Of a stretch of 48,141 bases of DNA, positions 1 through 48,141 are shown piece after piece; position 1 is the stretch's first letter; each line of letters starts with the position of its first letter. The stretch is taken from IMG/VR virus record IMGVR_UViG_3300030333_007116, positions 1-48,141 of that record; one strand, written 5' to 3'. The position numbers and the translations under genes were made by a program. This DNA comes from a virus. A model generated the notes under the pieces. It made no database searches and had not been told where the DNA came from. It saw only the letters and a list, made by a program, of their open reading frames with translations.

Positions 1-96
1 CATGGGTATTTCAGGCCCAGGCGTCGATGCGATCATTGAGGAATGCACCACAGGGCTGAAAGCACACCTTGCGGCTGATGGTGCGCACACCGTCGT
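1..96. repeat. Exact terminal repeat, copy 1 (partner 45321-45416)
   Basis: These 96 bases are identical to 45321-45416. The first mismatch is at 97 (t here, a at 45417), after which 17 more bases match and the copies then diverge to related but clearly different sequence. This is the junction at which the phage genome appears to close on itself. Confidence 0.95.
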
Positions 97-124
97 TGAT
101 GCTGTGCCGCCAGCTCAAGAGTAA
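1..124 (+). CDS. C-terminal fragment of small virion or lysis-associated protein (copy B)
   Basis: The window opens inside this gene, so only the last 40 residues are present. They match the C-terminus of the complete 83-residue protein at 45193-45444: the first 96 bases are identical and the ending changes from PPAAE to PPAQE. Function is unknown. In the complete copy it sits between the tail fibre and the lysis genes and precedes the same coiled-coil protein, so it is either a minor structural protein or part of the lysis cassette. The ATG at position 2 is an internal Met, not a proven start. Confidence 0.7.
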   Translation, partial: MGISGPGVDAIIEECTTGLKAHLAADGAHTVVDAVPPAQE

Positions 125-129
125 TTGGG

Positions 130-435
130 ATGGACCCGGAGTCAGTCGCGTCAGGAGGGATCGTCGCCGCGATCGTCGTTGGAATGCGCCTCGCTGAAAG
201 ATTCTCTGATCGCAAATCTGCGAACGGGTCCAGTTCCAAAATCGATACGCGCATTGCGCTCGCAGAGCAGCAGCTTGTTGAGCTCAAAGAGGATATCGCC
301 AAGTTGACCGAAAAGGTCGTAGAGAACCTCAAGCTCACCTACGAGCTGCGCGAGAAACAGATTGTGCAAGACGCAGTGAACAAGGCGCTGAAGCACAAAG
401 GCAACGGACAACATGACCCTGGAGGCTCAGGATGA
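130..435 (+). CDS. Small membrane-anchored coiled-coil protein of the lysis cassette (copy B)
   Basis: 101 residues. A short hydrophobic N-terminal segment (about residues 9-21, GGIVAAIVVGM) is followed by a charged coiled-coil-like stretch (about 40-85) rich in Glu, Lys and Leu and a polar tail ending GGSG. It is a clear relative of the 99-residue protein at 45450-45749, with most of the core identical. It lies just before the holin-like gene and overlaps it by 4 bases (ATGA). The topology of N-terminal anchor plus coiled coil recalls inner-membrane spanins, but no lipoprotein partner is seen, so this is only a possibility. It could instead be a minor virion protein. Confidence 0.65.
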   Translation: MDPESVASGGIVAAIVVGMRLAERFSDRKSANGSSSKIDTRIALAEQQLVELKEDIAKLTEKVVENLKLTYELREKQIVQDAVNKALKHKGNGQHDPGGSG

Positions 436-674
436 TTGGGAAGACTAAGGGATGGCGAAGCAGCGAGTTTTTGGTCACCTGTGGTGCAATGATTATCGCG
501 TGTCTGGGGGTTTTGTTCGAAGGGCAAAACAACACGATTGTGACCGCCCTCTGCGGCCTCGCTGGAATCGTTGCCCCTGCAGCATATGCAACCAGTCGAG
601 CGATGGTGAAGAAAGCCTTGGTGCAGTCTGAAGCACTGACTGAGGTTGCAAAAAAAAAGCCCTCGGAGGACTGA
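432..674 (+). CDS. Holin-like two-segment membrane protein (copy B)
   Basis: 80 residues. Two hydrophobic segments (about 13-30 and 36-54) are separated by a short polar loop with GQNN. The N-terminus is basic (GKTKGWR) and the C-terminal tail charged (VAKKKPSED). Size, topology and position before an M15 endolysin fit a class II holin that permeabilises the inner membrane. The start overlaps the upstream stop (ATGA) behind a GGAGG. The 83-residue protein at 45751-46002 is the divergent copy. A run of nine A (650-658) lies near the 3' end. Holin function is inferred from topology and context only. Confidence 0.7.
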   Translation: MIGKTKGWRSSEFLVTCGAMIIACLGVLFEGQNNTIVTALCGLAGIVAPAAYATSRAMVKKALVQSEALTEVAKKKPSED

Positions 675-883
675 ACGTTGGCGAGTTATTCAAGCAAGGC
701 CGTCACGGCGCTGACCTCGGCCTACGTATTAGTGGCGTTGGCCGCGATGAAGTTCGCGCCGCGTTGGTTGGAGAAGTTGCTGGTCAAATCACTGACGGTC
801 TCGAGGGCTTCGCGAACGCCTCGGTACAACTCGATAAACAACTAAAATGGGCCGCGAACGCGGGCCTACGTTGGAGGTGGTGA
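671..883 (+). CDS. Overlapping conserved frame in lysis cassette, possible CTG start (copy B)
   Basis: In the -1 frame relative to the holin-like gene, an open frame runs from a CTG that contains the holin stop (CTGA) to TGA at 881-883, giving 71 residues. The product has a soluble, repeat-like character (GLRISGVGRDEVRA, ending AGLRWRW). The counterpart at 45999-46226 keeps the frame, the CTGA junction and the ending AGLRWRF, with about 54% identity over 59 residues by eye, higher than in the TTG/ATG frame it overlaps. No ATG, GTG or TTG start exists in this frame, so initiation would need CTG or ribosomal slippage. Whether it is translated is unproven. Confidence 0.4.
   Translation: MNVGELFKQGRHGADLGLRISGVGRDEVRAALVGEVAGQITDGLEGFANASVQLDKQLKWAANAGLRWRW
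678..845 (+). CDS. Small single-pass membrane protein, TTG start (copy B)
   Basis: 55 residues starting at TTG, with GGAGGA at 665-670, 7 bases upstream. One hydrophobic segment (about residues 10-27: TALTSAYVLVALAAM) is followed by KFAP and a basic, Ser-rich tail. The counterpart at 46003-46188 uses ATG at the equivalent place and shares YV, AL, AM and FAP and the tail RY.S, about 45% identity over 42 aligned residues by eye. It overlaps almost entirely with a second open frame (671-883). It may be an accessory lysis protein such as an antiholin or spanin component; no lipobox is visible. Confidence 0.55.
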   Translation: MASYSSKAVTALTSAYVLVALAAMKFAPRWLEKLLVKSLTVSRASRTPRYNSINN

Positions 884-951
884 TGCCCAAAGGTAAGGGA
901 ACATACGGGAGCAAGCGTGGACGTCCGCCAAAGAAGGGCAAGAAGAAGTGA
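883..951 (+). CDS. Lys/Arg-rich mini-protein, 22 residues (copy B)
   Basis: ATG at 883 overlaps the stop of the preceding frame (TGATG), with GGAGG at 873-877. The product MPKGKGTYGSKRGRPPKKGKK-type peptide is 22 residues and almost half Lys/Arg. It ends at 951, overlapping the GTG start of the M15 peptidase gene (GTGA). A longer Lys-rich version (36 residues, also starting MPKG) occupies the same place at 46226-46336, which supports it as a real gene. Function is unknown. A nucleic-acid-binding or membrane-active peptide is plausible from charge alone. Confidence 0.6.
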   Translation: MPKGKGTYGSKRGRPPKKGKKK

Positions 952-1391
952 GCTTTCCCGCTAAATGGTTTAAGGCCGATGAATTCGCCTGTACCTGTGG
1001 CTGTGGCGGCAAGAAAGTTCACCCAAAGCTTGTTGAGCTCCTTGATGCGATCCGAGAAGAGGTTGGCCAGCCGCTGACTGTGACCAGTAGCTTTAGATGC
1101 GAGGCAAGAAACACTGCTGTAGGCGGTGTGAAATCGTCTCAGCACCTGCCGCACAAAGGTCAGGCCTATGCGGCTGACATCACGTATTCCAAGCGTCACC
1201 TACGAGACAATCGTGAGAACCTCTTTAGGCTCTTTTGGCACGCCGAGAGGGCTGCTGAAAGGATGGGCCTTGTCGTAGGTCTTGGTTTGTATGAACCGCG
1301 CTCAGGAGGCTTCCTGCACGTTGACGTGAGGGGTGAGCGCAAGATGAAGGCTGCGAGGTGGCTTAAATGGTCCTGGCCGCGAATGCCCTAG
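948..1391 (+). CDS. M15-family peptidase endolysin (copy B)
   Basis: 147 residues, GTG start. It matches the VanY/peptidase M15_3 fold used as phage endolysin to cut peptide cross-links of peptidoglycan. Likely zinc ligands are His66 in SSQH, Asp77 in YAADI and His124 in LHVD, in the family order HxxxxxxxAAD...HxD. The N-terminus begins with a WFKADEFACTCG-type segment typical of this group. It is the last plus-strand gene of lysis cassette B; its stop overlaps by 4 bases the stop of the convergent minus-strand gene at 1388. The relative at 46333-46794 keeps the same three ligands. Confidence 0.88.
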   Translation: MSFPAKWFKADEFACTCGCGGKKVHPKLVELLDAIREEVGQPLTVTSSFRCEARNTAVGGVKSSQHLPHKGQAYAADITYSKRHLRDNRENLFRLFWHAERAAERMGLVVGLGLYEPRSGGFLHVDVRGERKMKAARWLKWSWPRMP

Positions 1392-1732
1392 CACTGTACT
1401 TTGTGTGCGACGGGCACTTCATATGTGCTCTCGTCTAAAGACTTAGCCCGATGAACAGCCTTTAGCCTTAGCTCCTCGAACACTTTTTTCTTTTCAGGGA
1501 TCTGCTCAGACAGCCAGGACGCCCTGATGAACGTCTCATCGTCAATAAGGTAGGCGGCACCGTCAAAAGCGGCCATTTTTAAAAAAGGGTCAGGCAGTTC
1601 TGCGTCTGCTGCGTAGAACAGGACGTCTTCGTCGTCCAATACAAAAATTGTTCTTTCAAATTCTCGCGGTGCTGGGTGACCCGTATCTGTAAAAACAGAC
1701 TCGTGAATTACCACTGGGATTAATTCTTTCAT
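1388..1732 (-). CDS. Hypothetical protein, 114 residues
   Basis: Not recognised. Taken from ATG at 1732, which overlaps the upstream stop (ATGA); the frame is open further upstream but that part lies inside the preceding gene. The product begins MKELIPVVIHESVF and is mildly acidic with alternating hydrophobic strands (FERTIFVLDDEDVLFYAA). It is the last gene of the long minus-strand early operon and runs tail-to-tail into the endolysin gene. No counterpart exists in the variant end at 46.8-47.5 kb. Confidence 0.6.
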   Translation of the reverse strand: MKELIPVVIHESVFTDTGHPAPREFERTIFVLDDEDVLFYAADAELPDPFLKMAAFDGAAYLIDDETFIRASWLSEQIPEKKKVFEELRLKAVHRAKSLDESTYEVPVAHKVQC

Positions 1733-1977
1733 TTCCGCTCTCGCATAAGCAGGCTGGCAAATTGCTTCAAGCCCTCTGTTGTCATCCACTTCTTGGCGCT
1801 TAGGTGCGCGACCCAATTTAATACCTTCTCTCGCGTGTCTGTGTCCTTAAGCGGGATGGCGTATTCGTAGCCGCCAAGCGTCGTTTGGATGTAGTTCTCG
1901 TCGATCTCCCAAACCTTCGGGTGTTGGACTGAAGGGACATCGCTTAATTTGACGAGCCTAAGTGGTTGTAGATCCAT
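1729..1977 (-). CDS. Hypothetical protein, 82 residues
   Basis: Not recognised. Small protein (MDLQPLRLVKLSDVP...) with a strand-rich N-terminal half and a helical, basic C-terminus. Its start lies within the end of the VRR-NUC gene (20-base overlap) and its stop overlaps the next start, so it is translationally coupled in the operon. No membrane segment or metal motif is visible. Absent from the variant end of the window. Confidence 0.6.
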   Translation of the reverse strand: MDLQPLRLVKLSDVPSVQHPKVWEIDENYIQTTLGGYEYAIPLKDTDTREKVLNWVAHLSAKKWMTTEGLKQFASLLMRERK

Positions 1978-2476
1978 TGCTGTCTTCTTTCTTAATGCTG
2001 TTAGGTTTAGGCGTGCCGATTTTAAAACCGCAATCCCTTAGAAATTGCTCTGCCTCATCAGCCCCGTAACAAATCTTGACTAGCCAACCGAAGCTCTCGA
2101 GTTTAGCGAGCCAGACTTTTTGCTCCATCGACACACGACTGCGCGCAGGCTTGGCGCGTTTAAGTTCAATAGCTACACCGCAAGCGCCGGGAAACCTTGG
2201 CGGCCGGTCGTGGATGATTAAATCAGGATACCCCTTGTGGCTGCCCATTTTTTTCATCCTCGCTCCGCTCACCGCTGACCTGGCTGCAATCCCCATTGGG
2301 CAGTGCTGAAAGGTCAATTTGGCTTTTCGCATAGCGATGACTAACCTTGACTGTTCTTGTTCTTCGGTCGGATGTGCGGACTTGACGCGTTTCTTCCGCT
2401 TCGCAGAGACGACTCGCTGGTTTTTTCGGAAGAACCGTTGTGTCGCGTTCAAGACTCTGTCGGAGTGACTCGCCAT
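1958..2476 (-). CDS. VRR-NUC domain nuclease (copy B)
   Basis: 172 residues. The C-terminal about 120 residues carry the VRR-NUC (PD-(D/E)XK-type) signature: EEQEQSRLV near the start, KGYPDLII, AIELKR, then a Q..WL..L...GW segment and CYGADEA. The N-terminus is strongly basic. Stand-alone VRR-NUC proteins are common in phages and probably act as structure-specific or Holliday-junction nucleases in replication or packaging. A divergent homologue lies at 47540-48028 in the same relation to the endolysin. It is preceded on its strand by a 160-base non-coding gap that could hold its promoter. Confidence 0.85.
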   Translation of the reverse strand: MASHSDRVLNATQRFFRKNQRVVSAKRKKRVKSAHPTEEQEQSRLVIAMRKAKLTFQHCPMGIAARSAVSGARMKKMGSHKGYPDLIIHDRPPRFPGACGVAIELKRAKPARSRVSMEQKVWLAKLESFGWLVKICYGADEAEQFLRDCGFKIGTPKPNSIKKEDSNGSTTT

Positions 2477-2636
2477 GCCAAAATGTTATCCTGTTGTGTT
2501 TCAATTTGGTATTCATATTTTTATTTAGATCTAGAGTTAACCCTCGCCGGGTCGCGCTGTGTCTCAGGAGGGTTTCCTTTCAAAGTTGCAGCACTAATTT
2601 GTGGTCACCCGACGAGGGGGTTCACTACCTGTAGAA
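2477..2636. promoter_or_regulatory. Intergenic gap with inverted repeats before the VRR-NUC gene
   Basis: 160 bases without a gene between the minus-strand DpdA-like gene and VRR-NUC, an unusually long gap for this tightly packed operon. An imperfect inverted repeat (CCTCGCCGGGT at 2542-2552, ACCCGACGAGG at 2607-2617) and a perfect short stem-loop CCTGTA-GAAT-TACAGG at 2628-2643, spanning the upstream stop codon, are visible. An AT-rich run (about 2505-2535) lies near the VRR-NUC start. A terminator or promoter is possible but no clear -35/-10 pair or U-tract was found. Confidence 0.3.
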
Positions 2637-3281
2637 TTACAGGTCGCGATTAAAAAGGTAGCCTTGGTCTAGTCCCCTTTGCATGCGTTTAAACATCTTG
2701 AGGTATCGACTAGCACCAGAACCATCGAAACTATCTGCACCCCATGAGCGGCAAAGGTCGAGCCGTCGTTGACTGTTAACTCGTCCGACGTGAAACCAGC
2801 AGCCACGTTCTTGAGCGAGCTCGCCCCATACAGCACCAGTCTTGAGCTTCCAGTCGGTGGTGCCTCCTAAAAAGATGCCGACTTTTGGACCTACGAGAGG
2901 ATACAGGTCGCCAGGCAGCATCCCGTCTTGCGCGGGAATGAGTACAGCATTTGAGTAAAACGGCAGAACATCTAGCCAAAAACAACTCACACGCAAGCTG
3001 CGCATACCGCATCCAACAAGATCTGGTGCAACAATCCAGTCTGGTTTGTGCTCTTGCTTTTCAGCCCACTTTAGCGCGTTAACAAAACGACGGGTGTTGA
3101 ACCGTTCGCCTCTGGTGTAGCAACCCCACGCACCGTTATCGAGCGCATAGTGTTGGAACCCCTCAGTGCGTAGGTCAGCGCCCGCTGTAACGAGCAGACG
3201 CCAACCTGCATTGCGCATCGCATCTAAATTAACCTTTGTTCCGGTTCTAGATGCGTATGGGTAAATGTCATAGTCAATCAA
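2637..3281 (-). CDS. DpdA-like 7-deazaguanine DNA transglycosylase (phage TGT paralogue)
   Basis: 214 residues, TTG start overlapping the QueD stop (TTGA). The pattern is that of a compact TGT/DpdA TIM-barrel enzyme: LDNGAW (Asp48), DWIVAPDLV (Asp87), IPAQDG (Gln118), FLGGT (Gly139-140), FHVGR and GADSFDGSGASR, in which Asp186 sits where the nucleophilic Asp of tRNA-guanine transglycosylases lies. Such phage enzymes exchange guanine in DNA for a 7-deazaguanine base. Its direct coupling to a QueD gene supports a DNA-modification role against host restriction. It is much shorter than bacterial TGT (about 375 residues) and lacks an obvious zinc cluster. Family assignment is from motif memory. 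Confidence 0.65.
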   Translation of the reverse strand: MIDYDIYPYASRTGTKVNLDAMRNAGWRLLVTAGADLRTEGFQHYALDNGAWGCYTRGERFNTRRFVNALKWAEKQEHKPDWIVAPDLVGCGMRSLRVSCFWLDVLPFYSNAVLIPAQDGMLPGDLYPLVGPKVGIFLGGTTDWKLKTGAVWGELAQERGCWFHVGRVNSQRRLDLCRSWGADSFDGSGASRYLKMFKRMQRGLDQGYLFNRDL

Positions 3282-3655
3282 CTGATCACCGTCGCCTCAG
3301 AGTCATCACTTTCGCAGACTGTGATTTGGATCCATGTGAGCTCAAAATCTGCAAGAGCTCTCGAAAACCGTTCATGGATCCATTGAGCTAAGATTTCAGT
3401 CGTTGGGTTTTCTAACCCTGCGACTGCGTTGAGACCACCTGCTTTATGATCAAGCATGGAATGTAGTGGTACCCAGATAGAATCTAAAACAGCCGTATCG
3501 ATGATAAAGCCCGTCTTCTCATCTACCGGCCCACATACCTCAACCCAAACGACGTAGTTGTGACCATGCTCATTTGCACACTTGTGATTAGCAGGGACTC
3601 CCGGCAACCAGTGCATTGCACTGAACCGTTTGAGCCTGCGACGAAGAGTCTTCAT
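3278..3655 (-). CDS. queD: 6-carboxy-tetrahydropterin synthase (QueD)
   Basis: 125 residues, the usual length for QueD/PTPS. Zinc ligands are visible as His15 (FSAMH) and His30/His32 (EHGHNY), with the catalytic Cys26 in CANEHGH. A GFIIDT strand, LDHKAG and NPTTEI (the PT.E substrate-binding motif) follow, and an acidic ES..SEA sits at the end. QueD converts dihydroneopterin triphosphate to carboxy-tetrahydropterin, the second step to preQ0, after GTP cyclohydrolase. The gene is coupled to the DpdA-like gene and to the upstream gene by ATGA. FolE, QueE and QueC are not seen in the window, so the host would have to supply them. Confidence 0.9.
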   Translation of the reverse strand: MKTLRRRLKRFSAMHWLPGVPANHKCANEHGHNYVVWVEVCGPVDEKTGFIIDTAVLDSIWVPLHSMLDHKAGGLNAVAGLENPTTEILAQWIHERFSRALADFELTWIQITVCESDDSEATVIS

Positions 3656-4065
3656 TCGTAGATCTCCCTAGCGAGAATGTCATAAACCTCATGCACGTAA
3701 CGCATTTGGTTAGTTTCAAGCTTTCGCTTTCCCTCCACTATAGGCTCAAGTGCTTCAGCCAGAGTCTCAAAATCCTCTCTGTCTATGTGGGCCATCTGCC
3801 GACTTTTAAGTTTCTCACCTTTCTTACTGCTGTACTTAGACCGCCACTCAGGCGGCAGGAGCTCATAGCGAATAAGAGCAACTATCAGTTTAGCTGTTAC
3901 AAGAATTTTGCCTACGCGAACCGGAGGCTCTTCCATGTCTTCCTCCCCGTAGCCGTCTGCTTCACTCAACACGTCGTAGTACTCGTCTGGGTACTCTGCG
4001 TACTGACTCTCGTGAAACTCGGCCCCGTCAGAGTCGTTACTATAAATGTCATCCCGACGACCCAT
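3652..4065 (-). CDS. Hypothetical protein with acidic N-terminus, 137 residues
   Basis: Not recognised. ATG at 4065 overlaps the upstream stop (TGATG); a GTG one codon earlier is an alternative. The first 50 residues are strongly acidic and Tyr-rich (DEYYDVLSEADGYGEED), possibly a DNA mimic or disordered tail. The remainder is helical and mixed-charge, ending RYVHEVYDILAREIYE. The C-terminal half could be a small helical regulatory domain. Coupled by ATGA to queD downstream. Confidence 0.55.
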   Translation of the reverse strand: MGRRDDIYSNDSDGAEFHESQYAEYPDEYYDVLSEADGYGEEDMEEPPVRVGKILVTAKLIVALIRYELLPPEWRSKYSSKKGEKLKSRQMAHIDREDFETLAEALEPIVEGKRKLETNQMRYVHEVYDILAREIYE

Positions 4066-4403
4066 CACATCGCAGCCAGCTCTAGTCGTAGGCGCTTGAT
4101 TTTAGCCAGCGTAGACTCTTCCTCGTTGTTGGCAGTAGCTGCCGCCTCAAGGAGTTTGTCACGGCACTGCTGCTCTTTGCCTTGCACCTGTTTAACTGCA
4201 GCTTCAGCGAGCTTGCTTGAGACATTGTAAGAATATGCTCCATTCGCTCCTGCTATGTTGGCTGCGGTCACATTCTGCTGACGGACACAGTACTGAATGT
4301 TTGCTCGTGTTTGGTGCATACGCTCCAATTTTTGCTCTTCTCGAGATAGCTCACGCTCAGTTTGTTCTTTGTTGTTTACCTTCTTGCGGCGAAACCAACT
4401 CAT
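4065..4403 (-). CDS. Hypothetical coiled-coil protein, 112 residues
   Basis: Begins MSWFRRKK and is almost wholly helical with long Glu/Gln/Lys/Arg-rich coiled-coil stretches (ERELSREEQKLERMHQ and the last 40 residues). A good AAAGGAG lies upstream of the ATG at 4403. The start overlaps the previous gene's stop (ATGA). No known domain recognised. Confidence 0.6.
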   Translation of the reverse strand: MSWFRRKKVNNKEQTERELSREEQKLERMHQTRANIQYCVRQQNVTAANIAGANGAYSYNVSSKLAEAAVKQVQGKEQQCRDKLLEAAATANNEEESTLAKIKRLRLELAAM

Positions 4404-4723
4404 GCTTGAGCTCCTTTCAATCTCTGACGACGAAACAATCGGTCGAACAGTGAGGGACGTCGAGCCTTCAGCGTCACGAGTCGTGCTTTAAAATGGTTGG
4501 TAAGTCGGCCGTGCGGACACGTCTGCATGCGAGCCTCTTTGAGTTGAGCGACAAGCTCACGGTATTGCTCGTAAGCAATAGCCAAGTCTTCGTCATCACG
4601 CTGGATGTTGCGTCCGCGTAAGTCACCTGCTGTTTCAGCAATGTCCTTGATCAGTCGTGCAAGACGCTGGTCAAAGTCTTGAAGTTCCTTACGGTCCTGC
4701 TTGCATTCTCGAATGGAGTTCAT
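4400..4723 (-). CDS. Hypothetical helical protein, 107 residues
   Basis: Start set at ATG 4723, behind GGAGG and overlapping the upstream stop (ATGA), rather than the longer open frame that begins inside the neighbour. Helical and rich in Arg/Glu/Gln (KDRKELQDFDQRLARLIKD), with a basic C-terminus (RRPSLFDRLFRRQRLKG). Its neighbour at 4065-4403 also starts with a basic FRRK stretch, but no clear homology is seen. Function unknown. Confidence 0.6.
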   Translation of the reverse strand: MNSIRECKQDRKELQDFDQRLARLIKDIAETAGDLRGRNIQRDDEDLAIAYEQYRELVAQLKEARMQTCPHGRLTNHFKARLVTLKARRPSLFDRLFRRQRLKGAQA

Positions 4724-5058
4724 TTGAGCACCTCCGAGATGATGATGGAATCGAGCGAGCTCCGGTCGACGGCATTGATTGGGCCGTGACACTCACCTTC
4801 CTCGCATGGGTTATCGCAGTCTCGCACCTCGTAAACGACTGGCTTGAAAAACAATGTTCCGCCGGTCGGTCGGTTTGTTTTTGCCAGTTGGCGACGCAGG
4901 TTGTTGAGCTCATCTGGTCCCACAGACTCGCGAATGTACGGCTTTGGTTCTGACCGAAACAGATTATCTGTCTGACGGTTTTTGTGCATCACCACTGCAA
5001 TGATGAGAGCACTGAAGACTAAGACGACGATAGCGCCGCTTCCTTTTTGTTCTTCCAT
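4720..5058 (-). CDS. Small membrane protein with one N-terminal segment, 112 residues
   Basis: A single hydrophobic segment (about residues 8-24: GAIVVLVFSALIIAVVM) follows a short charged N-terminus; the remaining 85 residues are polar. Two Cys-containing turns (DCDNPCEEGEC) could form disulphides if the C-terminus is periplasmic. The leader AAAAAAAGGAAGCAACC directly before the ATG contains the AAAGGAAGC sequence repeated ahead of the genes at 15-20 kb. Unknown role; superinfection exclusion would be one possibility but nothing specific shows it. Confidence 0.6.
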   Translation of the reverse strand: MEEQKGSGAIVVLVFSALIIAVVMHKNRQTDNLFRSEPKPYIRESVGPDELNNLRRQLAKTNRPTGGTLFFKPVVYEVRDCDNPCEEGECHGPINAVDRSSLDSIIISEVLK

Positions 5059-5084
5059 GGTTGCTTCCTTTTTTTACCTGTGGA

Positions 5085-6011
5085 TTACCGCTTGAAATGA
5101 ATCTCGCGGTCACTGTTACCGGCGTGTGCAATGACACACCCTATTTTTGAAAACACTTCGGCAAACCGCTCAGGGTGAGCGCCGAAATATGCGAACACCG
5201 TCCCGTGGGCTGGTGAATCGGTTTTGTTGTGTGGACCCCAGAACTTAATGCGACCCTGCACGAAGCAAAGTGAGCCGTCCCAGAGCTCGGCGAACCACTG
5301 AGTGTCTGTCGCATTGTTGATGCAGATAATCATTTCCTCGGTGGTGCCACGGTCGAACTCAGCCATGGCTTTCCTGATCCACTCTTGAATAACCTTACGG
5401 CCATACGGAGGGTTGAGGTAGACACGTCCAGGCCATGGTTCGTGCAACCCATTGCGGCCCTGAGCTACTGAGTAATAGACGTGGGCGTTAACCTTTGTGT
5501 TGGCTTCACTGCAGGACGCAGGGTCTAGGTCGATGTCACCCAGTACTTTTCTGACCAGGTCGATATACTTTTCTGGCGTGTACCAGTCGGCCGGTCCATC
5601 CATGCCAACAGTCGGTAGCTTACGCGCTACAACCTCGGCGACCTTGTCTTGGGTTACGTGGCCTTCCGACTCCTCAACGGCCTCAAGCCAAGCTTCCGCA
5701 CGGTCGTCTGGGTGGAGCTTTTTGAGGGGACGGGCCTGGCGCTCATTTTTCGGGAGCTCTTCAACCGCTGGGTTCGCTTTGAGTTTGCTGACAGTTTCTG
5801 CGGCCGACATGAGTCGGTGCGCATGTTGTCGCGTCCAACCCCAACGCTCTTTGCAATAGTCGTTAAAGTTTTCAAAGCCTTCTCGATAAAGCTTGTTTTC
5901 ATGGATCACCATTAGGGCTTGGCCAACCTCGACAAAGGTCTCAAAGCCGCGTTCAATTGTTTCTTCAAGCGCAGCCAAGCTAGTGCGTTCTGGAACAGTG
6001 AGGCTAGTCAA
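5085..6011 (-). CDS. Phage DNA N6-adenine methyltransferase
   Basis: 308 residues from a TTG at 6011, preceded by GGAG with 7-base spacing and overlapping the HNH stop; the longer frame upstream is in the shadow of that gene. The N-terminal part (about 20-80) is a helical domain often fused to these enzymes (LYREGFENFNDYCKERWGW). The C-terminal catalytic domain has WYTP (143-146), DLDPAS (161-166) and the catalytic NPPY (200-203), as in the phage DNA_N-6-Adenine_Mtase family. It transfers methyl from SAM to adenine N6, probably shielding phage DNA from restriction. Target sequence unknown. Confidence 0.85.
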   Translation of the reverse strand: MTSLTVPERTSLAALEETIERGFETFVEVGQALMVIHENKLYREGFENFNDYCKERWGWTRQHAHRLMSAAETVSKLKANPAVEELPKNERQARPLKKLHPDDRAEAWLEAVEESEGHVTQDKVAEVVARKLPTVGMDGPADWYTPEKYIDLVRKVLGDIDLDPASCSEANTKVNAHVYYSVAQGRNGLHEPWPGRVYLNPPYGRKVIQEWIRKAMAEFDRGTTEEMIICINNATDTQWFAELWDGSLCFVQGRIKFWGPHNKTDSPAHGTVFAYFGAHPERFAEVFSKIGCVIAHAGNSDREIHFKR

Positions 6012-6300
6012 TTCGATACTCCAGGTTAAATAGTTTGCAGTTTGTGGGATCACCATCGAGGTGAATGATGCGTGAGTGCTTGGGTCGTGGACCCAGGAAG
6101 GTTCGCAGTACGAGAGCTCGTACCTGTTGGGTCTTTTTTCCGTCGTGGTTACAGAGGGAGACGATGAGGACATCGGACGGGGCGTAACCCACTTTGAGAA
6201 TTTTCGGCTCGCGGCGTTTACGGTACGAACGAACACGTCCATGACTGCTGACCTCATAGTCCTCATATCCTTGAATTCTTTTCCATCGTTCACGGGTCAT
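6004..6300 (-). CDS. NUMOD4/HNH-type endonuclease
   Basis: 98 residues from ATG at 6300, overlapping the upstream stop (ATGA). An N-terminal NUMOD4-like motif (ERWKRIQGYEDYEVS followed by GRVRS) precedes an HNH-like core (IIHLDGDPTNCKLFNLEY). These are small site-specific homing-type nucleases. Here it is inserted cleanly between the exonuclease and the methyltransferase with coupled starts and stops, so it may be domesticated for packaging or modification rather than a free homing gene. The first Asn of the second half is retained; the last is in the N.FNLE segment. Confidence 0.75.
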   Translation of the reverse strand: MTRERWKRIQGYEDYEVSSHGRVRSYRKRREPKILKVGYAPSDVLIVSLCNHDGKKTQQVRALVLRTFLGPRPKHSRIIHLDGDPTNCKLFNLEYRID

Positions 6301-7139
6301 TGGATCTCTATTGGCTCGTGGTCTTCGCAGGCTTCGAGCAGGCCTTGCCGGTTTAGGTTCACGTTGTGTTTCGAGCACAACCACGTCGTCTCTCCTTTAA
6401 ATTCAGGTGTCATGTGTTTGCAGGTTCGACAGTTAACAGCGAGCGGTGCGCCGCGATGACAAACGTCTCGGTGGTCGCATAGGTTTTTACAGAGATAGTA
6501 AGCTTCGTTTTCTGCGATGCGAGGAACCGGCTCGTGCCAAAGCTGTAGAATTCGCTTACCCTTGTCGAGCTCAAGCTTCGCAAGGTCATGGTCTACTTCG
6601 AAGAGCTCAAAATATATCTCTTGGGTGTCGCAATGCTCAGCCATAAACGCGCACCAGTTGAGTTGTGCGTGGTGCATGTAGAGATGGCATTGCGTCCAGT
6701 ATTTAATGTTAGCTTTCTCGAGGCCCTGCTTTTTGAGCGTGTTAAAAGTCGCGTTGCCCATCGACTTAAACTCCCAAAGCGCCCACTCACCCTCGTCGAG
6801 CTCCGGCAGACCGGAGATCACCCCATCTATCGAGCCTGCGAGAAAGCCACAGCCAGCCGCTTTAAAGCTGAACTGCTTACCTGTTCTTGAATCCACATCT
6901 GAGACGATTAGACCGGCCAGTTTGAGATACTCTTTGTATCGTTCCTCTGCCGCGTGGCCGCGTCCAAACTTGCGCAAGATCTTAGCAACCTTTTGCGTGT
7001 TGGAGGCCCAGTGCCAGCTTAGCCAAATCTGCAAAAGACAGAGGCCACCAAGCATAGAGAAGCCTCCGTGGTCACGCCACGATGCTTCGGGTGGGTTGGC
7101 CTTCTCAATGCCTTTGTCTATTAGCTCTAGTGTATTCAT
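6297..7139 (-). CDS. PD-(D/E)XK exonuclease, Cas4/RecB-like with Cys cluster
   Basis: 280 residues. Nuclease motifs are Asp105 in GSIDGVISG and Glu123-x-Lys125 in LWEFKSM, with His62 in the preceding helix. The C-terminal third has a Cys-rich region (LCKNLCDHRDVC...CRTC) that resembles the Fe-S cluster of Cas4/AddB-like nucleases. In phages this type processes DNA ends for a Sak4/Sak3-type annealing system, and SSB and Sak4-like genes lie next upstream. No clear Shine-Dalgarno precedes the ATG at 7139; a GC-rich hairpin (7159-7195) lies there instead. Confidence 0.78.
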   Translation of the reverse strand: MNTLELIDKGIEKANPPEASWRDHGGFSMLGGLCLLQIWLSWHWASNTQKVAKILRKFGRGHAAEERYKEYLKLAGLIVSDVDSRTGKQFSFKAAGCGFLAGSIDGVISGLPELDEGEWALWEFKSMGNATFNTLKKQGLEKANIKYWTQCHLYMHHAQLNWCAFMAEHCDTQEIYFELFEVDHDLAKLELDKGKRILQLWHEPVPRIAENEAYYLCKNLCDHRDVCHRGAPLAVNCRTCKHMTPEFKGETTWLCSKHNVNLNRQGLLEACEDHEPIEIQ

Positions 7140-7158
7140 ATTGATATTGCGTTAGAGG

Positions 7159-7195
7159 GACGCCCCGCCGTTTAAGCACTGGCCGGCGGAGCGCC
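7159..7195 (-). terminator. GC-rich hairpin between SSB and nuclease genes
   Basis: Arms GACGCCCCGCCG (7159-7170) and CGGCGGAGCGCC (7184-7195) pair at 10 of 12 positions around a 13-base loop. There is no U-tract on either strand, so it is more likely an attenuating or mRNA-stabilising hairpin in the operon than a classic terminator. Confidence 0.4.
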
Positions 7196-7203
7196 CAAGT
7201 AGG

Positions 7204-7731
7204 TCAAAAGGAGATTTCATCCTGCTTGACCTGTGGTGGTTGCCATCCTGCAGGAGCGCGAACTGCCGGTGCCTGTTGGTTAGGGGAATTGGCGGCGGCA
7301 GCTTCCTGGCGAGGAGGCAACGGAGCTGACGGCTTTGTCACATGCTTTTGCATGCCGCCAATCTCGTAATTCTCTTTGTCGGTGTTTGGGTTTTTGCGAG
7401 TGTAAACGTCGAGCACGAAGGGGATGTTGAAAATCTCCTTGATGTCGTTAAAGCCTTGAGGACGACCCACCGCGAAAAGCAGCGCGTCCATGCGCTCCTC
7501 AAAGATCTCATTCGATTTAGCTGAGGTCGTGTGGTTCGCGTTAAGGCGAATGTAGATTGCCTTGCCAGCGTAACCGCCTTCGAGAACTCGAAACTCAAAC
7601 GAGATGCGGTCGCACGTATTTTCTCGCGAACGCTCGTTTTCAGTGCTGACTAGCTGAACGACGTAACGGCCAGCAGGTGGTTTACCCATCATAGGTTGGA
7701 CGTTGCCTTTGGGCTTGTATGAAAAACTCAT
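7204..7731 (-). CDS. Single-stranded DNA-binding protein (DUF669-like)
   Basis: 175 residues. An N-terminal folded domain (about 1-130; MSFSYKPKGNVQPMMGKPPAGRY start, VLEGGYAGKAIYIRLN core) resembles DUF669 phage proteins. It is followed by a Pro/Gln/Ala-rich linker and an acidic-hydrophobic tip DEISF, the hallmark of SSB tails that dock partner proteins. It is coupled (ATGA) to the Sak4-like gene and lies beside an exonuclease, the usual recombination trio. Likely coats phage ssDNA during replication and annealing. Confidence 0.75.
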   Translation of the reverse strand: MSFSYKPKGNVQPMMGKPPAGRYVVQLVSTENERSRENTCDRISFEFRVLEGGYAGKAIYIRLNANHTTSAKSNEIFEERMDALLFAVGRPQGFNDIKEIFNIPFVLDVYTRKNPNTDKENYEIGGMQKHVTKPSAPLPPRQEAAAANSPNQQAPAVRAPAGWQPPQVKQDEISF

Positions 7732-8411
7732 TGAGTGACTCCTGATTGAATCTTTTGGATGATGTGCCCAAGGTCGGGCGGTTCAAAAAACGACAGTTGA
7801 CCGGAACGGTCGCCAGCGTTGTACGTCTCGCAGCCATGGCACTGGATGACCCGCTGCGGGTTGCCTTCCTCATCATTGACGATGCGAAGGAAAAGGATTT
7901 CGTCCATCAAGAAAAGCAGCTCGTTCGCCAGGATTTTGCCAGGCATGAGCGGCATCATTCTGCCGTCCTCACCGGGCGCAATCTTGCTGATGAAGATAAC
8001 GTGCTTGTCCATGATGTTTTTGACGTCGTTGATCCACTCACGAACGTTGCGAGCGACGTTGCCAAAGGCTTGTCTAGGGTCAGCGACACGCTTCATCTCT
8101 TCAGCTAAGTGCATCTCTGCAAGCACGCTGATGGAGTCGACACCGATGCAGTCAAAGGCTGCGTACTTGTCGCTACCGAGCAGACCGTCACGGAGCTTGA
8201 GTGCGTCAGTCCACTTGCGGATCTGGATGGCCGGCAACGCCACGCCCTGGTTGCAAAGCTGGCCATTCTCGCAGTCGATGATGAGCGGGCGGCCAGGAAG
8301 GGTTCGCATTGCGAACGTCTTTCCAACCTTCGGCAAGCCTGCGAGCACGGCGTTGACGCCACGGTTAGTGCAGAGCTCAGTCGTTGTAGTTATGATAAGG
8401 TCATCATGCAT
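7728..8411 (-). CDS. Sak4-like AAA/RecA-fold recombinase ATPase
   Basis: 227 residues. Walker A is GLPKVGKT at residues 25-32; a Walker-B-like FDCIGVDSI follows at about 86-94, and HVIFISKI gives the next strand. The AAA_24/Sak4 family works with SSB to anneal or exchange DNA strands in phage recombination. Overlaps the downstream SSB gene and the upstream 132-residue gene. An internal ATG three residues in could also start it. Confidence 0.8.
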   Translation of the reverse strand: MHDDLIITTTTELCTNRGVNAVLAGLPKVGKTFAMRTLPGRPLIIDCENGQLCNQGVALPAIQIRKWTDALKLRDGLLGSDKYAAFDCIGVDSISVLAEMHLAEEMKRVADPRQAFGNVARNVREWINDVKNIMDKHVIFISKIAPGEDGRMMPLMPGKILANELLFLMDEILFLRIVNDEEGNPQRVIQCHGCETYNAGDRSGQLSFFEPPDLGHIIQKIQSGVTQ

Positions 8412-8802
8412 CGGCGAGCTCCACCTTCACAGCAGTGGTGCCTTCTTTCTCTTCGATGGCACGACAGCAAAACCGATGGAGCTCAGGGTTTGCCAACTCG
8501 AGGGCTCTGAGCTTTTTCAGATTGATGCTTGGTTTGAACTCAAACGGGCTGAGTTCATCGGGGATGTGCTCATGAATCTCAGCCAGTTCATCAGGCAGCA
8601 CCTTGCGATTCATCTTGCCTGTTGTGGTGACCTTAAAGACACCATTGTTTAGACTCTGACTGCCTTCTCGAAGCTTGCCGACAAGCTTGATTATCTCGTT
8701 ATTAACGAGAGCCTCTTGAGTTTTTAAAGCCGCAGCTTTTAGCTTTATCTCTCGCTTCTCTTCACACAGAGCATGCAGTTCGTGACTGGTTTGTTGGTCC
8801 AC
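8404..8802 (-). CDS. Conserved phage protein of the recombination operon, 132 residues
   Basis: Start chosen as GTG at 8802, after AGGAAGGAAA and only 1 base past the upstream helicase stop; an in-frame ATG within that gene's end is the alternative. N-terminal half is coiled coil (EEKREIKLKAAALKTQEA), followed by a short strand unit (FKVTTTGKMNRKVLPDEL) and a LKKLRALELANPEL helix. I recall proteins of this shape beside phage Sak4/SSB genes but cannot name the family securely. A helper of the recombinase or a nuclease inhibitor is possible. Confidence 0.55.
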   Translation of the reverse strand: MDQQTSHELHALCEEKREIKLKAAALKTQEALVNNEIIKLVGKLREGSQSLNNGVFKVTTTGKMNRKVLPDELAEIHEHIPDELSPFEFKPSINLKKLRALELANPELHRFCCRAIEEKEGTTAVKVELADA

Positions 8803-8803
8803 G

Positions 8804-10705
8804 TCAGTTTCCTTCCTGGTTTGCATAGTTTTCGAGTTCGAGTAGGTCGAGGCAGTACATCTTTGCTCGATTGCGACAGACGACACGGCCCTTGATGAAG
8901 TTGCGAGACATCGAGTCGTTGTCGCGAACGACAGAATCGACAATGCGTAGCTCAGGCATCTGAAACTGGTACCGTTTGTTGCCGCCCTGGTTCGTGATGA
9001 GAATCTGCTTCTCTTTGAACGCACGGCAGATGGTAGGTGAGCCACCGTAGTCTGCAACGAGTTGTCGCCATTGGTCCGTAGTCAGGTAGATGCGGTTGGC
9101 TGCTTCGTCTCGGGACTCATCGTCAATGAAGCCACCGAAACGACGGTAATCAGCTTTTGGATCAGTGCAGCGAAGCCCGGCGTCATCATAGACAATTGAG
9201 ACCAGGCGACCGCCACGGTTCGCATCAATCCATCGAATGATACCTTGAGCGCAGCGGTGCACGTCGGAGACAGACTCGGTCGCCTCCGTTTCAATCCACG
9301 CTTGAAGCACTTTGAGTGGCGCTTCGATGTAGTCGTATCCGTCAGGGAGAATGCCAGCAAAGTATGCACACTGACCCGCGTAAGCGACGAGAGCACAACG
9401 CTCGGCTAGTCGGTTGTGCGACGAGTGCTTTACCTCTTTTGCAAAGTGATCCTTGTAAAGCTTTTCGTACTCAATGCGCTTTGCAATCCACTCCTCGCCT
9501 TGGTCCTGTGCATCACGAATAAGACTGGTAACGAATAACCGGCCCGGAGCGCCGCCAATTTTTGCCGCTAGATCTTCGACGCGTCTGGTGATGGTGCGGG
9601 CCTCGTCCATCTCCATTCCGGTATCGAAGTACTTGTGTGAAATGGCGATGTCGGCGGCACGCAATCGCTGGCCTTCTTTGATGTCTTTAGCGATAGGCGA
9701 TACCCAGTCGCGGATTGAATATTCGCCTGTGCTCATCCAGAGCATCTGCCATTCCTTGGGCTTTTCGAGTTGAGTCACATTGACCCGGCGCGTTCGGCCG
9801 ATGCCATTGGCTAGCCCGTAGAGAAGGTTGAGGATGACAGCAGAGCCTGAGCTCTCACCTCGGCCACGGATACCCGACGAACCAATCTCATCGATGAAAG
9901 CGGTACGGTCGTTGTGTGCGAAGCCAAGGTCTTCTTTGAGCGTGACGCCTGTACCGTCGAAGGATACGGGTCGGGAACCGAACACGGCTTTGCCAATGTC
10001 GATGGCGCGTGACTTACCGCGTGAGCTCTCACCGTAGAAATGAATGCCACCCATCACATACGACGGCACCTTGAGCGGCCGAATCAGCGGACCGGCGAAT
10101 GCCATCTGCAAAGCGAACTTCCACATGTTGCTTTTTTGAGCGAGCTGCACGAGTTCATCCCAGTGTTCCCAGCACGGCTCAGTCTTGGTGAGGTAGGCGT
10201 TGTGCCGGTCGATTGTCGAGACTTCATCACCAGCCGGCAGGACGTCATCACCTAGCACGTAATGCTTGCCGCACTTTGACCAGCCAGGCTCAGAGTGAAT
10301 GGTGATGGTCGGCAGACCTTCGGCCTGCATCATGTACTTAGAGAAGAACTGTTGAGTGCTCAGGCCTTTCGTAAGGCTTTCTCGATGCACAGTAAGGCCA
10401 AGGCGCGCTAGCCGCTGATACACGGACGACTGATCAAGGCCTGTGAGCTCATGGTCCCACACAATCTCGCTGAGCTCGTGACGATTCACCGGATGCGTGA
10501 AGGTCAGGTATGACCCCGTGCCGCCGCTGGTGGCGTCGTATAGGCGCGCTGAGACCCACGCTGGCGTGAGCGTGAACGGCACAAAGCCTTCCCCTTGCCG
10601 TGCTTCGAGACGGGCTCCCTTGCCACGGTCCTTGCAGAACAGGGTAAAGGTGCCAGACTCAAACATCGGCTGGTCCAAGGGAATTACTGAAGCTTCTGCG
10701 ACCAT
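8804..10705 (-). CDS. DUF927-type replicative helicase
   Basis: 633 residues. Walker A GESSRGKS at 225-232 and Walker B DEIG at 272-275 lie in a domain with the DUF927 features HFYGESSRGKSRA and MLWMSTGEYS. The N-terminus may provide the initiator or zinc-independent binding part, and the C-terminal 150 residues look winged-helix-like. DUF927 helicases pair with primase-polymerases in phages and integrative elements. The primase gene lies immediately upstream, overlapping by 22 bases, and GGAGG precedes the ATG. Confidence 0.82.
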   Translation of the reverse strand: MVAEASVIPLDQPMFESGTFTLFCKDRGKGARLEARQGEGFVPFTLTPAWVSARLYDATSGGTGSYLTFTHPVNRHELSEIVWDHELTGLDQSSVYQRLARLGLTVHRESLTKGLSTQQFFSKYMMQAEGLPTITIHSEPGWSKCGKHYVLGDDVLPAGDEVSTIDRHNAYLTKTEPCWEHWDELVQLAQKSNMWKFALQMAFAGPLIRPLKVPSYVMGGIHFYGESSRGKSRAIDIGKAVFGSRPVSFDGTGVTLKEDLGFAHNDRTAFIDEIGSSGIRGRGESSGSAVILNLLYGLANGIGRTRRVNVTQLEKPKEWQMLWMSTGEYSIRDWVSPIAKDIKEGQRLRAADIAISHKYFDTGMEMDEARTITRRVEDLAAKIGGAPGRLFVTSLIRDAQDQGEEWIAKRIEYEKLYKDHFAKEVKHSSHNRLAERCALVAYAGQCAYFAGILPDGYDYIEAPLKVLQAWIETEATESVSDVHRCAQGIIRWIDANRGGRLVSIVYDDAGLRCTDPKADYRRFGGFIDDESRDEAANRIYLTTDQWRQLVADYGGSPTICRAFKEKQILITNQGGNKRYQFQMPELRIVDSVVRDNDSMSRNFIKGRVVCRNRAKMYCLDLLELENYANQEGN

Positions 10706-11649
10706 TGAAGGCCCTCCGTGCGGCGGGCTGAGTTGATTGCTTTGATGACCTTGTTAGTGCGCAGGTCGTAATGGTCGCCAAACCGCTCAATGTATCGAGG
10801 CAACATGACTTCCCAGATTTCGTCGTCCGTCCAACCGCTGTGAACCATGGCCGGCACGGCTGTCGTGAGAATCGCGTGGCGGTTGCCCGGCTCCATCTCC
10901 TCGACGTGAGAGATGATGACAGCGCGGAGTTCTTCGGGCGTGCTGGCAGAACGCCGCTCCATTTTCATTCGAGCAAGCTGGTCACCGAGGTCTGTCGGAG
11001 CGGGCCTGGAGCGGTCAGCGCGCATGACACCCATGGGTTCACGCATAAGGCCCGTTTCGGCGATGTAGTCGACGAGTGCTGTTTCGAGCAGAGCCATACG
11101 GCTTGAGCTCACCTTCGGAAGCTCCCAGACAGGCGTGTCAGCCAAGCTAGGGCCGCGCCAACTGTATGCTCGCTTCGTATCAGGGTGGATGCCCTCGAAG
11201 ATTGTCTGGCCGCTGTCAGCGAAGATTTCGACAACGGGCCGGTACTTGCGGCTGCGGTACTGATCCCATCCGTCAGCTTTAGCGTAAATGAGCTTGCGCT
11301 TCGGCGCGTTGCCGATTGAGACGACGGGCGTGCCACCCAGCACCTCAAAGACTAGCTCCTCGAGTTGGTCGGCCTGGGTCGCGTCGGTGAGGTCGATGTC
11401 GATTGCGATAATGGGACAGGCAGAGCCATAGACGACTGATAGGTTGTGCTCCGTGTAATGCTCAGTAGCGCAGAACAGGTCGTCGAGGGAGATGGCGCAT
11501 TCGCCTCGCAGCTGCCAGCCTTTAACAAATACGGCTTTGCCGACTGCCGGCATCAGGGTTTGGATGCCCTGGTTGTAGTAGTGTTCCGCAATTTCGTGGA
11601 AGAGTCGCGGTTTGATTTGACGCACCAAGTCATCAGATGGTAAATCCAT
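10684..11649 (-). CDS. Bifunctional primase-polymerase (Prim-Pol, AEP family)
   Basis: 321 residues. The AEP catalytic pair is Asp84/Asp86 in AIDIDL, followed by SIGNAPKRKLIY and VEIFADSG...FEG. The N-terminal P.VGKAVFVKGW segment is the usual entry to Prim-Pol domains. The C-terminal 100 residues form a helical PriCT-like unit (MEPGNRHAILTTAVPAMVHSG) that contacts the helicase. It synthesises primers and perhaps extends DNA for the DUF927 helicase encoded next. It is the first gene of the long replication operon; its only upstream signal is the inverted-repeat region 11650-11901. Confidence 0.85.
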   Translation of the reverse strand: MDLPSDDLVRQIKPRLFHEIAEHYYNQGIQTLMPAVGKAVFVKGWQLRGECAISLDDLFCATEHYTEHNLSVVYGSACPIIAIDIDLTDATQADQLEELVFEVLGGTPVVSIGNAPKRKLIYAKADGWDQYRSRKYRPVVEIFADSGQTIFEGIHPDTKRAYSWRGPSLADTPVWELPKVSSSRMALLETALVDYIAETGLMREPMGVMRADRSRPAPTDLGDQLARMKMERRSASTPEELRAVIISHVEEMEPGNRHAILTTAVPAMVHSGWTDDEIWEVMLPRYIERFGDHYDLRTNKVIKAINSARRTEGLQWSQKLQ

Positions 11650-11901
11650 CTTGCACCCCCGTTCGGCCTCCCCAGGCCTAGGTCTTGTCAGGATTGACCG
11701 AACGGTGATACGACTCAGTTGCTTGTGCGATCGTAGGCCGTTCGGTCTGTGATTGCTTCCTTTGGAGTCGACGGGGCTGCAACCTCGTCGGCTCTTTGGG
11801 CGGCGACCACCCGGAAACCTTATTGGGTCTCCGAATCCAGCTCAATATTTCATTTTAGGACAAGACGTGTGACACATTCAAAGTGTCCCACTCCGCTCCT
11901 G
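11650..11901. promoter_or_regulatory. Control region upstream of the replication operon, with perfect inverted repeat
   Basis: 252 bases without a gene. A perfect 10-base inverted repeat GACCGAACGG (11696-11705) / CCGTTCGGTC (11738-11747) is separated by 32 bases, and a partial GTTCGG copy lies at 11661-11666. This spacing fits two operator half-sites or a looped repressor site. A second hairpin CGACGGGG/CCTCGTCG (11769-11790) could end transcription from the alpA/int side. An AAAGGAAGC leader sequence (minus strand, 11755-11763) has no start codon after it. The minus-strand promoter for the primase is expected here; no strong -35/-10 was identified. Confidence 0.5.
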
Positions 11902-12201
11902 TTATGCGCTTTTTGTCTCGAAACGCTCACGTACTTTTTCTTTTTCTGCAAGCGTTTTTTTGATGCGTTTCGCGATCACACTGCGAGCAGCAAGTTGAGG
12001 CAAAGGAGTTTTCTCTTCTGCCTGCGCAAAGAAACGGTTGACGGTCGAGCGCAGCCAATAGCAGCGTTGCTTTTCGTCGTGGTTGAAGGGTTCAGGAAAT
12101 CTTCCTGCTTTCACCCATCGCTCCAGAGTCTTCCGATGGACTCCTAATAAGACGGAGAGTTGGGTTTTGGATATTAAAAGTGTCTCGGTGTTCCCCGACA
12201 T
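11902..12201 (-). CDS. AlpA-like / excisionase HTH regulator
   Basis: 99 residues. An N-terminal MerR-type HTH (LLISKTQLSVLLGVHRKTLE then RWVKAGRFPEPF) and a RYW-like strand (RCYWLRSTVNRFF) match AlpA/excisionase proteins, which direct integrase toward excision or activate it. The C-terminus is basic and helical. It starts inside the 3' end of the integrase gene behind GGAGG and is overlapped by it for 110 bases, an arrangement seen in integrase-excisionase pairs. Confidence 0.72.
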   Translation of the reverse strand: MSGNTETLLISKTQLSVLLGVHRKTLERWVKAGRFPEPFNHDEKQRCYWLRSTVNRFFAQAEEKTPLPQLAARSVIAKRIKKTLAEKEKVRERFETKSA

Positions 12202-13519
12202 TAAGTGCCTCCACGATGCAGTCTGTGGCCCCCCACATGCTGCTCTCGTCTTGGTTAGTAATGGTATTGATTGTCTTCATTAGTATGTTCGCCCAGTCCT
12301 GCATCATCGCAAACCGAGCTTCTAGATATTCATGTTGGTTATAATTCTTCTGCGTTGTTCCTTTCGGTAAGTGGCCAAGGCATCGCTCAATGAGCTTGTC
12401 GTCATATGAGAGCGCGCCCCAGCAGGTTGCTACGGTTCGTCGGATGTCGTGTGCCGTGTTCACAAACCCGCCCTGATCCTTGAGCGAGCGGTTGATGCAC
12501 ATCTGACCCCGGATGTGCTCGAAGATATAGTCATCACGGCTGGCTGGTTTGGTGGCCGTGTGCTGCTCTTGCAAGATCTGTTGGGCTTGCGTCGAGAGAA
12601 GGATGTGATGCGGTCGGCCCTTTTTCTGTCGTTCGGGTGACACCACCAACGACGGTGCACGGCCAGAAAGACTGTTCTGCATCTCACACCAGCGGGCCTG
12701 GATGATTTCCATCTTCCGCGCTCCGGTCAGCATCAGTAGACGCGCAGCTCGCTGTAGCTCGTAGGCCTTGGCTTCGCTCGTGTAGCAAAACTGCTCGTCG
12801 AAGGGCAGGAAGCGCCACAGGCGGCGAAACTCGCTGGCAGAAAACTTCGATGTTCGCGGCTTCTGATCGAGGTGCACGATGAAGTCTGGGAACGACAGGT
12901 TCTCATCAATGCGGTGCACACGGCGCGCTGCGTAGAAGGCCTTGCGCAGCAGCGAGAGCGCCTTCTGGATTGGCGTCAGCTTCTTGCCCGCGTTTGTGAG
13001 CTTTTCGTACCAGAAAATCAGGTCGCGGTTCGTTATCTCTGCGACGTCCCATTTGCCGAAATACGGTTCAAGGTAATTGTTAACCGAGTACCAGGCATTG
13101 CGGAGCGTGCCGGGTCGCATCTTCTTCTCGCCGTTCACGCACAGTGCGGTCGTGTTTGGGTCGCGAGTCTCGAGGTACCACTCCAGCATCTGCTTTACGT
13201 TGAATGTCACGTTGAGATTGCGACGGTTCACAATCTCGCCGGAGATGGTGTCTGTTCTGGCAATGGTCGCGCAGCGTTGACGTGCCTGCTCTGGTGTGAG
13301 ACTGGCTGATGTTCCCAACTTGGTGCGTGGGCGCTTGTTGCCAATCTTACGACGGTAGAAGTAGGTCTTGCGCTCAGGCTTCTTGCGATTCTTCATCGTC
13401 GGCGCACAGTCGAGCTCAAGGCCCGGTGTGCGCTCATCACGGTAGGTGACCGGCTTGCTGCCTTTTTCGGGCAGGGGTAGCGCCTTGACCGCATCGACGG
13501 TGAGAAGCAGCTTACTCAT
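12092..13519 (-). CDS. int: P4-type tyrosine integrase (first recombinase)
   Basis: 475 residues. N-terminal arm-binding DUF4102-like part (LLTVDAVKALPLPEKG...), SAM-like core-binding domain (about 105-200), catalytic domain 230-410 with Arg268 (LTGARKMEI), His357-x-x-Arg360 (AHDIRRT), His383 (LGHLP) and Tyr393 or Tyr398 (NYNQHEY). It integrates the phage into the host chromosome. About 60 residues follow the catalytic Tyr, and this tail is the part overlapping the alpA gene. Coupled to the upstream 160-residue gene. No convincing att core was identified beside it. Confidence 0.9.
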   Translation of the reverse strand: MSKLLLTVDAVKALPLPEKGSKPVTYRDERTPGLELDCAPTMKNRKKPERKTYFYRRKIGNKRPRTKLGTSASLTPEQARQRCATIARTDTISGEIVNRRNLNVTFNVKQMLEWYLETRDPNTTALCVNGEKKMRPGTLRNAWYSVNNYLEPYFGKWDVAEITNRDLIFWYEKLTNAGKKLTPIQKALSLLRKAFYAARRVHRIDENLSFPDFIVHLDQKPRTSKFSASEFRRLWRFLPFDEQFCYTSEAKAYELQRAARLLMLTGARKMEIIQARWCEMQNSLSGRAPSLVVSPERQKKGRPHHILLSTQAQQILQEQHTATKPASRDDYIFEHIRGQMCINRSLKDQGGFVNTAHDIRRTVATCWGALSYDDKLIERCLGHLPKGTTQKNYNQHEYLEARFAMMQDWANILMKTINTITNQDESSMWGATDCIVEALNVGEHRDTFNIQNPTLRLIRSPSEDSGAMGESRKIS

Positions 13520-13994
13520 CGCTTTCGGCCTTTCGGCGTGCTTTTTGGTAGATGCGCTGAATGGTAATCGGAGTCAGATTGTCTCGAACACCAAGCGTGC
13601 CGTCCATAAGCTTCTGCGCAACCAATTCGCATGCGTACGAAATGGTGTAGCCGCCCTCCCAAAGCCGACGCACTGAATCCGCGAGCAGCTTGTCACGCAT
13701 TGCGTTTTTCGCAGGCCGACCAGGCTTTGAGCCTTTAAGCTTATGCGGTGCAATCTGCAGCTTAGCTTCAAGATAGCAGATGAAGTTGTCGTCAGCCGGA
13801 TGACGCTCAAAGAAGCCACCAGGCTGCTTTGCTTCATGCAGTAATGCTAACAACAGTAGAGAGGCTCTTTCTGCGAGCGCACGTACAGCAGGCTCGGAAC
13901 CGCCCTTGGTTCTAGCCTTACGCAACTCCTCAGCTAACTCAGGCGACTTGGCCCAGAGCTCAGGGTACACTTTATTTTGCTTCCTTTTCCTCAT
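13512..13994 (-). CDS. Hypothetical basic protein upstream of integrase, 160 residues
   Basis: Not recognised. Contains a Lys/Arg-rich N-terminus, a hydrophobic helix (SLLLLALLHEA) and a C-terminal 50-residue part (GYTISYACELVAQKLMDG...TIQRIYQKARRK) that looks like a helix-turn-helix. ATG at 13994 is assumed; a GTG at 13970, behind AAAGGAAGC (13979-13987), is a serious alternative giving 152 residues. Overlaps the integrase start by 8 bases. Being first in the integration operon it may be a DNA-binding regulator. Confidence 0.55.
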   Translation of the reverse strand: MRKRKQNKVYPELWAKSPELAEELRKARTKGGSEPAVRALAERASLLLLALLHEAKQPGGFFERHPADDNFICYLEAKLQIAPHKLKGSKPGRPAKNAMRDKLLADSVRRLWEGGYTISYACELVAQKLMDGTLGVRDNLTPITIQRIYQKARRKAESDE

Positions 13995-14517
13995 GCGAAA
14001 CCTTGTACGACGTCACGCCTCGCCAGTGGACGCGGCGAATGCCATGTGTTTGTCACCCCGTACAGCACAAAAAATAATCAGAGTTTTTGTCCTATCCAAA
14101 TCAGATAAGCCACTAGGCTAATCGGTTGGTTTAACCTTAGCGGCAGTATGCTCCAGTTTGTCCGCCAATTCTGGCCAAGGCCTCGCTGGAGCACAGGGAG
14201 ACATTAAACGACAAAGTGGAGCGCGGTCAATCCTAAGTAGCCGTTCTCAGGGGCCAAATGGGTGTAATGTGATAACGGTTGTGGAGCAAACTGGGACAAA
14301 TTTTGAGCGTGTTAAACTATCGATAAGTGTATTTGTACCAATGATTCCGTGTACTTACGGGTTCGCTGTGGCGGAAAAGAGGGTATCTGACGCCACGCGT
14401 ACATTTATCTCATTTTTTTTCATTTGGGGAAGGATATAGGGGGGTGGAACACCAGGCAGGATGCACGGTCATTCCCACGGTGGGTATGGTGGCTGAGGCA
14501 ATGTGATATTGTGATAA

Positions 14518-14564
14518 TACTACTACTACTACTACTACTCTTATAGATATATATATTAATATTA
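14518..14564. repeat. (TAC)7 triplet run followed by AT-rich tract
   Basis: Seven perfect TAC triplets at 14518-14538, then TCTTATAGATATATATATT-type AT-rich DNA to 14564. The run directly follows two GTGATA copies. A melting element beside iterons is the plausible reading. Confidence 0.8.
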
Positions 14565-14700
14565 GGGGTTTAGCTTTTTCTGGCTGTATCACATTTCGCA
14601 ATTTGCACGGTGATAACCCGTGATAATTCCTCCCATTTTGAGAAGTGCCTCTGCCATCGCCACGGTTGGCTTGTGCGGTAGGCGTATCTCCTTTCGCAAT

Positions 14701-14767
14701 GTCGCACGATTCGCACGTGCGCGGGGTAACGACGTGGAAAAAACGATGTCGCATAAATCGCACGTGC
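14701..14767. repeat. Pair of 20-base direct repeats with embedded palindrome
   Basis: 14701-14720 and 14748-14767 share GTCGCA, four variable bases, then TCGCACGTGC. The first extends into the palindrome CGCACGTGCG (14712-14721). Further TCGCA copies lie around. The repeats are 47 bases apart start to start, consistent with a protein-binding iteron pair. Confidence 0.7.
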
Positions 14768-14954
14768 AGTGAGCGAGCTCGTGTTTTTTTGACTTGAGCT
14801 CAAGCAAAAATCGCATAGGTTCGAGATAACGTCATAGGATACGAGCCCCATCAAATAGCTACTACTCGGTTAGGGGCTCTATTGGTTCTAGGGCTTCCTA
14901 GGAGCAATTCTAGGAGGCCCAAACGACGGGACTAGGCGAGCGTAGGAAGTAGGC

Positions 14955-14986
14955 AAAAAAAAGCCCCAGGGGCTACCTAGGGCTTT
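14955..14986 (-). terminator. Rho-independent terminator ending the accessory operon
   Basis: On the minus strand AAAGCCC (14986-14980) pairs perfectly with GGGCTTT (14966-14960) around a 13-base loop and is followed by a run of T (14959-14955). It lies just after the last gene (15008-15334) of the minus-strand block and separates that block from the origin-like region. Confidence 0.8.
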
Positions 14987-14989
14987 CAT

Positions 14990-15009
14990 GGGTTGGGTTG
15001 GGTTGGGTT
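14990..15009 (+). repeat. (GGGTT)4 perfect G-quadruplex repeat
   Basis: Four exact GGGTT units touch the stop codon of the next gene (TTA at 15008-15010). The pattern G3-T2-G3-T2-G3-T2-G3 is a canonical quadruplex on the plus strand. A shorter GGTT-GGGTT-GGGTT copy sits at 15351-15364, just after the stop of the following gene on the minus strand. Confidence 0.9.
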
Positions 15010-15334
15010 AGTCAAAGGTTAGCTTTTCAGAAATTAGATCCATGGGCTCCCCATTTTCATCAGGTTTCCAAATACCAATTTCTTGATAATGGATAAGATA
15101 AGGCGCTCCTGATTTAGTGTTTCGGCTTGATACCTCATAGGTAAACGTCCGAATTGAGCGAACCTTTCCGGGCCCTAAAACCTCGATTTCTGCAGTGTCT
15201 GGATCTTTGCACTCGGTGTAATGGGATATATAAACCCGCGTCTGAATTTCTTCTGCAATGTCTGCTAGTGCATCCCCGTGAAACTGATCCGCGATTTGGA
15301 GAAAAAACGGATCCACCTTATCTGGTATTTTCAT
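15008..15334 (-). CDS. Hypothetical protein, 108 residues
   Basis: Not recognised. Begins MKIPDKVDPFFLQIADQF; the body is strand-rich and acidic (IEVLGPGKVRSIRTFTYEV) and ends SEKLTFD. The ATG at 15334 follows the AAAGGAAGC leader (15338-15346). Last gene before the terminator at 14955-14986. The (GGGTT)4 repeat overlaps its stop. Confidence 0.65.
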   Translation of the reverse strand: MKIPDKVDPFFLQIADQFHGDALADIAEEIQTRVYISHYTECKDPDTAEIEVLGPGKVRSIRTFTYEVSSRNTKSGAPYLIHYQEIGIWKPDENGEPMDLISEKLTFD

Positions 15335-15367
15335 AGTGCTTCCTTTGCTTGGTTGGGTTGGGTTCCG

Positions 15368-15664
15368 TTAGCTGAGTGAATAGCCGCAAATTGAAACCGT
15401 GATTTCCTGTAAACTTTCAAGCTCTAGCTGCAGATCTGACTCGCTCATATGCCCGTCCGTGAATGAGCTATCTTGATTGTTGGTGTACGCGTCAATAATT
15501 CCGAGTAACTCAGCGCGGCCGCTTGGGGCTAGGAGTTTAGCTAGAGTAAGACCGTTCTCATCAGTCTCGAGAGTTCCAATAATAAATTCCTCAAGAAAAC
15601 CGACCAAAACCGCGCTAGGCGAGCGGCGTAGTAGTGTCTCAATTTCTGTAATTTTGCTGTGCAT
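15368..15664 (-). CDS. Hypothetical protein, 98 residues
   Basis: Not recognised. Mostly helical and acidic: MHSKITEIETLLRRSP, then a hydrophobic VLVGFLEEFIIGTL stretch too charged for a clear membrane segment. ATG at 15664 is preceded by AAAGGAAGCGAAACC. A short (GGGTT)-type repeat follows its stop. It belongs to the series of small genes sharing the same leader. Confidence 0.65.
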   Translation of the reverse strand: MHSKITEIETLLRRSPSAVLVGFLEEFIIGTLETDENGLTLAKLLAPSGRAELLGIIDAYTNNQDSSFTDGHMSESDLQLELESLQEITVSICGYSLS

Positions 15665-15695
15665 GGTTTCGCTTCCTTTGCTGTGAGTTCAATAG

Positions 15696-15720
15696 TCTTG
15701 GACGGAATCAACCGTCAAGA
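15696..15720. promoter_or_regulatory. Stem-loop in the leader between recombinase and downstream genes
   Basis: TCTTGGACGG (15696-15705) and CCGTCAAGA (15712-15720) form a stem with one bulged base and a 6-base loop, about 35 bases upstream of the ATG at 15664 on the minus strand. A second hairpin TCAC-CGAAA/TTTCG-GTGA (15732-15754) covers the upstream stop codon. No U-tract follows, so RNA processing or attenuation is more likely than termination. Confidence 0.35.
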
Positions 15721-15731
15721 TCTGACACAAA

Positions 15732-15887
15732 TCACTCGAAATCCTTTCGGGTGAATTGGTGTCGGCAATCTTGGTTAATGTCGGCAGCAATATTCGCAAC
15801 CATAGCCGCTAGGCTGTTACCGACTAACGGAACAACCGATACTACTGCAGCAAAAACCAATAGGTTAAACGTCAAGAAATCTCTCAT
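15732..15887 (-). CDS. Small membrane protein, 51 residues
   Basis: ATG at 15887 overlaps the stop of the recombinase gene (ATGA). The product starts MRDFLTFN and has a hydrophobic run of about 28 residues (LLVFAAVVSVVPLVG, then NSLAAMVANIAA) followed by a short charged tail (RKDFE). Too short for automatic ORF lists but supported by coupling and topology. Function unknown; such peptides downstream of a recombinase may be toxins or exclusion proteins, with no direct evidence here. Confidence 0.5.
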   Translation of the reverse strand: MRDFLTFNLLVFAAVVSVVPLVGNSLAAMVANIAADINQDCRHQFTRKDFE

Positions 15888-16798
15888 TGGTCATTATCCC
15901 CCATAGACATTGGATGGTTTTGGAGCAGCTCGCTCTGGTCATAATACCGTTTCATTGCTTCCAGTGATTTATGACCAGTCACCGCTTGTGTGATTGCCAT
16001 ATGTACGCCGCGCTTGGCGCAATCGGTGATAAAACCGGCGCGTATGCTATGGGGTGAATATTGGCTAGGGTCGATACCGGCCGATTGTAGTGTCTTGCTA
16101 AAAACAGAATCAAAGCCAGATCGGCTCAAACGCCTATCTACCAACCGATCGGCGCGTGATACGGGACGCCATAAGGGGCCAGTATCACCGACTAGATCCA
16201 AGTAGTTCTTGAGGGATTGATACGCGTCTAAAGCAAAATCCTTTAGAACCAATTTTAGGCGAGAATCAATACTACCTTTTTCTACTACTTGTAGCGTAAA
16301 ACCATCCGGTATTGATACGATATGGTTGACGTCTAAACCGAGTAACTCTTTTTTGCGGCTAGCAGTAACCCAAGCGGTAGTAAGCAATGCGCGATCTCTA
16401 ATCCCTCTGTGAGTAGATAGATCGAGCGCGCCTATCATTGCTTGTGCTAGTTCAGGGGTTAGCGCCTTTAACCTTTTTTTAGGTCGCGTTGCGTGTTCCC
16501 GCTTGAGTGATTGAATCAGGTTTTCTAACCGCTCCGAGCGATAGCCCGCTTGCACTAGCGCCGAGTAGGCTTGATTGATTGTGGCATAGGCTAGGCCTTG
16601 ATTGTGCATCTCAGTTAGATACGCAATGGCAGACCGTGAGCAACTCGAGACGCCTCGAGTTTGACACCAATCATCAAAGGAAGCCAAAACCCGCTGGTAT
16701 GCGTCAACCGTCCTAGGCGATTGGATCCCCTGTTCAATTTGCTTAGCTTGTGCGTCTAGCGCCGCTAGCGGATCAAGCTTGATAACTTTAGCCGTCAT
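15884..16798 (-). CDS. Second tyrosine recombinase, XerC/D-like
   Basis: 304 residues, the length of Xer-type recombinases. An N-terminal SAM-like domain (about 25-100; SPRTVDAYQRVLASFDDWC) precedes the catalytic domain with Arg148 (TASRKKELL), His250-x-x-Arg253 (HSIRAGF), His276 (TGHKSLEAM) and Tyr285/286 (KRYYDQ). It is unrelated in layout to the P4-type integrase at 12092-13519. A second recombinase inside a compositionally distinct block suggests that the block is or was a separate mobile element, or that this enzyme resolves multimers. Overlaps the upstream gene by ATGA. Confidence 0.9.
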   Translation of the reverse strand: MTAKVIKLDPLAALDAQAKQIEQGIQSPRTVDAYQRVLASFDDWCQTRGVSSCSRSAIAYLTEMHNQGLAYATINQAYSALVQAGYRSERLENLIQSLKREHATRPKKRLKALTPELAQAMIGALDLSTHRGIRDRALLTTAWVTASRKKELLGLDVNHIVSIPDGFTLQVVEKGSIDSRLKLVLKDFALDAYQSLKNYLDLVGDTGPLWRPVSRADRLVDRRLSRSGFDSVFSKTLQSAGIDPSQYSPHSIRAGFITDCAKRGVHMAITQAVTGHKSLEAMKRYYDQSELLQNHPMSMGDNDQ

Positions 16799-17700
16799 AG
16801 AATCCCTCCTACCGCTTGCAAGCTATCGCGCATTACAAAACCGCTAGTGTCTGCTTTGGCGGGCCCTAATTCTTTCAACGCAACGACTGAACCCGCTGGA
16901 TCCAACCAACGTCTATCATCGGCCGCGCCGTCTACTACCGGAGACCCATAAAACGAACCATGCTCCACCAATGCCTGATAGATTGGCTTACTAAAGACCA
17001 TTGCGACACTTACGCCGCGACCTAGGAGATCCATGGCTTGTTCGTGGTTCGTCTCAGAACGGCTAAATGTTAAATGATAGTTGGTAGGCAATTTACGCCG
17101 GAACCGGCCGTGGTGCTTGGTGTAGTCATAGAAGGTTAGGCTTGGGAACATATCGAAGATCCAGCGGGCCTTACGTTCCCAAACAACATCAGAGGTACCA
17201 TTCAAACGAATAGCTACCTGATACTTGCGCCGGTTCAGATTGTGGAGCATCCCATAGAGCATGATCCCAAAGATTTCAGGATGATTGTGTAGGAGTAACG
17301 TACGCCGGATCCTACCCGCTTGGACTGGAGCAATGGGACCATGGCCAGCCATGTTTAAACATGCTTCTAAGCATCCTGGGGATGCGCTAGCGCATACTTG
17401 AAAGCCGCTAGTCTTGCCCGGGGCTAGATGCATCACAAACGATTTTAGCAAGCCCTTGCTAGCCTCATTGCTCGCTTGCATCTTGTGTTGGCCTTCACTA
17501 CTAAAAAAATCAGGCTTGGTCTTCAATCGCATTAACTCACGGCCGATCTCACTGGCCCAATTGACCACGGCAGAACTCACGGGCGCGCAGCTCGTAATCG
17601 CACGGTAGTAATGCTGTGCACGGTCAAGCTCATAGTGCACGGTTGCCAGTGTCACGTGATGACGTTTTTTGGTGTCTTTTGCTACGATAAATTTTCTCAT
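16795..17700 (-). CDS. Gp88-like phage protein of unknown function
   Basis: 301 residues. A Cys-containing core CASASPGCLEACLNMAGHG followed by RIRRTLLL, IRLNGTSDV, YDYTKH and HLTFSRSE fits my recollection of the gene product 88 family found in mycobacteriophages and plasmids. The three Cys could bind metal. The role is unknown; an association with replication initiation has been suggested by context only. ATG at 17700 lies behind AAAGGAAGCAAGCA and overlaps the upstream stop. Positioned directly before the second recombinase. Confidence 0.6.
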   Translation of the reverse strand: MRKFIVAKDTKKRHHVTLATVHYELDRAQHYYRAITSCAPVSSAVVNWASEIGRELMRLKTKPDFFSSEGQHKMQASNEASKGLLKSFVMHLAPGKTSGFQVCASASPGCLEACLNMAGHGPIAPVQAGRIRRTLLLHNHPEIFGIMLYGMLHNLNRRKYQVAIRLNGTSDVVWERKARWIFDMFPSLTFYDYTKHHGRFRRKLPTNYHLTFSRSETNHEQAMDLLGRGVSVAMVFSKPIYQALVEHGSFYGSPVVDGAADDRRWLDPAGSVVALKELGPAKADTSGFVMRDSLQAVGGIL

Positions 17701-17858
17701 TGCTTGCTTCCTTTGCTCGTGGAAAAAAGAGAATCGCCCAAGTATTTGATTTGGGATTCCATGAGGTCATTGTAAAGATCGGCTAAATCGTCGCCTGACA
17801 ATTCCTGTAACTTGTCGGTGATTTGTTTGATCACTTCCGAAAACTCTATCGGTTCCAT
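17697..17858 (-). CDS. Hypothetical acidic helical protein, 53 residues
   Basis: The start is set at ATG 17858, behind AAAAAAGGAAGCAAC, rather than the longer open frame that would begin in the preceding inverted repeat. The product (MEPIEFSEVIKQITDKL...) is acidic and fully helical, followed by a Ser/Lys tail. Its stop overlaps the next ATG (ATGA). Unknown function. Confidence 0.6.
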   Translation of the reverse strand: MEPIEFSEVIKQITDKLQELSGDDLADLYNDLMESQIKYLGDSLFSTSKGSKQ

Positions 17859-17892
17859 GTTGCTTCCTTTTTTGCTTGTGGAGTTCAGAGCG

Positions 17893-17933
17893 AACCCAGT
17901 GATCACACCGCTGCAACAATGTGATCGTGGGTT
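17893..17933. promoter_or_regulatory. Long inverted repeat in leader of the 53-residue gene
   Basis: AACCCAGTGATCACA (17893-17907) and TGTGATCGTGGGTT (17920-17933) form a 13-bp stem with one bulge and a 12-base loop. It lies between two minus-strand genes and could be a repressor operator or an RNA hairpin controlling the genes toward 15 kb. The inner TGATCA palindrome resembles dyad operators. Confidence 0.5.
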
Positions 17934-17937
17934 AGCC

Positions 17938-18348
17938 CTAAGACTCAACAATCAAATCAGCGACGCGTGAAACGTCAAAGCAACCGTCCTTTGACTCATT
18001 CCAGCATCCTGCCGGATCTTCACTGTCTTCATCGGTGTAGCCTGTGTTGGGATTTACGCGAACCGCTATCCATACTTCCTCAGAACCGCATGCCGGGCAT
18101 GTATAGCGTTTCCTAGGCGGCTTGTGTGCTAGTAATTCGATCAAGTCGTAGAGTTCTTGGAATGCTACCTCAGTGCCACATGCCGCATTATCGCAGATCA
18201 CTTCATCAAGTTGTTCCTCTTGTGTTGATCGTGGCTCAAAAGAAGCGCCAACCCTTTCAGCATGCATTGCTTTGACTTGTTCGGTTGTGAGTGCTTTCAG
18301 TGCCGCTCTTACTGTGTCGCTGTATTCTTCAATGGCTTTCTTGTTCAT
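17938..18348 (-). CDS. Zinc-ribbon hypothetical protein, 136 residues
   Basis: N-terminal helical part (MNKKAIEEYSDTVRAALKAL), then ICDNAACG and CPACG, a four- to five-Cys zinc-ribbon pair separated by about 30 residues, and an acidic C-terminus with two more Cys (GCWNESKDGCFD). This layout fits small nucleic-acid-binding zinc proteins. Start at 18348 is behind AGGAGG and overlaps the upstream stop (ATGA). It uses a standard Shine-Dalgarno rather than the shared leader. Confidence 0.6.
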   Translation of the reverse strand: MNKKAIEEYSDTVRAALKALTTEQVKAMHAERVGASFEPRSTQEEQLDEVICDNAACGTEVAFQELYDLIELLAHKPPRKRYTCPACGSEEVWIAVRVNPNTGYTDEDSEDPAGCWNESKDGCFDVSRVADLIVES

Positions 18349-18677
18349 TGCTCATATCCTCCTAGGGTCCAAAAACCTTTTTCGGTCTTGTGTGATAGGT
18401 TCCAATACCAACCGATCGCCGTGTCTTGCGCCGCTGTGTAGCTAACTCCACCTTGATTAGGCTTAGCTTGCAACGCGTAGCGGCCGTTGGTCTCAATCAA
18501 TTCTCTAGCTTGTGCTAGCTTGCCAGCGGTTGCGGTAACTGTTGTTCCGTTCTCGCGTGCAACGATAAACGATTTCACCGATCCATCGTCATTACGTTTG
18601 ACGCTTTGGATTGTGAGTTTTTTCGTACCGCTTCGATTGGAGAACGTCATACCTTCCTTAATTGTGCGTGCCTTCAT
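18345..18677 (-). CDS. Hypothetical protein, 110 residues
   Basis: ATG at 18677 directly after the leader AAAGGAAGCACAAGCA; the open frame upstream of it is not used. The product is basic and strand-rich (MKARTIKEGMTFSNRSGTKK, VKSFIVARENGTTVTATAG), resembling a small beta-barrel, and ends GWYWNLSHKTEKGFWTLG. No family recognised. Confidence 0.6.
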   Translation of the reverse strand: MKARTIKEGMTFSNRSGTKKLTIQSVKRNDDGSVKSFIVARENGTTVTATAGKLAQARELIETNGRYALQAKPNQGGVSYTAAQDTAIGWYWNLSHKTEKGFWTLGGYEQ

Positions 18678-18709
18678 TGCTTGTGCTTCCTTTGCGTGGT
18701 GTTTGTTGG

Positions 18710-18958
18710 TTACTGCTGATTGAAATGAGCCCAAAGCGCGTCAAATACTTTGCGGCGTGGTGTTAGCTTGCCAGCACCGATCGGCGCTTGTTCGTAGGTC
18801 TCATCATGTTCCATTTGTACTAGCGTGATCGCGTCGATTGCTGCACCGCTTGGAACATTGACAAAACCGGCCGCGATAGCTTCGCGCATTTGTTTGAATG
18901 CTCGGTAAACGCGTGCATCGTTCTTACAGGCTAAAATCAGGTTATCGAGGTAACTCAT
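18710..18958 (-). CDS. Hypothetical protein, 82 residues
   Basis: ATG at 18958 overlaps the upstream stop (ATGA); a Met five codons earlier is a less likely alternative. Helical N-terminus (MSYLDNLILACKNDARVYRA), then a short Gly/Pro linker and a basic C-terminus (KLTPRRKVFDALWAHF). Function unknown. Confidence 0.6.
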   Translation of the reverse strand: MSYLDNLILACKNDARVYRAFKQMREAIAAGFVNVPSGAAIDAITLVQMEHDETYEQAPIGAGKLTPRRKVFDALWAHFNQQ

Positions 18959-19398
18959 TGGTATTGGCTCCAATCGATTTCTAGAGATTCTTGATAGTGG
19001 ATTGTGATCCGCTTGGTTCCGTTTCCTGAACCTTTAGCGCCAACCGGCCGGCCGTGTTTTGCTATCTCTTTTGAGATTGCGCGCCGTCGTCTATCTAGGC
19101 TTGCTAGGTGTTCTTCATTGGTGCTGGATTCCTCGAGTTTAGGCAGGGGCCAAAGCGTAGCGCCGTTGAATTTAAGCAACCGCTGATGGGCTGGTAGTTT
19201 CATTGCGGCGCGAGATGCTACCGACACCTTGATCGAATGAGCGCCGGCGTGTGACAGGATTTCTAGGACTGCTAGCAGGCCTTTTGCGTAGTCCGTGTTG
19301 ATTGGTGATTTACCGCCACCCCTAGCATGTAGCGTCACCTTCCCAGGTTCCGTGGTGCTGATAGTCGCGTCGATTGTGTTTCCGTCTATGGTCTTCAT
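18955..19398 (-). CDS. Hypothetical protein, 147 residues
   Basis: ATG at 19398 behind the exact leader AAAGGAAGCACAAGCA. N-terminal 70 residues are strand-rich (TIDATISTTEPGKVTLHA), the middle is basic and helical (SLDRRRRAISKEIAKHG) and the end has ITIHYQESLEIDW. It could be a DNA-binding protein by charge, but no family is recognised. Confidence 0.6.
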   Translation of the reverse strand: MKTIDGNTIDATISTTEPGKVTLHARGGGKSPINTDYAKGLLAVLEILSHAGAHSIKVSVASRAAMKLPAHQRLLKFNGATLWPLPKLEESSTNEEHLASLDRRRRAISKEIAKHGRPVGAKGSGNGTKRITIHYQESLEIDWSQYQ

Positions 19399-19412
19399 TG
19401 CTTGTGCTTCCT

Positions 19413-19586
19413 TTAGAGTTTGAATGAACGTGCAAATTGCTGGGGCTTGAGCGCGAGATAGTGATCGGCTTTGCTAGCCATTAACCAATTGCCATTGTTC
19501 TCTGCAGCGGCCTTGATTTCCAAAAGCCGCTGAATACTCAGCGCGAGCCATTCCTGATGTATTTCGTCGTTCGTTGTCGTTGCCAT
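19413..19586 (-). CDS. Hypothetical protein, 57 residues
   Basis: ATG at 19586 behind AAAGGAAGCACAAGCA, identical to two neighbouring genes. Product MATTTNDEIHQEWLALSIQR and onward is helical with a basic, Phe-containing end (ARSFKL). Its stop lies inside the next gene's leader. Unknown. Confidence 0.6.
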   Translation of the reverse strand: MATTTNDEIHQEWLALSIQRLLEIKAAAENNGNWLMASKADHYLALKPQQFARSFKL

Positions 19587-19615
19587 TGCTTGTGCTTCCT
19601 TTTGGTTGGTGCTGG

Positions 19616-19858
19616 TTACTGTGCTGCAGCGCATAGAGCGATCGCGTTGAATAGGCGCGGTAAGGCTAGCCGCTCGATCTGCATCGATTGGTTGGCTTCA
19701 CAGAGTGCTAGGCGGTTGTAGTTACCCTCTAACGCGTTGATCAGGAATCGCGCTTGGATCGCTGGTCTTGTTAGGCTTCCGGTTAGTGCTTTGTTGCCTA
19801 GGGCCTTCAGTCGTCGTTTGATGTCGTAGAGTGATTCTGCTTGTGCTTTGGTATCCAT
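19616..19858 (-). CDS. Hypothetical protein, 80 residues, first gene of the accessory block
   Basis: ATG at 19858 after AAAGGAAGCTACGCA. Helical and basic (MDTKAQAESLYDIKRRLKAL), ending IALCAAAQ. As the first gene behind the TATATA-containing control region, it might be an early regulator, but no HTH is obvious. Confidence 0.6.
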   Translation of the reverse strand: MDTKAQAESLYDIKRRLKALGNKALTGSLTRPAIQARFLINALEGNYNRLALCEANQSMQIERLALPRLFNAIALCAAAQ

Positions 19859-20174
19859 TGCGTAGCTTCCTTTGCTTGTGGTTCGTGGGATCAATCCCTC
19901 GATCCATACTCCTATATATAGTGCCATTATGCCACTACTTACTGTGTCCAAGTGAAGTTAGACCCACTAACTATGATCGTGGTCATTAGGGGCCAGTAAG
20001 GCTCAAGAAAAGCCAGAAAAAAGCCAATAAAATCAAGGGGTAGGGTATACCCCCACCCCGCGACTAAGCAGCAAGCTCGATGTCGATCACCACCTCTAAA
20101 TTCCCACCCCAATTCACTTTGGATCTTGCGTTCGTCGTGGCAATCCGCCACTATCGGGAAAAAGGAGGTAACCC
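19859..20174. promoter_or_regulatory. Divergent control region between minus- and plus-strand transcription
   Basis: 316 bases without a gene. On the minus strand CACTATATATAGGAG (about 19907-19921) offers a -10-like TATATA about 55-60 bases upstream of the 19858 start; TTGGAC lies further upstream but at non-ideal spacing (25 bases). A perfect palindrome GGGTATACCC (20043-20052) inside a GGGG...CCCC context may be an operator between the divergent directions. Three AGCCA-type repeats occupy 19990-20035. GGAGG at the end serves the RHH gene. Confidence 0.5.
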
Positions 20175-20366
20175 ATGGGCGACAAAGCCAATTCATACCC
20201 AGAAAGAACACAGTTAGCGTTACCAGAAGGCACTTTAGAGCGAATTGCGACCGCAGCAGCGGCCGAAGGGCTCGGTAAAGGGGCATTCATGCGCCGCGCA
20301 GTCCTTATCCAGCTAAATGAGTCCGAACAACGACTGAACACAATTAAAGGAAGCAACAATGAGTGA
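20175..20366 (+). CDS. Ribbon-helix-helix (CopG/Arc-like) regulator
   Basis: 63 residues. RTQLALPEGTLERI is an RHH beta strand plus first helix; AAAEGLGKGAFMRRAV supplies the turn and second helix, and ends LIQLNESEQ. Such dimers repress their own promoters; the divergent region with the GGGTATACCC palindrome is the likely target. The ATG follows AAAAAGGAGGTAACCC. It is the first gene on the plus strand. Confidence 0.72.
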   Translation: MGDKANSYPERTQLALPEGTLERIATAAAAEGLGKGAFMRRAVLIQLNESEQRLNTIKGSNNE

Positions 20367-20583
20367 ACTACTGTCTGATTTTGCGCCATGCAGCCCAAAG
20401 ATGGCCAAAGCACTGCTCGATGGTATCCGCGAAGGCGGAAAAGACGCTGTGGACGTCGCAATCGAGCTCGATCAGGGCGAAGAGAAGACTTCGAACGATA
20501 TAGCGAAGGCTTTGATGGACCTGATGCCCCTTGTCGAGGTTTTGCGAGCTCATCTCGCTATTTCGGGCTCAAACGACGGATAG
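20359..20583 (+). CDS. Hypothetical acidic helical protein, 74 residues
   Basis: ATG at 20359 follows TTAAAGGAAGCAACA, the same leader as the minus-strand accessory genes, and overlaps the end of the RHH gene. Acidic, helical (MSELLSDFAPCSPKMAKALL), with a hydrophobic MDLMPLVEVLRAHLAI end. It could be an antitoxin-like or partner protein of the RHH protein; this is inference from the pairing only. Confidence 0.55.
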   Translation: MSELLSDFAPCSPKMAKALLDGIREGGKDAVDVAIELDQGEEKTSNDIAKALMDLMPLVEVLRAHLAISGSNDG

Positions 20584-20769
20584 TCGTACAGATCTAGTCG
20601 CAAATCGCGACTGACCCCTTCCTTTTGCCTCTCCTGGCAACCAATCCCATGTTACTTTGATCTTGGCCCCTGGCGCTTGTTGTACACGGTGCTCTAGGCC
20701 CAAGGCCGGGCGGGTTTCGCTTCCTTTGATCCTGCTCGGCCTATGCTCTCATCCTGCTGCGAGATTCAT
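20584..20769. promoter_or_regulatory. Intergenic region upstream of the packaging operon
   Basis: 186 bases without a gene. A short TCGC-AAAT-GCGA stem (about 20597-20608) and a GC-rich segment (GGCCCAAGGCCGGGCGGG) are visible. An orphan minus-strand leader AAAGGAAGCGAAACC (20713-20727) has no start codon after it. A late promoter would be expected here; TTGATC (20659-20664) followed after 18 bases by TGTACA is only a weak candidate. Confidence 0.3.
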
Positions 20770-21231
20770 ATGCCGAAGCGTTACGACAGCACCACGCTGT
20801 CAGTGCAGACACAACGACGTCACGATGACGAAGCCCTTGAAAGAGTCAGGGCTGAACTGCGCGCAGAAGCAAAGCAAGTCCCCGTCAACAAGCAACTCCA
20901 TCTCGAGGCTGAGACTAGTCTCGTACCTGACGTGCACAGTCTGATCGGCAACGCCTACCACATTATCGACACTGAGCTCCGCACGTTAAAGTCGTTGAGT
21001 CGAAACCAGTACGAGGGACTCGACAAAAACCAGGCAGCCAACTTCGCCGCCATCGTCCGCTCTATTCAGACGCTCAACAACGTTGAGATGACCCTGCGTG
21101 ACCAAAACGCACTCGAAGCTCTCCCAGATGACGAGCTGCGCAAGCGAGCGAGTGAAGCCTTCCTTAAGTTAGACAAACGACTGCAAAAGGCCATTACCGA
21201 GGAAGCACTCAAAGGAGGCAAGGGTGGATGA
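20770..21231 (+). CDS. Putative small terminase-like or packaging-region protein, 153 residues
   Basis: Start at ATG 20770 (MPKRYDSTTLSVQ), since the open frame before it lacks a ribosome site. N-terminal part basic, then two long helices (IIDTELRTLKSLSRNQYEGL and NNVEMTLRDQNALE) and a Lys-rich end (KLDKRLQKAITEEALKGGK). Size, charge and place upstream of terL suit a small terminase subunit, but no HTH or family is recognised; the intervening methyltransferase weakens the case. Confidence 0.5.
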   Translation: MPKRYDSTTLSVQTQRRHDDEALERVRAELRAEAKQVPVNKQLHLEAETSLVPDVHSLIGNAYHIIDTELRTLKSLSRNQYEGLDKNQAANFAAIVRSIQTLNNVEMTLRDQNALEALPDDELRKRASEAFLKLDKRLQKAITEEALKGGKGG

Positions 21232-21988
21232 GCTCAAAATCGCCTCCCTCTTCTCCGGCATCGGCGGCTTCGAGTACGGGGTCGAGGCAGCTATCCCTAA
21301 TTCCCGAACCGTCGCCCAAGTCGAGATCGACGACTACTGTAGAGACGTGCTCGCCTGGCACTGGCCCAAAGCCGTGCAGTTCGGCGACATCCGCGACGTC
21401 AGAGGGCCTGAGCTCAATTCGCCAGACATCCTGCTCGGCGGGTCGCCCTGTCAAGGCTTCTCATCAGCTGGGATGGCAGCCGGACTGGAGGATGAACGTT
21501 CGGCCCTTTGGCATGAGATGCTTCGACTGGTGCGCGAAACTCGACCGAAGTACGTGGGCATCGAGAACGTGTCGGCTCTTTCCGAACGAGGCCTCGACCA
21601 AGTACTCGGGGGATTGGCCCAAGCGGGGTATGATGCGGAATGGGCATGTCTATCAGGATATGACACCGGCTCGCCCCAGCGCCGCTCCCGAATATGGATC
21701 CTGGCCTACCCCATTGAGCTCGGACTACCGCTCCAGTCGAAGAGCCGCGTATATGGAGAACGGCAACGCTGGGACGACGTTGCTCGACGCAGCGATGGCC
21801 CACGACGGTTTTCCGCAAACCCGTGGCAAGACGGACCGCCGGTTGAATCCACGATTCGTTCTGTGGCTCATGGGATATCCGATGGATTGGTTCGATGGCG
21901 TGAACAAATCAGCGCGCTGGGCAATGCCATTATCCCCCAAGCAGCCTTCTGGCTCGGCAACCGAATAGCGGAGATCGAGTATGGATGA
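21224..21988 (+). CDS. DNA (cytosine-5) methyltransferase
   Basis: 254 residues, GTG start behind AAAGGAGGCAAGG. All core C5 motifs are visible: SLFSGIGGFE (I), GGSPCQGFS with catalytic Cys76 (IV), GIENV (VI), PQRRSRIWI (VIII) and ALGNAIIPQ (X). The target-recognition part between VIII and X is short (about 70 residues). It methylates cytosine in a site that cannot be read from sequence, probably to evade host restriction. A second frame stays open through nearly the whole gene (21228-21968). Its stop overlaps the GNAT-like gene. Confidence 0.92.
   Translation: MDELKIASLFSGIGGFEYGVEAAIPNSRTVAQVEIDDYCRDVLAWHWPKAVQFGDIRDVRGPELNSPDILLGGSPCQGFSSAGMAAGLEDERSALWHEMLRLVRETRPKYVGIENVSALSERGLDQVLGGLAQAGYDAEWACLSGYDTGSPQRRSRIWILAYPIELGLPLQSKSRVYGERQRWDDVARRSDGPRRFSANPWQDGPPVESTIRSVAHGISDGLVRWREQISALGNAIIPQAAFWLGNRIAEIEYG
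21228..21968 (+). CDS. Overlapping +1-frame ORF within the C5 methyltransferase gene, 246 residues
   Basis: An ATG 4 bases after the GTG of the methyltransferase opens a frame that stays open for 741 bases. Its N-terminal half is low-complexity (Ser/Pro/Arg), as expected for an antiphase reading, but the second half carries segments that I recall from a separate recurring phage protein type: SGDWPKRGMMRNGHVYQ, GSWPTPLSSD and LNPRFVLWLMGYPMDWFDG (the usual form reads LNP.WVEWLMGFP.GW). These coincide with the recognition region and motif X of the methyltransferase. Whether it is translated is unknown; long openness and recognisable motifs argue that it is more than a shadow. Confidence 0.5.
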   Translation: MSSKSPPSSPASAASSTGSRQLSLIPEPSPKSRSTTTVETCSPGTGPKPCSSATSATSEGLSSIRQTSCSAGRPVKASHQLGWQPDWRMNVRPFGMRCFDWCAKLDRSTWASRTCRLFPNEASTKYSGDWPKRGMMRNGHVYQDMTPARPSAAPEYGSWPTPLSSDYRSSRRAAYMENGNAGTTLLDAAMAHDGFPQTRGKTDRRLNPRFVLWLMGYPMDWFDGVNKSARWAMPLSPKQPSGSATE

Positions 21989-22691
21989 CCTAATGCAGGA
22001 TAGCCTGTCGCACTTCGGCCATCGCTATGAAACCCGTGGCGCGGTAACTGAGGCCAGCCCAGCGTTCAAGCTCGAAGAGGAGATGGACCGGCCCGCGCTT
22101 CTCCTACGTCCAGCAGACTCGAACGACGCCGCCTTTATTCTCGAGACGTGGCTAGACGGTCACGCTCGTCAGAACAGAGGCCAGAGCACCATCACGCTCT
22201 ACAAAATGCACCGACCTATCGTTGAAAACCTGCTCGGCGAGTCATTTACCTATGTCGCCTGCAATCATCAGATGACCGATCAGATTTACGGCTACCTTTG
22301 CGGACGGCGATACACATTCGACATCATGGGCAAACAAAAATCATTGCTCATTATGCATTGGGGACACGTCAAATCAGCGTTTCGAGGCTTCGGCATTGCC
22401 GGAACTCTCGCTAACCGTGTCTATGGATACAAGCGCGGCCAGAAAGTGCTCTTCACGCATCAAGGTCGCATCATGAAACATCTCAAAAAAGGTCACAATC
22501 TAGAGTATGCTCCCCGGTGCCAAACACCGGAGGGGATCAGTGCATACTTGGATCACTATGTGGCTGAACGCATCAAGCATTTCGGAGGACATCGTGGACG
22601 TAAAAGCAATCGCGCTACATCGGGACGCAAAGGAAGTCAGACATCAACGCCGACTTCAGCACGGACCCCAGGTAGCGTTGGAGAGACGTGA
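21981..22691 (+). CDS. GNAT-fold acetyltransferase-like phage protein
   Basis: 236 residues. LLLRPADSNDAAFILETWLD starts a GNAT-like core; HWGHVKSAFRGFGIAGTLAN contains the FRG.GI acetyl-CoA loop signature. The C-terminal 40 residues are basic and Ser/Thr-rich, overlapping the next gene's frame. Proteins of this kind are common near phage terminases but have unknown targets. It overlaps the methyltransferase end by 8 bases. An alternative view is a degenerate GNAT used structurally. Confidence 0.6.
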   Translation: MDDLMQDSLSHFGHRYETRGAVTEASPAFKLEEEMDRPALLLRPADSNDAAFILETWLDGHARQNRGQSTITLYKMHRPIVENLLGESFTYVACNHQMTDQIYGYLCGRRYTFDIMGKQKSLLIMHWGHVKSAFRGFGIAGTLANRVYGYKRGQKVLFTHQGRIMKHLKKGHNLEYAPRCQTPEGISAYLDHYVAERIKHFGGHRGRKSNRATSGRKGSQTSTPTSARTPGSVGET

Positions 22692-22869
22692 GGATTTTGT
22701 GGTGGCGACATTCAACGACGGCTACCGGGTAGCTGTGCCAATGACGTCTATTAGCTTCATTGAGCTCGGCGACGGCCCGTGGGAGCGAAAACCTGCTCCA
22801 GTAGCGCCTGAAAAGCCTAAGACAAAGCGCAAACGGTCTAACACGGCCGAAGCAAGCTCACTGCAATGA
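22594..22869 (+). CDS. Hypothetical protein, 91 residues
   Basis: GTG at 22594 with GGAGG 5 bases upstream; it overlaps the GNAT-like gene by almost 100 bases in another frame, and its end overlaps the terL start. The middle (FVVATFNDGYRVAVPMTSIS) is strand-rich like a small SH3-type unit, and the tail is Lys-rich (PKTKRKRS). The overlap with the basic tail of the GNAT-like gene makes it uncertain which reading dominates in that stretch. Confidence 0.55.
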   Translation: MDVKAIALHRDAKEVRHQRRLQHGPQVALERREDFVVATFNDGYRVAVPMTSISFIELGDGPWERKPAPVAPEKPKTKRKRSNTAEASSLQ

Positions 22870-24347
22870 GTTCGAGCACGAAGAAAAAGCCCGCCGTCGA
22901 TGAGCGAGCCGTTCTTCGTGAATTCACACGGCGTTTTGGCAACGTCGGTGACCTTTCTGCGCCCGATGGGACGCCAGATCGAACGTTTCGCTTTCGAGAT
23001 GACCTGTTCGAGGAGCAGTTGGCGTTTATCGACTCACCAAGCAAGCTTAAAGTGGCGTGTTGCTCTCGTCGAGCAGGTAAGTCGACCGCAGCGGCGATGT
23101 ATTTGATTGAGCAGTGCTTGCGGTACCCCGAATCACTCTGTGTTTATCTCGCTACGAGTCGTATGGCGGCCAAACGCATCCTCTGGTTGTTGCTAAAGCA
23201 GCTTGGGCGCAAATATGACCTTAAAATCCGCTATCAGAACACTGATCTCATCGCCCACTTTCCAAACGGCTCCAGAATTGAGCTACACGGCTGCTCTGAT
23301 GCTGGTGACCTTGATCGATTACGGGGTAACAAGTTTAGGCTGGTCATTATCGACGAGGCAGGACACTTCAACAAAATCCTCGATGAGCTCGTTCAGGAAA
23401 CAATAGCGCCAGGGTGTATCGATCTCGACGGCACGATTGGGTTGATAGGGACGCCAAGTCCTCGTGCAGCAGGTTTGTTCTACGAGGCGTTTCATAACGC
23501 GCAGCTAGGCTATGAGAAGTTCCATTGGACGCTTCACGACAACCCGTACCTGAATAAGAACGGTCGCTCGACGCGCAAATGGCTAGCCGACCGCATGTCC
23601 CAGACCGGGATGACCGAAGACTCGGCCATCTATCAGCGAGAGTGGTGCGGGCGCTTCGTTCAAAGCGACGACAGCCTCATCTATAAGTTTAGTGAGAAGA
23701 ATTTCTACGATGAGCTCCCGCCAGAGCATGAGTGGCTGACCATCATTGGCTGCGACCTTGGTTTTCATGACGCGACGGCCTTTTCAGTGGTCAGTTACAG
23801 CTTCACGCATCCGGCTATCTATCTGCGTGACTGTTGGGCGCAAACACGAATGCTCCCGACGCAAATTGCCGAAAAGCTCTCAGAGCTCATGGCCGAGTAC
23901 AACGCAACGTCGATTCAAATGGATACAGCCGGTGCTGGCAAAAACATCGCCGAGGAAATGAAGCAGCGTTTTGGGTTGCCAATTAGGGCGGCCAAGAAAA
24001 CCGAGAAGGTTGCGGCTATCGAACTGCTCAACGGTGAGCTCGATGCGGGGCGCTTCTTTTTGCATAAAGACAGTCCTCTTCTTGAAGAGTGGTCAATTTT
24101 GCAATGGTGCCCTAACCACTTCCGAATGAAGGAAGACCCTCGCTTTGACAATCACCTGTCCGATGCCACCGTTTATGCCTTTAGGGAGGCACGAAACTAC
24201 GCATGGCGCGAACGCGTGATGACGCCAAGACGAGGAACGAAGGAATACGACGAATGGGAAATGGACCAGTACTGGGCGAAAGCCGGCAACCAAATCGAAA
24301 ACAAGAACGGCAAGAGCTGGATGGAGACTACATGGACGTTCAATTGA
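22866..24347 (+). CDS. terL: Terminase large subunit
   Basis: 493 residues. ATPase: Walker A CSRRAGKS (around 66-73) and Walker B LVIIDEAG (Asp163-Glu164). Nuclease: GCDLGFHDATAF (about 297-308), DTAGAGKN and HLSDATVYAF (about 440), the Asp triad of the RNase-H-like fold. It packages DNA through the portal and cuts it. ATG overlaps the preceding stop (ATGA). Only moderate-length; no HNH is fused. The type (headful or cos) cannot be told from sequence alone, although the permuted window ends fit either. Confidence 0.95.
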   Translation: MSSSTKKKPAVDERAVLREFTRRFGNVGDLSAPDGTPDRTFRFRDDLFEEQLAFIDSPSKLKVACCSRRAGKSTAAAMYLIEQCLRYPESLCVYLATSRMAAKRILWLLLKQLGRKYDLKIRYQNTDLIAHFPNGSRIELHGCSDAGDLDRLRGNKFRLVIIDEAGHFNKILDELVQETIAPGCIDLDGTIGLIGTPSPRAAGLFYEAFHNAQLGYEKFHWTLHDNPYLNKNGRSTRKWLADRMSQTGMTEDSAIYQREWCGRFVQSDDSLIYKFSEKNFYDELPPEHEWLTIIGCDLGFHDATAFSVVSYSFTHPAIYLRDCWAQTRMLPTQIAEKLSELMAEYNATSIQMDTAGAGKNIAEEMKQRFGLPIRAAKKTEKVAAIELLNGELDAGRFFLHKDSPLLEEWSILQWCPNHFRMKEDPRFDNHLSDATVYAFREARNYAWRERVMTPRRGTKEYDEWEMDQYWAKAGNQIENKNGKSWMETTWTFN

Positions 24348-24523
24348 TGCAGTTGCAGTCGTTGATCAAGGTTCTACAAGCAGCGAATGTGGTCTACTAT
24401 AAGGACATCGATGTCGAGCTGCGCTTCGGGCCGGAACCGACTCAGACATCAATCCCGCCGCCAAAAGACCGAAAACAAATCCAACAGGAAGCAGAAGACA
24501 TGCTTTTCTGGTCAGCGGGGTAA
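24332..24523 (+). CDS. Small protein between terminase and portal, 63 residues
   Basis: ATG at 24332 with GGAG spaced 6 bases, overlapping the terL end by 16 bases. Product MDVQLMQLQSLIKVLQAANV then a polar, Pro-rich tail and FWSAG. Such short genes at this place are common in podoviruses and their function is unknown. It starts in the terL tail and stops 3 bases before the portal gene. Confidence 0.6.
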   Translation: MDVQLMQLQSLIKVLQAANVVYYKDIDVELRFGPEPTQTSIPPPKDRKQIQQEAEDMLFWSAG

Positions 24524-24526
24524 GAA

Positions 24527-26362
24527 ATGGCGCAGCGCATCTATGACAATCTCTATTGGTGGCAATCCAAAAAGAATTACTACGCCCGCGTGATGGCAAC
24601 GCTCGATGCGCTTCGAGAGCAGCATGTCGCTCGTGAGAATGACCACCTGCTCAATATGCGCCTCTATGGCAACGTGTATACCCGCGACCTTACGCTGAGC
24701 GGCTATTCCAAACCTCAGAGCTTTAAACGCCACCATCGAGTGCAGATGAACATTTGCCAAGCGATGGTAGATACGATTGTAGCCAAGGTGACTGCTCAGC
24801 AGACGAAGGTTCAATTTCTGACCGAGGGGGGCGACTTCACAAGTCAGCAAAAAGCTAAGCGCCTGACGAAGTTTTGCTCTGGGCTTTTTCAACTCTCTAA
24901 CCTCTATCGGGTCGCTCCCCTCATCTTTCGAGACGCCGCTGTTCTCGGAATGGGCGTGATGAAGGTTTTTGAGCGTGACGGTAAAATCTTTACAGAGAGA
25001 GTGTTTCCGAATGAGATCATCATCGACGATGCTGAAGCGATTAACGGCGATCCTCGGCAATATTTCCAGCGGAAATATATTCCAGTTGAAATGCTCAAAG
25101 CCATGTTCCCCTCAAAAGCAAAAGACATCGAAAATGCCGAGCCAGTCGATGGCGGAGACGCCGGAGTTTCGAAGATGGTGGAATGCATCGAAGCCTGGTA
25201 CCTGCCAAGTAGTGAAGGTGCCGACGACGGACGCCACTGTATTCTCGTTGATGGCGTGGACCTACTCGTGGAGCCTTACACGCGAAGCCGGCCACCCTTT
25301 ATTTTCCTCCGTTGGACTCCCCGCATGTTGGGATTCTTCGCAGAAGGACTCTGCTCCCAACTGACCGGCTTGCAGGTAGAAATTAATCACGTCTGTCGTC
25401 TGATAAGCACTTCCATGGCGTTGGCCACACCAAAGGTTTTGCTCGAGACCGGCAGTCAGATTTCAAGTGGCACAATCAACAACGAGATTTGGGGAATTAT
25501 CGAGTACACCGGCAGTCCACCGACGTACTACGTGCCTCAAACGGTTGCACCGGAAATCATGCAGCACCTGGACCGCATTTTTGCCAGAGCATACGAGATA
25601 GCGGGGATTTCATCGCTTGAGAGCCAAGCCAAGAAACCTGTAGGCCTCGAATCAGGTGTTGCCCTGCGCGAGTATGCAACGCAGGCATCGACGCGCTACG
25701 CCGCTATCCAGCGAGCCTACGAGTCTATGTTCCTTGAAGCAGCAGATCACATGCTTGAGCTCGTTCGCGCCGCCGCTGATGAGGGCAAAGATCTAGATGT
25801 AATGTCGGTCGGTGAAAAGAACCTTCAGCGGATCAAGTGGAGTGAAATCAAGCTCGACAAAGAGGACTATGTCATTCGCAAGTGGCCAACAAACCTCTTT
25901 AGCGATTCACCGGCATCTAAGCTGCAAAGCGTCACGGAGCTCGCGCAAGCGGGGTTGATTGACCCGGCCCAGGCAATGCTCTTGCTCGACTACCCTGACA
26001 CGGAAGCACTGACACATCTGCTGACGTCCGACTATCACGATGTCATGCACATCATCAGTCAGATGCTTGAGCACGGAAAGTTCATTCCGCCAGAGCCATT
26101 CCAAAACCTGCAGCTTGCAACCAAGCTAGTAAACAGCGCGTACCTTCGAGCGAAGACTCAGGGTGCGCCTGAGGACAGACTAGACCTCCTGCGACGCTAC
26201 CTGGAAAATGCTGCGGCGCTGTTGGCTGAGTCGATGCAGCCGATGGCTGGAGCTCCGGGCGATATGCCTATGCAGCAATCAGCGCCATCTGCTGCGAGTG
26301 GTGGCTTACCACCAATGGACCCAATGCAGGACGTGGCCGCACTGCCGCCGCCAGTCCAATAA
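24527..26362 (+). CDS. Portal protein (podovirus type)
   Basis: 611 residues, first gene of the head module right after terL. Features of T7/P22-type portals: long helical barrel part (about 370-460), FIFLRWTPRMLGFFAEGL, LEINHVCRLIS and GVALREYATQASTRY. The C-terminus is Met/Pro-rich and low-complexity (MQPMAGAPGDMPMQQ). Forms the dodecameric vertex through which DNA passes. Confidence 0.85.
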   Translation: MAQRIYDNLYWWQSKKNYYARVMATLDALREQHVARENDHLLNMRLYGNVYTRDLTLSGYSKPQSFKRHHRVQMNICQAMVDTIVAKVTAQQTKVQFLTEGGDFTSQQKAKRLTKFCSGLFQLSNLYRVAPLIFRDAAVLGMGVMKVFERDGKIFTERVFPNEIIIDDAEAINGDPRQYFQRKYIPVEMLKAMFPSKAKDIENAEPVDGGDAGVSKMVECIEAWYLPSSEGADDGRHCILVDGVDLLVEPYTRSRPPFIFLRWTPRMLGFFAEGLCSQLTGLQVEINHVCRLISTSMALATPKVLLETGSQISSGTINNEIWGIIEYTGSPPTYYVPQTVAPEIMQHLDRIFARAYEIAGISSLESQAKKPVGLESGVALREYATQASTRYAAIQRAYESMFLEAADHMLELVRAAADEGKDLDVMSVGEKNLQRIKWSEIKLDKEDYVIRKWPTNLFSDSPASKLQSVTELAQAGLIDPAQAMLLLDYPDTEALTHLLTSDYHDVMHIISQMLEHGKFIPPEPFQNLQLATKLVNSAYLRAKTQGAPEDRLDLLRRYLENAAALLAESMQPMAGAPGDMPMQQSAPSAASGGLPPMDPMQDVAALPPPVQ

Positions 26363-26371
26363 GGAATAACA

Positions 26372-27220
26372 ATGGATGAAAATAACGTAGAACCGAATCA
26401 GCAACCCCCAAGTGCTGGTGAGGAATCCAACCAGGCAGCATCAGAGATCCCCACCTCTGGTGCTGCCGACTTCACTCAGCAATTCGCTGCATTGTCGCGC
26501 CAGGAGCGCGAGCTGCACCTTAAGCAGCGCGAGTTTGCGGCTAAGGAGCAAAAGTTTGCTGAGATGGAAAAGCGTATGGCCGAGTATGAGCAGCGCATGT
26601 CTTTGGCAAACGAAAACCCAGAAAAATTTCTTGAGGCCAATGGTATCTCCGTTAAGGAATTGCTGACACGCGAGCTCAACGGAGGCGAAACACCAGAGTC
26701 AGAAGTATTGCGCAAACAACTCGAGGCGCAGGCTCAGCAAATTGAAGATCTACGGCAGTCGCAAGCTGCGAAAGAGCGGGCAGCCGAAGACGCACGACTG
26801 CAACAACTCAAATCGAGTTATGTTGACCAGATCAAAAATTGGGTAGATAATACTGATGGCGAGAAGTTTGAACTCGTCAAGGCGTCGAATGCCTACGAGA
26901 CCGTTTATCAAGTGCTCCAGCAAGAGTACAATGCTAGTGGTCGCGATTTGGGATTTAGCGCAGCAGCTCAGGTGGTGGAAGACTACTACCGAAAAGAGCT
27001 AGAGCGGTATCGGGACACCCGCGTGCTGAAAGAATTGTCCGGTGGCTCATCAGAGCCTATGCAGAAAGAATCGGCGACAAGCCCTGCGGTTAGCGAGCAA
27101 AAGCCTCGCACTACCAAAACTCTTGAGAACACCCCGGTCGCTACACCAGCGGAGCCGGAGCGTCCTCTTACACGAGATGAACGCCTAGCGAGGTTCGCAG
27201 AACATATACGCTGGGTTTAA
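26372..27220 (+). CDS. Scaffold / capsid assembly protein
   Basis: 282 residues, highly charged and coiled-coil (RQERELHLKQREFAAKEQK), with Pro/Ser-rich ends, located between portal and capsid. These are features of scaffolding proteins that guide procapsid assembly and leave. The C-terminus is basic, ending RLARFAEHIRWV, the usual capsid-binding tail character. Starts 9 bases after the portal stop. Confidence 0.8.
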   Translation: MDENNVEPNQQPPSAGEESNQAASEIPTSGAADFTQQFAALSRQERELHLKQREFAAKEQKFAEMEKRMAEYEQRMSLANENPEKFLEANGISVKELLTRELNGGETPESEVLRKQLEAQAQQIEDLRQSQAAKERAAEDARLQQLKSSYVDQIKNWVDNTDGEKFELVKASNAYETVYQVLQQEYNASGRDLGFSAAAQVVEDYYRKELERYRDTRVLKELSGGSSEPMQKESATSPAVSEQKPRTTKTLENTPVATPAEPERPLTRDERLARFAEHIRWV

Positions 27221-27235
27221 ACGCAGGAGCTTAAA

Positions 27236-28582
27236 ATGCCTACCTCTCAGTTAGGTCTAGCGACAGTTGGCGGAACCGCCCTGTCCAGTGCTACCGGAAC
27301 TGGTATCACCCTCGATATGTCGGCCGTTCAAAACGGCCTCAAAGAACTCTATGACCGTGGCTCGTGGCTTGCAGCCTTGTACGAGCACGACGGACTCTTC
27401 ACTCGAATTCCAAAATTCGAAGGGTTCACTGGCAGCTACTACCCAGTCGTAGTTCAGTACGCGCCTAACTCTCGCCGAAGCCAAGACTTTGGTCGAGCGC
27501 AGGACAACACGTCATCTTTTGAAGTAATTAAATTCTTGACGCACCGCGTCAGGGACTATGCCTTCGCGACCCTAGATGCGGAAGCCATCATGGCTACGCG
27601 TGGCGACGCAGGAGCGTTTGCTTCGTATATGGACGTCGAGATTAGCGGTGCGCGCTACGCGCTTCGTCGCTCACTCGCACGCTCTGTGTATGGTGACGGC
27701 TCTGGCAAGATTGGTGTTGTACAGTCTTCGACGATTTCTGCACCAAACACTACCATCGTTTTGACCAAGGCCAACGACATCGTGAATTTCGAGGTCGGCC
27801 AGGAGCTTGAACTTGTTAAAAACGCAGATTTTGGCTCAACGGAAACTGGTCACCTAAAGGTTAGCTCAGTTAACCGTGAAGCTGGTTCGTTTGTTGCTTC
27901 CTATGAAGGCGGCTTCGATGCGGACAACGCAGTTATCGGTGGCGGCAAAGGTCGTCTCTTTATGCGAGGCGATAGCTCTGCAACAGCAGCTAACGCGAAG
28001 CGGATGAGCGGTCTTGATGCCTGGATTCCGGCAACGGCTCCAACATCCGGCGACAGCTTCTTCGGCGTTGACCGAAGCACCGATGTCTCGCGCCTTGCGG
28101 GACACCGTTTTACTGGTGCAACCACTGACATCTACCACGCCTTTGTCTCAGCTTCTGAGCGACTCGGTCGTGAAGGTGGCAAGCCTGACCATATCTTCTG
28201 CGACTACAGCACGTACACGTCGCTGATGAAGGAAGTGACTGCGGCAGGTAACGGTTACGCTAGCGACACCAACAAGGGTGTGAAGATTGATATTGGTTTT
28301 GGCAAGACGCTTGAGCTTGGCTTCACCAGCATCGTGATTCACATGCCTACTGGACCAATCACGGTGGTGCCTGACGCTGATTGCCCAGCAGACACCGCCT
28401 ATATGATCAAGCTCTCAGATTGGGAATTGGCATCTCTCGGGATGTGCCCACAGATCCTTGACCTAGATGGGCTCGGCAGCCTTCGTGTGTCAAATAGAGA
28501 TTCTCTCGAGGTACGTCTCGGGGCCTACTCTAACGTTATATGCCGTAACCCTGGCAACCAAAGCCGGATCGACTTCAGCTAA
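27236..28582 (+). CDS. Major capsid protein
   Basis: 448 residues, follows the scaffold gene. Helix-rich N-arm (MSAVQNGLKELYDRGSWLAA) and strand-rich domains with YGDGSG and RISGLDAW-type stretches and a mid-protein insertion-like region (about 165-250) fit a P22-like coat with HK97 fold. The C-terminus has SNRDSLEVRLGAY. It makes the icosahedral shell. No close family could be checked. Confidence 0.82.
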   Translation: MPTSQLGLATVGGTALSSATGTGITLDMSAVQNGLKELYDRGSWLAALYEHDGLFTRIPKFEGFTGSYYPVVVQYAPNSRRSQDFGRAQDNTSSFEVIKFLTHRVRDYAFATLDAEAIMATRGDAGAFASYMDVEISGARYALRRSLARSVYGDGSGKIGVVQSSTISAPNTTIVLTKANDIVNFEVGQELELVKNADFGSTETGHLKVSSVNREAGSFVASYEGGFDADNAVIGGGKGRLFMRGDSSATAANAKRMSGLDAWIPATAPTSGDSFFGVDRSTDVSRLAGHRFTGATTDIYHAFVSASERLGREGGKPDHIFCDYSTYTSLMKEVTAAGNGYASDTNKGVKIDIGFGKTLELGFTSIVIHMPTGPITVVPDADCPADTAYMIKLSDWELASLGMCPQILDLDGLGSLRVSNRDSLEVRLGAYSNVICRNPGNQSRIDFS

Positions 28583-28800
28583 TGAAGTCGGACCCTGCGA
28601 GCGAAGCGGTACTCATTCTGCAATCCTTGAAAAAGGATGAGCCGAGTGAGCCGCCCGCTCAGAGTAACAAAGAATTCGCTCTCGATGCAGCCATGCGTCG
28701 CGCCTACGATGCCGCAAAAGGTGACGATTATAGGGCCTTCGGGAGCGCACTTATAGATCTGTTAGACATCCATAGGGCTGGCGGCGGCCTGGATGCCTGA
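28582..28800 (+). CDS. Small hypothetical protein after capsid, 72 residues
   Basis: ATG overlaps the capsid stop (TAATG). Acidic helical product beginning MKSDPASEAVLILQSLKKDE and ending IHRAGGGLDA. Position between capsid and adaptor suggests a head decoration or assembly factor, but nothing else supports it. Confidence 0.5.
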   Translation: MKSDPASEAVLILQSLKKDEPSEPPAQSNKEFALDAAMRRAYDAAKGDDYRAFGSALIDLLDIHRAGGGLDA

Positions 28801-28851
28801 CGCGGGTCGGGGGGCGGCGCAGCTCTCCGGCCCACCTTTCGGGGAGGCACC

Positions 28852-29529
28852 ATGGCGACTTTCACAGCATCAGATTTGATCACGAGAGTTCGTCGTCGTG
28901 CCGACCAAGAGAACTCTGAGTTTGTGACAGACACGGAGCTCACGGACTATTTAAACCGTGGACTTAGTGAGCTTTGGGACATCATGGTCACAAGCTTCCA
29001 GCATTACTCAGTTTCGACGCAGGAATACACGATACCTTCGGGGTCTGCGCTAAGTCTTCCCGGTACTTTCTACAAGCTCATAGGCGTGGATTTTACTGCC
29101 AGCGGAACGTCGCACGCAACGAGAGTGCTGCCGTTTGAGTTTCAGCATCGTAACACCTACCAGTCACCTCTTTTGGTGGCGTCTGGCCTAAACAGCATTA
29201 TGTATCAGCTCGTAGGTGATGAGCTAAAAATCATCCCTGACGACGACCCTCCGGCAGGGACGGTGAAGATTTGGTACGTTCCTACAGCTCCACAGCTTGG
29301 GAGTGACGTGTCAGGTATCCCTGTTGGCTACGAAGACTACGCAGTTACCTTTGCGGTGATCCAGACAAAGGCGAAGGAAGAAAGCGATATTGCTTTTGAG
29401 GTTTCAAATCTTGAGCGCCTCAAGCTTCGTATTGAGCAGTCCGCAAGGCGTAGGGATGCGGGCGAAGCCAAGTCGATAGTTGATGTGAACAACGGAACAG
29501 ATTTCTATCACGATATCTTTTTTGGGTAG
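28852..29529 (+). CDS. Head-tail adaptor / connector protein
   Basis: 225 residues. An N-terminal helical part with TASDLITRVRRRADQEN followed by LTDYLNRGLSELWD, then a strand-rich middle and a helical end (LERLKLRIEQSARRRDAGEA) resemble phage adaptor proteins (P22 gp4 / T7 gp11 place). It would join the portal to the tail nozzle. GGGGAGG precedes the ATG. Confidence 0.72.
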   Translation: MATFTASDLITRVRRRADQENSEFVTDTELTDYLNRGLSELWDIMVTSFQHYSVSTQEYTIPSGSALSLPGTFYKLIGVDFTASGTSHATRVLPFEFQHRNTYQSPLLVASGLNSIMYQLVGDELKIIPDDDPPAGTVKIWYVPTAPQLGSDVSGIPVGYEDYAVTFAVIQTKAKEESDIAFEVSNLERLKLRIEQSARRRDAGEAKSIVDVNNGTDFYHDIFFG

Positions 29530-29537
29530 GAGCAGTA

Positions 29538-29840
29538 ATGAAGCGTTCGTTTATCAACACGCAGGTAAAAGACCCTGAGTTAGCGCGTGTTCAATCGAAC
29601 GTGGAAGTAAGCTTTCGTTCTTTGGATGAGGTGCCTTTTTTAGATGGCAGACGCCATACTGGCTTAGAGTTGTCTACGACTGAGCTAAGAATTGCGCATG
29701 GGTTAAACCGCAAGCCCCAGGGGTTTATTGTGTTAACCAGGGACGCAGCGCAAGAAATCTACGAGTCGTCAATTTCAGACTTAACTTACATCAATTTTAA
29801 GGCTGGTGGCGCTGTCACTGCAGATGTGTGGGTATTTTAA
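29538..29840 (+). CDS. Small structural protein, 100 residues
   Basis: Strand-rich product beginning MKRSFINTQVKDPELARVQS, with LELSTTELRIAHGLNRKPQG and ending VTADVWVF. It lies between adaptor and nozzle genes; its stop overlaps the ATG of the next gene (TAATG). Probably a minor tail protein. Repeated HGLNRKP-type segments occur in phage head-tail proteins, but I cannot name a family. Confidence 0.55.
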   Translation: MKRSFINTQVKDPELARVQSNVEVSFRSLDEVPFLDGRRHTGLELSTTELRIAHGLNRKPQGFIVLTRDAAQEIYESSISDLTYINFKAGGAVTADVWVF

Positions 29841-32800
29841 TGCCACTAACTAAGCAGACACTGAGCCTCAAATTCGAAAAAGGGCTGAATCAAAAAGCCT
29901 CTGATCGCACGCTTAACGTACCGGACATGGCAAACATCAAAAATGCCAGGTTTGAGAAAACAGGCGAGCTGCGTCGTCGGTATGGGTTGACGCCGGAAGT
30001 AAACGCAAACAACCCATCTAACGTTAAGTACGATTTAGACATGACAAGCGGCAGTGAATTCACAAAATGTGAAGAACTGGCGACGTACAAGGATGAATTG
30101 CTGCTTTTTGACGGCAAAAATGCATATGGCCAAGCTCAAGACAACGCTTGGATAGCAAAAGGTGTTTGTGATGCGGCTACTATTAAAAACGACGTTTTAA
30201 GGGACGACGCCACCTTCCTGCAAAGCCGTGCAGAGCTTTGCAAGATGGTAACCACCGACAACAATACGTGGCTAGCTGCGGCCTATTACGAAACTGATAT
30301 CTCGACGCAGGGCAAGACTGTAGGTAGCGCAACCATTACCTATAACCTTTATGTCCAAATATACGACTTTGAAAGCATGCAGGAGTTTGGTGATCGGCAG
30401 CTTGTATCGACCCACACCTATGCAAACCTCGATGCTGATTATACTGGCTCACGAGCCTATCAAGCCCCGCGCCCTCGAGTTCTTCAGTTTGGTAATTACT
30501 TTATCATTCTCTACAACAAGACAGTTACTGTTACCGGCACAGACACAACGCATGTGCGTTATCGGCTGATTGACATGGGCTCTGCGCCTACGCTGGGCTC
30601 TGAAAAACCGTCATCGACAACATCATTATTTAATACCGGGAAATACGCTACCTGGGATGCGTGTCAGTTTGAGTATGCTGCAGGGGAAAGTGGTATTGCC
30701 ATTTGGTATCAGAAAACCTCTGGCACTAATTCGTGGGAACTGCAGGAATACAAGGTGGCGTCAGACGCGCTCTCAACCACAGGGATGCGCTCAGTCTTTG
30801 CTTTCACAAACAGCACGCATAACCGGCTTGAACAGAACTGGGCCGTGCATGATCCGCACGCTTATGGCTGCTTTGTGCGTCATGTCATTCCATCAGCAGG
30901 CGCAGATACAAATCGAGTTTACGTTGTTGGGTTCAACGACAGCAATGCGGGGGCAGCAACTGCTAGGTTTGCGGTCATTGATGCCTCTGGGGCTACGCTG
31001 AGTCAGCGAGGCAGCACTGTCGCTTGTCCTGACGCAAGGGGAATGCTCAACGGTACGTGCACGCCGGAACCGTTTACACCGCCGTCAACGCCCACACACA
31101 TACGACTGTATTATACAAATTACACTATATCGGTCGGCTTAAGTAGTGACGGCAAACCAAACGACTCGACACTGCGAAGCATGCGCGTCCAGATTTCGGA
31201 CGGCGCAATGACAGAAAAAAACAAGTTAGCGTTTAACACGGGCCTAATCTCTGATCCCTGGCAGTACAACGATAGTCTTTACTACGTAGTGGCCGAAGCT
31301 ATTGCTCCTAAGGGCGAAGCTTTAATGTCAGATGGTGGCGCGGCTCAATTGTTTTCAGCCGGTGCAACCTATTTAGTTCGTGATGACCTAGATGACACTA
31401 GCAGTGCCACGCACAAGCGCGAGCGTATTATCCCAATAGCTAAAACTCGTGAGAGTGATGTTGCCTGCACGCCGTATACAAACTGGTTTCATCTGACAAA
31501 CACGATTACGGGTGTAACTGGTGAAATGTGCGCCAATATGTATTGGGGCGCGAGTCCAGTGTGGGTTGGTCGAGATGGTGAAGAACGGTTGGTGGGTTGT
31601 GCTAGCTATTATGGTCAGCACCTCACTGGGGACCAAGCCGTCTTTAACACTTCAATGCTGACGGTAAACCATATGCCGCGACGGCGGTTACCAAGCGTTG
31701 AACATAACGAAAACCTGCTGGTGGGTGGCGGCTTTCTTAAGAGCTATGCTGGTGCGCGTTTTATGGAAAGTGGATTTCTTCGAAGACCCCAAATCGCTTT
31801 TCGGCAGGACACGGGAACCGGCGCTATTAATGGTGTGACCGGGGCTATTGAGGACGGTAACACTTATTTCTATCGGGCCATTTATGAATACATTGATGAG
31901 TCAGGTAATTTACACAGGTCTGCGCCAAGCGACCCTATGCGAATGGTCCTTGGAGGCTCTCATGGCGCTGCGCACAGCACTGTCAAAATATACACTTATC
32001 AGCACTCACTGAGACACGCCCATGAGGTGCGCGTTGTTTTGTACCGAACACTAAAGGACCAAACGCTGTCCTATCGTGTTGGTGACATTGCAAACGACTT
32101 CGATGCTGAGACGGTAAGTATTATTGACACATTTTCCGATGCTCAGTTGTTCAACGCCGCAGACCCAGAAGGCGCTAATGAACTGCTTTATGTGCCGGGT
32201 GAACTTGCAAATGGGTCACCTGGTTCGATTATGGATATCACTGTTCACAAAAATCGAATCAGTCTAGTGCAGAGTGATGACCGAGTTCTGACGACAAAAC
32301 CTACAGTGCGCACCTTGGCTTGCGAGCCCTTTAGTGAGGGAGCACAAGTCTTTTCTGAAGTTGAGGGTGGAACTAAGCGAGTCTATGGCATTGAGTCGAA
32401 TGGGGACCACCTGATCGTGTTCACTAGCGATAGTTTGTTTGCCATATCAGGTGAGGGCCCAGACCGAGCAGGTGGGACAGCGCGGTTTAGCGAACCGCGA
32501 CTGCTTACTAAAGGCCAAGGCTCGGTAGAAGGCACAATACACGAGAATACGCCTGCAGGGATTATTTACCAATCTCCGCGAGGGTTTTACGTTGTCAATC
32601 GTGAGCTCGGCATTGATTACATCGGAGCGCCAGTTGAAGACTTTGGGGTGTATCGCGGCATTGGTGCTTTGACCAACGATGAACGCCATGAAGTCTATAT
32701 TGTGCTCGGCGCTCGCTTAGATGAGGCTGTTGGCCTTGGTGGCTATAGCACGGTTCTCGTGTTCAATTACTTTTACGGGAATTGGACGCAGTACATCTAC

Positions 32801-33361
32801 GATAGAGCCTATGTCGGCTACAACTCTGCCGGCGTTGTTTCACATAAAGGCGATATCTATTTTGGCCGCATGCGATATGCATCGCAAACTGGTGGCACAG
32901 GCCAATACACTGACTCCACTGTTAAGTCAGGCGTATGGAAAGAAGACACTGGTTCGTACTGGGATCAGCTGTACGGCAGTTCTCCGACCTATTCAAAGTT
33001 CAGCACAATCGTTGAGTCTCCGTATATACACACTAACAACCTGCAAGGCGCTCAACGGGTCTACAAGGTTCAGTTTTTAGGTGAGTACCTCGGGGACCAT
33101 GATGTCACAGTCGCTATAAAGGTTGATTACGACGACACGAGCTCACACAGTCAGACTAAGACGGCGTCTACACTGACTGATAAAAACCTGTATCGCGTCC
33201 ATGTAAAACGCCAAAAATGCCGTGCTCTCAAAGTCACACACACGATAGCTCCGAATAGCTCGTCCACTCAGGCTAACGGTTTATTTAAGCTAGCAGGCAT
33301 GGCTCTTGAGGTAGGCTTCCGACCGACTAGCTTTAAACTTCCAGCGGGAGACACAATCTAA
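29840..33361 (+). CDS. Large tail nozzle / stabilisation protein
   Basis: 1173 residues from ATG 29840 (MPLTKQTLSLKFEKGLNQKA), ignoring an earlier in-frame GTG. The start pattern (F..GLN.K..D..L.VPDM) and RYGLTPEV are typical of T7 gp12 / P22 gp10-type tail proteins. The body is entirely beta-rich with repeated YVVG-, VRLYT- and propeller-like blades, ending with a jelly-roll-like region (SYKVQFLGEYLGDHDVTVAI-type). It forms the tube below the adaptor. Its unusual length suggests fused receptor or enzymatic domains, none recognised. Confidence 0.72.
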   Translation: MPLTKQTLSLKFEKGLNQKASDRTLNVPDMANIKNARFEKTGELRRRYGLTPEVNANNPSNVKYDLDMTSGSEFTKCEELATYKDELLLFDGKNAYGQAQDNAWIAKGVCDAATIKNDVLRDDATFLQSRAELCKMVTTDNNTWLAAAYYETDISTQGKTVGSATITYNLYVQIYDFESMQEFGDRQLVSTHTYANLDADYTGSRAYQAPRPRVLQFGNYFIILYNKTVTVTGTDTTHVRYRLIDMGSAPTLGSEKPSSTTSLFNTGKYATWDACQFEYAAGESGIAIWYQKTSGTNSWELQEYKVASDALSTTGMRSVFAFTNSTHNRLEQNWAVHDPHAYGCFVRHVIPSAGADTNRVYVVGFNDSNAGAATARFAVIDASGATLSQRGSTVACPDARGMLNGTCTPEPFTPPSTPTHIRLYYTNYTISVGLSSDGKPNDSTLRSMRVQISDGAMTEKNKLAFNTGLISDPWQYNDSLYYVVAEAIAPKGEALMSDGGAAQLFSAGATYLVRDDLDDTSSATHKRERIIPIAKTRESDVACTPYTNWFHLTNTITGVTGEMCANMYWGASPVWVGRDGEERLVGCASYYGQHLTGDQAVFNTSMLTVNHMPRRRLPSVEHNENLLVGGGFLKSYAGARFMESGFLRRPQIAFRQDTGTGAINGVTGAIEDGNTYFYRAIYEYIDESGNLHRSAPSDPMRMVLGGSHGAAHSTVKIYTYQHSLRHAHEVRVVLYRTLKDQTLSYRVGDIANDFDAETVSIIDTFSDAQLFNAADPEGANELLYVPGELANGSPGSIMDITVHKNRISLVQSDDRVLTTKPTVRTLACEPFSEGAQVFSEVEGGTKRVYGIESNGDHLIVFTSDSLFAISGEGPDRAGGTARFSEPRLLTKGQGSVEGTIHENTPAGIIYQSPRGFYVVNRELGIDYIGAPVEDFGVYRGIGALTNDERHEVYIVLGARLDEAVGLGGYSTVLVFNYFYGNWTQYIYDRAYVGYNSAGVVSHKGDIYFGRMRYASQTGGTGQYTDSTVKSGVWKEDTGSYWDQLYGSSPTYSKFSTIVESPYIHTNNLQGAQRVYKVQFLGEYLGDHDVTVAIKVDYDDTSSHSQTKTASTLTDKNLYRVHVKRQKCRALKVTHTIAPNSSSTQANGLFKLAGMALEVGFRPTSFKLPAGDTI

Positions 33362-34272
33362 TGGCAAAACCAGATCTCTCCATGCTTCAAAAAGGCTTCG
33401 ACAACATCGATAGCGCGCTTGCAATCAAAGACCCCGCAATTGGTCGAATGGTGGAGCAGGTGCTAACCAAGATGTCACTGGCAATGGCCCGTCGTATGGG
33501 TATCAACCCGCAAGCTTTGCAACAGTTTGCTCGAGAACTTATCGACGCTCGGTCAGCAGCAGCTTTAAAAGAGGAAGGCACTGCACGACGGTCGAAAATG
33601 GCCGCCACAGCGCAACTAGGAGGCGCTGAACGCCAGTACCAGTTAAACATCTCAGGGCTAGAAGCTCAAAATGAAGCCTTTCAGCGCAAGCTTGTTACGC
33701 GATACGTCGGTGCAGCGTTGTCTGCCGGGGGCGCATTGTTGGGTCAGGCGATTGCAAGCGGCATGTTTAAGGACAAAGAAAAAGACATTGTTAACAACCC
33801 TGACGATTCGTTTCCGATAGGTGAAGATATTGATCAGGATGCGCTTCAGAAGATTAGAGAAATGATGAAGCCTACATCAAAACGCGAGGCTCCGTCCGAA
33901 CGATACAAAAAGCTCATTGCTGAAGGGCAAGCAGGTGGTACACGCGGGCCGCAAAGCACTCTACCGCAGGAGTCTCTTGGGATTTCTATGGGGCAGGAGC
34001 CTGATGTCGCTGCGCTGCAACAGTTAGCAGACAAAGCGCCACAGCACACGCCAGCTTTTAGACCACGAGTTGCCTCGGGCGATGATTTTGCAGGCCCAAG
34101 ACTAACTCCGCAAGGAGCGCCGTCACCATTTCAATTTACTGAGCGTCGTCCAGAAAAGCAGGCCAATCCTATGGCGGCTTTAAGGGGGCTGTCGCTACGA
34201 CAGGCAGCATCGCTTAATCCACGAGACGACGATGACGAACACGAGCGGTTGTTCCGCGCACTAGCGAGGTAA
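33361..34272 (+). CDS. Internal virion protein 1, 303 residues
   Basis: Start overlaps the previous stop (TAATG). Helical protein with an Ala-rich segment (about 115-140: YVGAALSAGGALLGQAIASGM) that could insert in membrane, followed by a disordered Pro/Gln-rich tail. In podoviruses, small Ala-rich helical proteins at this place are ejection proteins that form a channel. Inference from composition and order. Confidence 0.55.
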   Translation: MAKPDLSMLQKGFDNIDSALAIKDPAIGRMVEQVLTKMSLAMARRMGINPQALQQFARELIDARSAAALKEEGTARRSKMAATAQLGGAERQYQLNISGLEAQNEAFQRKLVTRYVGAALSAGGALLGQAIASGMFKDKEKDIVNNPDDSFPIGEDIDQDALQKIREMMKPTSKREAPSERYKKLIAEGQAGGTRGPQSTLPQESLGISMGQEPDVAALQQLADKAPQHTPAFRPRVASGDDFAGPRLTPQGAPSPFQFTERRPEKQANPMAALRGLSLRQAASLNPRDDDDEHERLFRALAR

Positions 34273-34274
34273 GC

Positions 34275-34865
34275 ATGGATGGGTTTGACGAAAAAGATGA
34301 GTTAGAGGAACGCTTAGAAACTCGTGGACGCGGTAACGACGCTGAACGTGAGTCTATGTCTACTAAGGATTGGGAAGCGGAATCTCAACGCCTTTCTGCG
34401 CAGAAAACATCAGGTTCAAAAATAGAGGAACCAGATGTGTGGGACGAATATTCCATGCGCATTTTGGAAGAACTTCAAGCCATTGGATCCGGCAAAAAAA
34501 AGACCGCTGCGGAACAACAAACACGACAGTTAGCGGGGCAACTTGCGACAGGCGGTTTCGCGTTAGCAAAATCTCGTTCAGGTGTGATGCCGGGAACTCA
34601 GTTTAGTCAGGCAGCGGAGCAAGCTGGATTAATTCAAGGAGCCGGTGAGCAGCGAGCGGCTGAAATTAACCGAGCTGCACGACTAGCAGCCCAGCAGGAC
34701 GCTCTAAGGTTCCAAGCTTCAAAAGCAGCAGAGGCAAGAGGACTTTCGTTGGGTTACCAATCGCTTTTGCAACAACAGCAACAGGCTGAAGCTCAAGCTA
34801 CGCAAGCCCTGTTTGGGTCCTTCCTGCAGTTTGGCTCAAACATTCTGATGGCAATGATGGTTTAG
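34275..34865 (+). CDS. Internal virion protein 2, 196 residues
   Basis: Acidic first third (FDEKDELEERLETRGRGND), then Ala/Gln-rich helices (EINRAARLAAQQDALRFQAS) and a Gln-rich stretch (LLQQQQQAEAQATQ) ending with a short hydrophobic segment (SNILMAMMV). Pattern resembles T7-type internal core proteins of similar size. Stop lies 10 bases before the next gene. Confidence 0.55.
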   Translation: MDGFDEKDELEERLETRGRGNDAERESMSTKDWEAESQRLSAQKTSGSKIEEPDVWDEYSMRILEELQAIGSGKKKTAAEQQTRQLAGQLATGGFALAKSRSGVMPGTQFSQAAEQAGLIQGAGEQRAAEINRAARLAAQQDALRFQASKAAEARGLSLGYQSLLQQQQQAEAQATQALFGSFLQFGSNILMAMMV

Positions 34866-34875
34866 GGAGATATCG

Positions 34876-36546
34876 ATGGCTGATGACAGTTACACAAACC
34901 CTACGTTGCGAGAATTAGAAAGACTGGCAAGTCCTGCGGTCGAAGGCGTGCGCGATTTAGGTAATTATGTTTTTGGGGGAATCCCGTCCTACGCTACTCG
35001 GAAAATGGACCAGTACGCCAGCCTATATGGCGGCCCAAATATGTCCATGGAGAACCCAGAGGTCTTGTCCGAGTTGGCGTACAGCCCAGAAGAAATTGCT
35101 TATCAAGACCCTGACCTAATGAGCCTGCCTGGCGAAGATATGTCTGGTTCGCCCTATCGCTCCTTGGACGAAATAGAAGCCGACCTAGGGATGACCTTAG
35201 ACGTCGGTGGTGCGGTGACGCCAGAGCAGCGGCCAGCACCAGCCGCAGTCACCGCGCAGAGACGAGAGCGAGAGTCCCAGAAGATTCTTGCCGACCTTAG
35301 CGATCCGTTGCCAGCATACGTGCGCGAGCGACGACAAGCTGCTGCGGCAGAAAAGGAAGCGCAGGCAGAACGCTATGGTGCTGATGTTCGTTTAGAGTAC
35401 GCAGCTAAAGCTCAAGCTGCAGAAATTGCAGGAGTAGAACGAGCGCGTGAGCGCCGTATGCAGCAGGAAGCTATTGACCTTAAGAAGACTGAGGAGATGC
35501 GTCAGGACTCAGTTGCTGAAGCACGAGAGAAGATTCAGATTGCGATGGACAAGGTTATGTCTGCCGAGATTGACCCGAATCGTATCTATACTTCAACAGG
35601 TCAAAAAATGGGTGCCGCTATCGCTGTTGCGCTTGGGGCGGCTGGCGCAGCACTAACAGGCACTGAGAATACAGCGATGCGAATTCTCGACTCAGCAATT
35701 GACCGAGACATTGCGGCACAGAGAGCTGAGATCGATAAGCTTAAGTTTGGAGTGCAGGTAGAGACAAACGCCTACTCTATGCTGATGGACTCCATAAACG
35801 ACCGAAGGCAGGTCGAAGAGGTCATGAGGCAGCAAGCTTACGCTATGTTCGACCAGCGTATTCGACAAATCGAAGTGAAGTACCAAATGGATCCGTCGAA
35901 CTCGAGATTGGCGGCATTGCGAGCGACACTTAAAGAGCAACAAGCTCAATCACAAGGACGCCTTGCTACCGACATCTATAATGCGAAGAACCAGCGATAC
36001 ATGTTTGATAGGCAGATGGACCAGCAGGCACGCATCGCGTCAGCCAAGGGTCAATCGAGCGGCCTAGGGCTTTCCGGTACGATGGAAACGAAGCTACAAG
36101 GTGCCTTAGCAGCTAAGGGCATGATTGCTGAGCTGAAGCGTATGGCCAAGGATGTCAGCGGAGGTCCAGTTGGAGCTCTTATGAAGATGTACCCTGGTTA
36201 CTCTAAGGAACAGGCGTATCAAGAGTTTCAAGATGGCTTGGCCCGTCAGATTATTCGCAGCTATTCGGGAGCCTCAGCACGAGAAGAGGAAGTTGATGCC
36301 GTTGTTGACCGACTAAGTGGTTACCTCGACTTCGAATCCACGCGAGTCGAAAAGCTAAGTCTGCTCGACAAGGAAATGGATATGAATATGCGCTCAATCC
36401 ATGACCTTCTAACTGGACCGCAGCAGGCTTTGTTTAAATCTAAGTTTGGCGACATGACTGGGCCGATGAGTCGTAGCGAATTCATGAAAGCTCTCCACGG
36501 AAACCTAGATCAACTAGCAGCGGCACGAGCGCAGGCGGGGATGTAA
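34876..36546 (+). CDS. Internal virion protein 3, 556 residues
   Basis: An N-terminal acidic, partly disordered third, a central coiled-coil region (about 150-360, many Ala/Glu/Arg/Gln, with MGAAIAVALGAAGAALTG as a possible membrane-active stretch), and a helical C-terminus with LSGYLDFESTRVEKLSLLDK. Likely ejection protein. No enzymatic motif seen. Confidence 0.55.
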   Translation: MADDSYTNPTLRELERLASPAVEGVRDLGNYVFGGIPSYATRKMDQYASLYGGPNMSMENPEVLSELAYSPEEIAYQDPDLMSLPGEDMSGSPYRSLDEIEADLGMTLDVGGAVTPEQRPAPAAVTAQRRERESQKILADLSDPLPAYVRERRQAAAAEKEAQAERYGADVRLEYAAKAQAAEIAGVERARERRMQQEAIDLKKTEEMRQDSVAEAREKIQIAMDKVMSAEIDPNRIYTSTGQKMGAAIAVALGAAGAALTGTENTAMRILDSAIDRDIAAQRAEIDKLKFGVQVETNAYSMLMDSINDRRQVEEVMRQQAYAMFDQRIRQIEVKYQMDPSNSRLAALRATLKEQQAQSQGRLATDIYNAKNQRYMFDRQMDQQARIASAKGQSSGLGLSGTMETKLQGALAAKGMIAELKRMAKDVSGGPVGALMKMYPGYSKEQAYQEFQDGLARQIIRSYSGASAREEEVDAVVDRLSGYLDFESTRVEKLSLLDKEMDMNMRSIHDLLTGPQQALFKSKFGDMTGPMSRSEFMKALHGNLDQLAAARAQAGM

Positions 36547-36549
36547 CCA

Positions 36550-39500
36550 GTGGCACGACTGTTCAACATAGCGACCAACGAGTACATGGAGGTGCCTGAG
36601 GATCAGGTGCAGCAGCATGTCGCATCTGGGCAGTTTTCCTTTGCCGATGGCACCATGGTCGCCATCGAAATTCCTGGTGGCGAAAAGTTTGAGATTGAGT
36701 CCCGCTATGCTCGTAAAGCACTCGACTTAGGCGCACGTTATGTGCCCTTCGAAGAGGCAAAGCAGGACAGGCTAAAAGAGAAGTACGGCAAAGGCTGGGG
36801 CAACGCTCTTTTGGCTTTTGGTGTAGGTACGGCGGCCGGTCTTTCTATGACTGCGTCCAATGTGGCGTTGGTTAAGTCAGGCATACTAAGCAAAGAAACT
36901 CTCGACGCCCTGCGTGATTATCAAACCGGCGCTTACTACTCCGGTGACGTTCTCGGCATTCTAGGGACTGGGGGCATTGGAGCTCTAGGTCGTGGGGCCG
37001 CAAAAGGTAGCACCCTTGCGTTGGCCGGCAAGATTGCACGTAACACGCCGGCTATGGTCACAGCCAAAGGCGCGTCAAAAGCTGGAAGCGCGTTAGCAGA
37101 GCTTGCAACGCGTGGTGCAACCGGCCTAGGCGGGAAATATGCCGGTGTAGGGATTAAGCATTTCGCTGAAGGGGCGATCGACGCTGCGGCATATGCTGGT
37201 GCCGAACAACTCTCAGAAGCGATTCTGGGCAATCCTGAGGTCACTGCAGAGACATTTGTTGGAAGCATTGGGCTAGCCGGTCTCCTGGGTGGTGGCCTTG
37301 GGGCAGCTCTGCCCGGAATGTACGCTGCTTCTCTCCCGGCACGGGAAAAGATTGCTGAGAAAGTCATTAGCTCCTACGCCACAATATCTGGCGGCACGAC
37401 AACCAATCCCAGTCGTTTGAGAAAGAAAGTCGCCGAAGTCCTTGTCGATCAGTACGGCATGAGCATGGATGATGCTCTTAAACAGCTTGAGCTCACGCCA
37501 GAAGGAACGCTGCGTCGACGAGATATTGACCGAGCGGCCATCCAAATGGTCATTGACCACACTAATTTGGAAAACCAAGTTCAGCGAATTCAGCAGGACA
37601 TCGCAGATCTCAACACAGAGATGGAACTTGGCCTGTCGGAAAACGGGCCTGTGCTGGACATGCTCGAACAGCGACAGCGCGACCTCATCGAAAAAATTGA
37701 AAAGCACAACGACACGACAGCGGAGGTTGAGCGAGTTCAGACGCTCAAGAACGAACAAAAGGACATTAAAGAGAAGTACAAAGACAAGCTGGCGGAGCTC
37801 AATCAGCAACTCGACAACATGCGGGATGCGGAGCGCCAGTCTCGCGACCAGCTCAACAGGCTTCGAGACACGCTCAAAGAAGAAGGGGTCTACCACAAAG
37901 ACAACTTTATGCATGACCTCGATGTGAACGCAGAGAAAGGTGAAGCGGCTGTGCGTGAGCTCTATGAGCTCGTTGAAAGCGGCCGTGCTCTATCTCGAGG
38001 AGCTAATAGAAACGATAACCTTGTTCAGCAAATTGAAAGCGGCACTGCTGATGACGACACCGCGTCAAAGGTCATCGAAGACTTCGCTGACATCCTGGTG
38101 ACCGTCCGCAACGCCGTGAACAACCCGCCCCCAGGGGTCACTCGCCGGGAAGGCGAGATTAAAGCTGTTCTTGATATCTTAGAGCAATTCGAAAGCGACG
38201 TCGTTACAGCCGTTTCTCGCGTCGGTAAGTTCAAGACAGTAGCTCGCGAAACACCAACGACGGATGCTGATTACCAAGCAGCATATGACGGTCTTGAGCA
38301 GGCGGCTGCTAGCGGACACAAAATAGACCTAAAAGAGTTTGCTAGGACCGAAGTTCGAGCCGGCGTGCAGAACACTCCTGACCTCGACAAGCGGATAAAG
38401 CAGGAGCTTTTTGTAGCGTTTGAAAACACGCGCAAATCCCTTGGTGACAAAGTCTTTGGTCGCAACGCAGAAGGTGCCATTGCTTGGAACACGAAGAGTG
38501 CGCTGAAAGATGCCTGGCTGCAAATGAAGATCCTGCAGGAGCACAAGGCGTTCGGCAAAGCTGGCGAGAACATCGCTAACATTAACCAAGCGTTCAACCG
38601 CTTCCTCGAAGTGGACAACGAGTTTGCCAAGCTCTACCTAACGCCAGGCAAAAAAGCTCGAAGCATACACCCTGACCGTGTCCCTCAATTCTTTCGTACC
38701 GCCGACAACCAGAACTACCGTCGTAAGGTTTTAGAAGAATACCAGGCAGCCGCTGGTCAGCTTATGGCTGCAGCAGCGAAGGCAGACCTGCTCGATGACA
38801 AGGAAGTGGTCAAGCAGTTCAATGAGATCTCATCTCGCATTTCTAAGGCTGTAGATGAGTCGATTGATATTCAACGACAGACTAAGTTCATTGGCCAAAT
38901 CTCAGGCGGGCGCACACTGCGGCCTGCAGAACACCCTGTCCACGAATCCATTGATGCGTTGCGTCAGTTATCGACCAGCAAAGCCAAGGCTGGCGATGTC
39001 TTGGAAACAGACAAAGCCGGCGTTGAGATAGCTAAAGAAGAGCTAGAGGAACAGCAGGCTAAATTTGCCAGTGAGTTGCGCGCAAAAGAAGCAGAGCTCT
39101 TTGCGGCCGAGAAGGAATTGCAACGTGCCACTACGACGCGAGAAGAGCTTGTGTCTGGTTCTCGTGATGAGCTCGCAGGTGTCAATAAAGACCTAGAGCA
39201 AATACAAGCGCGTGAAAAATCACTTCGTCGTGAAGTGGCTCGCCTACAAGGCCTGCAAGAGCGTTCCATTAACGAGCTCAAGAACGCGCAGCTCGAAATG
39301 CCGAAAGAGAGAAATATCACACCCTACAGGCCAATTTTACCTAGCAGCCGAGAAGGGCAAATCGCTAACCTACAAGCGAGCGGCACAAGCTCTGCTCCAG
39401 GTATGGTGGGTTTCTATTTTGGGGGCTGGCAAGGCGCGGCCCTTTCAACCCTGGGCTTTGGACACCTTATCAAAAGCCTCAGGCACGCAGCAGAACCCGA

Positions 39501-40323
39501 ACGACGGTTTATGATGCTTATGGATGCTCACGACATGATGCGCGAGTACCAAAGAAACCGCAAAGAAACGCTTACAGCTTTTGTTAACGGCAAGCTTAAG
39601 CGCGCTATAGAGGACAAAAGACCCTCGCCCTTTAAGCTTGTCATGGGGTCGCTGGCGCAGGCGGGTAATTTTGGTGCTATCTTTGCGCCCGGTTCTGACG
39701 ACGACTACATCCAGGCAACGGAGCGCATATCTGCCATTGAGGCGAATCCTGAGCTTAAGACTAAGATCATTGAGGATGTGGTAGCACCGATCGTGCAAGA
39801 TATGCCGGAGACTGCACAGGCAGTCCAAATGCAGGTTTCAAAAACGCTGTCGTTTATTGAGAGCAAAACGCCTAAGCCACCTCAAAACCAAATGATGACT
39901 TTAGCGAAGCGAGAATGGCGACCGTCTGACGCGGCAGTAGCTAAAACCGCACGTTCTATCGATGTAGCCTATAACGGATTTGCGCCATTGCAGGAATCAC
40001 TCGCCAATTATACACTTGTGGGGGATGAGGTGGAGGCCGCGAAGGTCTGTCATCCACACCTCTACCAGTCTTGTTGCGAGGACATGCTGATTGCATTCTC
40101 GGAACTCACAACGCCGCCGTCATACGATATTCGGAACGTTGCTGCCACGTTCCTTGGCTCCCAGGTCGAACCAACTCGGCAAGGGGCTTTTGTGATGGGA
40201 ATGCAGGCGATGTTTAGCCAAGAACAAGAAACCGTAACGAGCGACCCATCCGCCGCATCAACTCGAGGCCGCAGTGAAGCGGCGCTGACCCCTAGCCAAG
40301 AACGACAGACAAGGATTGTGTAA
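36550..40323 (+). CDS. Giant internal virion/ejection protein, 1257 residues
   Basis: GTG start (MARLFNIATNEYMEVPEDQV), 3 bases after the preceding stop. Residues about 85-270 are Gly/Ala-rich and hydrophobic (LLAFGVGTAAGLSMTASNVA; GLAGLLGGGLGAALPGMYAA), fit for membrane insertion; residues about 330-940 are long coiled coils, broken by short folded parts. A second Gly-rich segment near 985 (GFYFGGWQGAALSTLG) follows. No lysozyme or polymerase motif seen. It probably spans the periplasm during DNA ejection, like the T7 gp16-class protein but without a transglycosylase. Confidence 0.6.
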   Translation: MARLFNIATNEYMEVPEDQVQQHVASGQFSFADGTMVAIEIPGGEKFEIESRYARKALDLGARYVPFEEAKQDRLKEKYGKGWGNALLAFGVGTAAGLSMTASNVALVKSGILSKETLDALRDYQTGAYYSGDVLGILGTGGIGALGRGAAKGSTLALAGKIARNTPAMVTAKGASKAGSALAELATRGATGLGGKYAGVGIKHFAEGAIDAAAYAGAEQLSEAILGNPEVTAETFVGSIGLAGLLGGGLGAALPGMYAASLPAREKIAEKVISSYATISGGTTTNPSRLRKKVAEVLVDQYGMSMDDALKQLELTPEGTLRRRDIDRAAIQMVIDHTNLENQVQRIQQDIADLNTEMELGLSENGPVLDMLEQRQRDLIEKIEKHNDTTAEVERVQTLKNEQKDIKEKYKDKLAELNQQLDNMRDAERQSRDQLNRLRDTLKEEGVYHKDNFMHDLDVNAEKGEAAVRELYELVESGRALSRGANRNDNLVQQIESGTADDDTASKVIEDFADILVTVRNAVNNPPPGVTRREGEIKAVLDILEQFESDVVTAVSRVGKFKTVARETPTTDADYQAAYDGLEQAAASGHKIDLKEFARTEVRAGVQNTPDLDKRIKQELFVAFENTRKSLGDKVFGRNAEGAIAWNTKSALKDAWLQMKILQEHKAFGKAGENIANINQAFNRFLEVDNEFAKLYLTPGKKARSIHPDRVPQFFRTADNQNYRRKVLEEYQAAAGQLMAAAAKADLLDDKEVVKQFNEISSRISKAVDESIDIQRQTKFIGQISGGRTLRPAEHPVHESIDALRQLSTSKAKAGDVLETDKAGVEIAKEELEEQQAKFASELRAKEAELFAAEKELQRATTTREELVSGSRDELAGVNKDLEQIQAREKSLRREVARLQGLQERSINELKNAQLEMPKERNITPYRPILPSSREGQIANLQASGTSSAPGMVGFYFGGWQGAALSTLGFGHLIKSLRHAAEPERRFMMLMDAHDMMREYQRNRKETLTAFVNGKLKRAIEDKRPSPFKLVMGSLAQAGNFGAIFAPGSDDDYIQATERISAIEANPELKTKIIEDVVAPIVQDMPETAQAVQMQVSKTLSFIESKTPKPPQNQMMTLAKREWRPSDAAVAKTARSIDVAYNGFAPLQESLANYTLVGDEVEAAKVCHPHLYQSCCEDMLIAFSELTTPPSYDIRNVAATFLGSQVEPTRQGAFVMGMQAMFSQEQETVTSDPSAASTRGRSEAALTPSQERQTRIV

Positions 40324-40721
40324 TGGGAACCACTCTACAGTACTTTCGAAATGAGACCGACGTTGGCCTCGATGATGTGCTGCTGAACGCCAGCAATAAC
40401 AGCAACGAGTTGAGCTGCCGGGGCATGAACCAGTGCACCATTGTTGTTGACCACCACACTCACGCGTCCACCTTCACACTGACGTTTTACGTGGAGGGGT
40501 CAATCGATGAGGGCGACACTTGGTTTCGATTGCAAATTGCCAACGAAGCTAGCGGAGTTATGACACTCAATGACGCTAGCTATTCGAAGTCGATGGCTGC
40601 CACGGGAGTCTTCGCCGTGGAGTTTCCGATTAACTACACGAACATTCGCATCAAGGCTTTGACGGGCAGCTCAAATGCTGGCGACAAGGCTGACGTCAAC
40701 GTGCAATTCGGGAGTATCTGA
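40323..40721 (+). CDS. Minor structural protein, 132 residues
   Basis: Strand-rich product beginning MGTTLQYFRNETDVGLDDVL, with a Cys-containing turn (LSCRGMNQCTIVV) and jelly-roll-like strands. The stop overlaps the fibre start (TGATG). Small beta proteins directly before a fibre often anchor it; inference from position. Confidence 0.55.
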   Translation: MGTTLQYFRNETDVGLDDVLLNASNNSNELSCRGMNQCTIVVDHHTHASTFTLTFYVEGSIDEGDTWFRLQIANEASGVMTLNDASYSKSMAATGVFAVEFPINYTNIRIKALTGSSNAGDKADVNVQFGSI

Positions 40722-43700
40722 TGCCAGGCTATTCTACACCAGTAAGCAGCGGTCTTTCCGGCACTACGGTGCTCACTGACAACACCGACCCAGCAAGCCT
40801 TATCGAAATAGAATTGCCGGACGGTAAAGACCTACTCGAATTTGACACGAGCGATAATGCCGTCAAGCTCACCATGCTTGGTGGTTTTACGCACTCGACC
40901 AACGAATCGTCTGGCCTCGTTGGGATTCGCGAAACTGCACCGAAAGCGCCGCTCCATATTGTCGGCACGGGTGGTTCAACGGGAATGTCTGTTGATCCGA
41001 CCGTCAATCACTCTGCAACGGTTTTCGTCGAGAACAGCAATAACAACTCAAAAGACCGTTGTCTGATGATTTTGAATGGCGACGGGGGTAGCGGGTCTGC
41101 TATCGATTTTTACCACACGGACCAGCGTCGATTGGGGTTGGCCGGATTCGGATCAGCGGCAAGCATTTTTACAGACAATGGCGTGCCGCTTCAAATTTCT
41201 GCCGTCAGCGGCCAATACATGAACTTCACAACAGGTGGGGTTGAACGCCTAAGAATTCACAATGACGGCAAGCTGACAACCGGGGCGGAAGACACCGGCT
41301 TGTGCGCGGCTTCTGGCGGTGTTCATATTAGGACAGGCACAGGGTCTACGCTGTCATCTGCCCACGCGTCTGCTGATGATCTCGTCGTTGAGGGCGCTAC
41401 GCACTGCGGGATGACTTTCATCACTGGCGGGACCACGAACAACACGTACATACAATTTGCAGATAATGATTCGAACGGCGCTGGCGGCATTTACTACGGG
41501 CACGGCAATAACCGACTTGAACTAAACGCTGGCGGCACTTGGATCGCGACCTTTACCAACACCGGGCAGGTAAACGGCGCAGAGATGACCGCTGGATATC
41601 TTTTTCACGCGCAAGACGGTGAGATTGGAATTCAGGCAAACAGCGCAGACGCTGTGGCGCAAAGTCTTGTTTTTGCAAAGTCTCGGCATGCGACAAACGG
41701 CAGCCACACGATTGTTGCTGACGATGACGTCCTCGGTGAGATTGAGTTCAAAGGCTCTGACGGCAATAGCTGGGCGCTAGCGTCACGCATCTATTCGCGT
41801 GTTGATGGCACACCTGGCGATGGAGACATGCCCGGAGCCATCGTTTTCGCAACGACCGCTGACGGTGCAGAAGCCACGACAGACCGGATGACGATCAATG
41901 CAGCAGGACAAGTGCTGATTGGCTCACCCAGCACTGCTCGCACCCTGGCTGTCGCAGGTGAGTTTCGAGTCGAAGCTGACGGCGTAAACGACTTTTTTCA
42001 AGTTACCAATATGAGCGGCGCAGGCTCGGCAGGCATCAACGGCATCAGTCAGGGTGACATTAATTTTAAACTGAAAAGCTCCAACGCATATTTCGGAGTG
42101 CTTAACGACAGCGGTACTCTTTTTTCCGTCAATCAAAACGGGAAAATTTCAAGTGGTGGTGAGGCAGGCACAACAGCTCTTTGTGACGCCGGAGGCCTTC
42201 ACCTTCTTGGCTCTGCTGCCACGTCAAACAGCGGTGTCAATGCTGGCTCGCGTTTGCTTGTGCTTGAGGACAACGGCTCTGACGGCGCAGGTATGACTAT
42301 TATTTGCGACGATGCGAATCAGGGCAAAATTGATTTTGCTGATGACACTGCGATTGATGGTTGGGTACGCTACCATCACAGCGGTGTACGCGCCTTGAGA
42401 CTGGGTGCTGGTGGTTCAGAGCAGGTCCGCGTTTACAGCAGCGGTTTGATTGTTAACGGTGGAATCGAGCCAGCTCACCGAGTCCACGTTCAAGACGGCG
42501 ACCTCGGGATTGTCACCAACAGCGCCGATGCAGTTGGCAAAAGCCTCATCTTCACCAAGTCGCGAAACGCCACCGATGGCTCTGCAACAGTCGTTCAGGA
42601 TGACGACGTACTTGGAAACATCGAATTCCATGGAGCTGAAGACGGAGACTCTTGGGCGGCAGGCGCGAAGATTTTTGCGCGAGTCAACGGCACCCCTGGC
42701 GACGGGGACATGCCGACAGAATTAGTTTTTGCAACGAGTGCAGACGGCAGCGAGACCCCATCCGAGCGGCTCGCTATTTTATCGACGGGCGTTGCCAAAT
42801 TTGCAGGTGATGTCGAGGTTGAAAAATCTGCGCCCAAGCTGACGATGGACAACTCCGCTGCTGGTGACAACTACGGCGATCGCTCCAGCACGATTCAGTG
42901 GGAAGGCGTTGCGACTCGCGATAGCGGCACCGCCACAACGCTGGGTTCCGTGCGGTTTCAGCACCTTGGATCGGGCACAGGGAACCGTGCTGAGTTCGTT
43001 GTTGCGGTCAACAACGCAGGCGATTCTGGGACGACTGACACGCTCAATGATCGACTGAGGATTCTTGGCGACAGTGGCACAATGAAACTTAGCGGAGTTT
43101 TCCAGACAGGGGACGGAAACGCTAGTTCACCAAGCCACGGGTTTACTTCCTCAACCAACACCGGAATGTTTCACGATGGCTCCAACGGACTAGCTTTTTC
43201 GGCAGCCGGTACGGAGCGTTTTCGGTGCGCCGCAAATGGAACTCTGAGCACGGGCAACGAAACCAGCCCGCTCGGGGGGGAGGCTGGCTCGCTACACATT
43301 CGCACAGCGGACTCCGGTGGCAATGTTGAGTCGGTTGCTGATGATCTGATCATTGAGAGGGCTGGCGGGCCTGGAATGGTTCTGCTGCAGAACTCAGGCG
43401 ACAACACGAGCAGCACAATTGCCTTTCGACGAGGCACTTCAAACACTTTTCTTGTTCAATCATCATATGTGGATAGCTCGGACATACAGTACCGAGTGCG
43501 CGAAATGACGGGCAATGCGGATGCGACAATTCGGTTTATCCCAGTTGGTGCAACGGTTGCGGCTGGTCAAGACGTGCCTGTTTTAACGCTCGGCGGTGGA
43601 ACAAAATCCGCTGCGCTGGTTAGCGGCAACGCTTCGCGCGCACTTAGCAACACGGGCTCCAGCAATAACCACGGATCATCACCGCGTGTCATTGACTGCA

Positions 43701-44953
43701 CCGCGCATGGTTTAAAAGTCGGAGAAGCCGTCGTTTTGCTTAGTGGCAACAGCGGGAACACGAACAAAGAGACCTTTACGATTACCGCTGAGAGCACAAA
43801 TCAGTTCACTGTTGACTCAGACCCGACTCATGAAACGTCGAACAAGACTGTCAAGGCTGACCCTGAGAAGACCCTACAAGTCATCAACGTTGACGGCAAA
43901 GAACTGTTTTGCGTCGGACGTTCCACAAATCTGATTTGGCACGACGGTCAGGTTGCGAGCATCGGTGGCACGCAGACGGTAGCTCTCGTCACAGAGCATT
44001 ACGGCAACGACATTCCCGGCTCCAAAAACACGCTAATCGGTGCGCGGGCGGCTAAAGGCTCAAACTCCGGGTCGATGACCGTCATTGGTTGCGAGGCTGG
44101 TGAAGGCGGTGCTGGCACGGAGGCCGTGATTGTCGGGTATTACGCTGGCAATGCTGGGCCTGGAAATCAAACAACTCTCGTCGGATCAAGGGCTGGATCT
44201 TCACTTCAAAGCGGGGCGCACTACAACGTATGCCTTGGACATCAAGCTGGCAATGCGCTCACCACTGGCGACGACAACACGATGCTCGGCGAGAACTGCG
44301 ACGGAGCTGCGACAGCAAGCAATCAGATTGCAATCGGTCACGACGCAGTCAGCACAATGGCAAACGAAACTGTGATTGGCGATGCCATGATGGCTACGCT
44401 TCGGCCAATGTCACAAGGTCAATTTTCCATTGGTCGTGCAGGCTTTGAGGTCAGCGGAATGCTAGGCTACGGTGGTGGCGTTTTGATGGGCCGCGCAGCA
44501 GCAATAAGCAGCATTAACCAGGACCAAAAGATTTTGGCGCAGGTTTTCGCGAACAGTCAAACCCAGCTAGTGATTCCTGCAAATAGCTATGTAACTCGTA
44601 TGGGCATCACTTCTACCTCAAATGCTGACAGTAACGCTTACAGTGTCACCCTAAACACTGGCACCGTATCAGGTGAGACAGCTCTTGGCGCATTGACAAA
44701 CAGCGTAGAACGTATTGGGGCCGGCGTCGCAAATAGCCGAACGTCAGCGAGTACCGGGAGTGCTGCGGATCTTGCTGTGGCAGCAACGGGCAGTCACACA
44801 AAAGTTGTTGGCATTACGACTGAGGGTTTTTGGACCGGCGCAAATGATCTTTTTGTTTACGTAATGACGGCAGGCACTGGTAACGCAAACACAGCAAGTG
44901 GCCTCAACTTTAAGTTCGGCGTTTTTGTCGAATACGTAGGAATGGGAACATGA
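40721..44953 (+). CDS. Tail fibre / receptor-binding protein, 1410 residues
   Basis: Long, beta-helical, Gly/Asn/Thr-rich protein with many repeats of G....DGKL.TG...GLHIRT type. Residues about 294-400 and 584-693 are duplicated blocks, each holding VLG.IEF, DGTPGDGDMP or NGTPGDGDMP and VFAT. Near residue 1100 a YadA-head-like repeat (NTLIGARAAKG, TVIGCEAGEG, TLVGSRAG) follows, and the end looks like a receptor domain. No S74 chaperone motif was seen. It is the last large structural gene and probably sets host range. Confidence 0.8.
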   Translation: MPGYSTPVSSGLSGTTVLTDNTDPASLIEIELPDGKDLLEFDTSDNAVKLTMLGGFTHSTNESSGLVGIRETAPKAPLHIVGTGGSTGMSVDPTVNHSATVFVENSNNNSKDRCLMILNGDGGSGSAIDFYHTDQRRLGLAGFGSAASIFTDNGVPLQISAVSGQYMNFTTGGVERLRIHNDGKLTTGAEDTGLCAASGGVHIRTGTGSTLSSAHASADDLVVEGATHCGMTFITGGTTNNTYIQFADNDSNGAGGIYYGHGNNRLELNAGGTWIATFTNTGQVNGAEMTAGYLFHAQDGEIGIQANSADAVAQSLVFAKSRHATNGSHTIVADDDVLGEIEFKGSDGNSWALASRIYSRVDGTPGDGDMPGAIVFATTADGAEATTDRMTINAAGQVLIGSPSTARTLAVAGEFRVEADGVNDFFQVTNMSGAGSAGINGISQGDINFKLKSSNAYFGVLNDSGTLFSVNQNGKISSGGEAGTTALCDAGGLHLLGSAATSNSGVNAGSRLLVLEDNGSDGAGMTIICDDANQGKIDFADDTAIDGWVRYHHSGVRALRLGAGGSEQVRVYSSGLIVNGGIEPAHRVHVQDGDLGIVTNSADAVGKSLIFTKSRNATDGSATVVQDDDVLGNIEFHGAEDGDSWAAGAKIFARVNGTPGDGDMPTELVFATSADGSETPSERLAILSTGVAKFAGDVEVEKSAPKLTMDNSAAGDNYGDRSSTIQWEGVATRDSGTATTLGSVRFQHLGSGTGNRAEFVVAVNNAGDSGTTDTLNDRLRILGDSGTMKLSGVFQTGDGNASSPSHGFTSSTNTGMFHDGSNGLAFSAAGTERFRCAANGTLSTGNETSPLGGEAGSLHIRTADSGGNVESVADDLIIERAGGPGMVLLQNSGDNTSSTIAFRRGTSNTFLVQSSYVDSSDIQYRVREMTGNADATIRFIPVGATVAAGQDVPVLTLGGGTKSAALVSGNASRALSNTGSSNNHGSSPRVIDCTAHGLKVGEAVVLLSGNSGNTNKETFTITAESTNQFTVDSDPTHETSNKTVKADPEKTLQVINVDGKELFCVGRSTNLIWHDGQVASIGGTQTVALVTEHYGNDIPGSKNTLIGARAAKGSNSGSMTVIGCEAGEGGAGTEAVIVGYYAGNAGPGNQTTLVGSRAGSSLQSGAHYNVCLGHQAGNALTTGDDNTMLGENCDGAATASNQIAIGHDAVSTMANETVIGDAMMATLRPMSQGQFSIGRAGFEVSGMLGYGGGVLMGRAAAISSINQDQKILAQVFANSQTQLVIPANSYVTRMGITSTSNADSNAYSVTLNTGTVSGETALGALTNSVERIGAGVANSRTSASTGSAADLAVAATGSHTKVVGITTEGFWTGANDLFVYVMTAGTGNANTASGLNFKFGVFVEYVGMGT
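41604..42800 (+). repeat. Two duplicated blocks within the tail fibre gene
   Basis: Protein-level duplication: block 1 about 41604-41920 (starts HAQDGEIG, contains DGTPGDGDMP), block 2 about 42473-42800 (starts HVQDGDLG, contains NGTPGDGDMP). They share order and many residues through about 105 residues. Smaller repeats of a G...TG...GLHI type also occur three times in the fibre. Confidence 0.75.
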
Positions 44954-45180
44954 AGAAAATCGAAAAAATTACAATTACAATCACAAAAGATTTTCGCAAA
45001 GACAAAGTGCTTTGCTCGGCTGCAACCTCGTTTGAGGTCAGCGGTGTGATGGCAGTTGAATCTGTTGCACTTGCGGAATCTGATTGTGCACCCATCGTGG
45101 ATGCAATTGTGTCCACTTGCAAAAACAACTTGGAAGCACCCGGCGAAGAAGTAACCTTTGCCGAGCCGCCAACAGAATAA
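44950..45180 (+). CDS. Small protein after fibre, paralogue of next gene, 76 residues
   Basis: ATG overlaps the fibre stop (ATGA). Begins MKKIEKITITITKDF and has VSGVMAVESVALAES, DAIVSTCKNNLEA and ends EPPTE. The same architecture (ITKD/VVKD strand, Cys-containing helix, acidic PP-E end) recurs in the next gene, so the two are tandem paralogues. Function unknown; a chaperone or fibre-tip protein is possible. Confidence 0.6.
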   Translation: MKKIEKITITITKDFRKDKVLCSAATSFEVSGVMAVESVALAESDCAPIVDAIVSTCKNNLEAPGEEVTFAEPPTE

Positions 45181-45192
45181 GGAGCCGCTATC

Positions 45193-45444
45193 ATGGCTGA
45201 GAAAACGTTAAGCCGTATTGAAATTGTTATTGTGAAAGACGTAGCAACGTCGGAAGTAAGTGCTCAATGCTCGGGTGTGTACAACGTTGCAGAGCTCAAC
45301 AACTCGCGACTCGGCGAAAGCATGGGTATTTCAGGCCCAGGCGTCGATGCGATCATTGAGGAATGCACCACAGGGCTGAAAGCACACCTTGCGGCTGATG
45401 GTGCGCACACCGTCGTAGATGCTGTGCCGCCAGCGGCAGAGTAA
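45193..45444 (+). CDS. Small protein, complete copy A, 83 residues
   Basis: Begins MAEKTLSRIEIVIVKDVAT and holds the segment GISGPGVDAIIEECTTG, which is identical in the partial copy at the window start. Tandem paralogue of the preceding 76-residue protein. Its 3' part contains the 96-base exact repeat shared with positions 1-96. GGAG precedes the ATG. Function unknown. Confidence 0.65.
   Translation: MAEKTLSRIEIVIVKDVATSEVSAQCSGVYNVAELNNSRLGESMGISGPGVDAIIEECTTGLKAHLAADGAHTVVDAVPPAAE
45321..45416. repeat. Exact terminal repeat, copy 2
   Basis: Identical to positions 1-96, offset 45320. Implies a unit length of about 45.32 kb if the genome is circular. Beyond 45416 the sequence is a divergent version of the region after 96. 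Confidence 0.95.
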
Positions 45445-45449
45445 CTGGA

Positions 45450-45749
45450 ATGGACCCCGATAGTGCAGTTGGAGGTGGAATCGTAGCCGCAATTGTCGTC
45501 GGCATGCGAATCGCTGAGCGGTTTAACGACCGTAAATCTGCCAACGGGTCCACATCCAAAATCGACACGAGAATCGCGTTAGCTGAGCAGCAGCTTACTG
45601 AGCTTAAAGACGACATTGCCAAGCTGACAGACAAAGTTGTTGAGAACTTGAAGTTGACGTACGAGCTGCGTGAAAAGCAGGTTATTCAAGAGGCTGTAAA
45701 AGACGCCTTGATTAAAAAAGGCAACAGCCAACACGACCCAGGAGGTTAA
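45450..45749 (+). CDS. Membrane-anchored coiled-coil protein (copy A)
   Basis: 99 residues, the counterpart of 130-435: hydrophobic GGIVAAIVVGM near the N-terminus, then IDTRIALAEQQL coiled coil and a HDPGG end. The two copies differ mainly by conservative changes. It precedes the holin-like gene by 2 bases. Spanin-like or structural role not resolved. Confidence 0.65.
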   Translation: MDPDSAVGGGIVAAIVVGMRIAERFNDRKSANGSTSKIDTRIALAEQQLTELKDDIAKLTDKVVENLKLTYELREKQVIQEAVKDALIKKGNSQHDPGG

Positions 45750-45750
45750 G

Positions 45751-46002
45751 ATGCTGCAGGGACAAACCAAGGGCGTTAAGTCGTCTGAGTTTTTACTTTG
45801 CTGTGCTGCGCTAATCATGGGCGCAGTTGGCGCAGTCTGGTCTGATAACCAGCTCGTCCAAAGCCTATGTGGCTTAGTCGCTATGGTATCGCCAACCGCC
45901 TACGCTGCGTCTCGTGCTGCTGTCAAAAAAGCCTTGGTTTCCAGCCAAGGGCTCCAAGAGGTGGCGAAGATGGGAAAGCCATCGGGCTCCGAGGAGAGCT
46001 GA
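45751..46002 (+). CDS. Holin-like protein (copy A)
   Basis: 83 residues with two hydrophobic segments (SSEFLLCCAALIMGAVGAVW; LVQSLCGLVAMVSPTAYAAS) around a SDNQ loop. GGAGG lies before the ATG. Compared with copy B the loop and tail differ, and the nine-A run near the end is missing. Likely class II holin. Confidence 0.7.
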   Translation: MLQGQTKGVKSSEFLLCCAALIMGAVGAVWSDNQLVQSLCGLVAMVSPTAYAASRAAVKKALVSSQGLQEVAKMGKPSGSEES

Positions 46003-46226
46003 ATGCACAGGCGCAAAAGGCAGCGCTCGCTCTGGGACAAGACAATTTTATTGGCCACCTTGGGCTACGTGTTCGGGGCACTGGTGGCGATGAGGTTCGC
46101 GCCGAAGCCGTTGCAGAGATGGCTGGAAGACTCACTGGCAACCTCACCGGGTTCGCGCAGGGAGCGCTACAGCTCGACGAGCGTTTAAACTGGTCAGCTA
46201 CAGCTGGCCTTCGTTGGAGGTTTTGA
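45999..46226 (+). CDS. Overlapping conserved frame in lysis cassette (copy A)
   Basis: Counterpart of 671-883: 75 residues if begun at the CTG that overlaps the holin stop (CTGA). Ends GLRWRF, with HLGLRVRGTGGDEVRAEAV and GFAQGALQLDERLNWSA resembling copy B at every third residue or better. The frame is open further upstream, but without a good start codon near a ribosome site. Translation is not proven. Confidence 0.4.
   Translation: MNAQAQKAALALGQDNFIGHLGLRVRGTGGDEVRAEAVAEMAGRLTGNLTGFAQGALQLDERLNWSATAGLRWRF
46003..46188 (+). CDS. Small single-pass membrane protein (copy A)
   Basis: 61 residues, ATG directly after the holin stop with GAGGAG spaced about 8. Basic N-terminus (MHRRKRQR), a hydrophobic TILLATLGYVFGALVAM segment, then RFAPK and a Ser/Arg-rich tail. 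Homologous to the TTG-start protein at 678-845. Confidence 0.55.
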   Translation: MHRRKRQRSLWDKTILLATLGYVFGALVAMRFAPKPLQRWLEDSLATSPGSRRERYSSTSV

Positions 46227-46336
46227 TGCCAAAAGGAATGGGATACGGGCCGGGAGCAAAAGCTGCGGCGGCTAAAAAAAAGATGCCTAAGAAAGTTAAG
46301 CCAAAGAAAATAAAGCCAAAGAAAAAGTCAAAATGA
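46226..46336 (+). CDS. Lys-rich mini-protein, 36 residues (copy A)
   Basis: ATG at 46226 overlaps the previous stop (TGATG), with GGAGG upstream. Begins MPKGMGYGPG and continues with Ala and KKK/PKK repeats; about 16 Lys of 36. Ends over the start of the M15 gene (ATGA). Longer than the 22-residue copy B version, so repeat number may vary by slippage. Confidence 0.6.
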   Translation: MPKGMGYGPGAKAAAAKKKMPKKVKPKKIKPKKKSK

Positions 46337-46794
46337 ACAAGGGCTGGCCAGGCAAGTACTTCAGCACAAGCGAGTTTGCGTGCAACTGCAAACGCTGCAC
46401 GATGACCAAGGTGCGACCTGAGCTGGTCAAGATTTTAGATAAAGCGCGTGAGCATCTAGGCGTACCTCTGCGCATCAATAGTGGAGTTCGCTGCGACAAT
46501 CACAACCTGGTTGTAGGTGGCGTCTCAACGAGCTTGCACCTTGGCTACCCTCTCAAAGGCAAAGTAGCAGATCGCGTGGGCTACGCGGCAGATGTCACGT
46601 ACAGCAATGCAGCCTTGCGCAACCCGCTAAACATGTGCCGCCTTTACATGGCGCTGGAGAGCTTTGGCAGGCCGAACAGCCTTGGCTTAGGGTTGTACCC
46701 AAGTTTTGTTCACTGCGATGTGCGCGGCCTGCTAGGTCGCAAAGCAGCTCGCTGGGCTGATAAGAATTTCGGTTGGGTACGCCTTCATGATTAG
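46333..46794 (+). CDS. M15-family peptidase endolysin (copy A)
   Basis: 153 residues; His69 (SLH), Asp87 (YAAD) and His127-x-Asp129 (HCD) give the zinc site. N-terminus MNKGWPGKYFSTSEFACNC matches copy B. A 10-residue insertion (KGKVADRVG) precedes the Asp motif. Ends 8 bases into the next gene. Confidence 0.88.
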   Translation: MNKGWPGKYFSTSEFACNCKRCTMTKVRPELVKILDKAREHLGVPLRINSGVRCDNHNLVVGGVSTSLHLGYPLKGKVADRVGYAADVTYSNAALRNPLNMCRLYMALESFGRPNSLGLGLYPSFVHCDVRGLLGRKAARWADKNFGWVRLHD

Positions 46795-47371
46795 ACCCCA
46801 AGACGAGCTAAAAGAACGTGGCGTCATTGAAGTCGAGGGCGTGCGCTCTCTTGGCGTTATTCAAGGCCCGCTCGATGGCAAGGGCAACAGGCTGCAGAAC
46901 ATTGCCACGCCAACAGCCGCGAGCGATGCCGCAACTAAGGCATATGTTGATGGGCATTATGAATACTTAATTGCCAATTTGCATATAGAGAAAGCTGCTT
47001 GGGGCGCCGGCACGACGATGGATGTTCTGCCTCTTCCTGGCACACCTTCAACACAAGCAGACTGGGAAGCAGTCTCAGCCACTTGGATGTGTACAGACAA
47101 CCAACACACTTCGGGATCTGACCCAACTTTTGATGTTCGGCTCGGATATATTGATGCCAACACCATCACTCAGGTCTCCGTTATTATTGATGAGGAAGTG
47201 ATTACCGCTTCTAGTATTGGTGGGCAGTGCACGATTGACAGTGCAGCGGTGGCTTACCAGTCAGCTGGTCCCACTGTCCTTTATCTGCAGGTTGGCGATG
47301 TGGCTAACACGGAAATTAACAACGCAGGTAAGTTTTCTGTCTCGCTTCTTTTGCGGCGACCTATTAGCTAA
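46787..47371 (+). CDS. Short fibre-like structural protein at the variant end, 194 residues
   Basis: MIRPQDELKERGVIEVEGV then LDGKGNRLQNIATPTAASDA and ATKAYVDG, the typical linker of phage tail fibre proteins, followed by a beta-rich C-terminal domain ending SVSLLLRRPIS. It is placed after the endolysin in copy A only; the equivalent place in copy B has no such gene. It may be a receptor-binding or auxiliary fibre. The end is overlapped on the opposite strand by a small zinc-ribbon frame. Confidence 0.65.
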   Translation: MIRPQDELKERGVIEVEGVRSLGVIQGPLDGKGNRLQNIATPTAASDAATKAYVDGHYEYLIANLHIEKAAWGAGTTMDVLPLPGTPSTQADWEAVSATWMCTDNQHTSGSDPTFDVRLGYIDANTITQVSVIIDEEVITASSIGGQCTIDSAAVAYQSAGPTVLYLQVGDVANTEINNAGKFSVSLLLRRPIS

Positions 47372-47461
47372 CGGCTCACCCATTAAATTACCGCAACGCA
47401 GGCACTCCAGGCTACCACGGTAAATGTGATTGCACGCTATGCATGACCTCATTGGCTGCAT
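47261..47461 (-). CDS. Possible zinc-ribbon protein, antisense overlap with fibre gene
   Basis: Minus-strand frame beginning MQPMRSCIACNHIYRGSLEC and continuing LRCGNLMGEP: the spacing C-x2-C-x(10)-C-x2-C is a classic zinc ribbon and lies in the non-coding part downstream of the fibre stop. The last 36 codons run antisense into the fibre gene. No Shine-Dalgarno is obvious; ATG 47461 or 47452 could start it. The Cys pattern is what makes it worth listing. Confidence 0.4.
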   Translation of the reverse strand: MQPMRSCIACNHIYRGSLECLRCGNLMGEPLANRSPQKKRDRKLTCVVNFRVSHIANLQIKDSGTS

Positions 47462-47539
47462 GGCTAACGGCCCCAAACCAGATATGAAATGATAATAGAG
47501 GGGGGCTCCATTTTTATACCATTCATCACGCGCACGCTG

Positions 47540-48028
47540 TCACACGTCGTCGTTGCCCTGATCTGGCTTGGGGCTCGGCAGATAGCCTAGCATACGTAGC
47601 ACCTTAAATGCCTCATCTGCTCCATGGCACACGTACACTTTCCAACCGCAATCGCGCTCTAAAATCCGATGCCACTTTTTTTGATTGTCAGAAACTCGTC
47701 CGCCCTTGCGTCTCTTCATTTCGATAGCAGTGGGTACTTTAAATTTCGGCGATGGTTGCGGCAGCACCAAATCAGGCACGCCTGCAGAGAGGCCCTGTTT
47801 ACGAAGCTGTGCGCCATGGATCTTGCTGCGTGGGTTGTTCGGCACAGCAAAGACAGGCACACCTTCCGTGCGCAGCGCTCCAACAACACGGCTCTGCTCT
47901 TGTGCCTCTGTAGGCATCGAGCCCTTCTTGCGTTTTCTTTTGGGCTTCTGCGCCTGCAAAAAGCCAAGGGGAGTCCATAAGTCTGCCACTAGAATCACTC
48001 TCTCTGGCTTCCCCTTTAGCTTAGCCAT
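47540..48028 (-). CDS. VRR-NUC domain nuclease (copy A)
   Basis: 162 residues from ATG 48028 (MAKLKGKPERVIL). VRR-NUC features: PTEAQEQSRVV, GVPDLVLP, AIEMKRRKGG, then DNQKKWHRIL, GWKVYVCHGADEAF. It is the counterpart of 1958-2476, with similar charge (KRKRKKG) before the domain. Orientation convergent with the endolysin is the same in both ends. The start overlaps the partial upstream gene by 13 bases. Confidence 0.82.
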   Translation of the reverse strand: MAKLKGKPERVILVADLWTPLGFLQAQKPKRKRKKGSMPTEAQEQSRVVGALRTEGVPVFAVPNNPRSKIHGAQLRKQGLSAGVPDLVLPQPSPKFKVPTAIEMKRRKGGRVSDNQKKWHRILERDCGWKVYVCHGADEAFKVLRMLGYLPSPKPDQGNDDV

Positions 48029-48141
48029 GCGTTGGCCCAATCCTCACAGCCCTCACGCTGGCCTTGTTCAGTTAACTCAACACCGTGCGCTGTGCAGCGC
48101 CAACCGCCATCTTCCCCATCAAGAATTGGCTCGGCAAACTT
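48016..48141 (-). CDS. C-terminal fragment of unidentified protein at window end
   Basis: The frame is open from the window edge to TAA at 48016-48018 and gives about 41 residues, with FAEPILDGEDGGWRCTAHG and ELTEQGQREGCEDWANAWLS. It overlaps the VRR-NUC start. It is not the DpdA-like protein that precedes VRR-NUC in copy B, so the two strains differ here. Product unknown. Confidence 0.55.
   Translation of the reverse strand, partial: KFAEPILDGEDGGWRCTAHGVELTEQGQREGCEDWANAWLS

Follow-up and report, generated by a model that had tools for sequence, protein, structure and literature searches.

A viral contig that very probably joins one full turn of a circular phage genome to a short branch from a second phage type

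Sequence assemblers are known to fuse strains where these have k-mers in common (PMC11443906, PMC10563150). Kmers of 81-101 are given for SOAPdenovo in one JGI metagenome paper (PMC4149020); a connection between these values and the 96-base repeat described here was considered and dropped as evidence, as no assembler is linked to the sequence. The stretch of DNA analyzed, hereafter the window, is an entire virus record of 48,141 bases that carries a lysis/nuclease cassette at each of its ends. The cassette at the window start is designated type A and that at the window end type B (copy B and copy A, respectively, in the original prediction). The presence of both in one molecule is very probably a product of assembly, with the contig consisting of a 45,320-bp type A circle followed by 2.7 kb of a type B phage.

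The repeated segment and the closure of the circle

Positions 1-96 and 45321-45416 are 100% identical at a spacing of 45,320 bases. The identity ends at base 97, and beyond this segment the longest exact run between the copies in a global alignment is 17 bases, which bears out the exact match with an abrupt stop that had been described earlier. Searching with blastn lengthens the match to 425 bases at 81% identity, and the chance of a 96-base exact run given this background is approximately 2e-9. Nucleotide identity between the copies is 82% at positions 97-129, 73% in the coiled-coil gene, 55% in the holin-like gene, 51% in the M15 peptidase gene and 50% in the VRR-NUC gene. The encoded proteins are 82% (coiled coil), 55% (holin-like), 45% (Lys-rich peptide), 44% (M15) and 42% (VRR-NUC) identical. 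The order of genes is common to both copies, running from the boundary gene through the coiled coil, holin-like protein, Lys-rich peptide and M15 peptidase to a convergent VRR-NUC, and the expectation of a conserved order at only moderate identity after the repeat (42-82% at the amino acid level) agrees with these values. No exact match to the first 34 or the last 37 bases of the window was found in viral_contigs, a set that may lack very near records.

The second occurrence of the segment (45321-45416) lies inside an 83-amino-acid boundary gene on the plus strand (45193-45444), at which the two continuations fork; the first occurrence (1-96) is both the circle-closing overlap and the fork point. 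Joining position 45320 to base 1 completes the interrupted gene in frame, and over its last 40 residues the closure version and the end version differ at a single residue (97.5% identity). The 96-base overlap and the in-frame read-through at the closure together indicate that positions 1-45,320 are one full turn of the genome, and the last 2.7 kb alone are extra. Of the two options in the original prediction, that of an assembly crossing between strains at this segment is supported; the prediction missed the role of the 96 bases in closing the circle. The boundary gene is 35% identical to a gene at the same place in the relative G004, a homologue detected by tblastn, and the open reading frames of a second relative, G007, include a G004-like boundary gene at the same place. 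A pattern scan for relatives of the 83-amino-acid gene found none.

The type A phage is probably temperate, with a genome that is circular or circularly permuted. Two genes for tyrosine recombinases are present, at 12092-13519 (Pfam Phage_integrase) and 15884-16798 (PHROG integrase), and they suggest that the phage is temperate and has two enzymes of this kind. The window also contains a 22-base exact direct repeat (18672-18693 and 19393-19414), and no tRNAs were found in it.

The two cassettes and their relatives

Relatives were gathered from IMG/VR by terminase and cassette searches. Among the long relatives, G004 (42,572 bp) is the nearest to the window. Its two ends overlap by 77 identical bases, through which a reading frame stays open, and G004 can accordingly be taken as a closed genome, with a length of 42,495 bases. 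Its structural genes, single A-type cassette, VRR-NUC and early genes follow the circular order of the window. Two further relatives, G006 (IMGVR_UViG_3300030117_006813) and G007 (IMGVR_UViG_3300030389_004227), match the type B cassette. Compared with the window, G007 is 46% identical in the terminase, 45% in the portal protein and 25% in the DUF927 protein, the last value holding for G006 as well, and these low identities place G007 in a different lineage from the window. Close isolate phages were not found by megablast with positions 22000-46000, and terminase tblastn returned only matches below 60% identity (approximately 24% in the listed hits). Terminase alignment likewise revealed no related prophage in genome_contigs.

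On the plus strand, the type A cassette encodes a coiled-coil protein (130-435; 70% identical to G004), a holin-like small protein (432-674; 71% to G004) that is named from its position and appearance only and has no PHROG match, a small Lys-rich peptide (678-845; 63% to G004) and an M15 peptidase, the endolysin (948-1391; PF08291, phrog_894; 87% to G004 and 90% to G008). On the minus strand are a gene without a family that is found only in the start copy (1388-1816) and has no counterpart in the eight relatives compared, followed by the VRR-NUC nuclease (1958-2476; PF08774; 61% to G004). Two further minus-strand genes occur on the type A side only. One is a 214-amino-acid putative DpdA-like gene (2637-3281; 88% to G008), and it adjoins the other, which encodes a QueD/PTPS-family protein (3278-3655; PF01242, with TIGR03367 below its cut-off). 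The DpdA name proposed for the former is not upheld, as its sole match is phrog_15826, a family of unknown function, and searches of Pfam, NCBIfam and PDB gave no match. A possible role of the gene pair is DNA base modification.

The type B cassette (45450-48040) encodes proteins that are 77-95% identical to those of G006/G007. Its plus-strand genes are the coiled-coil protein (45450-45749; 86-88% to G007/G006), the holin-like small protein (45751-46002; 93-95% to G006/G007), the small Lys-rich peptide (46003-46188; 82-89%), the M15 peptidase (46333-46794; PF08291; 88% to G006/G007 and 46% to G004) and a fibre-like gene found only in the end copy (46787-47371; 77% to G006/G007), which has weak tail-fibre PHROG matches and no match in G004. 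A zinc-ribbon frame with CxxC pairs (within 47264-47539) and the VRR-NUC nuclease (47540-48040; PF08774; 83-86% to G006/G007 and 38% to G004) are on the minus strand. The five proteins of this copy that have a match in G004, namely the coiled coil, holin-like protein, Lys-rich peptide, M15 and VRR-NUC, are 38-60% identical to it. The earlier naming of M15 and VRR-NUC is confirmed in both copies by the two Pfam families, and the middles of the copies differ as described, with the minus-strand gene at 1388-1816, the 214-amino-acid gene and QueD/PTPS at the start and the fibre-like and zinc-ribbon frames at the end. After VRR-NUC, G006 and G007 continue into counterparts of the Cas4-type exonuclease and Sak4-like genes; the window's 214-amino-acid, QueD and Dam genes have no matches there.

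The module to which the type B cassette belongs has a border of its own. From the coiled-coil gene onward, G006 and G007 share 94.4% identity across 8,070 bp; upstream of that gene they have 19-32 matches per 100 bases, which amounts to no homology. This border falls at the same cassette start as the fork in the window, which indicates that the fork lies at a real module boundary. Between G004 and G007, the boundary gene is 73% identical at the nucleotide level and its flanks are 50-64% identical. A possible reading, somewhat less likely than not, is that the fork is a recombination joint at which distant lineages swap the whole lysis-plus-early module, the exchange point being the small gene ahead of the coiled coil and the event recent enough for 96 or more bases to have stayed identical.

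Explanations for two cassettes in one contig

An assembly crossing accounts for the two cassettes as follows. The contig would make one full 45,320-bp turn of the type A phage, at which point the assembler would return to a segment, 96 bases long or longer, that precedes the lysis cassettes of A and B alike, and would exit by the B branch rather than close the circle. Each real genome would hold one cassette, and a recent exchange of DNA between A and B at the boundary would explain the exact shared segment. The jump was presumably made by the assembler. Direct backing for the crossing comes from the closure overlap, the frame through this overlap, the single cassette in a closed relative and the affinity of the tail to type B.

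One form of the crossing has a probability that overlaps with that of the crossing as a whole and comes fairly near to an even chance. It holds that a recombinant phage with A structural genes and a B lysis/early module coexisted with the A phage and that the contig merges the two, so that a duplication within one molecule would still be unreal. A recombinant is favored by the G006/G007 module, which sits behind different upstream genes, by the boundary gene that G004 and G007 share at an identity above its surroundings, and by the Sak4-like annealing protein and Cas4-type exonuclease that the phage encodes. The contig alone, however, links the sequence upstream of 45321 to type B, and separate A and B phages with only this segment in common would give an identical contig. 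If the recombinant did exist, distant phage lineages exchange modules at a fixed border.

The original prediction had left the choice between an assembly crossing and a genuine divergent duplication, and the comparison with relatives favors the former. A single phage with two lysis/nuclease cassettes would agree with the deposited contig, which contains both with the genes open in each. Such a phage is very unlikely, however, since closed G004 has one cassette, the copies come from different lineages (the end copy being that of the other lineage), and the start copy begins in the middle of a gene exactly at the contig end. Furthermore, in a set of 20 related records, M15 (found in 6, with 14 lacking any M15 match) and VRR-NUC (found in 8) each occur at most once per record, a comparison that draws on fairly distant phages from separate records and is not proof of one cassette here. 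Least likely of all, and by a wide measure improbable, is a physical cointegrate, formed when the circular A phage entered a B-type prophage or genome by recombination at the segment common to both, an event that the identical segment and the phage recombination genes make possible but that requires B-type sequence upstream of base 1, beyond the reach of the contig, and a genome far exceeding the 42-45 kb of relatives.

With the assembly crossing as the preferred explanation, the record is best handled as two parts, a circle of 45,320 bp and a branch of 2.7 kb, for gene counts and genome size. As deposited, it overstates the length and suggests two lysis cassettes. Beyond indicating a place at which gene modules seem to be swapped among these phages, the finding would be ordinary.

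Comparison with known systems

Circular phage contigs with a terminal overlap of k-mer length resemble the window in that an exact short repeat closes a full turn. Besides the 77 bases of G004, overlaps of 98 bases occur in G010 and G011, at or within one base of the contig ends. The window differs from these in that its repeat recurs within the contig, at a distance of 2.7 kb from the end, as the contig runs past the closure. A second wrap-around with unlike ends is seen in G009 (IMGVR_UViG_3300025132_000081; 44,002 bp), where positions 1-329 and 43671-43999 each cover part of the Cas4-type exonuclease gene and overlap at 73% identity with no long exact run between them, and such ends are therefore not tied to the lysis locus. 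In G012, related short repeats of approximately 45-70 bases are present at both contig ends, with several copies at the right end.

The lysis-early module of G006/G007 has the same gene order as the end copy, together with the high protein identity given above. Unlike this module, the structural genes of G007 are 29-46% identical to those of the window where matched; in G006, no more than 830 bp precede the cassette. Inter-strain chimeric contigs (PMC11443906) are alike in that related genomes are crossed at a perfectly conserved segment. In contrast to the near-identical strains of those contigs, the two genomes that meet in the window seem to be distinct lineages, as reflected in the terminase identity to G007.

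Follow-up and report, generated by a model that had tools for sequence, protein, structure and literature searches.

The 48 kb virus record that we analysed as a whole (henceforth the window; 60% GC) carries on its plus strand, upstream of terminase, portal and major head genes, a gene for a C5 cytosine methyltransferase inside which a second open reading frame runs in the +1 register. We call the frame-0 ORF alpha and the +1 ORF beta. The opposite strand of the window carries genes for primase, integrase and exonuclease; two distinct integrase-like ORFs (phrog_1) are found at 12092-13519 and 15884-16798, and a second methyltransferase-like gene (phrog_111, E 1e-29) at 5085-6293, all on the minus strand. 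No endonuclease gene was identified within the 48 kb window. An initial annotation of this DNA had described both frames as open for more than 740 bases and had picked out three peptides in the +1 frame; the ORFs at 21224-21988 and 21228-21968 bear this out, and all three peptides are present. The features of the locus are as follows.

21212..21218, plus strand: putative Shine-Dalgarno sequence AAGGAGG, 5 nt 5' of the alpha GTG and 9 nt 5' of the +1 ATG at 21228
21224..21988, plus strand: alpha ORF, catalytic body of a C5 cytosine methyltransferase with motifs I-VIII and X; GTG start, 254 aa (PF00145, 4e-41; phrog_363, 1e-59)
21228..21968, plus strand: beta ORF in the +1 frame, at its maximal extent from ATG 21228; 246 aa (phrog_1008, 4e-14; substitution pattern)
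21446..21454, plus strand: alpha motif IV (PCQ, with the catalytic cysteine)
21492..21968, plus strand: alternative, shorter beta from a putative start at ATG 21492, whose equivalent is a conserved +1 ATG in type-2 relatives and ACG in the nearest relative, L009
21563..21571, plus strand: alpha motif VI (ENV), ~20 codons downstream of the onset of +1 constraint in relatives
21606..21653, plus strand: doubly coding segment, with beta SGDWPKRGMMRNGHVY read across GYDAEW of alpha (motif VII region)
21677..21691, plus strand: alpha motif VIII (QRRSR)
21696..21725, plus strand: xPTP element of the beta recognition region, GSWPTPLSSD; present once in the window and 1-4 times in relatives
21737..21901, plus strand: alpha residues 172-226, predicted unfolded (pLDDT<50), evolving as third positions of beta; the site of the recognition domain in one-piece enzymes
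21843..21899, plus strand: beta motif IX, LNPRFVLWLMGYPMDWFDG, agreeing with the canonical motif IX and adjoining alpha motif X
21908..21985, plus strand: alpha motif X (ISALGNAIIPQAAFWLGNRIAEI), where frame-0 constraint resumes

Alpha belongs to the C5 methyltransferases (PF00145) by its motifs I, IV (PCQ), VI (ENV), VIII and X and by its class I methyltransferase fold. It does not have the one-chain form of these enzymes, as motif IX is absent from the alpha chain and present in the +1 frame. The AlphaFold model of alpha has a pLDDT of ~90 over most of motifs I-VIII and X, the helix of motif X being predicted with confidence, and M.HhaI is its best fold match (E 2e-17). The alpha sequence VAHGxPxRVDRL is the out-of-frame reading of WLMGFPxGWTDL in beta.

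Beta ends shortly before the end of alpha motif X. A PHROG search also matched beta to the C-terminal part of phrog_116; Pfam and PDB searches with beta returned no match. Modelled alone in AlphaFold, beta gave a poor structure (pLDDT 58, pTM 0.24), which might be expected if the domain needs its partner in order to fold, or might stem from a shallow alignment. In the window, ATG 21228 and the alpha GTG share the strong ribosome-binding sequence AAGGAGG, and a search across the relatives found no conserved beta start codon or ribosome-binding site. In most of the relatives L010-L067, the frame-0 LRP that precedes motif VI has its Arg encoded by CGA after a codon ending in TA or TT, and the resulting TACGACC or TTCGACC spells YD or FD in the +1 frame. 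The three peptides had been placed over the recognition region and motif X of the methyltransferase: the third does lie just before motif X (LGNA at 21917), but the first coincides with GYDAEW, which alpha has between motifs VI and VIII, and not with the recognition region.

Distribution and annotation of the arrangement

Searches driven by beta gave 160 loci, 80 from bacterial genomes and 80 viral, and at 155 of them beta lies exactly in the +1 register inside an alpha ORF that is open throughout. The five exceptions are a locus at a contig edge (L109), two in which alpha is apparently broken by indels (L110 and L220), one in which alpha stops early (L161), and L144, where the N-terminus of alpha was not recognised and motif X is in frame 0. 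No standalone beta was seen among the 160 loci of this beta-driven search, cut or frameshifted cases aside. The initial annotation had counted a lack of the +1 motifs outside methyltransferases as evidence against an overprinted gene; they were indeed never found standing alone, yet the overprinting stands, and that criterion proved misleading. We attribute the lack of a standalone beta to alpha and beta being, as it seems, halves of one enzyme.

Among ten further annotated records (nine phages and one Leptospira plasmid), nine have a +1 beta with motif IX, the one without the standard arrangement being Lucky2013. Alpha alone is annotated in most of those further records whose annotation was read. 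The public records of L003 (1926-2426) and L004 (2007-2687) annotate beta as a gene and leave alpha unannotated. Our conclusion is that the arrangement is very common, occurring in phages and prophages of many bacterial phyla, and that it is nearly always annotated as one gene. A literature search, with most subscription journals outside its range, found no published report of the phage-wide arrangement. Separately, we observed that in mycobacteriophage Llama (L265, 801-1560) the annotation divides alpha into genes 74 and 75, and alpha is apparently broken by a small indel near motif VI, in contrast to ShroomBoi (L256).

Both frames are under protein-level selection

The window sequence alone would not settle whether the +1 ORF is real. 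When the synonymous codons of the methyltransferase were shuffled, an open +1 frame of 246 codons persisted in 0.95% of trials; all three types of +1 motif occurred together in 0 of 20,000 shuffles. For the GC-rich window gene alone, openness from motif VI on is weak evidence (p=0.09). In 60 relatives (39-61% GC), 60 open +1 stretches were seen where 1.5 were expected, and 54 motif IX matches where 0.6 were expected, both counts coming from relatives that are not all independent. Even in AT-rich relatives (41-44% GC) the +1 frame is open over 115-265 codons. Shuffling the codons of beta instead, frame 0 is expected to be open in 3.9 of the 60 loci, against 60 of 60 observed, and we therefore take alpha to be translated through. 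Frame 0 is selected for openness across the recognition region, though the amino acids there vary freely.

The position at which codons change discriminates between the frames, given that in a +1 overlap the third position of each +1 codon coincides with frame-0 position 1, and its second position with frame-0 position 3. Our main substitution set comprised 18 independent pairs of IMG/VR viral relatives. In these pairs, 25-27% of the changes across motifs I-VI fell at frame-0 position 1 and 63-65% at position 3, and the position-3 share from motif I to motif VIII was 58-67%. From motif VIII to motif IX (up to the VAHG segment) position 1 took 57% of the changes and position 3 took 19%; in the motif IX segment the shares were 69% and 18%, and from motif X (LGN) to the end they were 24% and 59%. 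This switch of constraint between segments is highly significant (Fisher p=1e-61), and it was replicated (p=7e-49) in 35 other pairs from bacterial genomes and viral contigs, found using the +1 protein as query. The window and L009, taken as a single pair, also show a significant switch (p=0.004). By DNA pattern only L009/L269, which are one contig, are close relatives of the window gene; otherwise the loci are distant and have the same arrangement.

Rates at fourfold synonymous sites in 22 marine relatives give the same boundaries from another direction, with the reduced synonymous variation that had been predicted for the methyltransferase frame: the rate is 0.24-0.48 up to codon 90, 0.00-0.16 over codons 91-270, and 0.50 directly after the beta stop. 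The drop from codon 91 places the beginning of beta upstream of motif VI, so that motifs VI-VIII fall within the overlap, where both frames are constrained. Some 60 codons thus code for both proteins, which argues for beta as a separate polypeptide. Selection at the protein level acts on both frames, in segments that complement each other and in a fixed +1 register, and the +1 ORF is real rather than a by-product.

A probable split methyltransferase and its rivals

The C-terminal LNPRFVLWLMGYPMDW of beta is the counterpart of M.HhaI motif IX, LHPRECARVMGYPDSY. A profile built from beta motif IX finds the motif IX of one-frame enzymes and of M.HhaI with 7-11 bits, the best of 2,000 shuffles scoring 3.9. 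Judged by these matches, LNPxWVEWLMGFP, which the initial annotation likened to a motif family of other phage-encoded proteins, is the canonical C5 methyltransferase motif IX, the very motif that the methyltransferase was missing, and beta is most probably the small domain that this enzyme would otherwise lack rather than an unrelated phage protein. The division between frames differs among relatives. Two relatives that use a single frame, L066 and L250, carry motif IX in frame 0, with 28 and 14 stops, respectively, in +1. In the AquI-like loci L001 (1907-2852) and L206 (1048-1906), alpha stops shortly past motif VIII, and both IX and X are found in the +1 ORF; in L001, of Corndog-type mycobacteriophages, the annotation lists the two ORFs separately as genes 6 and 5, each a 'DNA methylase'. 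In L007 (1889-2953, Gordonia phage JKSyngboy), frame 0 again has motifs IX and X, with the WPTP-type region still in +1.

Could conserved DNA, codon bias or a signal at the nucleotide level have left the +1 frame open merely as a by-product? The base composition of the window and the weak openness from motif VI on would both allow it, and GMMRNG in beta is partly dictated by the conserved GYDAEW of alpha. A nucleotide-level signal, however, would not shift the free positions to the third positions of +1 codons, and the synonymous drop, the codon-shuffle nulls and the open frames of AT-rich relatives contradict this reading along with the codon-position pattern. We give it next to no credence, and rejected it on the codon-position pattern in the 18 pairs and the 35-pair replicate; of the two options that had initially been left side by side, an overprinted gene or a recurrent by-product, the first stands and the second falls. 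A different proposal is that beta is made by programmed ribosomal frameshifting in the alpha message, such that an N-terminal piece of alpha is fused to beta. Frameshifting would account for the lack of a conserved beta start codon or ribosome-binding site, and several relatives have no ATG, GTG or TTG with a good ribosome-binding site where the constraint begins. The single-chain product of a shift after motif VIII is nevertheless ruled out, the +1 constraint being present already ~60 codons upstream of that point, while a shift upstream of motif VI would yield a product without motifs VI-VIII. Inspection around the onset of constraint revealed no conserved slippery sequence, and the window does have ATG 21228 with a strong ribosome-binding site. 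On balance we consider frameshifting unlikely.

It might also be argued that beta is translated but is no methyltransferase subunit, being, for example, an independent phage protein or an anti-restriction factor, given that it has neither a structural model nor an experimentally characterised homologue in the libraries used. This we regard as very unlikely: beta contains a canonical motif IX that is absent from alpha, it is never found apart from alpha in the 160 loci except in cut or frameshifted cases, IX and X are contiguous in beta in L001 and L206, and IX is back in the alpha frame in L007. We also considered and rejected a hidden homing endonuclease of the type described in PMC11855218, there being no HNH match in Pfam or PHROG.

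We therefore hold it to be highly probable that the locus is a two-subunit (split) C5 cytosine methyltransferase, both parts of which are encoded by one stretch of DNA. In such an enzyme, alpha would fold as the catalytic body, with the SAM site, the PCQ catalytic loop, ENV, QRR and motif X, and would form an unstructured linker where a one-piece enzyme has its target-recognition domain. Beta, read in +1 from upstream of motif VI, would supply the target-recognition region or loops together with motif IX, and would dock at the position of the small domain of M.HhaI, such that alpha and beta form one enzyme. This enzyme would methylate cytosine within a specific sequence in phage (and host) DNA, and would most likely be an orphan protective enzyme that shields the phage from host restriction. 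We infer that beta is translated, that a heterodimer forms and is active, and that its role is protective.

Between GMMxNG and motif IX, beta has 1-4 xPTP units and is ~40 aa longer per unit (124 loci, r=0.74); tandem units are seen, for example, in L056 (525-1469), L047 (1253-2209) and L266. By analogy with the multispecific phage methyltransferases, the tandem units suggest multiple recognition modules. A relaxed form of the TL motif, the published consensus of recognition domains (PMC2413257), occurs in 144 of 229 betas and in 1 of 229 alpha frames; the strict consensus is present in only 4 of the 229 betas. From the length scaling and the TL counts, tandem recognition modules are therefore plausible but unproven. 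A bolder version, which we put forward tentatively and as possible rather than probable, is that beta is an overprinted modular specificity subunit with 1-4 xPTP modules, whose specificity changes by gain and loss of modules while alpha is merely kept open, and that motifs IX and X have switched frames several times.

If the locus does encode a split methyltransferase, a large share of the phage genes annotated as 'DNA cytosine methyltransferase' would represent only half an enzyme, its specificity half being unannotated. Alpha cloned alone would then give an inactive protein, and predictions of specificity made from alpha would rest on a meaningless linker. Few examples of two enzyme halves overprinted in nested fashion would be as widespread as this arrangement, which would also link a rare curiosity of the 1990s (M.EcoHK31I and M.AquI) to a common phage strategy. 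It can be tested in laboratory phages, for instance in those that infect Mycobacterium smegmatis.

Comparison with known systems

Two split C5 methyltransferases provide the closest comparisons. According to PMC3404938, M.EcoHK31I, which recognises YGGCCR, consists of a larger polypeptide bearing motifs I-VIII and X, to which the predicted recognition domain is also assigned, and a smaller one bearing motif IX (Lee, Kam and Shaw 1995). The same source describes M.AquI, which recognises CYCGRG, as having motifs IX and X, together with a part of its recognition region, on the smaller subunit (Karreman and de Waard 1990).

The window has the same division of motifs as M.EcoHK31I, I-VIII and X against IX, its second polypeptide being a predicted one. 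The beta ORF of M.EcoHK31I is reportedly also nested in the alpha gene in another frame. The two differ in that the recognition region of the window is constrained in the beta frame and predicted to be unfolded in alpha; we read this mismatch as a difference between variants, because the published placement of the recognition domain is itself a prediction. Furthermore, M.EcoHK31I is part of a restriction-modification system, whereas no endonuclease was identified in the window. M.AquI is alike in having two polypeptides, with motif IX and part of the recognition region on the smaller, but its motif X is also on the smaller subunit, whereas motif X of the window is constrained in the alpha frame; L001 and L206 are the AquI-like loci in this respect. 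M.HhaI and M.HaeIII have the catalytic fold in common with alpha, and M.HhaI has motif IX in common with beta, yet both are made as one chain from one frame.

PHROG 1008 ('DNA methyltransferase') is the beta family, matched by 37 of 38 betas and called as a gene in some phages; the library name omits that its members are the out-of-frame half of a C5 methyltransferase gene. The hidden HNH endonuclease ORFs of the ShiLan type, which are homing elements inserted in phage methylase genes (PMC11855218), are likewise out-of-frame ORFs in a phage DNA methylase gene whose frame 0 is open. Beta differs in being native rather than inserted and present in nearly all homologues, with no HNH among its Pfam and PHROG matches, and we consider the two unrelated. 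By its motifs and substitution pattern, the locus has an EcoHK31I-like division of motifs in which the recognition-region constraint is also found in beta.
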